From an uncultured Pleomorphomonas sp. (GTDB lineage Bacteria; Pseudomonadota; Alphaproteobacteria; Rhizobiales; Pleomorphomonadaceae), in assembly GCA_937868725.1 (NCBI GenBank), contig CALMMQ010000083.1:1-44589 (forward strand): 44,589 bases of DNA, in the 5' to 3' direction. This document shows positions 1 through 44,589 of this stretch, in pieces. The notes beneath the pieces are model-generated. The model made no database searches, had not been told where the DNA came from, and saw only the letters and a list, made by a program, of their open reading frames with translations. Position 1 is the stretch's first letter. Every line of letters starts with the position of its first letter. The translations under genes were made by a program, and so were the position numbers.

Positions 1-950
1 AGGAAAGCGCCCGCCGGGCCCTGGAGATCGCCGCCGCCGGCACCCACAATCTGCTGATGGTCGGCCCGCCCGGGTCGGGCAAATCGATGCTGGCGAGCCG
101 CCTGCCGTCGATCCTGCCGCCGCTCACCGCCGGCGAGCTGCTGGAAATCTCCATGATCGCCTCCATCGCCGGCCTGCTGCCCGACGGCCGGCTCAGCGAC
201 CGCCGGCCATTCCGGGCGCCGCACCATTCGGCCTCGATGGCGGCGCTTGTCGGGGGCGGCATCCGCGCCAAGCCGGGCGAGATTTCGCTGGCCCACCGCG
301 GCGTGCTGTTCCTCGACGAACTGCCGGAGTTCAACCCTTCGGTGCTCGACAGCCTGCGCCAGCCGCTGGAGACCGGTGAGGTGGCCATTTCGCGTGCCAA
401 CAACCGCGTCGTCTATCCGGCCCGCTTCCAGCTCATCGCCGCCATGAATCCCTGCCGCTGCGGCCTGTTCGGCACGCCGGGGCACAGTTGTCGCCGTGGC
501 CCCAACTGCGCCGCCGAATATCAGGAGCGCATTTCCGGTCCGCTGCTCGACCGGTTCGACCTGACCGTGGAAGTGCCGGCCGTCGCCGCCGTCGACCTGA
601 TCGGCGCGCGCGGCCCGGCCGAAGCGTCGAGCGCCGTCGCCGGTCGCGTGGCAGCGGCGCGGGCGCTGCAATCGGCCCGCTACGCCGCGCTCGGCCTTGC
701 CGCTTCGACCACCAACGCCACGGCGCCGGCCGCCGTCATCGACGCCGTCGCCGCCCCTGACGCCGCCGGCCTGGCGCTGCTCAGGCAGGCCGCGGAACGG
801 TTCAACCTGTCGGCGCGCGGCTATCACCGCGTCCTCAAGGTGGCGCGCACGCTGGCCGACCTCGAAGGCGCCGGCAGCGTCGGCCGCATGCACGTCGGCG
901 AGGCCCTGGCCTATCGCACCGGCGTCGACCGCCGGGCACGCGCCGCCTGA
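1..950 (+). CDS. comM: YifB/ComM-family Mg-chelatase-like AAA+ ATPase (5' truncated)
   Basis: This is the C-terminal two thirds of a ComM/YifB-type ATPase. The reading frame is already open at base 3, so the gene starts before the window. The visible part begins just before the Walker A motif GPPGSGKS, followed by the Walker B VLFLDELPEF and a long conserved ATPase segment with a cysteine-rich insertion (NPCRCGLFG...C). The C-terminal Mg-chelatase-like helical domain (LSARGYHRVLKVARTLADLEG) is complete and ends in TGA. The missing N-terminus should be the Lon-protease-like domain of about 200 residues. In transformable bacteria ComM is a hexameric helicase that drives branch migration during integration of incoming DNA. 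In most alphaproteobacteria the role is untested. Family assignment is firm; the in vivo role is inferred from the family. Confidence 0.93.
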   Translation, partial: ESARRALEIAAAGTHNLLMVGPPGSGKSMLASRLPSILPPLTAGELLEISMIASIAGLLPDGRLSDRRPFRAPHHSASMAALVGGGIRAKPGEISLAHRGVLFLDELPEFNPSVLDSLRQPLETGEVAISRANNRVVYPARFQLIAAMNPCRCGLFGTPGHSCRRGPNCAAEYQERISGPLLDRFDLTVEVPAVAAVDLIGARGPAEASSAVAGRVAAARALQSARYAALGLAASTTNATAPAAVIDAVAAPDAAGLALLRQAAERFNLSARGYHRVLKVARTLADLEGAGSVGRMHVGEALAYRTGVDRRARAA

Positions 951-1083
951 CGCGGCGTCGTCAGAGGCGGCACTGTCGTCAACGAACTGGCAACGCTGGC
1001 GGGTGTAGTCTGGCCCAACCGGGACCTGTCTGCGGGCGTCGTCTGTTGCGCCGCCATGGACGCCCCGGCGCGGGAACAGTTTC

Positions 1084-3522
1084 ATGACGGACAAGCACGG
1101 CGCGCAGCTCTCGGGTGGCTCGGACGGCGCGGCTCTGGGCAAGCCCGCCGCCACGCGCATTCTGTCGATCTCCGTGGCGTCGGGCGCCGCGGTGTCGTCG
1201 CTCGTCGCCTGCGCCGCGACGCTGTCGGTGTCCGGCGGCTCGCTGGTCGCCGCCGCCCCGCTCGGCGGCATTGCCATCGCCGGCCTTGCCACCGCCGCCT
1301 ATCTCGCCGGTCGCACCGCCGGTGAACGCTCCGTCGCCGCCCGTATGCCGCCGGCGCTGCCGGCCGCCCCGTCGGACACCGCCGAGGCCGGCGACCTGTT
1401 CGTCTGCCGCAACCACGCCGGCCGCATCATCGCCGTCTCCGACAGCCTGTGGCGCCTGCTCGGCGCCGCCCCCGGCGCCTTCATCGGCCAGGACTTTGCC
1501 GGCTTCGTTGCCGATCTCAAGGCCGGCCGGCTGCTCGATCCCGGCGATCTCGTCGCCGCCGGGCCGTCCGTGCGCGTCGATCCCTGGAAGGCGCTGCGCC
1601 GCCGGTTGCTGGCCATCGCCGGTGCCAGCCGCCCGGTCCGGCCGGAGGTACCGCTGGCCGTGCTGTCGGGCGATCTCCGTCTCGAAACCGTCGACGGGCC
1701 GCGCTGGTTCGCCTGGAGCGACGAGCCGCTGCGCCAGGACGACACCGTCATCGGCATCCGGTCGCGCGGCCGCGACATCACGCCGCGCAAGGCCATCGAG
1801 GTGGCCCTGGAGGAGGCGCGCGATCAGGCCGAGGCGGCCAGCGCCGCCAAGAGCCGCTTCCTCGCCATGGTCAGCCATGAAATCCGCACGCCGCTCAATG
1901 GCATTCTCGGCATGACCGGCCTCATCATGCAGACCCAGCTCACCGCCGAGCAGAAGACCTACGCCCGCGCCGTCGAGACGTCGGGCGAGGCGCTGCTGAC
2001 GCTGATCGAAGACCTGCTCGATTTCTCCAAGATCGAGGCCGGCCGGCTCGATCTGCAGCCGGCGCCGGTCGATCTCGCCGCCATGGTCGAGGAGCTGATC
2101 GAACTCCTGGCGCCGCGCGCCTACGCCAAGGGCATCGAGCTTGCCGCCTACGTCGATCCGGCTCTGCCGCCGCTGGTGCTGGCCGATCCGGTGCGCCTCA
2201 AGCAGGTGCTGTTCAATCTGGCCGGCAACGGCATCAAGTTCACCGGCGAGGGCGGTGTCGCCATCGAGGTGCTGACCATGGGCGGCGACGACGGCCGCAC
2301 CGCCATCCACTTTCAGGTGCGCGACACCGGCATCGGCATCGCCGCCGGCGATCAGGAACGCATTTTCGGCGAGTTCGAGCAGGCCGAACCGGGGCCGGCC
2401 CGCGCCTACGGCGGCACCGGTCTCGGCCTGGCCATCGCCCGCCAGCTCGTCCGGTTGATGGGCGGCGACATCCGCCTCGAATCGACGCCCGGCGCCGGTG
2501 CCTGCTTCTCCTTCACCGTCCGCCTCGCCATCGACGCCGACATCGTCCGGCCGTCCGAGCCGGTGGCGGCCGCCCCGGAGGCTGTCACCGCCGACGGTCT
2601 GTCGGGCGCGCGCGCCGCCCTGGCTCGGCTCGAGGCAAGCTTCGTGCAGCCCGCCGTCGCCCGCCGGCCGGTGCCGCCCCCGCCGCCGAGCGCGATCCGC
2701 GTGCTCGAGGGCCGGCGCATCCTGGTGGTGTCGCACGCCCTCATCGAAGGGCCGATGGTGCTGCGCCGCCTGTTCGACGCCGGCGCCGACGTGACGCTGG
2801 CAACGCAGAAGGACCTCGAGGTCGAGCTGGCCGGCGCCTGGCGCCCCGACGCCATCCTGGTCGACGCTGCCGCCGGTGACGCCGTGGCGCTCATCGACCG
2901 CATTCGCTCCGTCACCGACACGCCGGCCGGCGTGCTCATCGTTCCCAACGAACGCGCGATGCTCGGCGAACTGCAACAGGCCGGCTATGGCGCCTATCTG
3001 GTCAAGCCGGTGCGGGCCCGCTCGCTTATCGCCGTCGTCCGCACGCTGATCGGCGAGGCGGGCTTCGCCGCGTCCGAACCGGTCAAGGCCGCGCCGGAAC
3101 CGGTCGTGCCGGCCCATCGCCTGTCGGTGCTGCTCTGCGACGACAACGAGATCAACCTGCTGCTCGGCCGCAGCCTGATGGAAAAGCTCGGCCATCGCGT
3201 CACCGTGGCCGGCGACGGCCGCCGGGCCATCCAGATCGTCACTGCCGCCATCGCCAATGGCGAGGCGCCGTTCGACGTCATCCTGATGGACGTGCACATG
3301 CCCGAGGTCGACGGCATCGAGGCGGCCCGGCGCATCCGCGTCCTGTTCGCCGACGCCGGTGTCGCCGCCACGCGCCTCGTGGCGCTCACCGCCGACGCGG
3401 TGCCGGAGACCCGCGCCGGCTGCGAGGACGGCCTGTTCGACGACTGGCTGGCCAAGCCGCTGCAGCCGGCCGATCTCGAACGCTCGCTCGACCGCGCCGC
3501 CGCCTTCGCCCACGCTTCCTGA
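1084..3522 (+). CDS. Membrane-associated hybrid sensor histidine kinase (PAS-HisKA-HATPase-REC-REC)
   Basis: An 812-residue hybrid kinase. Residues about 26-75 are hydrophobic and rich in Ala, Gly and Ser, and can form two membrane passes. A PAS-like region follows (about 105-240), then HisKA with SHEIRTPLNGI (phospho-acceptor His265), and an HATPase_c domain showing the N box (LFNLAGNGIKFT), G1 (DTGIGI) and G2 (GGTGLGLAI). Two receiver-like modules come next. The first (about 540-655) lacks the usual acidic pair at its start (ILVVSH) but keeps a VKP lysine, so it looks degenerate. The second (about 680-800) is complete, with CDDNEIN and the phospho-acceptor Asp736 in LMDVHMPEVDG. The signal sensed is unknown. 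The next gene, a GntR regulator, starts 9 bp downstream, so the two may be co-transcribed. Domain calls are seen in sequence; pathway membership cannot be assigned. Confidence 0.93.
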   Translation: MTDKHGAQLSGGSDGAALGKPAATRILSISVASGAAVSSLVACAATLSVSGGSLVAAAPLGGIAIAGLATAAYLAGRTAGERSVAARMPPALPAAPSDTAEAGDLFVCRNHAGRIIAVSDSLWRLLGAAPGAFIGQDFAGFVADLKAGRLLDPGDLVAAGPSVRVDPWKALRRRLLAIAGASRPVRPEVPLAVLSGDLRLETVDGPRWFAWSDEPLRQDDTVIGIRSRGRDITPRKAIEVALEEARDQAEAASAAKSRFLAMVSHEIRTPLNGILGMTGLIMQTQLTAEQKTYARAVETSGEALLTLIEDLLDFSKIEAGRLDLQPAPVDLAAMVEELIELLAPRAYAKGIELAAYVDPALPPLVLADPVRLKQVLFNLAGNGIKFTGEGGVAIEVLTMGGDDGRTAIHFQVRDTGIGIAAGDQERIFGEFEQAEPGPARAYGGTGLGLAIARQLVRLMGGDIRLESTPGAGACFSFTVRLAIDADIVRPSEPVAAAPEAVTADGLSGARAALARLEASFVQPAVARRPVPPPPPSAIRVLEGRRILVVSHALIEGPMVLRRLFDAGADVTLATQKDLEVELAGAWRPDAILVDAAAGDAVALIDRIRSVTDTPAGVLIVPNERAMLGELQQAGYGAYLVKPVRARSLIAVVRTLIGEAGFAASEPVKAAPEPVVPAHRLSVLLCDDNEINLLLGRSLMEKLGHRVTVAGDGRRAIQIVTAAIANGEAPFDVILMDVHMPEVDGIEAARRIRVLFADAGVAATRLVALTADAVPETRAGCEDGLFDDWLAKPLQPADLERSLDRAAAFAHAS

Positions 3523-3531
3523 CGGCCCGCC

Positions 3532-4398
3532 ATGGCCAAGCCGAACCAGCTGTTCAAGGACGCCTACAATCGCTGTCTGCTGCTGCTGCAGGAGGCGCCG
3601 AAGTTGCCGCCGGAACCAGCGCTGGCCGAGCGGCTGGGCGTCAGCCGGACGACCGTGCGGGCCATCCTGTCGGAACTGGTCCACACCGGCCTTCTCCAGT
3701 GGGACAAACGCCTCAAGGTTCGGCTGCGACCGGTCGAGGCCGCTGATTTCTTCACCGAAGGCGAAACGGTGCCGCTGGCCACCCAGATCGACGACGCGGT
3801 GTGGCGGCGTCTGGCGGCGTCCGGCGTCCGTCCGGCCGTCCTCAACGAGCTAGCGTTTGCCCGCGAACTCGGCGTCGGCACGGCGCCGCTGCGCGAAGGG
3901 CTCGGCCGTTTCGCCCGTGCCGGCCTGCTGGCCAAACGGCCCAACAGCCATTGGGCCGTTCTCGGCCTGACGGCCGCCTACCTCGGCGAGCTGTTCGAGC
4001 TTGGCGACGCCCTCGAAGGGCCGGCGGCCCGTCGTTTCGTCGCCCTGCCCGGGGATCACGCCGCGCGGGCGGCACTGGCCGCGGCGCCACCGCTCGCCGA
4101 CGATCTGGTCGCGGGCGAGGGGAGCGCCAGCGAGCTGCGTTTTCACCGCCTGCTGCTCGCCGCCACCGGCAACCGCCTGGTGACGGAAGCCGGCGAGCTG
4201 CTGCTCATCGGTCTCAGGTTCTGCGCCGCCGTGCTGCCGCTGGCCATCGCCGAACGGGAGCGCGCCGCCGCCAGTCGCGCCGCCGCGGTGGCGGCCCTTC
4301 TCGGCGATGACGGTGACGCGGCGGCGGCCGCCTGCCACCGCCATCTCGCCATCCGCCAGCAGGCGTTTGCCGCCGCCCTCGCGGCGGCGACGGCCTGA
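3532..4398 (+). CDS. GntR-family regulator with two winged-helix segments and an FCD-like domain
   Basis: A 288-residue transcription factor. The N-terminal helix-turn-helix (about 25-65, LAERLGVSRTTVRAILSEL) is followed by a second, similar segment (about 100-140, ELGVGTAPLREGLGRFARAG), and then an all-helical C-terminal domain resembling FCD ligand-binding domains (ELFELGDALEGPAARR, LRFHRLLLAATGN). FCD domains usually bind small organic acids, often through a metal. The tandem DNA-binding arrangement differs from the common single N-terminal winged helix of FadR/GntR proteins. It starts 9 bp after the hybrid kinase gene and ends convergently, 1 bp from the FAH-family gene, which encodes an organic-acid enzyme and is a reasonable target. 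No strong Shine-Dalgarno sequence precedes the ATG. Family confidence is good; ligand and target are inference. Confidence 0.85.
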   Translation: MAKPNQLFKDAYNRCLLLLQEAPKLPPEPALAERLGVSRTTVRAILSELVHTGLLQWDKRLKVRLRPVEAADFFTEGETVPLATQIDDAVWRRLAASGVRPAVLNELAFARELGVGTAPLREGLGRFARAGLLAKRPNSHWAVLGLTAAYLGELFELGDALEGPAARRFVALPGDHAARAALAAAPPLADDLVAGEGSASELRFHRLLLAATGNRLVTEAGELLLIGLRFCAAVLPLAIAERERAAASRAAAVAALLGDDGDAAAAACHRHLAIRQQAFAAALAAATA

Positions 4399-4399
4399 G

Positions 4400-5245
4400 C
4401 TAACCGGCGGCGACGACGCGGGCGTTCTGCTCGCCGAGCCGGTCGACGCGGAGATGCAGCCGATCCCCGGCCTTGAGGAACTGCGGCGGCTTCATGCCCA
4501 GCCCGACGCCGGGCGGTGTGCCGGTGGTGATGACGTCGCCGGGATCGAGCCGGACGAAACGCGAGATGAACGCCACCAGATGGGCGACGCCGAACACCAT
4601 GGTATCGGTGTTGCCGCGCTGACGCGCCTCGCCGTTGACGTCGAGCGCCATGGCCAGCGCCTGCAGGTCGGGGATTTCATCGAGTGTCACCAGCCACGGT
4701 CCCAGCGGCCCGAAGGTCGGGCAACCCTTGCCCTTCATCCACTGGCCGGTGCCCTCGGTCTGGAAGGCGCGCTCGGACACGTCGTTGCACAAGCAGGCGC
4801 CGGCGACGTGGGCGAGGGCCTCGGCCTCGGTCACCTGCCACGCCGTCTCGCCGATGACGACGGCGAGTTCGATCTCCCAGTCGAGCTTGGTCGAGCCGGG
4901 CGGCACGACGATGTCGTCATCGGGACCGACGATGCAGTTGGGCGCCTTGTTGAACAGCAGCGGCTCGCGCGGCACGGCGGCGCCGGTCTCGGCGGCATGG
5001 TCGGAATAGTTGAGGCCGACGCCGATGAAGTTGCGCGTGCCGGCCACCGGCGGGCCAAGGCGCGTGCCCGCAGCGACCAGCGGCAGGCTGGCCGGGTCGA
5101 TCTGACGCAGGCGGTCGAGCGAGGCGCGCCCGAGGGCGGCCCCGGCAAGATCGTCGATCACGCCGGCAAGATCGCGGATGCGACCGTCGGTATCGATGAG
5201 CCCCGGCCGTTCCTGGCCGGCCGGCCCGTGACGAAGCAGCTTCAT
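4400..5245 (-). CDS. Fumarylacetoacetate hydrolase (FAH) family protein
   Basis: A 281-residue enzyme of the FAH superfamily, which hydrolyses or isomerises beta-diketo acids and related compounds using a divalent metal held by acidic residues. The characteristic core is visible: NFIGVGLNYSDHA, LDWEIELAVVIG, CNDVSERAFQ, GKGCPTFGPLGPWLV and ITTGTPPGVGLGM. The start is set at MKLLRHG because GAGG lies 7-8 bases upstream; the reading frame extends further 5' without family similarity. Close homologues are often annotated as 2-hydroxyhepta-2,4-diene-1,7-dioate isomerase or ureidoglycolate lyase, so the substrate cannot be named. It faces the GntR regulator tail to tail, and a candidate promoter with an internal palindrome lies about 135-165 bp upstream. 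Cytoplasmic; role in aromatic or organic-acid catabolism is inferred. Confidence 0.92.
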   Translation of the reverse strand: MKLLRHGPAGQERPGLIDTDGRIRDLAGVIDDLAGAALGRASLDRLRQIDPASLPLVAAGTRLGPPVAGTRNFIGVGLNYSDHAAETGAAVPREPLLFNKAPNCIVGPDDDIVVPPGSTKLDWEIELAVVIGETAWQVTEAEALAHVAGACLCNDVSERAFQTEGTGQWMKGKGCPTFGPLGPWLVTLDEIPDLQALAMALDVNGEARQRGNTDTMVFGVAHLVAFISRFVRLDPGDVITTGTPPGVGLGMKPPQFLKAGDRLHLRVDRLGEQNARVVAAG

Positions 5246-5380
5246 GGTGAAACCTCGCTGGATGGTTGACGTGGGATGGGCGGCGGGCCCACCGACGCAG
5301 TGGCGGGATTGAACCAGTTGGGCCGCCGCTTGTCGACGGGCTTTGTGGGTCTCGTCGGCGGCACCGGCCGGGTGGCTCCT

Positions 5381-5410
5381 ATCCGCTTGGCGGATTGCCC
5401 GATTTGTCAA
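5381..5410 (-). promoter_or_regulatory. Candidate promoter and operator for the FAH-family gene
   Basis: On the minus strand a perfect -35 hexamer TTGACA sits at 5410-5405. Just downstream is a perfect inverted repeat, ATCCGC-TTG-GCGGAT (5381-5395), where a repressor would block the promoter. A clear -10 element is not visible, so the promoter call is tentative. The rest of 5246-5769 shows no convincing gene on either strand. Confidence 0.35.
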
Positions 5411-5769
5411 AGCCGCCTAGGCTTGCCAGCACAACGGGTGGCGGCCTGGAGGCGGCGCCCGTTCCCGAGCCGTTCGCCCACCGACCGCATCCGACCCTCC
5501 CCACCCGGCGGCGACGGCATGGACAGCATCCGACCGGCCCCTCCCGCCGTGTCGTCGTACAGGCAGGCGTCGTTGTTGTCGCCCTTCGGCGGCAACGCGC
5601 GTGGTGTGATTGTCGATCTAGCCTTCGGGCCGATCCATCCCGAGGCAGCGACCGGACCGGTGATGGCCGGAGGTTTGTCGCCGAGGCGATCGGCGGCGTG
5701 ATGTCATTGACCGGCGGCGCGTTTCTCGTCCGGCGGTTTTGCTTTGACCCCGACGCAAGGATGGCCACC

Positions 5770-6132
5770 ATGTCCGAGGAAGCCCTGTTCCTGCCGTTCG
5801 ACCTCTCCGCCATCGAACCCGATGACGGCGGTCCCGATCCGGCTCGCGTCATCAAGGGCAATCCGCGCACGCGCACCTGGCTGGTCGAGGAGCGCGATGC
5901 CGAAAAGCTCTATTCGGGTGTCTGGGAAGCGACGCCCGGCGCTTGGCGCGTCGTCTATGACGAGTGGGAGTTCTGCTCGATCCTGTCGGGCATCAGCGTC
6001 GTCCACCAGGACGGCGTGCCGACGCCCATCGTGCTGCGCGCCGGCGACAGTTTCATCCTGCGACCCGGCTTCAGCGGCATCTGGGAGGTCAAGGAGACGA
6101 CGCGCAAGCTGTTCGTCATCCGCATGCCGTGA
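5770..6132 (+). CDS. Small cupin-domain protein (Cupin_3/DUF861-like)
   Basis: A 120-residue single-cupin protein. The segment LYSGVWEATPGAWRVVYDEWEFCSIL, read here in two halves around the Trp-rich core, and the later IVLRAGDSFILRPGFSGIW match the two cupin motifs of the EutQ/DUF861 group, in which an enzyme or binding pocket forms inside a beta-barrel. The ATG at 5770 is preferred because AAGGA lies 8 bases before it; an in-frame ATG at 5761 overlaps that Shine-Dalgarno sequence. Members of this family often sit beside catabolic operons, but here the gene stands alone between the FAH-family gene and the cold-shock gene. A terminator-like hairpin begins 5 bp after the stop. Function unknown beyond the fold. 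Confidence 0.85.
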   Translation: MSEEALFLPFDLSAIEPDDGGPDPARVIKGNPRTRTWLVEERDAEKLYSGVWEATPGAWRVVYDEWEFCSILSGISVVHQDGVPTPIVLRAGDSFILRPGFSGIWEVKETTRKLFVIRMP

Positions 6133-6136
6133 CACC

Positions 6137-6165
6137 CCGCCGCGCCGAAAAGTGCCGGCGGTTTT
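6137..6165 (+). terminator. Rho-independent terminator after the cupin gene
   Basis: CCGCCG (6137-6142) pairs with CGGCGG (6156-6161) around a 13-base loop and is followed by TTTT, 5 bp after the cupin stop codon. The stem is short but GC-only. Confidence 0.5.
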
Positions 6166-6221
6166 CGGGGGCAGCGGCGGGTGAAAAAATCTGCCGCGCC
6201 GAAAAGTGCCGGCGGCTTTCG
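6139..6221. repeat. Direct repeat of a 29-bp terminator-like hairpin
   Basis: Two near-identical copies, 6139-6167 and 6193-6221, start with GCCGCGCCGAAAAGTGCC and differ by one base in the shared 29 bp (ttttcg versus ctttcg at the end). They lie 54 bp apart. The first copy carries the terminator hairpin of the cupin gene; the second keeps the stem but its T tract is interrupted. This looks like a local duplication. Confidence 0.8.
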
Positions 6222-6262
6222 CGATCAGCGGCGCGCAAGGAAAGCGGCCGCGCCAGTGCCCA

Positions 6263-6298
6263 AGACAAGCAAACACCTGGAGACAAGCAAACACCCGG
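6263..6298. repeat. Two tandem 18-bp direct repeats
   Basis: AGACAAGCAAACACCTGG (6263-6280) is followed immediately by the same sequence with one change, CCGG instead of CTGG (6281-6298). The second copy forms the left arm of the terminator of the cold-shock gene. Confidence 0.85.
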
Positions 6299-6319
6299 CC
6301 GCCAGGGGCGACCGGGTGT
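6291..6319 (-). terminator. Rho-independent terminator of the cold-shock gene
   Basis: ACACCCGG (6291-6298) pairs with CCGGGTGT (6312-6319) around a 13-base loop. On the minus strand the hairpin is followed by TTGCTTGTCT. It begins 24 bases after the stop codon of the cold-shock gene. The T tract is imperfect. Confidence 0.6.
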
Positions 6320-6342
6320 CTGAGTTCATCAGAACGTCAAGC

Positions 6343-7074
6343 TCAGTCGATCAGCGTGACTTCGACGGCCTCACGGCCCTTCGGGGTCTCGACGATCTTC
6401 ATGGCGACGCGCTGGCCATCGACGAGCGGGCCCATGCCGGCCGACTGCAGCACCGAGATGTGCACGAACACATCCTTGCCGCCGTCTTCGCCGGCCACGA
6501 AGCCGAAGCCCTTCTCCGGGTTGAACCACTTGACCACGCCATCGAGCGGGGTCGCCGACGACGTGTCGACGCTGCGACGCGGCGGACGCGGCGCACCGAA
6601 GCCGCCCGAACGATCGCCGAAGCCGCCGGAACGCTCGCCGTAGCTCGGACGATCACCGAAGGCCGGACGCGGGCCGGTCGGACGCGGACCGCGCGGCGCC
6701 TGCGGCGTGGCGGTCGATTCGTCGACGGTCAGAACCTTGACCACCTGCTTGCCCTTGGCGCCCTGGGCCACCTGGACCTTGAGCGTCGAGCCCGGCGCGA
6801 CGTTGTCGCGACCGACGGCCTGCAGCTGACCGATGTGCAGGAAGGCGTCGCCCGACCCATCGGTCAGGGACGTGAAGCCGAAGCCCTTCTCGGGGTTGAA
6901 CCAGGACACGGTCGCCTCGACGACGGGGCCTGACGGCGGTGCGCTATCAAGCGGCGACGGGCCGCCGAAATTGCTGCGTGGGGGTCTCTCCGGACGAATG
7001 TCGAACGACGGCATCATATCGTCATCAAATCCACCGCGCCGCCGCGGCGGACGGAAGTCCTTACCCTTACCCAT
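6343..7074 (-). CDS. Double cold-shock-domain protein with Arg/Gly-rich linker
   Basis: A 243-residue protein with two CspA-type domains. Domain 1 (about 52-115) has the RNP1-like GFGFTSL preceded by SWFNPEK. Domain 2 (about 175-243) has VVKWFNPEKGFGFVA and DVFVHIS. Between them lies a Pro/Arg/Gly linker with repeated SGGFGDR units, similar to RGG-type RNA-binding linkers, and the first 50 residues are basic and disordered. Two-domain cold-shock proteins are common in Hyphomicrobiales; they bind single-stranded nucleic acids and act as RNA chaperones or antiterminators. The ATG at 7074 has GGAG in the preceding bases (GGCGGAGATGAGAAGACAG). The upstream region is AT-richer than its surroundings and lacks a gene, consistent with the long leader seen on cold-shock mRNAs. 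No specific gene name is justified. Confidence 0.93.
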   Translation of the reverse strand: MGKGKDFRPPRRRGGFDDDMMPSFDIRPERPPRSNFGGPSPLDSAPPSGPVVEATVSWFNPEKGFGFTSLTDGSGDAFLHIGQLQAVGRDNVAPGSTLKVQVAQGAKGKQVVKVLTVDESTATPQAPRGPRPTGPRPAFGDRPSYGERSGGFGDRSGGFGAPRPPRRSVDTSSATPLDGVVKWFNPEKGFGFVAGEDGGKDVFVHISVLQSAGMGPLVDGQRVAMKIVETPKGREAVEVTLID

Positions 7075-7745
7075 TCTGTCTTCTCATCTCCGCCAAAATA
7101 AAGCTCCAGACCGACACCAGCGGAGCGCGGCGTCGAACCAGTTCGTTAACAAGAGCTTTTCCACTGCAGAATTCGTTACCTGTGTCCGTCGCGTCAACAC
7201 GCCCTCGCCGATGACGCTCCAGCCCGACCGCTTTTCAGAACCGCTCCGGCACCAGTCTTAACACAGGTCTTTGCTTTTCTGTTGCGTGTTTTTTGTCGCC
7301 GAGGCCTTTGAAGCGGCTTTTTGAGGCAATTTTCGACGAAAGACGCACTGGTTCGCTTGATGGATATCATGGCGAGACCGTTCTGCATCGGCCCAGCGTC
7401 GGTGTTTCGCCAGCTCGCCGCCGTTGCAAACCGCGTGAACGACCTCCCGGCGGCCAAGTAAATTCGCATTGGCCTCTTGAAGGGGGCAGGGGCTGAGGCC
7501 ACTTCGATAATCGTTGTCGGAGCAGGGGCTCCGCGCGATCCGCTCGCACCACCGGCAGAGGTTGGCCGACGCGGCGGCCGGGCCCCGCGGAGTTCGTTTC
7601 AAGCAAGCGCGGTGACGCCTTGCACTGGCAGAGCGGTTGAATGCCGTTCGCCGGGCCGGTGCCGTCTTGCCGGTTCGATCGATGCCGCTTCGGCGACCTG
7701 ATGCGTGGAGCGCCGCCCTCGGGTACCGCTCCGGAAAGGAAGCCA
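7075..7745. other. Intergenic region between the cold-shock and DUF2852 genes
   Basis: About 670 bp with no convincing gene on either strand. The half next to the cold-shock gene (7075-7340) is noticeably AT-richer. On the minus strand TTGACG with GAATTC 17 bases further on (near 7200-7170) is a weak promoter candidate that would give a leader of roughly 90 bases. Short reading frames here have no recognisable domains. Confidence 0.5.
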
Positions 7746-8132
7746 ATGCAGAGCTGTCTCTTGAGACCCGGATTTCACCCCCTGTCGATCGGCTTGATGG
7801 TCGTCGGCTTCATCGTCTTCTGGCCGCTCGGACTGGCCATGCTCGCCTACATGCTCTGGGGCGACCGCATGCGTTCGAAATGGGCGGAGGTGTCGCCGGA
7901 GTGGTCGCGCATGGCCCGTCGCCATCACCACCGCCATCCCGGCTTCGGGGCCACCGGCAACAGCGCCTTCGACGCGTATCGCGCCGCCGAACTCAAGCGC
8001 CTTGAGGAAGAACGCGCCGCCCTCGACCGCATGCGCGACGAGTTCGACGAGTTCCTGCGCAACCTGCGCCGCGCCAAGGACCAGGAAGAGTTCGACCGCT
8101 TCAAGGCCAACCGCACCCCGTCGGCCGGCTGA
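7746..8132 (+). CDS. DUF2852-family membrane protein
   Basis: A 128-residue protein. An N-terminal hydrophobic segment (about 12-35, IGLMVVGFIVFWPLGLAMLA) spans the membrane and is followed by YMLWGDRM, then a His-rich stretch (RRHHHRHPGF) and a charged helical tail (AAELKRLEEERAALDRMRDEFDEFL) likely to form a coiled coil. This layout matches DUF2852 proteins, which are widespread in Hyphomicrobiales and have no known function. The ATG at 7746 is chosen because GGAAAGGA lies 5-12 bases before it. The gene stands alone, 83 bp before the metallopeptidase gene. Confidence 0.88.
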   Translation: MQSCLLRPGFHPLSIGLMVVGFIVFWPLGLAMLAYMLWGDRMRSKWAEVSPEWSRMARRHHHRHPGFGATGNSAFDAYRAAELKRLEEERAALDRMRDEFDEFLRNLRRAKDQEEFDRFKANRTPSAG

Positions 8133-8215
8133 TTGGCCGCCGTTGCCAGCCGCTGGCGGCCCGCCCTTGCGGTGGGCCGCTTTCCCATAACACTGAGGCC
8201 CATTACACTCGGGTG

Positions 8216-8959
8216 ATGGCGAATCGTTTCCTGTCGGCAGTCGGACTGGGGGGCGCCGCCCGGCGAACCGTCATCGCGGTGCCGGTCGGCGATCGGGTCG
8301 TCGACGTCGTGGTGCGGCGCAACGCCCGCGCCAAACACTTCATCCTGCGTCTGACGCGCGCCGGCGACGGCGCCATCGTCACCGTGCCGGCCCGGGGCTC
8401 GCTGAGCACCGCTCGCGACTTTGTCACCCGCCACGCCGGCTGGCTGCAGAGCCGTATGGCCGCCCCCGTTGCCGCGGCGGCGATCGCCGAAACCCTGCCC
8501 CTGCGCGGCCGGACGGTGGCCGTGCGCCTCACCGGCGCCACGCGCGGGCTGGTGCGCCTCGTCGAGACCGAGGGCGAGGCGGCGCTGCTGGTGGCCGGTG
8601 GCGATCACGCCCACCGGCGGCTGACCGATCATCTGCGCAAGGAAGCCCGAGCCGACATCGAGGCGGCGGTGGCCCGGCACGCGGCGGCGCTCGGCGTGCG
8701 GCCGACGGCCATCCACATCAAGGATACCCGCACGCGCTGGGGGTCGGCCTCGGTGCGCGGAGCGCTCAATTTTTCCTGGCGCCTCGTCATGGCGCCGCCG
8801 TTCGTGCTCGACTACGTTGTCGCCCATGAGGTGGCGCACCTCAGGGAAATGAACCATTCGCCGCGCTTCTGGACCATCTGCCGGGCTCTGGCGCCCCGCA
8901 CCGACGAGGCGCGTGCCTGGCTGACCGCCCACGGTGCCGGCTTGCATCGGCTCGTCTGA
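8216..8959 (+). CDS. YgjP-like (DUF45/WLM) M48-type metallopeptidase
   Basis: A 247-residue protein of the YgjP/SprT-like group. The zinc-binding HEVAH motif lies at about 204-208 with a downstream MNHSPRFW, and the preceding KDTRTRWGSAS is the family hallmark. An N-terminal domain (NARAKHFILRLT) precedes it. Members are predicted zinc metallopeptidases of unknown substrate. The start could be the GTG at 8213 or the ATG at 8216; neither has a strong Shine-Dalgarno sequence. The gene ends 7 bp from the convergent penicillin-binding protein gene. Confidence 0.9.
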   Translation: MANRFLSAVGLGGAARRTVIAVPVGDRVVDVVVRRNARAKHFILRLTRAGDGAIVTVPARGSLSTARDFVTRHAGWLQSRMAAPVAAAAIAETLPLRGRTVAVRLTGATRGLVRLVETEGEAALLVAGGDHAHRRLTDHLRKEARADIEAAVARHAAALGVRPTAIHIKDTRTRWGSASVRGALNFSWRLVMAPPFVLDYVVAHEVAHLREMNHSPRFWTICRALAPRTDEARAWLTAHGAGLHRLV

Positions 8960-8966
8960 GCGCCGT

Positions 8967-11192
8967 TCAGTTGCCGAACAGCCGTTCGAGCAGACTTTTT
9001 TCGCGCGGCGTGGCGCCGTTGACCGGCACGTCGACCGGCGGCGCCACGGCACCGGGCAGTTGCGGCCCCTGCGTCGGCAGGCCGTCGGTGGCGGCGATGG
9101 TCGTGTCGACGGTCGGCGGCGGCGTCAGAAGATCGAGTCCCGGCAGCGGCCGTGGCGCCACGCCGGCCAGCGCCTCGGTCATGAAGCGGTTCCAGACCAG
9201 CGCCGTCAGAGCGCCGCCGGTGGCCTTGCGCGTCGGCGAATTGTCGTCGTTGCCAAGCCAGACGCCGGCGGTGAGGCCGTTGACGTAGCCGATGAACCAG
9301 GCGTCGCGGAAGTCCTGGCTGGTGCCGGTCTTGCCGGCCGCCGGCCGGTCCTTGAGAAACGCCTTCTGGCCGGTGCCGGCGGTCAGCACCGTCATCAGCA
9401 TGCGGTTCATGGTGCCGACCACCTTTTCATCGACCACGCGGCCCGGTCCCTCGCCCTGGCGATGGAACAGCCGCTTGCCGTCCTTGGTGGCGATGTCGTC
9501 GATGACGTAGGGAATGATGCCCCAGCCGCCGTTGGCGAACGGCACATAGGCCGAGGTGATTTCCATCGGCGTCACCTCGGCGGTGCCGAGGGCGATAGAC
9601 GGATTGTCGTGCAGCGGGCTCATGATGCCAAGCCGCCGCGCCGTCTGCGTCACCGTTGCCGGTCCGAGTTCGGCCGTCAGCCGCGCTGCCACGGTGTTGA
9701 GCGATTCGGCCAGCGCCGTCGTCAGCGTCACCGGCCCGAGGAACTTGCCCTCGTAGTTCTTCGGCGACCAACCCTTGATGGAGATCGGTTCGTCCACCAC
9801 CACGCTGTCGGGCGTGTAGCCGTGCTCGATGGCGGTGAGATAGACGAACGGCTTGAAGCTGGAACCGGGCTGGCGCTTGGCGTCGATGGCCCGGTCGAAC
9901 TGGCTCTCGCCGTAGTCGCGGCCGCCGACCATGGCCTTGACGGCGCCATCGTTGTCGATGGCCACCAGCGCGCCCTGGCTGGCATTGTACTTGGCCCCCT
10001 CCTTGGCCAGCGTCGTCCGCACCGCCGCCTCGGCCGCCGCCTGCAGGCGCACGTCGATGGTGGTGGTGACGACGATGTCCTGCCGCACATGGGCGACGTA
10101 GCCGGGCAGCAGGTCCATCACCCAGTCGGCGACGTAGTTGGCGGCGCTGGCGTTGCGGGCGATGGCCACCGGCGCGCCGCCGGACGCGGCGGCGTCGGCG
10201 TCCTTCTGGCTGATGTAGCCCTCGTCGACCATGGCGCCGAGCACGGTGCGGGCGCGCTTGGCGGCAAGATCGGGCGAGTTGGTCGGCGCGTAGCGCGACG
10301 GCGCCTTGAGCAGGCCGGCGATGGTGGCCGCCTGCATCAGGTCGAGATCGCTGGCCGACTTGTCGAAATAGCGATGGGCGGCCCCGTCGACGCCGAAGGC
10401 GCCGGCGCCGAGATAGACGCGGTTGAGGTACATCTCCAGGATCTCGTCCTTGGAGAAGCGCCATTCCAGCCACAGCGCCAGCACCACTTCCTGCAGCTTG
10501 CGCTTCATCGTCCGTTCGGGCTGCAGGAACAGGTTCTTGGCCAATTGCTGCGTCAGCGTCGAGCCGCCCTGCACCACGCCGCCCGACGTCATGTTGGTGA
10601 CGAAGGCGCGGACGAGGCCCAGCGGGTCGACGCCGAAGTGATGGTAGAAGCGCCGGTCCTCGATGGCGATCACCGCCTTGGGCAGGTAGGGCGACATCTC
10701 CGACAGCTTCATCTGCTCGCCACCGGTGTCGCCACGGTTGGCGATCAGCGCCCCGGCGGCGTCGACGATCTCGATGTTGGGCGGCCGCGCCGGCACCTTC
10801 CAGTCGTCGAGCTTGGGCAGGGTGGCGAAGGTGTAGCCGAGCACGCCAATGGCGGCGATGACGCCCCAGAGGGCGCAGACGGTGCCCCAGTAGAACAGAC
10901 CGCCGATCAGTCGGCCGAGCATCGAGCCGGAGCGCCGCCGCTCCTTGGTCGCCTTGCCCGCCTTGCCGCCGTCTCGCCGCTTGGGCATCGGGGTCTCCTC
11001 GTCGGCCCCGGTGCTGAGGGGCGGCTCCATGCGGTCGTCGAGGCGCGGCCGTCGCGGCTTCCCCGATCCCGGCAACGGCCGGTAGGGTGTGAAACGGTCG
11101 CCGGGCCCGGCCGTCAGACCGTCGTCGGCGCGCGGGCGCGACAGCGGCGGCTCCTGCCGTTCCGTCCGATCCCTGCCGTCTCGCTTGCCCAT
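8967..11192 (-). CDS. Class A penicillin-binding protein 1A (bifunctional peptidoglycan synthase)
   Basis: A 741-residue bifunctional cell-wall synthase anchored in the inner membrane. After a basic, Pro/Arg-rich cytoplasmic tail comes one membrane helix (YWGTVCALWGVIAAIGVLGY). The glycosyltransferase (GT51) domain shows EDRRFYHHFGVDP and GGSTLTQQLAKN with the catalytic glutamate, then LYLGAGAFGV. The transpeptidase domain has the serine motif SSFK (PGSSFKPFVYL), SLN (ESLNTVA) and KTGTSQDFRDAWFIGY. The C-terminus is a Pro-rich tail. Two starts are possible. The ATG at 11192 (MGKRDG) resembles the N-termini I recall for Hyphomicrobiales homologues but has a weak Shine-Dalgarno sequence. The in-frame ATG at 10988 (MPKRRDG) has a strong GAGGAG six bases upstream and would give 673 residues. 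It is transcribed away from the cob operon. Confidence 0.95.
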   Translation of the reverse strand: MGKRDGRDRTERQEPPLSRPRADDGLTAGPGDRFTPYRPLPGSGKPRRPRLDDRMEPPLSTGADEETPMPKRRDGGKAGKATKERRRSGSMLGRLIGGLFYWGTVCALWGVIAAIGVLGYTFATLPKLDDWKVPARPPNIEIVDAAGALIANRGDTGGEQMKLSEMSPYLPKAVIAIEDRRFYHHFGVDPLGLVRAFVTNMTSGGVVQGGSTLTQQLAKNLFLQPERTMKRKLQEVVLALWLEWRFSKDEILEMYLNRVYLGAGAFGVDGAAHRYFDKSASDLDLMQAATIAGLLKAPSRYAPTNSPDLAAKRARTVLGAMVDEGYISQKDADAAASGGAPVAIARNASAANYVADWVMDLLPGYVAHVRQDIVVTTTIDVRLQAAAEAAVRTTLAKEGAKYNASQGALVAIDNDGAVKAMVGGRDYGESQFDRAIDAKRQPGSSFKPFVYLTAIEHGYTPDSVVVDEPISIKGWSPKNYEGKFLGPVTLTTALAESLNTVAARLTAELGPATVTQTARRLGIMSPLHDNPSIALGTAEVTPMEITSAYVPFANGGWGIIPYVIDDIATKDGKRLFHRQGEGPGRVVDEKVVGTMNRMLMTVLTAGTGQKAFLKDRPAAGKTGTSQDFRDAWFIGYVNGLTAGVWLGNDDNSPTRKATGGALTALVWNRFMTEALAGVAPRPLPGLDLLTPPPTVDTTIAATDGLPTQGPQLPGAVAPPVDVPVNGATPREKSLLERLFGN

Positions 11193-11325
11193 GCCGTCGC
11201 TTTCGTTGTCGTGCCGCCCGCGCGGCGCCGGGCCGGGGACGGCGGGTCCATGCTGTCGAAGATAAATGCGGCGGTTTAAGGGGGGATTAAGGATGGCGGC
11301 GCCGGCGCCGCTGGCGGCTCGTCTG

Positions 11326-11354
11326 TTGACATCTCCCGCCCGGCCGTCGCAAAT
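11326..11354 (+). promoter_or_regulatory. Promoter of the cobalamin operon
   Basis: A consensus -35 TTGACA (11326-11331) is followed after 17 bp by GCAAAT (11349-11354). The predicted transcription start, about 11361, coincides with the first bases of the cobalamin riboswitch, which supports the call. The -10 element is imperfect. Confidence 0.6.
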
Positions 11355-11360
11355 GACCGG

Positions 11361-11536
11361 GTTGAAGGTCCCTTCGCTCCGAAGGGTGAAAAGGGAATGC
11401 GGACCCGACCGGCCGGTCGGCAAGCCGCAGCTGCCCCCGCAACTGTGAACGGGGAGCCGGGCATCGGGCACCACTGGCCAGACGGTCGGGAAGGTGATGG
11501 CCGGCATCGATCCGTGAGCCAGGAGACCTGCCTTCG
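11361..11536 (+). promoter_or_regulatory. Cobalamin (AdoCbl) riboswitch
   Basis: The leader of cobW carries the conserved parts of the B12 aptamer: GGTCCCTTCG near its start, the AAAAGGGAATGCGG element, then GCAGCTGCCCCCGCAACTG and GGGGAGCC, and finally the B12 box GAGCCAGGAGACCTGCC at 11516-11532. In this class adenosylcobalamin binding lowers expression, in proteobacteria mostly by hiding the ribosome-binding site or by termination. About 170 bases separate the B12 box from the cobW start, leaving room for an expression platform; no clear terminator with a T tract is seen there, so translational control or Rho is likelier. It should repress the cobW-cobJ operon when B12 is abundant. Confidence 0.95.
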
Positions 11537-11705
11537 ACGTGACCGATTTCCAGACCGCCGGTGGGGTGGGAAAGGACCGAAGATGTCGAGCCGATCGTTG
11601 CCGCCATGGTCTGATGCCGCCACCCGCCCGGTGGTGCGCCGCCCTGCCGCCGTCGCGGCCGGACGCTGAGTGGCTTTTCCCGTCCCTTCCGTCTCAGAGG
11701 CCGAC

Positions 11706-12731
11706 ATGTCCCCGTCCAAAGTTCCCGTCACCATCGTCACCGGCTTCCTCGGCGCTGGCAAGACGACGCTCATCCGCCATCTCCTCGAGAACGCCGGCGG
11801 CCGGCGCATCGCCCTTATCATCAACGAGTTCGGCGACGTCGGCGTCGACGGCGACCTGCTGAAGTCGTGTGGCGCGCCGGCCTGCGGCGACGACGGCATC
11901 ATCGAGCTCGCCAACGGCTGCCTGTGCTGCACCGTCGCCGACGATTTCCTGCCGGCCATCGACCGGCTGACCGCCGGTGCCTATCGCCCCGACCACATCG
12001 TCGTCGAGACCTCCGGCCTCGCCCTGCCCAAGCCGCTGATCAAGGCCTTCGACTGGCCGGACGTGCGCGCCCGCCTCACCGTCGACGGCGTCATTGCCGT
12101 GGTCGACGCCGCCGCCGTGGCCGCCGGCCGCTTCGCCGACGATCCGGCCGCCGTGCTGGCCGAGCGCGCCGCCGATCTGGCCATCGATCACGACAATCCG
12201 CTTGAGGAGGTCTACGAGGACCAACTGCTGGCCGCCGATCTCGTCATCCTCAACAAGACCGACCTGCTCGACGCCGACGCAGTGCGGCAGGTGGTGACCG
12301 GCATCGAGGCCAGCCTGCCGCGGGCCGTGCGCGTTCTGCCGGTGCGCGAGGGCCGCGTCGACGCCGACGTGCTGCTCGGCCTTGCCGTCGCCGCCGAGGA
12401 CGATCTCCTCGCCCGGCCCAGCCATCACGACGGCCTCGGCGCCCACGATCACGACGATTTCGCCACCTTCGCCGTCGACGTGACGGTTGATAGCCCGGAA
12501 GCGCTGGTCGCGCGCCTCAAGGCCGTCGTCGAGGCCCACGATATCCTGCGCGTCAAGGGTTTCGTCGCCGTGCCCGGCAAGCCGATGCGCCTGCTGGTGC
12601 AGGGCGTCGGCGCCCGCTTCCGCACCGGTTTCGATCGGCCGTGGCGGCCCGACGAAGCGCGCGCCAGCCGTCTGGTGGTGATCGCCGAACAGGGCATCGA
12701 CGAAGCGGCCGTCCGCGCCGCGCTGGCCTGA
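11706..12731 (+). CDS. cobW: Cobalamin biosynthesis GTPase CobW
   Basis: A 341-residue G3E-family P-loop GTPase. Walker A is GFLGAGKTT. The metal-binding CXCC motif is in ANGCLCCTV, followed by the G-motifs VVETSGLALP and NKTD. A His/Asp-rich linker (SHHDGLGAHDHDDF) precedes the C-terminal CobW_C domain. CobW is thought to help deliver cobalt to the CobNST chelatase; COG0523 relatives handle zinc or nickel. The ATG at 11706 is chosen because AGAGG precedes it by 5 bases; a GTG at 11670 in frame would add 12 residues. It is the first gene behind the cobalamin riboswitch and lies 15 bp before cobN. Confidence 0.95.
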   Translation: MSPSKVPVTIVTGFLGAGKTTLIRHLLENAGGRRIALIINEFGDVGVDGDLLKSCGAPACGDDGIIELANGCLCCTVADDFLPAIDRLTAGAYRPDHIVVETSGLALPKPLIKAFDWPDVRARLTVDGVIAVVDAAAVAAGRFADDPAAVLAERAADLAIDHDNPLEEVYEDQLLAADLVILNKTDLLDADAVRQVVTGIEASLPRAVRVLPVREGRVDADVLLGLAVAAEDDLLARPSHHDGLGAHDHDDFATFAVDVTVDSPEALVARLKAVVEAHDILRVKGFVAVPGKPMRLLVQGVGARFRTGFDRPWRPDEARASRLVVIAEQGIDEAAVRAALA

Positions 12732-12746
12732 CGGGGAGGCGCCGGC

Positions 12747-16069
<3,323 letters not shown>

Positions 16070-16073
<4 letters not shown>

Positions 16074-17272
16074 CCGTGCGCGGCGCCTGTCCCGGCCTCT
16101 TCAGGCCGATGCCGACCGGCGACGGCCTGCTCGTCCGCCTGCGCCCGCCGGCCGGGCGCCTGACGAGCGCCGCGGCGGAGGCCATCGCCACGCTCGCCGC
16201 GACCCACGGCAACGGCGCCATCGATCTCGGTCGGCGGGGCGGCCTGCAATTGCGCGGGCTGACGGCTGCGGGCGTCGCCGCCGTCATCGCCGGGCTGATG
16301 CCGTTCGGCCTCGTCGACGCCGACGCCGCCGGCGAAGGGGTGCGCAACGTCGTGGCCTCGCCGCTCTCCGATCTCGACCCCGCCGCCTGCCTTGACGCCA
16401 CCGCGCTGGCGCGCCAGCTGGAGGCGGCGCTAACGGCCGGCAACTTCGCAGATTTGCCGGCTAAGTTCGGCTTTGCCGTCGACGATGGCGGCGCCTTTCC
16501 ACTCGGGGCCATCGCCGATGTCGGCCTGATCGGCACACCGGCCGGCGTCGTCGTGACGCTGGCCGGCGCCGCCGTGGCCCGCGTGCCGCCGGGGCAGGCC
16601 GTTGCCGCCGCCCTGGCCCTCGCCCACGCCTTTTTGCGTCTGGCGCCCCGCCTTGATCCGCCGCCTCGCCGCCTGGCCGCGCTGATCGCCGCTCTCGGCC
16701 CGGACCCCGTGCTTGCCGCCGCCGGCCTGACGCCGATTACCCTCAACCTGCCGCCCCGCGTCCTGGATCGGGCGGCGCTGCTCGGCCGGCACGCCGGTCG
16801 CCTTGGCGTCGCCGCGCCGTTCGGCCGCCTGACCGCCGCGCAGATGTCGACGCTGGCCGAAGCGGCCCCGGCCGGCTTGCGCCTGACGCCCTGGGCTCTC
16901 GTCGTCGTGCCGGGCAGCGCCACCGTCGATCGCTTTGCCGCCGCCGGTCTCATCGTCGATGCCGCCGATCCCCGCCTTTTCGTTGCCGCCTGTCCCGGCG
17001 CGCCGGGCTGCGCCGCTGCCAGCGTGGCGACGCGGCCCCTGGCCGAGCAACTGGCGAGGCTGCGGCCGGCAGCGACCTCGGGCGCCTGGCTGCACGTCTC
17101 CGGTTGCGCCAAGGGCTGCGCGTCGAGCGCTGCCCACGCGGTGACCGTGGTCGGCCGCGCCGGCCTCTACGACGTCGTTGCCCATGGACGGGCCGACGAC
17201 AAGGCAATAAGGCAAGGGCTGACGGCCGAAGCGGTCGTTCAAGCGCTCGCAGCGGGAGGCTTCGCCCCATGA
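16070..17272 (+). CDS. cobG: Precorrin-3B synthase CobG
   Basis: A 400-residue member of the nitrite/sulfite-reductase fold family. CobG is an oxygen-dependent monooxygenase with a 4Fe-4S centre that turns precorrin-3A into precorrin-3B, the step that defines the aerobic pathway. The N-terminal ferredoxin-like half contains [14 protein letters not shown]. Near the C-terminus four cysteines fit the cluster ligands: CPGAPGC and SGCAKGC. Overlaps cobN by ATGA and cobH by ATGA (17269-17272). Its presence means the corrin ring is contracted in the presence of oxygen in this organism. Confidence 0.95.
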
Positions 17273-17907
17273 CCACCGGACAGCGCCGCGACTACGTTCG
17301 CGACGGCGCCGACATCTACCGGCGTTCGTTCGCCATCATCCGCGCCGAGGCCGACCTCGGCCGCTTCTCGCCCGCCGAAGAGCCGGTGGCGGTGCGCATC
17401 ATTCACGCCTCGGGCATGGTCGAGGTGGCCGCCGACATCGTCTTTGCCCCCGGCGCCGTCGACGCCGCCCGGGCGGCGCTCCGGGCCGGCGCGCCGATCC
17501 TCTGCGACAGCGAGATGGTGGCTCACGGCGTCACCCGCGCCCGCCTGCCGGCCGACAACGCCGTGATCTGCACTCTGCGCGATCCGGCCGTGCCGGCGCT
17601 GGCCGCCCGGCTCGGCACCACGCGCACGGCGGCGGCCATGGAGCTGTGGCGGCCGCGCATCGCCGGCGCCGTGGTGGCCATCGGCAACGCCCCGACGGCG
17701 CTCTACCGGCTGATGGAACTGATCGACGACGGCGTGCCGCCGCCGGCCGCCGTCATCGGCATGCCGGTCGGCTTCGTCGGCGCCGCCGAATCCAAGGACG
17801 ATCTGATGGCCGACGGCCGATTGCGCTATCTGGTGGTGCGCGGCCGCAAGGGCGGTTCGGCCATGACGGCGGCCGCCCTCAACGCGCTGGCGAGCGACAA
17901 GGAATGA
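17269..17907 (+). CDS. cobH: Precorrin-8X methylmutase CobH
   Basis: A 212-residue enzyme that moves the C11 methyl group of precorrin-8X to C12, giving hydrogenobyrinic acid. Visible signatures are [12 protein letters not shown] with the conserved His, [19 protein letters not shown] and [13 protein letters not shown]. The start ATG overlaps the cobG stop; the frame remains open further upstream inside cobG but lacks similarity there. It overlaps cobI by ATGA (17904-17907). Confidence 0.96.
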
Positions 17908-18644
17908 CCAACGTGATCCCCCTCGGCACGCTCCACGGCGTCGGCGTCGGCCCGGGCGACCCGGAACTCCTGACGGTGAAGGCGGCCCGACTGATCGGCG
18001 CGGCGCCGGTGCTGGCCTATTTCGCCAAGAAGGGCCGGCGCGGCAACGCCCGCGCCATCATCGAACCCTACGTGCGGCCGGGCACCGAGGAACTGCCGCT
18101 CTACTATCCGCTCACCACCGAGATGAGCTTTGCCGATCCGGTCTACGTCGACACCATCGCCGCCTTCTATGCCGAGGCGGCGGCGACCATCGCCGGCCAC
18201 CTTGAGGCCGGCCGCGACGTCGTGCTGGTGGCCGAGGGCGATCCGCTGTTCTACGGCTCGTTCATGCACATCTTCATCCGCCTCAACCAGCGCTTCGCCG
18301 TCGAGGTGACGCCCGGCGTCACCGGCATGGCCGGCTGCTGGGCGGCGGCCGGTGCCCCCATGACCTGGGGCGACGACGTGCTGACCGTGCTGCCGGGCAC
18401 GCTCTCCGAACCGGTGCTGGTCGAGCGCCTCGCCAACGCCGACGCGGCGGTGATCATGAAGCTCGGCACCAACTTCCCCAAGGTCCGGCGGGCGCTCGCC
18501 GCCGCCGGCCTCGCCGACCGCGCCATCTACGTCGAGCGCGGTTCGATGGCCGGCGAGACGGTGGTGCCGCTCCGCGACAAGCCGGACGACGCGGCACCCT
18601 ATTTCTCGTTGATCCTGGTGCCCGGCGAAGGGCGGCGGCCATGA
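17904..18644 (+). CDS. cobI: Precorrin-2 C20-methyltransferase CobI
   Basis: A 246-residue SAM-dependent tetrapyrrole methylase. The N-terminal [16 protein letters not shown] and the [12 protein letters not shown] segment are typical of the C20 methyltransferases, as is the later [15 protein letters not shown]. It converts precorrin-2 to precorrin-3A, the substrate of CobG encoded two genes upstream. Start and stop overlap cobH and cobJ by ATGA, showing a tightly coupled operon. Confidence 0.96.
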
Positions 18645-19408
18645 GCGCCGCCGGTGAAATCCTGGTGGTCGGCCTCGGCCCCGGCCCCGACGGCTGGCGG
18701 ACGCCCGAGGTCGAGGCGGCGCTCGGCCGCGCCAGCGATCTCGTCGGCTACGGCCCCTATCTCGATCGCTGCCCGTTGCGGCCCGACCAGCGGCGCCACG
18801 GCTCGGACAACCGCGTCGAACTCGACCGGGCCCGCCTGGCCATCGACCTCTGCCGTCAGGGCCGCGTCGTCGCCGTGGTGTCGGGCGGCGATCCCGGCGT
18901 CTTCGCCATGGCCGCCGCCGTCTTCGAGGCCATCGATGCCGACGCAACGGCACGGACGCTGGCCGTCACGGTGATGCCCGGCGTCTCGGCCATGCAGGCC
19001 GCCGCCGCCCGGCTCGGTGCGCCGCTCGGTCACGACTTCTGCGCCATCTCGCTGTCGGACAACCTGAAGCCCTGGGCGTTGGTCGAGCGGCGTCTTGTCG
19101 CCGCCGCCACCGGCGATTTCGTCATCGCCCTCTATAATCCCGCCTCGCGGGCCCGGCCGGGTCGCATTCACGACGCCTTTGCGCTGCTGCGGACGCTCAA
19201 GGCGGCGGCGACGCCCGTCGCCTTCGCCCGCGCCGTCGGTCGACCGGACGAGGCCATCGTGGTCACCGATCTCGGCACCGCCGATCCCGGGCTCGCCGAC
19301 ATGGCGACGGTGGTGATCATCGGCTCGTCGGCGAGCCGGCTGGTGGCTCGACCGAACGGTCGCCCCTGGTTCTACACGCCGCGTTCGGCGGCCAGCGAGG
19401 CGCCATGA
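18641..19408 (+). CDS. cobJ: Precorrin-3B C17-methyltransferase CobJ
   Basis: A 255-residue SAM-dependent methylase that methylates C17 and contracts the ring of precorrin-3B to precorrin-4. Signatures are VVGLGPGPDGWRTPE, SGGDPGVFAMAA, MPGVSAMQAAAARLGAPLGH and LYNPASRARPG. It is the last gene of the forward cobW-cobJ run. Its final 37 bp overlap the 3' end of cobK on the other strand, so the two transcripts converge and overlap. Confidence 0.96.
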   Translation: MSAAGEILVVGLGPGPDGWRTPEVEAALGRASDLVGYGPYLDRCPLRPDQRRHGSDNRVELDRARLAIDLCRQGRVVAVVSGGDPGVFAMAAAVFEAIDADATARTLAVTVMPGVSAMQAAAARLGAPLGHDFCAISLSDNLKPWALVERRLVAAATGDFVIALYNPASRARPGRIHDAFALLRTLKAAATPVAFARAVGRPDEAIVVTDLGTADPGLADMATVVIIGSSASRLVARPNGRPWFYTPRSAASEAP

Positions 19409-20133
19409 GCCTCGATCGCCGCCAGCACGTCGTTGAGCTCGTGATAGGTGGTGACGTCGGGGGAGGCCGGCGGCTGCACCATGATCACCGGCAGACCGAG
19501 GGAACGGGCCGCCGCCACCTTGCCGTAGGTGGCATCGCCGCCGGCATTCTTGGTCACCATGATCTCGACGCGCTCGGCCTGCATCAGCGCCGCCTGCGAC
19601 GCTTCGTCGAACGGGCCGCGCTCGAGCAGCAGCCGGTGGTCGGGCAGGTTGAGCTCGTCCGGCGGGTCGATGGAGCGGACGACGTAATGGTGCTGCGGCG
19701 CCACCTCGAAGGCGGCGAGACCGAGCCGGCCGACGGTCAGGAACACGCACTTGGGCTCGCCCGCCAGCGCTTCGGCCGCCGCTTCCAGGCTGTCGACTTC
19801 GAGCCAGTTGTCGCCGGGTTCACGCTCCCACGGCGGCCGGGTGTAGCGGATGAGCGCCACGCCGGCCATCGCGGCGGCGGCGACGGCGTTCAGCGAAATC
19901 TGGGCGGCGAACGGGTGGGTGGCGTCGATCAGGAGGTCGATGCCGTTGTCCTTGAGATAGGCCGCGAGCCCGCTGACGCCACCGAAGCCGCCGACGCGCG
20001 TCGGCAGCGCCTGCGGCGCCGGCTCGTGCGTGCGCCCGGCCAGCGACAGCGTCGCCTCGATGCCGGGGCGACCGGCCAGCCGCTCGGCCAGCCGCACCGC
20101 TTCGGTCGTTCCGCCGAGTATCAGGATGCGCAT
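19372..20133 (-). CDS. cobK: Precorrin-6A reductase CobK
   Basis: A 253-residue NADPH-dependent reductase that turns precorrin-6A into precorrin-6B. The N-terminus ILILGGTTEAVRLAERL, the middle DATHPFAAQIS and TVGRLGLAAF, and the C-terminal TKNAGGDATYGKVAAA match CobK/CbiJ. The ATG at 20133 has GGAGG ten bases upstream. That GGAGG is one strand of a perfect palindrome whose other strand serves the divergent cobL. Its 3' end overlaps cobJ. No promoter can fit in the 26-bp gap to cobL, so its promoter must lie inside the cobL coding sequence, where no obvious element was identified. Confidence 0.95.
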   Translation of the reverse strand: MRILILGGTTEAVRLAERLAGRPGIEATLSLAGRTHEPAPQALPTRVGGFGGVSGLAAYLKDNGIDLLIDATHPFAAQISLNAVAAAAMAGVALIRYTRPPWEREPGDNWLEVDSLEAAAEALAGEPKCVFLTVGRLGLAAFEVAPQHHYVVRSIDPPDELNLPDHRLLLERGPFDEASQAALMQAERVEIMVTKNAGGDATYGKVAAARSLGLPVIMVQPPASPDVTTYHELNDVLAAIEAHGASLAAERGV

Positions 20134-20143
20134 CGCTCGAAAC

Positions 20144-20153
20144 CCTCCGGAGG
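20144..20153. promoter_or_regulatory. Palindromic Shine-Dalgarno sequence shared by divergent cobK and cobL
   Basis: CCTCCGGAGG is a perfect 10-bp palindrome. Read on the plus strand, GGAGG lies 6 bases before the cobL GTG. Read on the minus strand, GGAGG lies 10 bases before the cobK ATG. The start codons are separated by only 26 bp (20134-20159), so the transcripts must overlap in their 5' parts. Confidence 0.8.
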
Positions 20154-20159
20154 CCGGCT

Positions 20160-21380
20160 GTGACAGACACCACCACTCCCGCCTGGCTGACGATCGTCGG
20201 CATTGGCGAGGACGGCCTTGATGGCCTTTCTCCTGCGGCAAGACGCGCCATCGATCAAGCGGAATTGCTGGTGGGGGGGCGGCGTCACCTGACGCTCGCC
20301 GGGGTGTCCGAGGCGCGGTCGCTGGCCTGGCCGAGCCCGCTGCACGGCGCATTTCCCACGATTCTGGCCCGTCGCGGCCGCCCCGTCGTGGTCCTGGCCT
20401 CGGGCGATCCGTTCTATCACGGAGTGGGCTCGCTGATCGCCGCTCTGGTTCCGGCCGAGGAGATGACCGTCCTGCCGGCACCCTCGTCCTACGCGCTCGC
20501 CGCCGCCTGTCTCGGCTGGGCCGGTCAGGATTGCATCCGCGTCAGCCTGCACGGCCGCCGTATCGAAACGGTGCTGCCGCATCTGGCGCCCGGCGCCCGC
20601 CTGTTCGCCCTGTCGTGGGACGGCGACACGCCGGCCCGTCTGGCGGCGCTGCTGCTGGCGCGCGGCATGGGCGACAGCCGCCTCACCGTGCTGGAAGCGC
20701 TCGGCGGCCCGCGCCAGCGTCGCCGCTCAGCCCTGGCCCGCGACTTCGATCTGGCCGGCATCGATCCCCTCAACCTCATCGCCGTCGAGGTGGTGGCCGA
20801 CGCCGACGCCCGCCTGCTGCCGCGCGCCCCCGGCCTGCCCGACGACTGGTTCGAGCACGACGGCCAGATTACCAAGCGCGAGGTCCGCGCCCTGACGCTG
20901 TCGGCTCTCGCCCCACGCCGGGGCGGCCGCCTGTGGGACGTCGGTGCCGGATCGGGGTCGGTCGCCATCGAATGGATGCTGGCCGACCCCGCCTGCAGCG
21001 CCATCGCCATTGAGGAGAATGCCGACCGGGCGGCCCGGCTCGCGCGCAACGCCGCCGCCTTCGGCGTCCCCGATCTGGCGGTCGTCACGGGTAAGGCGCC
21101 GGCGGCGCTTGCCGGCCTGCCGTCGCCCGACGCCATCTTCATCGGCGGCGGTGCCGGCGATGCTGGCGTCATGGCCGCCTGTCTCGAGGGGCTCAAGCCC
21201 GGCGGCCGGCTGGTGATCAACGCCGTGACGGTGGAAACCCAGACCGACCTCATCGCCCGGCAGGCCCGGCTTGGTGGCGATCTCGTCCAGATCAGCCTGT
21301 CGCGCCTGGATCGGCTCGGCAGCTTCCACGCCCTGCGGCCGGCCCTGCCCATCCTGCAATGGACCTGGGAGAAGCGCTGA
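20160..21380 (+). CDS. cobL: Precorrin-6Y C5,15-methyltransferase (decarboxylating) CobL
   Basis: A 406-residue fusion enzyme. The N-terminal CbiE-type tetrapyrrole methylase ([29 protein letters not shown]) methylates C5, and the C-terminal CbiT-type Rossmann domain ([24 protein letters not shown]) methylates C15 and decarboxylates the C12 acetate, giving precorrin-8X. It starts with GTG, supported by GGAGG six bases upstream. It overlaps cobE by one base (TGATG). Confidence 0.96.
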
Positions 21381-21763
21381 TGGCCGCCCGCCTCGCCGTC
21401 GGGGTCGGCTGTCGCAAGGCGGTGAGCGCCGAAGCGGTGACGGCGCAGGTCGCCGCCGCCCTGGCGCCGCTGTCCGGCCCGGTCGTCGGCCTCTTCACCA
21501 TCGCCGCCAAGGCGGACGAGCCGGGGCTCAGCGGAGCGGCGCTGGCGCTCGGCCTGCCGCTCGTCGCCCTCGATCCGGCGGCGCTCGCCGCCGTGGCGGC
21601 GAAGCTGACCGTCCGTTCCGCCCGCGTCGAGGCGCGCTTCGGCGTCCCATCGGTGGCCGAAGCGGCGGCGCTCGCCGCCTTCGCCGGCCGGGCCCGTCTC
21701 ATCGTTCCCCGCCGCGCCGCCGCCGGCGTCACCGTCGCCATCGCCGAGGAGTTGCCCACATGA
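21380..21763 (+). CDS. cobE: Cobalamin biosynthesis protein CobE (CbiG C-terminal-like)
   Basis: A 127-residue protein equivalent to the C-terminal domain of CbiG. It shows LAVGVGCRK at the start and [11 protein letters not shown] in the middle, both typical of CobE/CbiG_C. In the aerobic pathway CobE is required in vivo around the precorrin-5 stage, but its chemical role is not settled. It sits between cobL (TGATG overlap) and cobM (ATGA overlap). Confidence 0.92.
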
Positions 21764-22572
21764 CCGTCCACTTCATCGGCGCCGGACCGGGCGCCGCCGA
21801 CCTCATCACCCTGCGCGGCCGCGACCTCATCGCCGCCTCACCGGTCTGCCTCTACGCTGGCTCGCTGGTGCCCAAGGCGCTCCTTGACTATTGCCCGGCC
21901 GGCGCCCGCATCGTTGACACGGCGCCGCTGTCGCTCGAGGAGATCGAGGCCGAATTCGTCCGCGCCGCTGCTGCCGGCGAGGACGTCGCCCGCCTGCATT
22001 CCGGCGATCTGTCGGTGTGGAGCGCGCTTGGCGAACAGACGCGCCTGCTCGACCGGCTCGGCATCGCCTACGACGTCACCCCCGGCGTGCCGGCTTTCGC
22101 CGCCGCCGCCGCCGCGCTCAAGCGCGAACTCACGCTGCCGGAGGTCGGCCAGTCGCTGGTGCTGACGCGCACCTCGGGCCGGGCGTCTGCCATGCCGCCG
22201 CGCGAAAAGCTCGAGAGCTTCGCCGCCACCGGCGCCACACTGGCCATCCACCTTTCCGTTCACGTGCTTGATCGGGTGGCAGCCGATCTCGTGCCGCACT
22301 ACGGCGCCGACTGCCCGGCCGCCGTCGTCTATCGCGCCTCCTGGCCGGACGAGACGATCGTGCGCGGCACCCTTGCCGACATCGCCGCCCGCGTCGCCGC
22401 CCTTGGCGCCATCGAGCGCACGGCGCTGATCCTGGTCGGACCGGTGCTGGCGGCCGGCGACTTCTCGGCCAGCGCCCTCTATTCGGCCGCCTATCAGCGG
22501 CGTTTTCGCGGCCGCGACCGCCGCGCCGGCGACGATCCGGCCTCTGAGGCGATCTCGGCAAAGAAAAACTAA
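21760..22572 (+). CDS. cobM: Precorrin-4 C11-methyltransferase CobM
   Basis: A 270-residue SAM-dependent tetrapyrrole methylase that turns precorrin-4 into precorrin-5. Signatures are [45 protein letters not shown], and [23 protein letters not shown] in two contiguous blocks. It ends the cobL-cobE-cobM group. No terminator was recognised behind it. Confidence 0.96.
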
Positions 22573-22708
22573 TGCCGGCACATAGAAAATGCGTAGGCGC
22601 CGATCATGTTTTGCCCTTGGCACGGGACGGCATCGGACTTATTTCAGGGCCGCAAACAAAAGACAGATGAAGGGTCCGGCACCGGGCCGGACTGATAAGG
22701 AACCTGAG

Positions 22709-22852
22709 ATGCTGACCACACTGACGCGCACCACCCAGTTCTCCCGCCTGCCGAGCGAGACCGAGCGGGTCAAGGTCTACGTGAGTGCCGCCGGCGCCCG
22801 TGAACGCGACATCGACCGGGGCGTGTTCCGCAATCGCAGCCTCGGTTACTGA
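22709..22852 (+). CDS. Small protein of unknown function (47 aa)
   Basis: A 47-residue frame with an ATG at 22709 preceded by AAGGA at suitable distance (taaggaacctgag). The product begins MLTTLTRTTQFSRLPSE and is polar and charged with no cysteine, membrane segment or recognised domain. The frame extends upstream without a better start. It sits alone between cobM and the gyrB end. Similar short basic proteins are common in Hyphomicrobiales, but I do not recognise this one. Confidence 0.5.
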   Translation: MLTTLTRTTQFSRLPSETERVKVYVSAAGARERDIDRGVFRNRSLGY

Positions 22853-22984
22853 CCGACCGGGGCCCGACGCCGACGATCGCCACCCAGGTCGTTCGGCCGA
22901 ACACTCACGATGCCGAGCGCTCGTTGTCCCTGACCGGACCGGGCGCTTTCGTCGTATTTGGGGCCGGAGGCTAGCGTTTTCCTG

Positions 22985-23002
22985 CCTGACGGAATCGTCA
23001 GG
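22985..23002. repeat. 18-bp palindromic repeat, copy A
   Basis: CCTGACGGAATCGTCAGG forms a 7-bp stem (CCTGACG/CGTCAGG) with a GAAT loop. An identical copy lies at 23161-23178. The flank upstream (ggctagcgttttcctg) resembles that of copy B (ggcttagagcgctttctga), so the repeated unit is longer than the stem. Confidence 0.85.
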
Positions 23003-23103
23003 TCGATAAAAATCGCCACAGATTCAAAGGTTTGAGTCGCTGCTTGTCGCCGGGTCGTTGCAACCTGCTCGGCGGAATGCTCTTGCCGGTAGCGCTACGC
23101 CGA

Positions 23104-23137
23104 CAAAAAGCCGGCTGCCCTTGCGGACACCCGGCTT
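23104..23137 (-). terminator. Rho-independent terminator of gyrB
   Basis: On the minus strand AAGCCGG (23137-23131) and CCGGCTT form a stem around a 16-base loop, followed by a run of T (the plus strand reads aaaaagccggc). It lies about 55 bp past the gyrB stop. Confidence 0.75.
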
Positions 23138-23160
23138 CGATGGCTTAGAGCGCTTTCTGA

Positions 23161-23178
23161 CCTGACGGAATCGTCAGG
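23161..23178. repeat. 18-bp palindromic repeat, copy B
   Basis: Identical to the sequence at 22985-23002, 12 bp behind the gyrB stop and before its terminator. It is preceded by TTAGAGCGCTTTCTGA, which resembles the TAGAGC starts of interspersed intergenic repeats found in many Hyphomicrobiales genomes. Confidence 0.85.
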
Positions 23179-23189
23179 GCGGTACCGTA

Positions 23190-25679
<2,490 letters not shown>

Positions 25680-25761
25680 TCACTGAGGTCCGAACGGGAT
25701 TTCATGAGCCTTTTCAAGGCCATTCCCGGGGAAAAACCGCTGCGCCCGACGGTCCTCGGTC

Positions 25762-25775
25762 TTGTGGAGCCACAA
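25762..25775. promoter_or_regulatory. Inverted repeat in the recF-gyrB gap
   Basis: TTGTGG-AG-CCACAA is a perfect 6-bp inverted repeat about 140 bp upstream of the gyrB start. It could be an operator or a chance palindrome; no promoter elements were confirmed beside it. Confidence 0.3.
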
Positions 25776-25817
25776 TGGGGGCAAATTGCGGCGAATCACC
25801 CGGCGGCGGGGCGGCCG

Positions 25818-26933
25818 TCACGGCGTCAGGTCGATGAATTCGGCCCGTCCGGCCAGGTCGGCGAACGGCGCCGCCTCGGTGCCGGTCATGAACGCCTGGG
25901 CGCCCAGCGCCTCAATGAGGTCGAACAACGCCCGCCGCCGGGCGGCGTCGAGATGGGCGGCGATTTCGTCGAACAGCAGCAGCGGCACGAAGCCGGCCAG
26001 CTCGCGCACCAGTGCCGCCTGGGCCAGCACCAGGCCGATCAGCAGCGCCTTCTGCTCGCCGGTGGAGCACAGCGCCGCCGGCATGTCCTTGGCGCCATGG
26101 CGGACCATCAGGTCGGAGCGGTGGGGGCCGAGGAGCGTCCGGCCGGCCGCCCGGTCGCGCGAGCGGCTGGCCTTGAGGTCGGCCCTGAGCCAATCCTCGA
26201 CGTCGGCGGCGCTGGAGCTGGCGAGTGCCGCGTCGACCTCGCCGTCGAGAGCCAGCCCGGCGCGGGGGAAGGCGCTGTCGTCGCGCGAGGCGATCAGCCG
26301 GGCGAGGCAATCGACCGCTTCGCGGCGGGCGGCGGCCACGGCCGTGCCGATGGCGGCGATCTCGGTCTCGACGGCGTCGAGCCAGGCCGGATCGGCGGCG
26401 TGGCTTTCGAGCAGCCGGTTGCGCGAGGAAACGGCGCCGTCGTAGCGGGCGACGCGCCGGCCGTGGCCGGGGTCGATGGTCAGCACCAACCGGTCGAGGA
26501 AGCGGCGGCGATCGCCGGCTGAGCCGGTGAACAGGCCGTCCATGGCCGGCACCAGCCACAAGACGCGCAGGTAGTCGGAGAGCTCGTCGGCCGGCCGCAC
26601 CTCGCCGTTGATGCGGATCGATCGCTGGCTGTCGCCCGGACCGGCGGCGATGACGATGCGCGTCTCGCCGTAGCGGCCGTCGATGTCGGCGGCGATGGCG
26701 AAGGCGCCGCTGCCGCCGTGGCGGCCGAAATCGGCCAGTCTGCCGCGCCGGAAGCCGCGCCCGGGCGTCAGAAGCGACAGCGCTTCGAGCACGTTGGTCT
26801 TGCCGGCGCCGTTGGCCCCGACCAGCACCGTCGAGCGACCGGCGAAGGCGAGCGCCAGGCCCGCGTGATTGCGGAAGTCCTGCAGGCGAATGCCGAGAAC
26901 GCGCGCCTCGGTCGCGGACGGGGCGTCGGTCAT
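25818..26933 (-). CDS. recF: DNA replication and repair protein RecF
   Basis: A 371-residue SMC-like ATPase that binds gapped DNA and helps load RecA at stalled forks. Walker A is GANGAGKTNVLEALSLL, the signature segment is STGEQKALLIGLVLAQAA, and Walker B is PLLLFDEIAAHLD. Length is normal for the family. Its start is 58 bp after the dnaN stop, on the same strand, as in the conserved dnaA-dnaN-recF-gyrB order. Confidence 0.96.
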   Translation of the reverse strand: MTDAPSATEARVLGIRLQDFRNHAGLALAFAGRSTVLVGANGAGKTNVLEALSLLTPGRGFRRGRLADFGRHGGSGAFAIAADIDGRYGETRIVIAAGPGDSQRSIRINGEVRPADELSDYLRVLWLVPAMDGLFTGSAGDRRRFLDRLVLTIDPGHGRRVARYDGAVSSRNRLLESHAADPAWLDAVETEIAAIGTAVAAARREAVDCLARLIASRDDSAFPRAGLALDGEVDAALASSSAADVEDWLRADLKASRSRDRAAGRTLLGPHRSDLMVRHGAKDMPAALCSTGEQKALLIGLVLAQAALVRELAGFVPLLLFDEIAAHLDAARRRALFDLIEALGAQAFMTGTEAAPFADLAGRAEFIDLTP

Positions 26934-26991
26934 GACCTCAATCCGTTTCGAACGGCGGGCCGCCGGACCGGCAGGCGCCGGCCGGCGTGCC

Positions 26992-28110
26992 TCAGACGCG
27001 CATCGGCATCAGCACGTAAAGCGTCGCCGCGTCGCCCGAATCCTGGATGAGCGTCGGCGAGCCGGCGTCGGCGAGGCGGAAAACCACCGTCTCGGAGGAG
27101 AGCTGCGAGGTGATGTCGAGCAGATAGCGGGCGTTGAAGCCGATCTCCATCGGATCGGCATCGTATTCGACGATGACCTCTTCCGTGGCCGAGCCGGAAT
27201 CCGGGTTGACCACCGTCAGCACCAGCCGTCCCGGGTTGAGGGCCAGCTTCACCGCCCGGCCGCGTTCCGACGAAATGGTCGACACGCGGTCGACCGCTTC
27301 GGCGAACTCGCTCTTGCCGACCTTGAGTTCCTTGTCGTTGCCCTGCGGAATGACCCGGCCGTAGTCGGGGAAGGTGCCGTCGATCAGCTTGGAGGTCAGC
27401 ACCACGGCGCCGAGCGACAGGCGAATCTTGGCATCGGAGAGCTCGACGGTCAGTTCCGCCTTGGGATCCTCGATCAGACGCTGGATTTCGCCCACCGTCT
27501 TGCGCGGCACGATGATGCCCGGCATGCCGCTGGCCCCGGCCGGCGCTGGCACGTCGGCGCGCGCCAGGCGATGGCCATCGGTGGCGACGGCGCGGAACAG
27601 CGTGCCCGTCGGTCCGTCGACGGTGTGCAGGAAGATGCCGTTGAGGTAGTAGCGGATCTCCTCGTTGGAGATGGCGAACTGCGTCTTGTCGATCAGCCCC
27701 TTGAGGGCACCGGCTTCGAGCTTGAAGCGATGGGTCAGCTCGCCGGCGCTGATGTCGGGGAAGTCGCTTTCGGGCAGCATCTGCAGCGAGAAGCGCGAGC
27801 GGCCCGACGAGATGCTGAGCGTGGCGCCGTCGGCCGACGTCTCGAGGCTGACCTGCGAGCCGTCCGGCAGCTTGCGCACGATGTCGTAGAACATGTAGGC
27901 CGGCACCGTCGTGGCACCGGGGCGCTCGACCATGGCCGGCACCGATTCCTGCGCCTCGATGTCGAGGTCGGTGGCCTTGAGCTTGAGCTCTCCCTCGCCC
28001 GCCCGTAACAGGACGTTGGACAGGATCGGTATCGTATTGCGCCGTTCGACGACCCGGTGGACGTGGGTGAGCGACGAGAGGAGATGCGACCGCTCCAGCG
28101 TTACGCGCAT
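26992..28110 (-). CDS. dnaN: DNA polymerase III subunit beta (sliding clamp)
   Basis: The 372-residue processivity clamp, with three structurally similar domains. It begins MRVTLERSHLLSSL, close to the usual MKVTLER start, and has VVERRNTIPILSNVLL, the ATDGHRLA segment in the middle domain and the C-terminal PMRV tail (VLMPMRV). An ATG four codons upstream (28122) is possible but would be atypical. It is 192 bp downstream of dnaA, a wide gap that contains a hairpin. Confidence 0.98.
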   Translation of the reverse strand: MRVTLERSHLLSSLTHVHRVVERRNTIPILSNVLLRAGEGELKLKATDLDIEAQESVPAMVERPGATTVPAYMFYDIVRKLPDGSQVSLETSADGATLSISSGRSRFSLQMLPESDFPDISAGELTHRFKLEAGALKGLIDKTQFAISNEEIRYYLNGIFLHTVDGPTGTLFRAVATDGHRLARADVPAPAGASGMPGIIVPRKTVGEIQRLIEDPKAELTVELSDAKIRLSLGAVVLTSKLIDGTFPDYGRVIPQGNDKELKVGKSEFAEAVDRVSTISSERGRAVKLALNPGRLVLTVVNPDSGSATEEVIVEYDADPMEIGFNARYLLDITSQLSSETVVFRLADAGSPTLIQDSGDAATLYVLMPMRV

Positions 28111-28189
28111 GGAAGAACCCATATTTCGTGGAGGTTGGCCCGGCGGCCCTCAGGGAGCCGGGGCACGACGCCCTCCGATTGAGACGCTT

Positions 28190-28228
28190 GTGCCTGCCCC
28201 AGCCGCAAACGCGGGATGGGACAGGCAC
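28190..28228. repeat. Imperfect hairpin between dnaA and dnaN
   Basis: GTGCCTGCCCCA (28190-28201) pairs with TGGGACAGGCAC (28217-28228), with one mismatch, around a 15-base loop. It lies in the 192-bp dnaA-dnaN gap. It has no T tract on either side, so it is not a simple terminator; it could pause or process the transcript or be a protein site. Confidence 0.6.
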
Positions 28229-28302
28229 ATTACGGCAACCATCGATTTCTTCAAGGGTTTGCGTGCCCGCTCACCCCGATTTGTCGGCCTCCGACCGGGG
28301 AA

Positions 28303-29796
28303 TCAGACCTCCAGCATGCGCTTCAGGAGCTCGACTTCCTGCACCAGCGCCTCATCGTTGCCGATCTGCTCCTCGACCTTGCGCACCGCGTGCAGCACCG
28401 TCGTGTGGTCGCGACCGCCGAAACGGCGGCCGATTTCCGGCAGCGAACGCAACGTCAGCGACTTGGCCAGGTACATGGCGATCTGGCGCGGCCAGACGAT
28501 CGAGCGCGTGCGGCGCGACGACAGCAGGTCCTGCTTGGAGACGTTGAAGTGCTTGGAGACGACGCGCTGGATGTCCTCGATCTTGACGCGACGGTTGTCG
28601 GTGACGCGGATCAGGTCCTTGAGCGTCGCCTCGGCGGTGGCCAGCGACAGCGGCGAGCCCGACAGCTGGGCGTGGCCGGCCAGACGCGTCACCGCGCCTT
28701 CAAGGTCGCGGCCGGAGGTGGTGACGTTGCGGACGATGAAGTCGACCACGTCTTCCGGCACGCTGAAGTTCGGCATCTGCGCCGCGGTGAGGGCGATGCG
28801 GCGCTCGACGATGGCCCGGCGCAGGGCGGCGTCGGGAGAGCCGATCTCGATGAGCAGGCCGCCCGACAGGCGCGAGCGCACGCGCTCGTCGAGCGATTCC
28901 AGCTCGACCGGCGGCCGGTCGGCGGCGACGATCACCTGACGGGCGCCGTCGATCAGCGAGTTGACCAGATGGCAGAACTCCTGCTGGATCTGCTTGCCGT
29001 GCAGGAACTGCATGTCGTCGATGACCAGGAGGTCGATGGTCCTGATCGCTTCTTTGAAGGCGATGGCCGACTGCGTCTGCAGCGACTGCACGAAGCGATA
29101 CATGAAATGTTCGGCGGTGAGGTAGAGCGCCTTCATGCCGGGATGGTCGGCCTTGAGGGCGTGCGTCACCGCCTGCAGCAGATGCGTCTTGCCCTGACCG
29201 ACGGTCGAATGGATGTAGAGCGGGTTGAACTTGACGCCCGAGCCGTTGGGGCCTTCGGCGACCTGACGGGCGGCGGCCAGCGCCAGCCGGTTGGAGGCGC
29301 CTTCCATGAAGTTGGCGAAGGTGAAGCGGGCATCGAGCGGCGAGGAGATCTCCTCGAACAGCTGCGACTGGGCGTCGGCGGCCCGGGCGGCGGCGTTGTC
29401 GCGGCGGGCCACCGGCAGCGTCGACACCGTGGCCGACGGCCGGCCGGCCGGGGCACTGTCGGCCGGCGCCGGCGCGAAGCGGGCCGGCGTTTCGACGCGA
29501 GCGCGGACGGCGCTGCGCACTGTTACTTCGACCTTGCGATAGGCCGGCCCCTCGCTCTGCCAGAGCGCGGCCAGCTTGTCGCGATAATGGGTGGAGATCC
29601 ACGACTTGAGGAAGCGGCTCGGCACCGACAGCACCACGGTGCCGCCTTCGATCTGCTCGACGTTCATGCCGGCGAACCAGCACGAAAAGACCTCTTCGCC
29701 GAGATCGGACTTGAGTCGATTGCGGACACGCGCCCACGCGCCATCATCCAGGCGCTGCGTATCGTGGTCGACTGCGCCGACGCTCGCTTCGAACAT
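28303..29796 (-). CDS. dnaA: Chromosomal replication initiator protein DnaA
   Basis: The 497-residue replication initiator. Domain I is at the N-terminus (WARVRNRLKSDLGEEVF), followed by a long Ala/Pro-rich linker (domain II). Domain III (AAA+) has STVGQGKTHLLQAV at about 197-210, in which Ser replaces the first Gly of the Walker A motif, then LVIDDMQFL (Walker B) and the sensor region VAADRPPVELESLDERVRSR in two blocks. Domain IV ends in the DNA-binding helix region FGGRDHTTVLHAVRKVEEQI. The ATG has GGGGG upstream (AAAAGGGGGCCTTAA). It is the first replication gene of the series, downstream of a rhodanese gene and rpsT. Confidence 0.97.
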   Translation of the reverse strand: MFEASVGAVDHDTQRLDDGAWARVRNRLKSDLGEEVFSCWFAGMNVEQIEGGTVVLSVPSRFLKSWISTHYRDKLAALWQSEGPAYRKVEVTVRSAVRARVETPARFAPAPADSAPAGRPSATVSTLPVARRDNAAARAADAQSQLFEEISSPLDARFTFANFMEGASNRLALAAARQVAEGPNGSGVKFNPLYIHSTVGQGKTHLLQAVTHALKADHPGMKALYLTAEHFMYRFVQSLQTQSAIAFKEAIRTIDLLVIDDMQFLHGKQIQQEFCHLVNSLIDGARQVIVAADRPPVELESLDERVRSRLSGGLLIEIGSPDAALRRAIVERRIALTAAQMPNFSVPEDVVDFIVRNVTTSGRDLEGAVTRLAGHAQLSGSPLSLATAEATLKDLIRVTDNRRVKIEDIQRVVSKHFNVSKQDLLSSRRTRSIVWPRQIAMYLAKSLTLRSLPEIGRRFGGRDHTTVLHAVRKVEEQIGNDEALVQEVELLKRMLEV

Positions 29797-30024
29797 TTAA
29801 GGCCCCCTTTTCGTCGCACTGTCCCGTCGTGACCGCTCGCCCCGCCGCCGGAGAGTGCCGTCCCGACCATTTTTCGTTTCAGCCTGCCGCCCGATGCGGA
29901 CGACCGCTTGATCGCTGCCGTCAAGGCCGGCAGTGGCCCCAGTATCGCCCCGGCTGCCACCGCCGGGGACAAAAAAAGTCGACGTCCGCTCAGGACGAGA
30001 CCGCCAATGCCAAGACCGCCCCGC
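29797..30024. other. Leader region of dnaA
   Basis: About 230 bp with no gene. It holds a 7-bp stem hairpin, CCCCGGC-N7-GCCGGGG (29948-29968), next to an A7 run. No clear promoter or DnaA box was found, so dnaA may be read from the rhodanese or rpsT promoters or from an unrecognised one. Confidence 0.5.
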
Positions 30025-30465
30025 TCAGCCCTGAATCCACGGCAGCCCGGCCGCCTTCCAGCCGCCGCATGTCCCGCGGTGGCGGTCGGCATCAAGCGGG
30101 CCCTCGAAGCCGCCGGCGACGTTGAAGGACGTCGTATAGCCACCGGCGATGGCCGCGGTGGCCGCCGCCTTGCTGCGCGCGCCCGAGCGGCAGATGAAGT
30201 AGACGGGCGCGTCCTTGCCGAGCCCCCGGGCGGTGACCGCCTCGTCGAGCATGGCCAGGAAGTCGGCGTTGACCGTCATCGCCGGATACGACTGCCACTC
30301 GATGAGTGCCACCGTCTTGTTGAGGCTCGACAGGTCGGGGATGCCGACAAAGTTCCATTCCGGAATGGTCCGGACGTCGACGAGGATGGCGTTGGCCGAC
30401 CGGGCCAACTCGGCCCAGGCGGTATCCGCGCTGATGTCCTCTGCGTATCCAGCCTCATCCACCAC
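30025..30465 (-). CDS. Rhodanese-like sulfurtransferase
   Basis: A 146-residue single-domain rhodanese. Rhodaneses carry a persulfide on an active-site cysteine; here it is Cys92 in VYFICRSGARSKAAA. ILVDVRTIPEWNFVGIPDL earlier in the protein is the other family hallmark. The GTG at 30465 (MVDEAGYAE) is chosen because the usual family N-terminus starts about here and GGGGTG lies 6 bases before it. GTG at 30474 or 30462, or an ATG at 30543, are alternatives. A candidate promoter with an inverted repeat (30483-30511) would favour the shorter forms. It sits between rpsT and dnaA. Confidence 0.9.
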   Translation of the reverse strand: MVDEAGYAEDISADTAWAELARSANAILVDVRTIPEWNFVGIPDLSSLNKTVALIEWQSYPAMTVNADFLAMLDEAVTARGLGKDAPVYFICRSGARSKAAATAAIAGGYTTSFNVAGGFEGPLDADRHRGTCGGWKAAGLPWIQG

Positions 30466-30482
30466 GACGATCACCCCGGTTG

Positions 30483-30511
30483 TCGATAGTCGCCCCAAGA
30501 CTATCTTGCAA
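30483..30511 (-). promoter_or_regulatory. Candidate promoter of the rhodanese gene with inverted repeat in the spacer
   Basis: On the minus strand TTGCAA (30511-30506) is followed after 17 bp by TATCGA (30488-30483). The spacer region carries a perfect 7-bp inverted repeat, GATAGTC-N7-GACTATC (30485-30505). The predicted start of transcription lies within a few bases of the GTG starts, so the message would be leaderless or nearly so. The hexamers are imperfect. Confidence 0.35.
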
Positions 30512-30543
30512 TTTGTCCCAGCACTGAAAGCAGCAAAAGCCAT

Positions 30544-31062
30544 CCTGCGTCAAAAACGCATGGCCAACACGCGGCATTTTCAGATGAACTCAGGAGCCCG
30601 ACTTCGGACGTTGTAAACTATACGGTTGCCGAAGTGTGCTCCCTCATTTTTACCGGCCGGCCTCGAAGAAAAGCTCCGCAGACCGCAACTGACCCCGACC
30701 ATACACAGCGGGTTTTGGTGGTTCAAGACCGGAATCATGCGAAACCGTTAAGGCCATTTTTACCACCCCCGGCAGGCCTGGCGGAGGGGGGGGAGAAGGG
30801 GTCTTCGAACGCTTTGGATTCCCAACTCTTTTGCCGCAAGACCTCTTGCAGGCGGTCCGACCGGTCCATCTGACGCGTGCATGCTGCATGCCTCGGCAGC
30901 CAAAATCGACTGGGTCAGATTCACAGGTGTCAAACCTGACGTATCAATAAGATGTTGATATACATCATCTTTTTTTGACACCCTGTCCTTTTCGCCGCGC
31001 GCCCATGGTGGGTGGAAAACAAGGCGGCAAACAAGTGTCGTGCCCGCCTTGAGCACAAACGC
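30544..31062. other. Non-coding region between rpsT and the rhodanese gene
   Basis: About 520 bp with no supportable gene on either strand. It contains a GC-rich foldback with an eight-G run (CCCCC at 30766-30770, G8 at 30786-30793), two copies of CATTTTTACC (near 30646 and 30755), and the AT-rich palindromic island at 30926-30982. A near-DnaA-box, TTTTCCACC on the minus strand, is at 31011-31019. Its size and palindromes set it apart from other gaps in the window. Confidence 0.6.
30926..30982. repeat. AT-rich nested inverted repeat upstream of the dnaA block
   Basis: GGTGTCAAA (30926-30934) and TTTGACACC (30974-30982) are a perfect 9-bp inverted repeat. Inside lies a second palindrome, GATGT-TGATAT-ACATC, and a T7 run. 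The whole 57 bp is far richer in A and T than its surroundings. Both outer arms contain TTTGACA, a -35-like sequence pointing outward or inward by strand. No matching -10 was confirmed. Confidence 0.75.
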
Positions 31063-31085
31063 AAAAAACCCGGCGGAGCCGGGTT
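31063..31085 (-). terminator. Rho-independent terminator of rpsT
   Basis: On the minus strand AACCCGGC, a short loop, and GCCGGGTT are followed by TTTTG (the plus strand reads aaaaaacccggc...gccgggtt). It begins about 35 bp after the rpsT stop. Confidence 0.85.
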
Positions 31086-31119
31086 CATGCAGAGCCAACG
31101 CTTCTGAAGCGGCTGTCGA

Positions 31120-31386
31120 TCAGGCCGACAGCTTCTTGACGCGGGCCGCCAGGCGCGAGACCTTGCGGGCAGCGGTGTTCTTGTGAACGATGCCCTTGGA
31201 GGCAGCGCGCATCAGTTCCGACTGCGTCTCGACGAAGGCGGCCGAGGCGACGGTGGCATCGCCGGCGGCGATCGCTTCCTCGAGCTTGCGAACGTACGAG
31301 CGCATGCGGCTGCGGCGAGCCTTGTTGACCTCGGTGCGCGCCGCGATCTTGCGGGTCGCCTTCTTGGCCGACGGCGTATTGGCCAT
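31120..31386 (-). CDS. rpsT: 30S ribosomal protein S20
   Basis: The 88-residue ribosomal protein S20, a helical primary binder of 16S rRNA. It has the typical [15 protein letters not shown] start, [15 protein letters not shown] and [16 protein letters not shown]. It has its own strong promoter and terminator, so it is a monocistronic unit between mutM and the rhodanese gene. The mutM-rpsT-dnaA neighbourhood is common in Hyphomicrobiales. Confidence 0.98.
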
Positions 31387-31528
31387 GATCTACATCCTTC
31401 GCCCGATCGACGCGGGCCATTTGGGTGGAGCCGACCGACAAAACCTGCCTGGACCAGGATGGTTCCGCCGTCGCGGCATAAATCCGTATCAGCGGCCGGG
31501 CACGCCCGACCACAGTCGTTGGTGGGGG

Positions 31529-31557
31529 CTTATAGACGCAGACGGGCGTGCCGTCAA
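31529..31557 (-). promoter_or_regulatory. Promoter of rpsT
   Basis: On the minus strand TTGACG (31557-31552), a 17-bp spacer and TATAAG (31534-31529) form a near-consensus sigma-70 promoter. Transcription would start near 31521, giving a leader of about 135 bases. It lies just beyond the mutM stop codon. Confidence 0.8.
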
Positions 31558-31562
31558 CGCCG

Positions 31563-32411
31563 TCATCGCTGGCAAAGCTCACAAAGAAAGGTCGATCGCC
31601 CCGCCTGGCGCTGCCGGACGATGGTGCCGCCGCATCCCGGGCGTGGGCAGGGGGTGCCTTCGCGGTCGTAGACGGAGAAGGTGTGCTGGAAATAGCCGAG
31701 CGAGCCGTCGGCGTGGCGATAGTCGCGCAACGTCGAGCCGCCGGCGGCGATGGCCTCGGTCAGCACCGCCCGGATGGCCGCCGTCAGACGCTCGAAGGCG
31801 TCGGCGTCGGCGACCTCGCCGGCCGGGCGCAACGGCGACAGGCTGGCCCGCCACAGCGCCTCGCAGACGTAGATGTTGCCGAGCCCGGCGACGACGCGCT
31901 GATCGAGCAGCAGCGCCTTGAGCGGTGTCCGCCGGCCACGGGCGGCCGCCGCCAGCGTCGCCGCCGAAAAGGCGTTGGAGAGCGGTTCCGGTCCGAGCCC
32001 GGCGAGGTGCGGCGACCGCTCGGCCTCGGCGAGTGGGAACAGGTCCATGAAGCCGAAGCGGCGCGGGTCGTTATAGAGAATATGGTGGCCGTCCCCGAGG
32101 CGCAGGCGCACGTGATCGTGGGCCGGGCTCTTGTCGGCCGGCGCGTCGGTCTCGCCCGGCGCGACGACGCGGAACGAGCCGGTCATGCCGAGATGGCTCA
32201 GCCAGGCGCTGCCGTCGTCGAGTTCGGCGAGGAGATACTTGGCCCGCCGGTCGAGACGGCGCACCGTGCGCCCCGCCAGGCGTTCGGCGAATCGGGTGGG
32301 AAAATCGTAGCGCAATCGCGGCCGTGCCAGCACCACCTCGGCGATTTCTCGCCCTTCGAGAAAGGGCTGCAGGCCGCGCCGCACCGTTTCCACTTCCGGC
32401 AGTTCCGGCAT
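31563..32411 (-). CDS. mutM: Formamidopyrimidine-DNA glycosylase (8-oxoguanine repair)
   Basis: A 282-residue base-excision repair enzyme that removes 8-oxoguanine and formamidopyrimidines and cleaves the strand. The N-terminal [14 protein letters not shown] carries the catalytic Pro2 and Glu3. [20 protein letters not shown] and [20 protein letters not shown] follow. The C-terminal zinc finger is complete, with two cysteine pairs (CPRPGC and CELC). ATG at 32411 is preceded by GGAGAGG. It is divergent from ubiE, with a 142-bp gap. Confidence 0.97.
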
Positions 32412-32553
32412 CCGGCCCTCTCCTCTGACATGGCGTCCATCCGCAGCCCAACATAGCGCCGGCCGTTCGTTTCGGCTATGGTCGCCGCCAAACGGGCCGG
32501 ACAGGCCCCGCGGCCGGCGATGTCGGCCGCCGGTCTTGCAAGCTGGATCGACG

Positions 32554-33312
32554 ATGACAGACGCACAAACCACTTCCTTCGGCTTCCGCGAAGTCGACCT
32601 CGACGCCAAGCAGGGGCTCGTCGACGATGTCTTCCATTCGGTGGCCAGCCGCTACGACATCATGAACGACGTCATGAGCGGTGGCCTGCACCGGCTCTGG
32701 AAGGATGCCATGGTCTCGCGCCTGGCGCCGCCGCGCAGCGGCCGGCGGCCGTTCAAGGTGCTCGACATGGCCGGCGGCACCGGCGACATCGCCTTCCGCA
32801 TCGTCAAGCGCTCGGCCGGCCACGCCGAGGTGACGGTGGCTGACATCAACGCGTCGATGCTGGCGGTCGGCCGCGAGCGGGCCGAGGCGCGCGGTCTCAA
32901 GGGCCTCAGCTTCGTCGAGGCCAACGCCGAGGCTCTGCCCTGGCCGGACGCCACCTTCGACGCCTACACCATCGCCTTCGGCATCCGCAACGTGCCGCGC
33001 ATCGACAAGGCGCTGGCCGAAGCCCACCGCGTGCTGCGGCCGGGGGGGCGGCTTCTGGTGCTGGAGTTCTCGGCCGTCGACATGCCGGTGGCCGACAAGG
33101 TCTATGATCTCTATTCCTTCCATCTCGTGCCGCTGATGGGGCGCTTCGTGGCCCGTGACGAGGAGAGCTACCGCTATCTGGTGGAATCGATCCGCCGCTT
33201 CCCCAATCAGGAGCGTTTCAAGGCCATGATCGAGACGGCCGGCTTCTCCCGCGTCACCTACACCAACATGACGTTCGGCGTCGTCGCCCTGCACGTCGGC
33301 GTCAAGGTCTGA
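32554..33312 (+). CDS. ubiE: Ubiquinone/menaquinone biosynthesis C-methyltransferase UbiE
   Basis: A 252-residue class I SAM-dependent methyltransferase that methylates the benzoquinone ring in ubiquinone synthesis. UbiE signatures are [17 protein letters not shown], the SAM motif [32 protein letters not shown] and [12 protein letters not shown]. Start at 32554 ([11 protein letters not shown]) is the usual N-terminus. It precedes ubiB by 26 bp, the standard ubiE-ubiB pair. Confidence 0.97.
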
Positions 33313-33338
33313 CCGCCGCCCCGAAGGCCAAGGTATCC

Positions 33339-34850
33339 ATGCTGATCGTCGACTTCTTCCGGCTCGCGCGGGCCGCCTGCGTTCTCGCCCGCGAAGGCGT
33401 GCTGAGCGCGCTGCCCCTGCCCGAGCCGCGCCCCTTCGCCGTCAATTTGGCGCTGATGGCCGCGCGCCTCATCGAGCGGCGCGGCAAGCTCCGCACCAGT
33501 GCCGAACGGCTGACCGCCGCCGTCGGGCGACTGGGGCCGTCCTACGTCAAGCTCGGCCAGTTCCTGGCCACCCGCCCCGACGTGGTCGGCAAGGCCATGG
33601 CCGACGATCTTTCCGGCCTGCAGGACGCGCTGGCCCCCTTCGGCCTGACGCGGGCCCGCGCCGTCATCGCCGACAGTTTCGGCGCCGACCCCGACACGCT
33701 GTTCGCCTCGATCAGCGAGCCGATCGCCGCCGCCTCCATCGCCGAAGTGCACCAGGCCAAGCTGCAGGGCAGCGGCGCGACCGTCGCCCTCAAGGTGCTG
33801 CGGCCGGACGTCGACCGCCGCTTCGCCTCCGATCTCGCCGGCTTCTATCTGGCCGCCCGTCTCATCGAACGCCTGCACGCCCCGGCCCGCCGGCTGAAGC
33901 CGGTGGCCATCGTCGACACCCTGGCCCGCACCGTGGCCATCGAGATGGACTTCCGCCTCGAAGCGGCGGCGCTGTCGGAGTTTGCCGGCAACATCGGCGG
34001 CGACGAGGGCTTCCGCGTGCCCGAGGTCGACTGGGCGCATACCACACGCTCGGTGCTGACCATGGAATGGATCGACGGCGTCAAGATGTCGGACATCGCC
34101 GGCCTCCAGGCCGCCGGTCACGACCTCAAGCTCATCGCCGCCCGGCTGCTGCAGTCGTTCCTGCGCCACGCCATGCGCGACGGCTTCTTCCACGCCGACA
34201 TGCACCCGGGCAATCTGTTCGTCGACCGCCACGGCGTCATCGTCGCCGTCGATTTCGGCATCATGGGCCGGCTCGGCCTCAAGGAGCGCCGCTTCCTGGC
34301 CGAAATCCTCTACGGCTTCATCCGCCGCGACTATGCCCGCGTCGCCGCCGTGCATTTCGAGGCCGGCTACGTGCCGCCCGACCAGGACATGGCCACTTTC
34401 GCCCAGGCGCTGCGGGCCGTCGGCGAGCCGCTGCGCGGTCACACGGCGCGGGAGATCTCCATGTCGCGGCTGCTCAACCAGCTGTTCGAGGTCACCGAGC
34501 TGTTCAAGATGCAGACGCGGCCCGAACTCATCCTGCTGCAGAAGACCATGGTGGTCGTCGAAGGCGTCGCCCGCATGCTCGATCCCGACCTCGACATGTG
34601 GCAGACCTCCGAGCCGGTGGTCGGCGACTGGATCGCCCGCAACCTCGGCCCGCGCGGCCAGATCGAGGCCGGCCTCGGCGAACTGCGCGCCGCCGTCGCC
34701 GTGCTGCCGCGCCTGCCCGGCCTCGTCGAGCGCCTCGACAGCCATTTCGCCGCGCCGCCGCCGCCGCGTCAGGCCCGCTGGCCGCTGCTGTTGCCGCTGT
34801 GGATCGGGGCGCTGGCGCTGGCCGCCCTGGCGTTGCGCCTCATCTCCTGA
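33339..34850 (+). CDS. ubiB: ABC1/ADCK-family protein UbiB
   Basis: A 503-residue atypical protein-kinase-like ATPase needed for aerobic ubiquinone synthesis. The KxGQ motif is in YVKLGQFLATRPD, the Ala-rich loop is AAASIAEVHQAKL, the invariant Lys is in VALKVLRPDV, and the catalytic-loop equivalents are FFHADMHPGNLFV and VAVDFGIMGRL. The C-terminus ends in a membrane helix (WPLLLPLWIGALALAALAL), which fits anchoring at the inner membrane. It is in an operon with ubiE. The coaBC and dut genes that often follow ubiB in this order are not here. Confidence 0.96.
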   Translation: MLIVDFFRLARAACVLAREGVLSALPLPEPRPFAVNLALMAARLIERRGKLRTSAERLTAAVGRLGPSYVKLGQFLATRPDVVGKAMADDLSGLQDALAPFGLTRARAVIADSFGADPDTLFASISEPIAAASIAEVHQAKLQGSGATVALKVLRPDVDRRFASDLAGFYLAARLIERLHAPARRLKPVAIVDTLARTVAIEMDFRLEAAALSEFAGNIGGDEGFRVPEVDWAHTTRSVLTMEWIDGVKMSDIAGLQAAGHDLKLIAARLLQSFLRHAMRDGFFHADMHPGNLFVDRHGVIVAVDFGIMGRLGLKERRFLAEILYGFIRRDYARVAAVHFEAGYVPPDQDMATFAQALRAVGEPLRGHTAREISMSRLLNQLFEVTELFKMQTRPELILLQKTMVVVEGVARMLDPDLDMWQTSEPVVGDWIARNLGPRGQIEAGLGELRAAVAVLPRLPGLVERLDSHFAAPPPPRQARWPLLLPLWIGALALAALALRLIS

Positions 34851-34923
34851 CCGGCCGGCCGCTTTCTGCTATCATGGCGTCACTGCGGTCGCCCCTGCCA
34901 GGCGCCGCCTGGGGGAGGCCATC

Positions 34924-36093
34924 ATGATACGCTGCAAGTCGGCCTGGATCGCCGTGGCCTCGGTCGTCGCCGGGCTGCTCGCTCCGCTGACCACCGCCCG
35001 CGCCGAGATGGCGCCGCCGCCGGGCACGCACTGGCTGGCACTGGCCTCCAGCCGCGACCTCGACACCGCCATCGGCGCCGCCCGCCTCTATGGCGACGAT
35101 GCCCGCGTGCTGGCGACGGCAAGCGGCTGGTATGCCGTGGCGCTGACGCCGCGCCCCGGCACGCTGCCGGCCATCGCCAAGGCCTGGGGCTGGCCGAAGC
35201 TGCCGGCCGATGCGCTGCTGTCGGCGGGCAAGGCCTATGTCGATGTCGCCTGGGCGCCCAAGGTGGCGACATTGGCGAGCGCCGAGGTCGAGATCGGCCG
35301 CTCGGCCGAGCTGCGGGCCGGCGATTTCACCGTCCGTTTCGGCTCGCGCAGGACCGGCGAGACCGGCTGGATTGCCACCATCGCCCTGTCGCAAGCCGGC
35401 ACGCCGCTCTGGAGCGGCAGCAAGGCGCTGGCCGACATGTCGACGACAGCCGCCTCGCAACTGGCGGTCGTCGAGCTCGATCGCGGCAATGCCTATCCGG
35501 AGGTGGTGTTCGACGCCTTCTCCGGCGGCGCTCACTGCTGCACCACCACCTACGCCCTGACCGCGGCGCCGGCCGGCTGGTCGCTGGTCGAGCTCGGCGA
35601 GCACGACGGCGGCGGCCCGGCCTTCGAGGACGTCGACGGCGACGGCGCCGCCGAACTGGTGACGGCCGACGAGAGCTTCTACTATTCGCTCGACTGCTAC
35701 GCCTGTTCCAACCCGCCCATCCGCATCGCCCGCCTCGACGGCACGGCGGTGGTCGACGTGTCGCGCCGCCCGGCCTACGTCCATCGCCTGCGCCAGGATG
35801 TGGCCGGCATGGAGTTTCAGGCTCGCCTCGATCCCGAACACTGGAAGAGCAACGGTTTTCTCGGTGGTTGGGTGGCGGCCAAGACGCGGCTAGGCGAGGG
35901 CGACGAAGCCTGGCGGCGCATGCTGCCGCTCTATGACGGCAGCAGCGATTTCGGCCTCACCCAGTGCCGCGACGACAAGCCCGTCGATGACTGTCCGCCC
36001 AAGCGCCAGTACACGCTCGGCTTTCTCGACAGCCTCGCCAAGCTGATCGAGGAGCACGACTACGGCCCGCTGCCGCCGAGCGTCGGCGAATGA
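34924..36093 (+). CDS. Exported protein of unknown function
   Basis: A 389-residue protein with a clear Sec signal peptide (MIRCKSAWIAVASVVAGLL, cleavage near TTARA-EM). After it comes a segment (about 35-85, THWLALASSRDLDTAIGAAR and SGWYAVALTPRPG) with the shape of a short SPOR-like repeat, although this is weak. Further on are a Cys-containing patch (GGAHCCTTTYAL), an acidic calcium-loop-like FEDVDGDGAAELV as in FG-GAP/VCBS repeats, and CYAC. No catalytic motif was recognised. GGGGGAGG precedes the ATG at good distance. It follows ubiB by 73 bp on the same strand and converges with the KpsC-like gene. Probably periplasmic; function unknown. Confidence 0.85.
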   Translation: MIRCKSAWIAVASVVAGLLAPLTTARAEMAPPPGTHWLALASSRDLDTAIGAARLYGDDARVLATASGWYAVALTPRPGTLPAIAKAWGWPKLPADALLSAGKAYVDVAWAPKVATLASAEVEIGRSAELRAGDFTVRFGSRRTGETGWIATIALSQAGTPLWSGSKALADMSTTAASQLAVVELDRGNAYPEVVFDAFSGGAHCCTTTYALTAAPAGWSLVELGEHDGGGPAFEDVDGDGAAELVTADESFYYSLDCYACSNPPIRIARLDGTAVVDVSRRPAYVHRLRQDVAGMEFQARLDPEHWKSNGFLGGWVAAKTRLGEGDEAWRRMLPLYDGSSDFGLTQCRDDKPVDDCPPKRQYTLGFLDSLAKLIEEHDYGPLPPSVGE

Positions 36094-36099
36094 CCGCCG

Positions 36100-37179
36100 T
36101 CAGCCGAGGCGCCACCACAGCCTGAGACCGACCGTCAGGCCGCGGGCCCGGTGCAACAGGCGGTCGGGCAGGGCGGCCTTCAGCCCGGTCAGCAGCGGCG
36201 AGGCCAGTTCCCGCCGCGTCCGGTCGGCCAGCAGCAGCCGCAGCGCTTCCTCGCATTCGATCGACCGGCCGCTGCGCCAGTCGTAGTAGTGGCAGTAGCG
36301 CAGCAGCACGCCGGCCGTCAGCTCGTCGATGTCGAGGCGACGCCGGCGGCGGGCCAGCACCGGGCTCTGGGCGGCGCGGTCGTCGCTGAGCCCCCAGCCG
36401 GCATAGAACGGCGCGCCGTGGGTGATGACCGGCTTGCCGCGCATCAGCGCGTCGAAGCCGAGCGGCGAGGCGAGGGTGACGAAAGTGTCGGCCGCCGCGA
36501 GGCAGGCAGCCAGCGACACCTCGCTTTCGACGTGGTCGGCCCCCGCCGGGGCGCCGCTGCCGGATGGGCCATCCGGCGCCGGCCGATAGACCAGAAAGGC
36601 GTCGGGAAAGGCGCGGCGGCTCATCGCCACCATGTCGGCGTCGCTGGTCGCCGGCAGGCCGCCGGTCTCCCCTGACGCCTGTCCGGCCACCAGCACCACC
36701 GGCCGACCGGCGTGCGGCCAGCGCGGGTGCCGACGCGGCCCGCTCACCCCGCACATCAGTTCGGCGTCGGCGATGAAGCGGCGCAGCGCGGCGGCCCGCT
36801 GCCGTTCCTGATCGGAAAAGCGGGTCTGGGCGAGCAGGCGCTCGAGCCGGGCCGGCCGCTGCGGCTCGGCGATGGCGTCCGGATGCTCAAGGGCGTGGGC
36901 GAGCGGCGGCTCGCCGGCGCAGCGGAACGGGCCCGACACCAGTGTCAGCCGGCGGACGCCGGTGGCGTCGATCCGGCGGAGGGCGTCGCGATCGGCGAGG
37001 TCGGCCGCCTGGATCAACAGGTCGCCGGCCCGGAGATTGGCAGCGCGCACGTCGGCCAGCGACCGGCAGGCCAGCCAGTCCTCGCCGCCGATCCCCAGCC
37101 GATCGGCAGCCAACCGCGCCGCCAGCCGGGAAAAGCCCAGCAAGGCGAAACGACCCGATTGGCCTGTCGGCGGTTTCAC
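36100..37179 (-). CDS. KpsC/LipB-like capsule polysaccharide glycosyltransferase, single-domain
   Basis: A 359-residue protein of the capsular polysaccharide export/synthesis family. The C-terminal half has TLASPLGFDALMRGKPVI and HGAPFYAGWGLSDDR, the motif shared by KpsC and LipB proteins, which add Kdo residues to a lipid acceptor. Full KpsC has two such domains in about 670 residues; this protein has one, so it may act alone or have a different acceptor. The start ATG overlaps the stop of the Crp/Fnr gene (ATGA), so the regulator and this enzyme are translationally coupled. No other capsule gene is near. Confidence 0.82.
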   Translation of the reverse strand: MKPPTGQSGRFALLGFSRLAARLAADRLGIGGEDWLACRSLADVRAANLRAGDLLIQAADLADRDALRRIDATGVRRLTLVSGPFRCAGEPPLAHALEHPDAIAEPQRPARLERLLAQTRFSDQERQRAAALRRFIADAELMCGVSGPRRHPRWPHAGRPVVLVAGQASGETGGLPATSDADMVAMSRRAFPDAFLVYRPAPDGPSGSGAPAGADHVESEVSLAACLAAADTFVTLASPLGFDALMRGKPVITHGAPFYAGWGLSDDRAAQSPVLARRRRRLDIDELTAGVLLRYCHYYDWRSGRSIECEEALRLLLADRTRRELASPLLTGLKAALPDRLLHRARGLTVGLRLWWRLG

Positions 37180-37880
37180 GCCTCATCTCCTTCGGCAAGA
37201 GCTGCGAGGGCCGGCCGATCAACGACAATGATCTTGCGCCGGGCGCTCTTGACGAGGCCCAGCGTTTCCCAGGCGCTCATCAAGCGGCTCACCGTGTGCA
37301 GCGTCGTGCCGGTCATTTCGGCGATGTCCTGGCGCGTCACCGGGAAGTCGACCAGCAGGCCGTCCGGCGTCGGCCGGCCGGCCTTGCGGATCAGCCGCAG
37401 CAGGCAATGGGCAACGCGCCGCTCGACTTCCTGCGTCGACAGCTCGCGAATGCGCGTGTGCGCCTCCTGCAGCCGTTCCCCCACCGCTTCGAGGGCGTTG
37501 GAGGCCAGCGTCGGGTTGAGGGCGACGAAATCGTCCCACTGCGAGGCCAGCCACGACAGCACCAGGCTCTCGGTCACCGCCTCGGCCGTGGCCGGATAGT
37601 CGCGGCGGCGGATGGCCTTGGCGATGCCGAACACGTCGCCGGGGTGCACGTGGCGCACCACCACCTGCTGGCCATCGGGCGTGATCTGCATCACCTTGAG
37701 GTGGCCGTTGAGCAGCATGAAGAATTCGCGCGCCGGCTGGCCTTGTTCGAACGCCGCTTCGCCCACGGCGAGCTGGCGCACCTGCACCGTCGACAGCACC
37801 GCGTCGAGGTTTTCGTCACTCATGGCGCGGAACAGGTCGAAGCCGCGAATGACGGAACGGTCCAGCAGTCTAGGTGCCAC
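37176..37880 (-). CDS. Crp/Fnr-family transcriptional regulator
   Basis: A 234-residue regulator with an N-terminal cyclic-nucleotide-binding-like domain ([41 protein letters not shown]) and a C-terminal winged helix ([20 protein letters not shown], recognition helix [13 protein letters not shown]). The FNR-type N-terminal cysteine cluster is missing, so an iron-sulfur oxygen sensor is unlikely; the effector is unknown. It starts with GTG at 37880, with GGGAG ten bases before. It overlaps the downstream KpsC-like gene by 4 bp and is divergent from msrA, with a 185-bp gap that probably holds promoters for both. Confidence 0.92.
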
Positions 37881-38065
37881 GATGGTTCGACTCCCAAGGC
37901 GGCCGACCTCGGCCCAGTCTTGTTGCCACGTTTACCTCAGCTCTGCCGCTGATGCCAGACCGGCGAAGGGCTTTGACCGCCGGCTTTCCAAATGGAACAA
38001 ACCACGGCAGACTGACCGCCGCCGCCGCAACCGGTCGGCAATCGCACCACGCGAGGGAATCGGCC

Positions 38066-38728
38066 ATGAATGCCATGAGATTGCAGCGCCTGCCCGAAGC
38101 CGCCGAAGCCCTGCCGGGGCGTAGCCAGCCGATCGCCACCGCCGCCGTCCATCACGTCAACGGTCGTTCGCTGCGCGCGCCCTGGCCGGCCGGCACCGCC
38201 GAGGCGACGTTCGGCCTCGGCTGCTTCTGGGGCGCCGAACGCCTGTTCTGGCGCCTGCCCGGCGTCGTCGTCACCATGGTCGGCTACGCCGGCGGCCTCA
38301 CCCCCAACCCGACCTACGAGGAGGTCTGTTCCGGTCTGACCGGCCATGCCGAGGTCGTCCGGGTGGTGTTCGACCCCGCCGTCATCGCCTACGCCCAGCT
38401 GGTGGCGCTGTTCTTCGAGAGCCACGATCCCACCTCCGGCATGCGCCAGGGCGCCGACGTCGGCACGCAGTACCGGTCGGCCCTCTACTATGGCGACGCC
38501 GCGCAGCAAGCCATCGCCGAGGCGGGCCGCGCCACCTACGCCGCCGCGCTGGCGGCGGCCGGCCGGTCGGCCGCCATCACCACCGAAATCGCCCCGGCCG
38601 GGCCGTTCTACTACGCCGAGGCCTATCACCAGCAGTACCTCTCCAAGCACCCGGACGGCTACTGCGGCCTCGGCGGCACCGGCGTCAGTTGCCCGCTGCC
38701 GGTGAACCTTGACGGAGACAGCCAATGA
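38066..38728 (+). CDS. msrA: Peptide-methionine (S)-S-oxide reductase MsrA
   Basis: A 220-residue enzyme that reduces the S-epimer of methionine sulfoxide in proteins. The catalytic motif GCFWGAER follows an N-terminal stretch of about 50 residues, and the usual core [29 protein letters not shown] and [15 protein letters not shown] is complete. C-terminal cysteines (YCG, SCP) could be the recycling cysteines. ATG at 38066 has GAGGGAA upstream. It overlaps the FMN reductase gene by ATGA, which suggests a joint role in redox defence. Confidence 0.95.
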
Positions 38729-39309
38729 GACGGACCGCCCCCCGCATTCTGACCTTCGCCGGCTCGATCCGCGCCGAAAGCCTCAACGCCCGCCTGGCGG
38801 CGCTGTTCGCCCGCACCGCCGCCGTCATGGACGCCGAGGTGACGGTCATTTCGCTGGCCGATTACCCGCTGCCGCTCTACGACGGCGATCTTGAGGCGGC
38901 CAAGGGTATCCCCGCCGCCGCCGACAAGCTCCGGACGCTGCTGCTGGCCCACCACGGCGTGTTCATCGCTTCGCCAGAGTACAATCAGTCGCTGCCACCG
39001 CTGCTCAAGAATACCCTCGACTGGCTAAGCCGCATCCGCGCGCCGGCCGGCGAGCCGGACGTCTGGCGGGACAGGGTGTTCGCCATCGGTTCGGCCTCGC
39101 CCGGCGCCTTCGGCGGCGTGCGCGGTTTGCTGCATCTGCGCCAGGTGCTGGAACTGGGGCTCGGCGCCCGCGTGCTCAGCGAGCAGATGGTGCTGCCGGC
39201 CGCCGGCCATGCCTTCGCCGCCGGCGGCGGTCTCACCGACGAGCGGGCGGCCGCCAGCCTGGAGCGGCTGGCGCGGGCGCTGGTCGAGGAAGCGGGGCGC
39301 TTGCTCTGA
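38725..39309 (+). CDS. NAD(P)H-dependent FMN reductase
   Basis: A 194-residue flavodoxin-like oxidoreductase of the NADPH-dependent FMN reductase family (ChrR/YieF/ArsH group). [15 protein letters not shown] binds the FMN phosphate, and [18 protein letters not shown] is the family hallmark. Such enzymes reduce quinones, chromate or azo compounds, but the physiological substrate is not set by sequence. GGAG precedes the ATG. It is coupled to msrA by ATGA overlap and converges with cobB. Confidence 0.92.
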
Positions 39310-39312
39310 CCG

Positions 39313-40623
39313 TCAATCGAGACGGGCGATAAGGTGGAAGAACGAACCGCTGACCGGCCCGCGCCGCGAGCCCTCGGGGCCGGGCGCGCCGCCGTGGGCG
39401 TCGCTCACTTCGGCCAATGGCGCGTCGCCGCCGGTCGTCAGCACCGAGGCATAGTGGAACTCGTGGCCGGAGAACGTCGCCCCCGCCGTCCCGAAGGCCG
39501 TGGCGGCGATGAGTTTTGCCCGGCGATAGCCGAGGTGCAGCCGGCGCTGCGCGAACGAGGTTTCGAGCCCGATGAGCCCGGCCATGGCGTGGCGCTGACC
39601 GGCGGCGTCGACGAGGCCGGCGCCCAGCACCATGTAGCCGCCGCACTCGCCGTGCACCGGCCGGGTGGCGGCGAAGCGGCGCAGCCCGGCCAGGAAGTTG
39701 GTGGCGGCCGCCAGCCGGCCGGCATTGAGTTCGGGATAGCCGCCCGGCAGCCAGCAGCAATCGGCGCTGGCGTCGGGTCCCTCGTCGGCCAGCGGCGAGA
39801 ACGGCAGGATCTCGGCCCCGGCCTGCCGCCACAGTTCGGCGACATGCGGATAGAGAAAGGTGAAGGCGGCGTCGCGGGCCAGCGCGATGCGCTGGCCGGG
39901 CGGGGCGAGCCGTGTCAGGCCGGCGGCGGCCGGCAGGCGCAGCGGCGGTGCCAGCTGCAGCAGCCGGTCGAGATCGACGGCCGCTGCGACGGCGTCGGCG
40001 ATGGCGTCGAGCCGGGCGTCGAGGTCGGCGGTCTCCTCGGCCTGGACGAGGCCGAGATGGCGCTCGGGCAGTTCGAGCCCCGGCAGGCGGGCCAAGGCGC
40101 CCAGCACCGGCACGCCGATGCCCTCGATGGCGCTACGGGCAAGGCGGGTATGCCGGGCCGAGCCGACCCGGTTCAACACCACGCCGAGCAGCTTGAGGCG
40201 CGGATCGAACAGCTTGACGCCCAGCACCACCGCTGCCGCCGAGCTCGATTGACCGCTGACGTCGTGGACGAGCAGCACCGGCAGGCCGAGGCGGGCGGCG
40301 ATGTCGGCCGACGAGCCCGTGCGGCCGGCCTCGCTACCGACGCCGTCGAAGAGGCCCATCAGCCCCTCGGCGACCACCACGTCGGCCCCGGCCGTCGCCC
40401 GGCCGGAGAGATCGTCGATGGTGGCCGGCGGCATGGCCCAGCTGTCGAGGTTGACGCCCGCCCGCCCGGCGGCGACAGCGTGGAAGGCCGGATCGATGTA
40501 GTCGGGGCCGCATTTGACCGGCGCCACCGAGCAACCCTGGCGGCGGAGCGCCCGCATCAGGCCGAGCGACACCGTCGTCTTGCCCGAGCCCGAACGGACC
40601 GATCCGATGAGAAAACCTCGCAC
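39313..40623 (-). CDS. cobB: Hydrogenobyrinic acid a,c-diamide synthase CobB
   Basis: A 436-residue ATP-dependent amidotransferase that amidates the a and c carboxylates of hydrogenobyrinic acid with glutamine, the step before cobalt insertion by CobN. The N-terminal ATPase domain shows SVRSGSGKTTVSLGL, VKCGPDYIDPAFH and VAEGLMGLFDG. The C-terminal class I glutamine amidotransferase has the nucleophile in HGECGGYMVLG. The GTG at 40623 is chosen because GGGGAGG lies 5 bases before it; an upstream ATG in frame lacks similarity. It is divergent from cbiD (74-bp gap). No riboswitch was found in that gap. Confidence 0.95.
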   Translation of the reverse strand: MRGFLIGSVRSGSGKTTVSLGLMRALRRQGCSVAPVKCGPDYIDPAFHAVAAGRAGVNLDSWAMPPATIDDLSGRATAGADVVVAEGLMGLFDGVGSEAGRTGSSADIAARLGLPVLLVHDVSGQSSSAAAVVLGVKLFDPRLKLLGVVLNRVGSARHTRLARSAIEGIGVPVLGALARLPGLELPERHLGLVQAEETADLDARLDAIADAVAAAVDLDRLLQLAPPLRLPAAAGLTRLAPPGQRIALARDAAFTFLYPHVAELWRQAGAEILPFSPLADEGPDASADCCWLPGGYPELNAGRLAAATNFLAGLRRFAATRPVHGECGGYMVLGAGLVDAAGQRHAMAGLIGLETSFAQRRLHLGYRRAKLIAATAFGTAGATFSGHEFHYASVLTTGGDAPLAEVSDAHGGAPGPEGSRRGPVSGSFFHLIARLD

Positions 40624-40697
40624 ACGCGCCTCCCCTGTTCCATCGACGGATAGCAAAGCGCATTGACCTTGTCGCCGGAAATGGTCCAACTCATGCC

Positions 40698-41795
40698 ATG
40701 AGCGATGAAGCGCGCGACACCCTGCGGCGAGGCTGGACCACCGGCACCTGTGCCACGGCCGCCAGCCGTGCCGCCTTCGAGGCGCTGGTCACCGGCGTCT
40801 TCCCCGATCCGGTCAGCGTGACGCTGCCGGGCGGTCAGCGGCCGAGCTTTGTTCTGGCCGTCACCAGCCGGGGCGATGGCTGGGCCGAGGCCGGCGTTGT
40901 CAAGGACGCCGGCGACGACCCCGACGTCACCCACGGCGCGCTGATCCGGGCCCGGCTGTCGGTCGGTCTGCCCGGCCGTGGCGTCGTTTTCCGCGCCGGC
41001 CCCGGCGTCGGCACGGTGACGCGGCCCGGCCTGCCGCTCGCCGTCGGCGAGCCGGCCATCAACCCGGTGCCGCGCGCCATGATGACGGCGGCGCTGGCGG
41101 AGGCGCGCGCCGCCTGCGGCGGTCCGGAAGACGTGGTCATCGAGGTCGCGGTCGACGACGGCGAACGGTTGGCCAAGCGCACCCTCAACGGCCGGCTCGG
41201 CATCATCGGCGGCCTGTCCATTCTCGGCACCACCGGCATCGTCGTGCCGTTCTCCTGCGCCGCCTGGATCGCCTCCATCCAGCGCGGCATCGACGTCGCC
41301 CGCGCCATGGGCTTTTCCCACGTTGCCGGGGCCACCGGTCACACCTCGGAAGTGGCGGTGCAGGCCCGGCACGGCCTCGACGAAATCCAGCTCATCGACA
41401 TGGGCGACTTCGTCGGTGGCATGCTCAAGTATCTTCGCGATCATCCGGTTGCCCGCGTCAGTCTCGCCCTCGGCTTTGCCAAAGGGGTGAAGCTGGCCCA
41501 GGGCCTGCTCGACCTGCACTCCAAGCGTGGCTCGGTCGATTTCGACTTTCTCGCCGGCGAGGTACGGGCGGCCGGCGGCGCCCCCGGCTTTGTCGGGGCC
41601 ATGCGCGGCGCCAACACCGCCCTCGAAGTGCTGGACTGCTGCCGCGCCACCGGCATCGCCATCGCCGACCGCATCGCCGATCGGGCCTGGGCGCCCGCCG
41701 CCGCCGTCATCGCCGGCCGCGGCATCGAGCTGGAGGTGGCGCTGTTCGACCGGGCCGGCCATTTCCTCGCCTCCACCGGCTTCCGTCCCACCTGA
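40698..41795 (+). CDS. cbiD: Cobalt-precorrin-5B C1-methyltransferase-type protein CbiD
   Basis: A 365-residue CbiD protein. Its hallmark GWTTGTCATAASRAA is at the N-terminus, followed by GDDPDVTHGALI and the C-terminal half with FVGGMLKYLRDHPVARV. CbiD methylates C1 in the anaerobic pathway. The aerobic pathway normally uses the unrelated CobF, which also removes the extruded acyl group, but no cobF is in this window. With CobG present, CbiD probably fills the CobF step, as is thought for other alphaproteobacteria. The gene is divergent from cobB and lies 180 bp before the ABC importer. Confidence 0.95.
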   Translation: MSDEARDTLRRGWTTGTCATAASRAAFEALVTGVFPDPVSVTLPGGQRPSFVLAVTSRGDGWAEAGVVKDAGDDPDVTHGALIRARLSVGLPGRGVVFRAGPGVGTVTRPGLPLAVGEPAINPVPRAMMTAALAEARAACGGPEDVVIEVAVDDGERLAKRTLNGRLGIIGGLSILGTTGIVVPFSCAAWIASIQRGIDVARAMGFSHVAGATGHTSEVAVQARHGLDEIQLIDMGDFVGGMLKYLRDHPVARVSLALGFAKGVKLAQGLLDLHSKRGSVDFDFLAGEVRAAGGAPGFVGAMRGANTALEVLDCCRATGIAIADRIADRAWAPAAAVIAGRGIELEVALFDRAGHFLASTGFRPT

Positions 41796-41813
41796 AGGCC
41801 GACCACAAGCCGG

Positions 41814-41843
41814 TTGACGCCGTCGTTCGGCCATCGTTATATA
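41814..41843 (+). promoter_or_regulatory. Sigma-70 promoter of the ABC importer operon
   Basis: TTGACG (41814-41819) and TATATA (41838-41843), 18 bp apart, form a near-consensus promoter. The -10 element lies entirely inside the left half of the ModE-like palindrome. The leader to the ATG is about 125 bases. Confidence 0.75.
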
Positions 41844-41860
41844 ACAAAAGCCATAACGAT
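41833..41860. promoter_or_regulatory. ModE-like operator (molybdate-responsive)
   Basis: The left half is ATCGTTATATA (41833-41843), the spacer 6 bp, and the right half GCCATAACGAT (41850-41860). The outer 8 bases of each half are perfect inverted repeats (ATCGTTAT/ATAACGAT). The E. coli ModE consensus, as I recall it, is ATCGNTATATA-N6-TATATAACGAT, so the left half matches fully and the right half at 9 of 11 positions, with the correct spacing. Position over the -10 element suggests repression by molybdate-bound ModE. Confidence 0.72.
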
Positions 41861-41974
41861 CGGCGTGCGGGGGCAGACGTCGCGACCGGACTGGTGGTTT
41901 CAGCCGTCGGGAAGCGCTGTCGATCCGGCGCTGGCGGCTGGGCTTGTCATCATCCTCTCAACGGGAATGTTCCG

Positions 41975-42970
41975 ATGTCTGTCCGTCTTACCCGCCGCGG
42001 TCTGTTGCAGAGCGGTGCGGCGCTTGCCGCTGCCGGTGTCATGCCGGCCGCCTTTGCCACCCCCATGCCCGGCCTTGAAATTCTCGGTGCCCCCAACGGC
42101 GCCACCATCGTCCTGGCCGATCTCATCGCCTCCGGCGGTCTCGACAAGGTGGCGCCCGGGGCCAGCTTCCGTCTCTGGCACACCACCGACGAACTGCGCG
42201 CCGCCATCGTCGCCGGTTCGAGCCTGCTCTATTCGACGCCGAGCCACGTGCCGGCCAACCTCGTCAATCGCGGCATGCCGCTCAAGCTGGCGGCCATCAT
42301 CGGCATGGGCCACCTGTCGGTGGTCACGGCCGACGACAGCGTCAGGTCGTTCCACGATCTGGCCGGCAAGACGGTGTTGGGCTTCTTCCGTCACGACATG
42401 CCCGACCTGGTGTTCCGCGCCGTCGCCCGCATGGAGGGCATGGACCCCGACAAGGACATGACGCTGCAGTACGTGCAGACGCCGATGGAAGCCGGCCAGC
42501 TGCTGGCCGCCGGCAAGGTCGATACGGCCGTGCTGTCCGAGCCGCCGGCCACCGCCGCCATCATGATGGCCGGCAAGAACGGCCGTGCCGTGCGCCGCGC
42601 CTTCGATCTCAAGGACGTCTGGGGTATCCACAAGGGCAAGGCGCGCATCCCCATGGTTGCCGTCGCGCTGCATGAAAAGCTGATCGACACGGCGCCCGAG
42701 GTGATCGCCGCGCTGGGATCTGGCCTTGCCGCCGCCCGCGCCCACGTCTTCGCCGATCCCGCCGCCGCGGCGAGGCTGGCCGAGAAGACCATGGAGATGA
42801 AGCCCATGGTGTTCGAGAAGGCGCTCGACCATTTCAACATCGAAGTCGTCCCGGCGCGCGCCGTCCGGGATGAACTGGTGGCGTTCTATCAGACGCTGCT
42901 CGACCTGGAGCCGGAAGCCATCGGCGGCAAGCTGCCGCCCGACGACTTCTATCTGGATCTTCCCGGTTGA
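41975..42970 (+). CDS. ABC importer substrate-binding protein, NitT/TauT type, ModE-linked
   Basis: A 331-residue periplasmic binding protein. A Tat-like signal starts the protein (RLTRRGLLQSGAALAAAGVM), with twin arginines and cleavage near AFA; no lipobox. The mature part resembles the nitrate/sulfonate/taurine (NMT1/SsuA-like) group: GAPNGATIVLADLIASGGL, AIVAGSSLLYSTPSHVPANL, SFHDLAGKTVLGF and ELVAFYQTLL. ModA-type molybdate-binding signatures were not recognised. ATG at 41975 has GGGA upstream; the frame is open further 5' but without similarity. It is followed by the permease with overlap (TTGA). The operator upstream suggests control by molybdenum. Substrate unknown. Confidence 0.88.
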   Translation: MSVRLTRRGLLQSGAALAAAGVMPAAFATPMPGLEILGAPNGATIVLADLIASGGLDKVAPGASFRLWHTTDELRAAIVAGSSLLYSTPSHVPANLVNRGMPLKLAAIIGMGHLSVVTADDSVRSFHDLAGKTVLGFFRHDMPDLVFRAVARMEGMDPDKDMTLQYVQTPMEAGQLLAAGKVDTAVLSEPPATAAIMMAGKNGRAVRRAFDLKDVWGIHKGKARIPMVAVALHEKLIDTAPEVIAALGSGLAAARAHVFADPAAAARLAEKTMEMKPMVFEKALDHFNIEVVPARAVRDELVAFYQTLLDLEPEAIGGKLPPDDFYLDLPG

Positions 42971-43788
42971 GCCGGCGCAACGGACGGGCCGGAGACTGGT
43001 TCTACGGCGGGTTCGGCCTACTATTGTTGGCGGGAGGCTGGGCCTGGCTCAATCGGGTCTCCGGTCCGTTCGTGTTGCCCTCGCTGGCCGACACGGCGAC
43101 CGCCTTCACGGCGATCTGCCGCTCGGGCGTGGCTGGGCGTGAACTCGTCATCACGCTGGTGCATGCCGTCGGCGGCGCGGCACTTGGTGCCCTGTCGGGC
43201 TTCGTGCTCGGGGTGGCCGGCGGCCTGAAACCGCCCTTCGGCGCCACGCTGCGGCCGGTGGCCACTGCCATCCTCGGCATTCCACCCGTCGCCTGGGTGG
43301 TGCTGGCGCTGTTGTGGTTCGGACCGGGGCTGACGACGCCGTTGTTCACGGTCACGGTGACGACGGCGCCGATCCTGTTCGCCTCGGCTCTCGCCGGCGT
43401 CGAGGCGCGCGACGCCGGCCTCGTCGAGCTTGCCGCCGTCTTCGGCTTGCGGCGCGACACCCGCTTCTGGCGCATGATGCTGCCGGAACTGGCCGTGCAC
43501 GTGGCGCCGGCCCTCTCCACCACCTTCGCTCTGGCCTGGAAGGTGGCGTTGACGGCCGAGCTGCTCGGCGACGGTACCGGCATCGGCGGCGCCTTCGCCA
43601 CGGCGCGCGCCCATCTCGACCTGCCCGAGGCCATGGCCTGGATCTGGCTGGTGGTGCTGTTCCTGCTGGTCACCGACGGCGTGCTGCTCGGACCGTTGCG
43701 GCGCTGGGTGCGCGGCCATCGGCCGCCGCGCGCCGTCGCCGAGGGGCCAAGCTGCGTCGGCGTCGGCTATGTCAGGGAGCGGACCTGA
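42967..43788 (+). CDS. ABC importer permease, NitT/TauT type
   Basis: A 273-residue inner-membrane permease of the BPD_transp_1 family. Several membrane helices are visible (FGLLLLAGGWAWL, LGALSGFVLGVAGG, ILGIPPVAWVVLALLWFG, WIWLVVLFLLVTDGVLLG). The EAA-like loop VELAAVFGLRRDTRFWRMML contacts the ATPase. It starts with TTG overlapping the stop of the binding protein gene, and its stop overlaps the ATPase ATG (TGATG), so the three proteins are made together. Confidence 0.92.
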   Translation: MSRRNGRAGDWFYGGFGLLLLAGGWAWLNRVSGPFVLPSLADTATAFTAICRSGVAGRELVITLVHAVGGAALGALSGFVLGVAGGLKPPFGATLRPVATAILGIPPVAWVVLALLWFGPGLTTPLFTVTVTTAPILFASALAGVEARDAGLVELAAVFGLRRDTRFWRMMLPELAVHVAPALSTTFALAWKVALTAELLGDGTGIGGAFATARAHLDLPEAMAWIWLVVLFLLVTDGVLLGPLRRWVRGHRPPRAVAEGPSCVGVGYVRERT

Positions 43789-44507
43789 TGCTGACCCTCA
43801 CCGATATCGCCTGGTCGGCGGCCGGCCGCCCCGTCATCGCCGGCCTCGATCTCGTCGTCGCCCCGGCCGAACTGGTGGTGATGCTCGGCGCTTCCGGCGT
43901 CGGCAAGACGACGGTGCTGCGCCTCGCCGCCGGCTTGACGCGGCCGGAACGCGGCGAGGTGAACAACGGCTTCCGCCGCACCTCGATGGTGTTCCAGGAA
44001 CCGCGCCTGATGCCCTGGGCCAGCGCCCGCGACAACGTGGCGCTGGTGCTCGACCGCCTCGACCGGGCCACGGCCCGGGCGCTCGCCGACAGCTGGCTGT
44101 CGCGGCTCGGCTTCACCGCCGCCGACGGCGACAAACGGCCGGGCGCGCTGTCGGGCGGCATGCAGGCGCGCGTCGCCATCGCCCGCGCCTTCGCCGTCAC
44201 TCCCGATCTGGTGCTGATGGACGAACCTTTCGCCGCCCTCGACTTCGGCCTGCGCCGCGACCTGCAGCGTCAGGTGCGCCGTCTCGTTCGGGAGACCGGC
44301 GTGGCGGCGCTGTTCGTCACCCACGATCTCACCGAAGCGGTCAGTCTTGCCGACCGCATCGTCGTGCTGGCCGGCGCGCCGGCCCGTCTGGCCGCCGACC
44401 TCGCCGGACTGCCACCCAACAGCCTTGCCGTCGTCTGGGAACAGGCGGCGGCGCTGGCCCACCGGCCGGAACTGGCGTCGGTGGTCGCCGGTCTCGACGC
44501 GGGCTGA
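43788..44507 (+). CDS. ABC importer ATP-binding protein
   Basis: A 239-residue ABC ATPase, short for the NitT/SsuB group. Walker A is GASGVGKTT, the Q loop is in VFQEPRLMPWASARDNV, the signature is LSGGMQARVAIARAF, Walker B is LVLMDEPFAALDF, and the switch His is in FVTHDLTEAVSLADRI. LMPW and the EAVSLADR segment are typical of nitrate/sulfonate/taurine importers. ModC-type C-terminal TOBE/MOP domain is missing, which argues against a conventional molybdate ModC. It is the last gene of the operon. Confidence 0.95.
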   Translation: MLTLTDIAWSAAGRPVIAGLDLVVAPAELVVMLGASGVGKTTVLRLAAGLTRPERGEVNNGFRRTSMVFQEPRLMPWASARDNVALVLDRLDRATARALADSWLSRLGFTAADGDKRPGALSGGMQARVAIARAFAVTPDLVLMDEPFAALDFGLRRDLQRQVRRLVRETGVAALFVTHDLTEAVSLADRIVVLAGAPARLAADLAGLPPNSLAVVWEQAAALAHRPELASVVAGLDAG

Positions 44508-44539
44508 TTGGCGCTCCGTTGCGCTTTCCAGTCATGGAA

Positions 44540-44570
44540 AAGGGCCGCCGGAGATCATCCGGCGGCCCTT
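44540..44570 (+). terminator. Rho-independent terminator of the ABC importer operon
   Basis: AAGGGCCGCCGG (44540-44551) and CCGGCGGCCCTT (44559-44570) form a perfect 12-bp stem with a 7-base loop, followed by GATTTGTTG, about 32 bp after the ATPase stop. The A/T ends of the stem also allow function on the other strand. Confidence 0.85.
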
Positions 44571-44589
44571 GATTTGTTGATGCGGCTGG

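Follow-up and report, generated by a model that had tools for sequence, protein, structure and literature searches.

The window analysed here, the whole stretch of 44,589 nucleotides, comes from a nitrogen-fixing soil bacterium and carries a three-gene operon for an ABC importer whose class is not known to take up molybdenum. Probably this importer represents a type of molybdenum uptake system that has not been described before. We draw this reading from sequence comparisons because a ModE site lies at the promoter and because relatives keep the importer among molybdenum genes. That ModE controls the operon appears close to certain, and we infer both its binding and repression at the operator and the transport of a molybdenum species.

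Downstream of a promoter and a ModE-type palindrome lie genes for a binding protein, a permease and an ATPase, in that order (Table 1). An NMT1-fold binding protein, a BPD_transp_1 permease and a short ATPase of 239 residues, in which a Pfam search found no TOBE domain, place the system in the NitT/TauT class, so that the Pfam domains of the three genes bear out the first-pass annotation of a NitT/TauT-type importer without a ModC-type TOBE domain. The binding protein, whose N-terminal TRRGLL we take to be a Tat-like motif, reached no NCBIfam cut-off, and the ATPase stayed under the cut-off for all 25 NCBIfam families listed of 186. The permease starts with TTG, the equivalent place in relatives L024 and L025 being occupied by ATG. 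An AlphaFold2 model of the binding protein (pLDDT 86.1) is closest in fold to 3hn0, PqqT, SsuA and Thi5, at identities of about 14–21%, and a PDB sequence search returned 3hn0 as the sole match. Where the closest solved folds have a named ligand, that ligand is organic (PqqT, PQQ; SsuA, sulfonates; Thi5, PLP), an observation that speaks against a molybdenum cargo.

Table 1. Promoter, operator, genes and terminator of the importer operon, in window positions.
Feature	Position	Strand	Basis
-35 hexamer TTGACG	41814..41819	+	same hexamer exactly 19 nt before box start in 6/6 genus orthologs
-10-like TTATAT, inside left half-site	41837..41842	+	17-nt spacer; kept in 6/6 genus orthologs
Putative ModE-type operator (Mo-box), 28-bp, 11-6-11 palindrome	41833..41860	.	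matrix score and pattern match
Binding protein, NMT1/NitT-TauT class	41975..42970	+	PF13379 and PF09084 (NMT1, NMT1_2) above cut-off
Permease, NitT/TauT class	42967..43788	+	PF00528 (BPD_transp_1); 4-base overlap with binding-protein gene
ABC ATPase, 239 aa	43788..44507	+	PF00005 (ABC_tran), 86 bits; weak overlapping AAA_21 match
Terminator-like hairpin, operon end	44540..44570	+	13-pair stem, 10 G-C

The Mo-box, ATCGTTATATA-ACAAAA-GCCATAACGAT, agrees at 18/22 positions with the ModE consensus printed in PMC2700814. A matrix built from 12 boxes that lie at modA in relatives gives it 34.2 bits, the runner-up site in the 44.6-kb window scoring 4.5, and 0/1000 shuffles of the upstream 400 bp attained its score. 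The pattern ATCGTTAT-N12-ATAACGAT, picked after the site had been seen, occurs with up to 3 mismatches at 3 sites in the whole 4.13-Mb genome versus 1 for a reversed control, and the importer box is the only match with 0 mismatches; the third match (C84:27607), with 3 mismatches, was put down to chance because of the genes that surround it. A stricter ModE pattern, CGNTATAT-N6-ATATANCG, has 0 matches genome-wide and misses the importer box because the right half of the box is GCCATAACGAT. The matrix score, the consensus agreement and the TTATAT within the left half together uphold the earlier description of a 28-bp ModE-type site of 11-6-11 spacing overlapping the -10. Because a generic sigma-70 scan, in which the second base of the -10 hexamer has to be A, found no promoter at this position, the promoter call rests on conservation in 6/6 orthologs.

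The Mo-box and promoter geometry are identical in 6/6 Pleomorphomonas orthologs, with modA-linked matrix scores of 21.3–40.2 bits and 0–1 of 1000 shuffles reaching the box score; 13/13 genus paralogs score at most 6.1 bits. Among three subclade representatives the half-sites are 73–86% identical and the 60 bases downstream 27–43%. The palindrome that the first-pass annotation had proposed to follow through relatives is conserved in the genus and recognisable in two other genera, in the orthologs of genomes G320 (13.1 bits, with a divergent mop-modD) and G192 (20.7 bits), but it is weak in two Rhodopseudomonas orthologs (8.9 bits, a score reached by 11 and 23 of 1000 shuffles) and absent by matrix scan just upstream of the importer in Siculibacillus, G045 and G291 (1.4 bits in G291). 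In Azorhizobium the Mo-box stands at the head of the importer's gene line.

The same annotation had made its case depend on a modE gene, and the genome encodes a full ModE with HTH and TOBE domains (L001; TIGR00637, 101.3 bits, over the cut-off of 98.5), together with a single-HTH ModE-type protein under that cut-off (L002, 73.3 bits). ModE-type HTH matches were found in 12/12 ortholog genomes of the order sample. The genome also encodes a separate modABC and a TupB-like permease gene, which sits together with a moeA-like gene; other good boxes precede mop-modD and this permease gene. As for the expected ranking of the site beside modABC, the importer box is, surprisingly, the top-scoring one among the boxes found, and the genome's own modA box has a spacer one base longer. 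The presence of both modABC and the TupB-like gene is a second observation that speaks against molybdenum as the cargo.

The binding protein groups in one branch of 15 loci with support of 100/99, in a tree of 45 rows in which long branches meet between this clade and its paralogs. The loop residues N41, H91, H113 and S115 are found in 15/15 distinct clade sequences, and Tyr91 with Tyr115 in 29/30 distinct paralogs, the exception being the second copy in G320. At 11/15 clade loci a Mo-box stands at the operon or gene line, or modE lies within about 1.5 kb upstream; the four loci without firm molybdenum context are those of two Rhodopseudomonas, G330 (where a YqeB-like gene is followed by the contig end) and G291. 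In Siculibacillus the gene order is modE, importer, ModA-type gene, modD, modC, modB, modA, mop and fdhD. The Azorhizobium line, with Mo-boxes of 25.0, 15.3 and 13.2 bits, runs through DUF2325, DUF2478, two modE-type genes and a YqeB-like gene to the importer and a ModA-type gene that overlaps the end of the ATPase gene. The G045 locus has modE and a YqeB-like gene upstream of the importer. Speaking against the molybdenum reading, besides the four loci named above, the importer and the ModA-type gene are on separate contigs in both G045 and G330, and among genus relatives whose downstream region was covered no ModA-type gene was recognised after the importer.

A ModE, Mop or ModD gene occurs within about 1.5 kb at 4/15 clade loci versus 0/29 paralog loci (p = 0.01). 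With a wider query set that includes YqeB-like, ModA-type and DUF2478 genes the count is 5/15 versus 1/29, a comparison that is partly circular because it was in the clade loci that these additional genes had first drawn attention. ModE, Mop, ModD, ModA and ModB were absent within the same distance at 29/29 paralog loci, where one DUF2478 match was found. One paralog in the same genome (L017, about 38% identity), on contig C19 with nifK and mop-modD, was considered as a second molybdenum importer and dropped, because 13/13 genus paralogs are without a Mo-box and the 29 paralog loci covered show no such mod genes nearby.

Nitrogen fixation can be limited by molybdenum supply. The gene nifH is present in 11/12 ortholog genomes versus 54/385 other genomes, an association inflated by kinship because six of the 12 belong to one genus. 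G192 has the importer and no nifH above the cut-off; in G291 the sole match over the cut-off scores 401 bits, the nitrogenase-like NifH homolog of our genome scoring 399, and an additional nifH piece at a contig end scores 340. Our genome also encodes anfHDGK, but a tie to alternative nitrogenase was dropped: AnfG/VnfG is found in 7/347 genomes (including ortholog genomes G000, G012 and G320) and is missing, among the listed ortholog genomes, from G014, G015 and G017, and box-like sites across the 16 kb of the anf region score at most 4.1 bits (L111).

The substrate had been left open in the first-pass annotation, and the neighbourhoods in relatives favour molybdenum itself. With moderate confidence we read the operon as a molybdenum-starvation importer whose cargo would be molybdate or another molybdenum species; free molybdate, as one form within this reading, is plausible but somewhat short of an even chance. 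When molybdate is plentiful, molybdenum-bound ModE would occupy the palindrome, cover the -10 and block RNA polymerase; when it is scarce, ModE would leave and the operon would be made. The Tat-exported NMT1-type binding protein would then capture its cargo, either molybdate or some other anion or chelate that contains molybdenum, and hand this over to the permease and the ATPase. Mo-nitrogenase and other molybdenum enzymes would thereby be supplied beyond what ModABC provides.

Unlikely, yet deserving real weight, is a cargo other than molybdenum, such as an organic cofactor, a sulfonate or another anion needed when molybdenum is short, with ModE acting as the scarcity signal. Organic ligands, including the cofactor PQQ, are what this class and its closest folds bind, the ModE-like MopA/MopB of Rhodobacter capsulatus also repress the non-uptake gene anfA (PMC6925177), and ModE regulons, as predicted in Geobacter sulfurreducens, can hold genes unrelated to molybdenum import (PMC2700814). 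However, the gene lines of Siculibacillus and Azorhizobium include modE and end in a gene for a molybdate-binding protein, and alternative nitrogenase, for the distribution given above, is not the link. Within the preferred reading of a molybdenum species, a molybdenum chelate or other organic molybdenum compound, for example siderophore-bound molybdenum, is a rather unlikely form. NMT1-fold proteins do accept bulky ligands (PqqT, Thi5), and a separate ModA-type gene adjoins the importer in two species as if two forms of cargo were handled, but inspection by eye of the ORF lists next to the loci revealed neither a gene for molybdophore synthesis nor a TonB receptor.

Tungstate is a frequent second cargo of molybdate-type systems. 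An importer of tungstate for tungsten enzymes, shut off by a ModE that can also sense tungstate, would fit with the Mo-box of the TupB-like gene beside the moeA-like gene, but the prior presence of that TupB-like gene, the ModA-type and modABC neighbours of the clade and its co-occurrence with nifH make it improbable. That the palindrome matches by chance or has no function, as the failure of the stricter pattern might suggest, is scarcely credible given its fixed promoter position in 6/6 genus orthologs amid diverged flanks and the 0–1 of 1000 shuffles that equal it.

In a survey from 2018 that covered about 5900 organisms, the molybdenum and tungsten importers reported for prokaryotes were ModABC, WtpABC and TupABC, and 278 molybdenum-using bacteria were without a known transporter (PMC6147048). 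The open-licence PMC literature, mostly as listings, yielded no NitT/TauT-class molybdenum importer; a binding-protein survey of R. palustris reports a vanadate binder, RPA1385, and the available part of it ties nothing to the importer's binding-protein family (PMC3223731). If our reading is true, a NitT/TauT-class importer under ModE would be an added class of molybdenum importer, one that general annotation would label nitrate, sulfonate or taurine transport, and molybdenum scavenging in diazotrophs could have a dedicated extra route. We consider it evenly balanced whether ModABC, WtpABC, TupABC and MolBC-A are joined here by another structural class of bacterial ABC importer for molybdenum. 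Such a class would be of the NitT/TauT type, with binding loops marked by Asn/His/His/Ser, and would be dedicated to scavenging molybdenum in mostly diazotrophic Hyphomicrobiales; in some species its genes stand in line with those for ModE and for a second, ModA-type binding protein.

With ModE-repressed ModABC the system shares a Mo-box at the promoter, and some clade members adjoin modE, modD, mop or a ModA-type gene, but its binding protein is of the NMT1 rather than the ModA class, with no modA model among the matches, and its TOBE-less ATPase scores 121.9 bits for modC_ABC (cut-off 285.05). MolBC-A, a Type II importer, would belong to another class. It is reported to give molybdate an additional ABC pathway alongside other importers (PMC4031551). 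TupABC and WtpABC are ABC importers for group-6 oxyanions with a different class of binding protein, and our proteins reach no cut-off for them. The diazotroph R. capsulatus has a second ABC importer, the molybdenum-repressed MorABC, which is under repression by ModE-type regulators and whose deletion left Mo-nitrogenase activity unaffected as tested (PMC6925177). Both would be second importers in diazotrophs, but orthology was rejected and MorABC is a parallel rather than a match because, in the available account, MorA is ModA-like and MorC ModC-like (PMC6925177), unlike our NitT/TauT-class system. Fold, permease and ATPase class are held in common with the NMT1-fold SsuA/TauA/NrtA/PqqT/Thi5-type systems, but the curated SsuABC, TauABC and NrtABC families were not reached (SsuC, 52.2 against 347; ntrB, 43.1 against 209.05; SsuA_fam, 35.8 against 163.5), no equivalog cut-off was attained, and what distinguishes our importer from these systems is its predicted ModE operator and its molybdenum gene neighbours.

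The three importer genes overlap at their ends and are followed by a strong hairpin. Domain assignments bear out the class proposed in the first-pass annotation, a NitT/TauT-type binding protein, permease and ATPase, with no TOBE domain found in the importer proteins by a Pfam search. The binding protein and permease miss every NCBIfam cut-off, and the ATPase is below the cut-offs among its best 25 of 186 NCBIfam families. By its motif, the binding-protein N-terminus TRRGLL is presumably Tat-like. Named relatives place the genus as Pleomorphomonas (Hyphomicrobiales). Upstream of the importer lie cbiD and, on the opposite strand, a CobB/CbiA-type gene, neither of which was seen adjoining it in five genus relatives; in 3/5 of these (L024, L025 and L027), moaA is found ~5 kb upstream, at 318.5 bits against a cut-off of 284.05 in the L024 scan and by eye in the other two loci.

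Features of the importer operon and its candidate operator
Feature	Position	Strand	Detail
Mo-box	41833-41860		ATCGTTATATA-ACAAAA-GCCATAACGAT; 18/22 vs consensus
Binding-protein gene	41975-42970	+	Pfam NMT1/NMT1_2
Permease gene	42967-43788	+	Pfam BPD_transp_1
ATPase gene	43788-44507	+	Pfam ABC_tran
Strong hairpin	44540-44570	+	Downstream of ATPase gene

The 28-bp site proposed earlier as a ModE operator was upheld as having the right sequence: it agrees at 18 of 22 positions with the consensus ATCGCTATATANNNNNNTATATAACGAT printed in PMC2700814. With a matrix trained on 12 boxes located close to modA in other Pleomorphomonas genomes, importer boxes excluded, it scores 34.2 bits, a value equalled by 0/1000 shuffles, and the runner-up anywhere in the window scores 4.5. 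A stricter ModE pattern, CGNTATAT-N6-ATATANCG, has zero matches in the whole genome. The pattern ATCGTTAT-N12-ATAACGAT, picked after the site was known and allowing up to 3 mismatches, found 3 sites genome-wide against 1 for the control, and the importer box is its sole perfect match.

The second of these sites (29.9 bits) precedes mop-modD on a contig that also bears nifK. Another box (23.8 bits) separates a moeA-like gene from the gene for a TupB-like permease (L115, contig C47, 2196-4467). The genome's own modA box (L052/L067, contig C62) has a spacer of 7 bases rather than 6, in which the other seven aligned genomes differ from it; fixed-spacing scans miss this box because of the extra base, and ModE may regulate modABC differently in this genome. 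Taking these boxes together, the importer operator is therefore the top-scoring one among those found, which bears on the genome-wide ranking proposed earlier. The TupB-like permease (over the NF038017 cut-off; TupB equivalog 158.9 vs 320, under) is a second importer gene here with a ModE-type site.

Among 20 genomes of the family, 6 (this one included) contain an importer ortholog, with identities of 73-79%, and the earlier reading of a box overlapping the -10 is borne out by identical geometry in all six: TTGACG precedes the box by exactly 19 nt and TTATAT, a hexamer within the left half-site, by 17 nt. The boxes score 34.2, 25.8, 21.3, 40.2, 35.6 and 40.2 bits (0-1/1000 shuffles) and the genus paralogs (n=13) at most 6.1. 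Half-site identity between three subclade representatives is 73-86%, vs 27-43% for the next 60 bases. When molybdate is plentiful, binding of Mo-ModE to the box would mask the -10 and silence the operon; when molybdate is scarce, the operon would open and the importer would take in molybdate or a Mo-bearing compound.

Pleomorphomonas paralog loci L010-L022 have a strikingly conserved block ~150-300 bp before the binding-protein start, around CTCTTTTTCGATTTAGATGCTTC and a GTTACG..TTATCGCGTA stretch, weaker in this genome. The paralog importer has no Mo-box, and the block is possibly another regulator's site.

Twelve orthologs score at least 441 bits in an order sample of 397 genomes, separated by a gap from the next score of 285. 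A scan of named-species genomes gave 9 loci, five repeating the genus genomes, one being Siculibacillus lacustris (G276) and three new (Azorhizobium doebereinerae and two Rhodopseudomonas). The resulting 15 distinct loci form one branch (100/99 support), with long branches flagged between clade and paralogs. A Mo-box lies directly upstream of the importer in 8/15, the six Pleomorphomonas loci and those of genomes G320 (13.1 bits, 3/1000 shuffles; also a divergent mop-modD) and G192 (20.7 bits, 0/1000), and 11/15 have a Mo-box or modE. In Siculibacillus, the order is ModE (HTH 87.0, Mop domain over cut-off), importer, ModA-type gene (277.5 vs 264, over), modD, modC, modB, modA, a TOBE-only mop with a second mop-like ORF, and fdhD, with modA, modB, modC, modD and fdhD each above a curated cut-off. 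In Azorhizobium, boxes of 25.0, 13.2 and 15.3 bits lie ahead of or among the genes of a line that runs DUF2325, DUF2478, short ModE (TIGR00637 86.5 vs 98.5, under), full ModE (HTH 90.8, Mop domain over cut-off), YqeB-like (143.8 bits, below a cut-off of 220), importer and ModA-type gene (NF002917 291.1 vs 264, over). Gene names in both loci were confirmed on a recount, in which distinct-sequence counts replaced row counts. In genome G045, modE lies upstream together with a YqeB-like gene. The four loci that have neither a firm box nor modE are those of R. faecalis and R. palustris JSC-3b, which share a weak box (8.9 bits; 11 and 23/1000 shuffles), G330, where a YqeB-like gene beside the importer is followed by the contig end, and G291, which shows neither a box (1.4 bits) nor a Mo-linked neighbour.

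ModE, Mop or ModD matches within ~1.5 kb occur at 4/15 clade vs 0/29 paralog loci (p 0.01); counting YqeB-like and DUF2478 genes gives 5/15 vs 1/29 (p 0.013), which is partly circular because some queries came from such loci. The cargo could be a substitute needed in molybdenum's absence, yet gene neighbourhoods argue instead for molybdenum as the probable cargo, because clade members lie near modE, mop, modD and the gene for a molybdate-binding protein. DUF2478, found with the ModE genes in Azorhizobium (L031 2807-3403) and opposite mop-modD on a nif contig of this genome (L066 6863-7510), is a candidate Mo-linked protein.

The search for modE proposed earlier gave ModE-type HTH matches in 12/12 ortholog genomes of the order sample, 3/12 above the strict cut-off. 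Matches to nifH exceed the cut-off, which lets in some nitrogenase-like homologs near 400 bits, in 65/397 genomes: 11/12 with the importer vs 54/385 without (p 1e-8, inflated by kinship), and 5/6 vs 46/377 outside the genus (p 2e-4, also kinship-inflated). This genome has a nitrogenase-like NifH homolog at 399 bits, and G291 a 401-bit match plus a separate 340-bit contig-end piece. An Fe-only nitrogenase, anfHDGK, is present here with curated scores; locus L111 (contig C17, 3265-9856) carries anfH-like, anfD, anfG and anfK genes with a GAF/sigma-54 activator, and no good Mo-box was found nearby. Importer genomes do not generally carry an alternative nitrogenase. At L110 (contig C115, 99-9418), a NitT-type binding protein and permease adjoin, by eye, a nitrogenase-like cluster (NifD-like under cut-offs, radical SAM, NifH-like at 399 bits), which presumably resembles nitrogenase-like systems for sulfur compounds. 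NF002917-type ModA genes over cut-off occur in 28/397 genomes, including 3 of the 12 importer genomes: G276, where the gene adjoins the importer, and G045 and G330, where the two are on different contigs.

An AlphaFold2 model of the binding protein (pLDDT 86.1, built on just 10 aligned sequences) is nearest by Foldseek to 3hn0, PqqT with PQQ, SsuA and Thi5, at 14-21% identity. N41, H91, H113 and S115 are present in 15/15 distinct clade sequences, and by fold topology would lie in the cleft-lining loops of the class. Tyr occupies 91 and 115 in 29/30 distinct paralogs, the exception being a second copy in G320. This Tyr to His/Ser change suits an oxyanion or metal-bearing ligand without proving one.

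The reported prokaryotic systems are ModABC, WtpABC and TupABC according to PMC6147048, whose text contains neither the word NitT nor TauT. Another molybdate importer, MolBC-A, is described in PMC4031551. In four genus genomes (L056-L059), a ModA-type gene (NF002917 179-204 bits, under 264) lies, by eye, next to genes for a FecCD-type permease and an ATPase, perhaps a MolBC-A-like importer. Among open-licence PMC papers, we found no NitT/TauT Mo importer. Like the importer described here, MorABC of R. capsulatus is a second importer, in its case repressed by ModE-type regulators; MorABC, however, is ModA/ModC-like (PMC6925177), whereas the present importer is of the NitT/TauT class.
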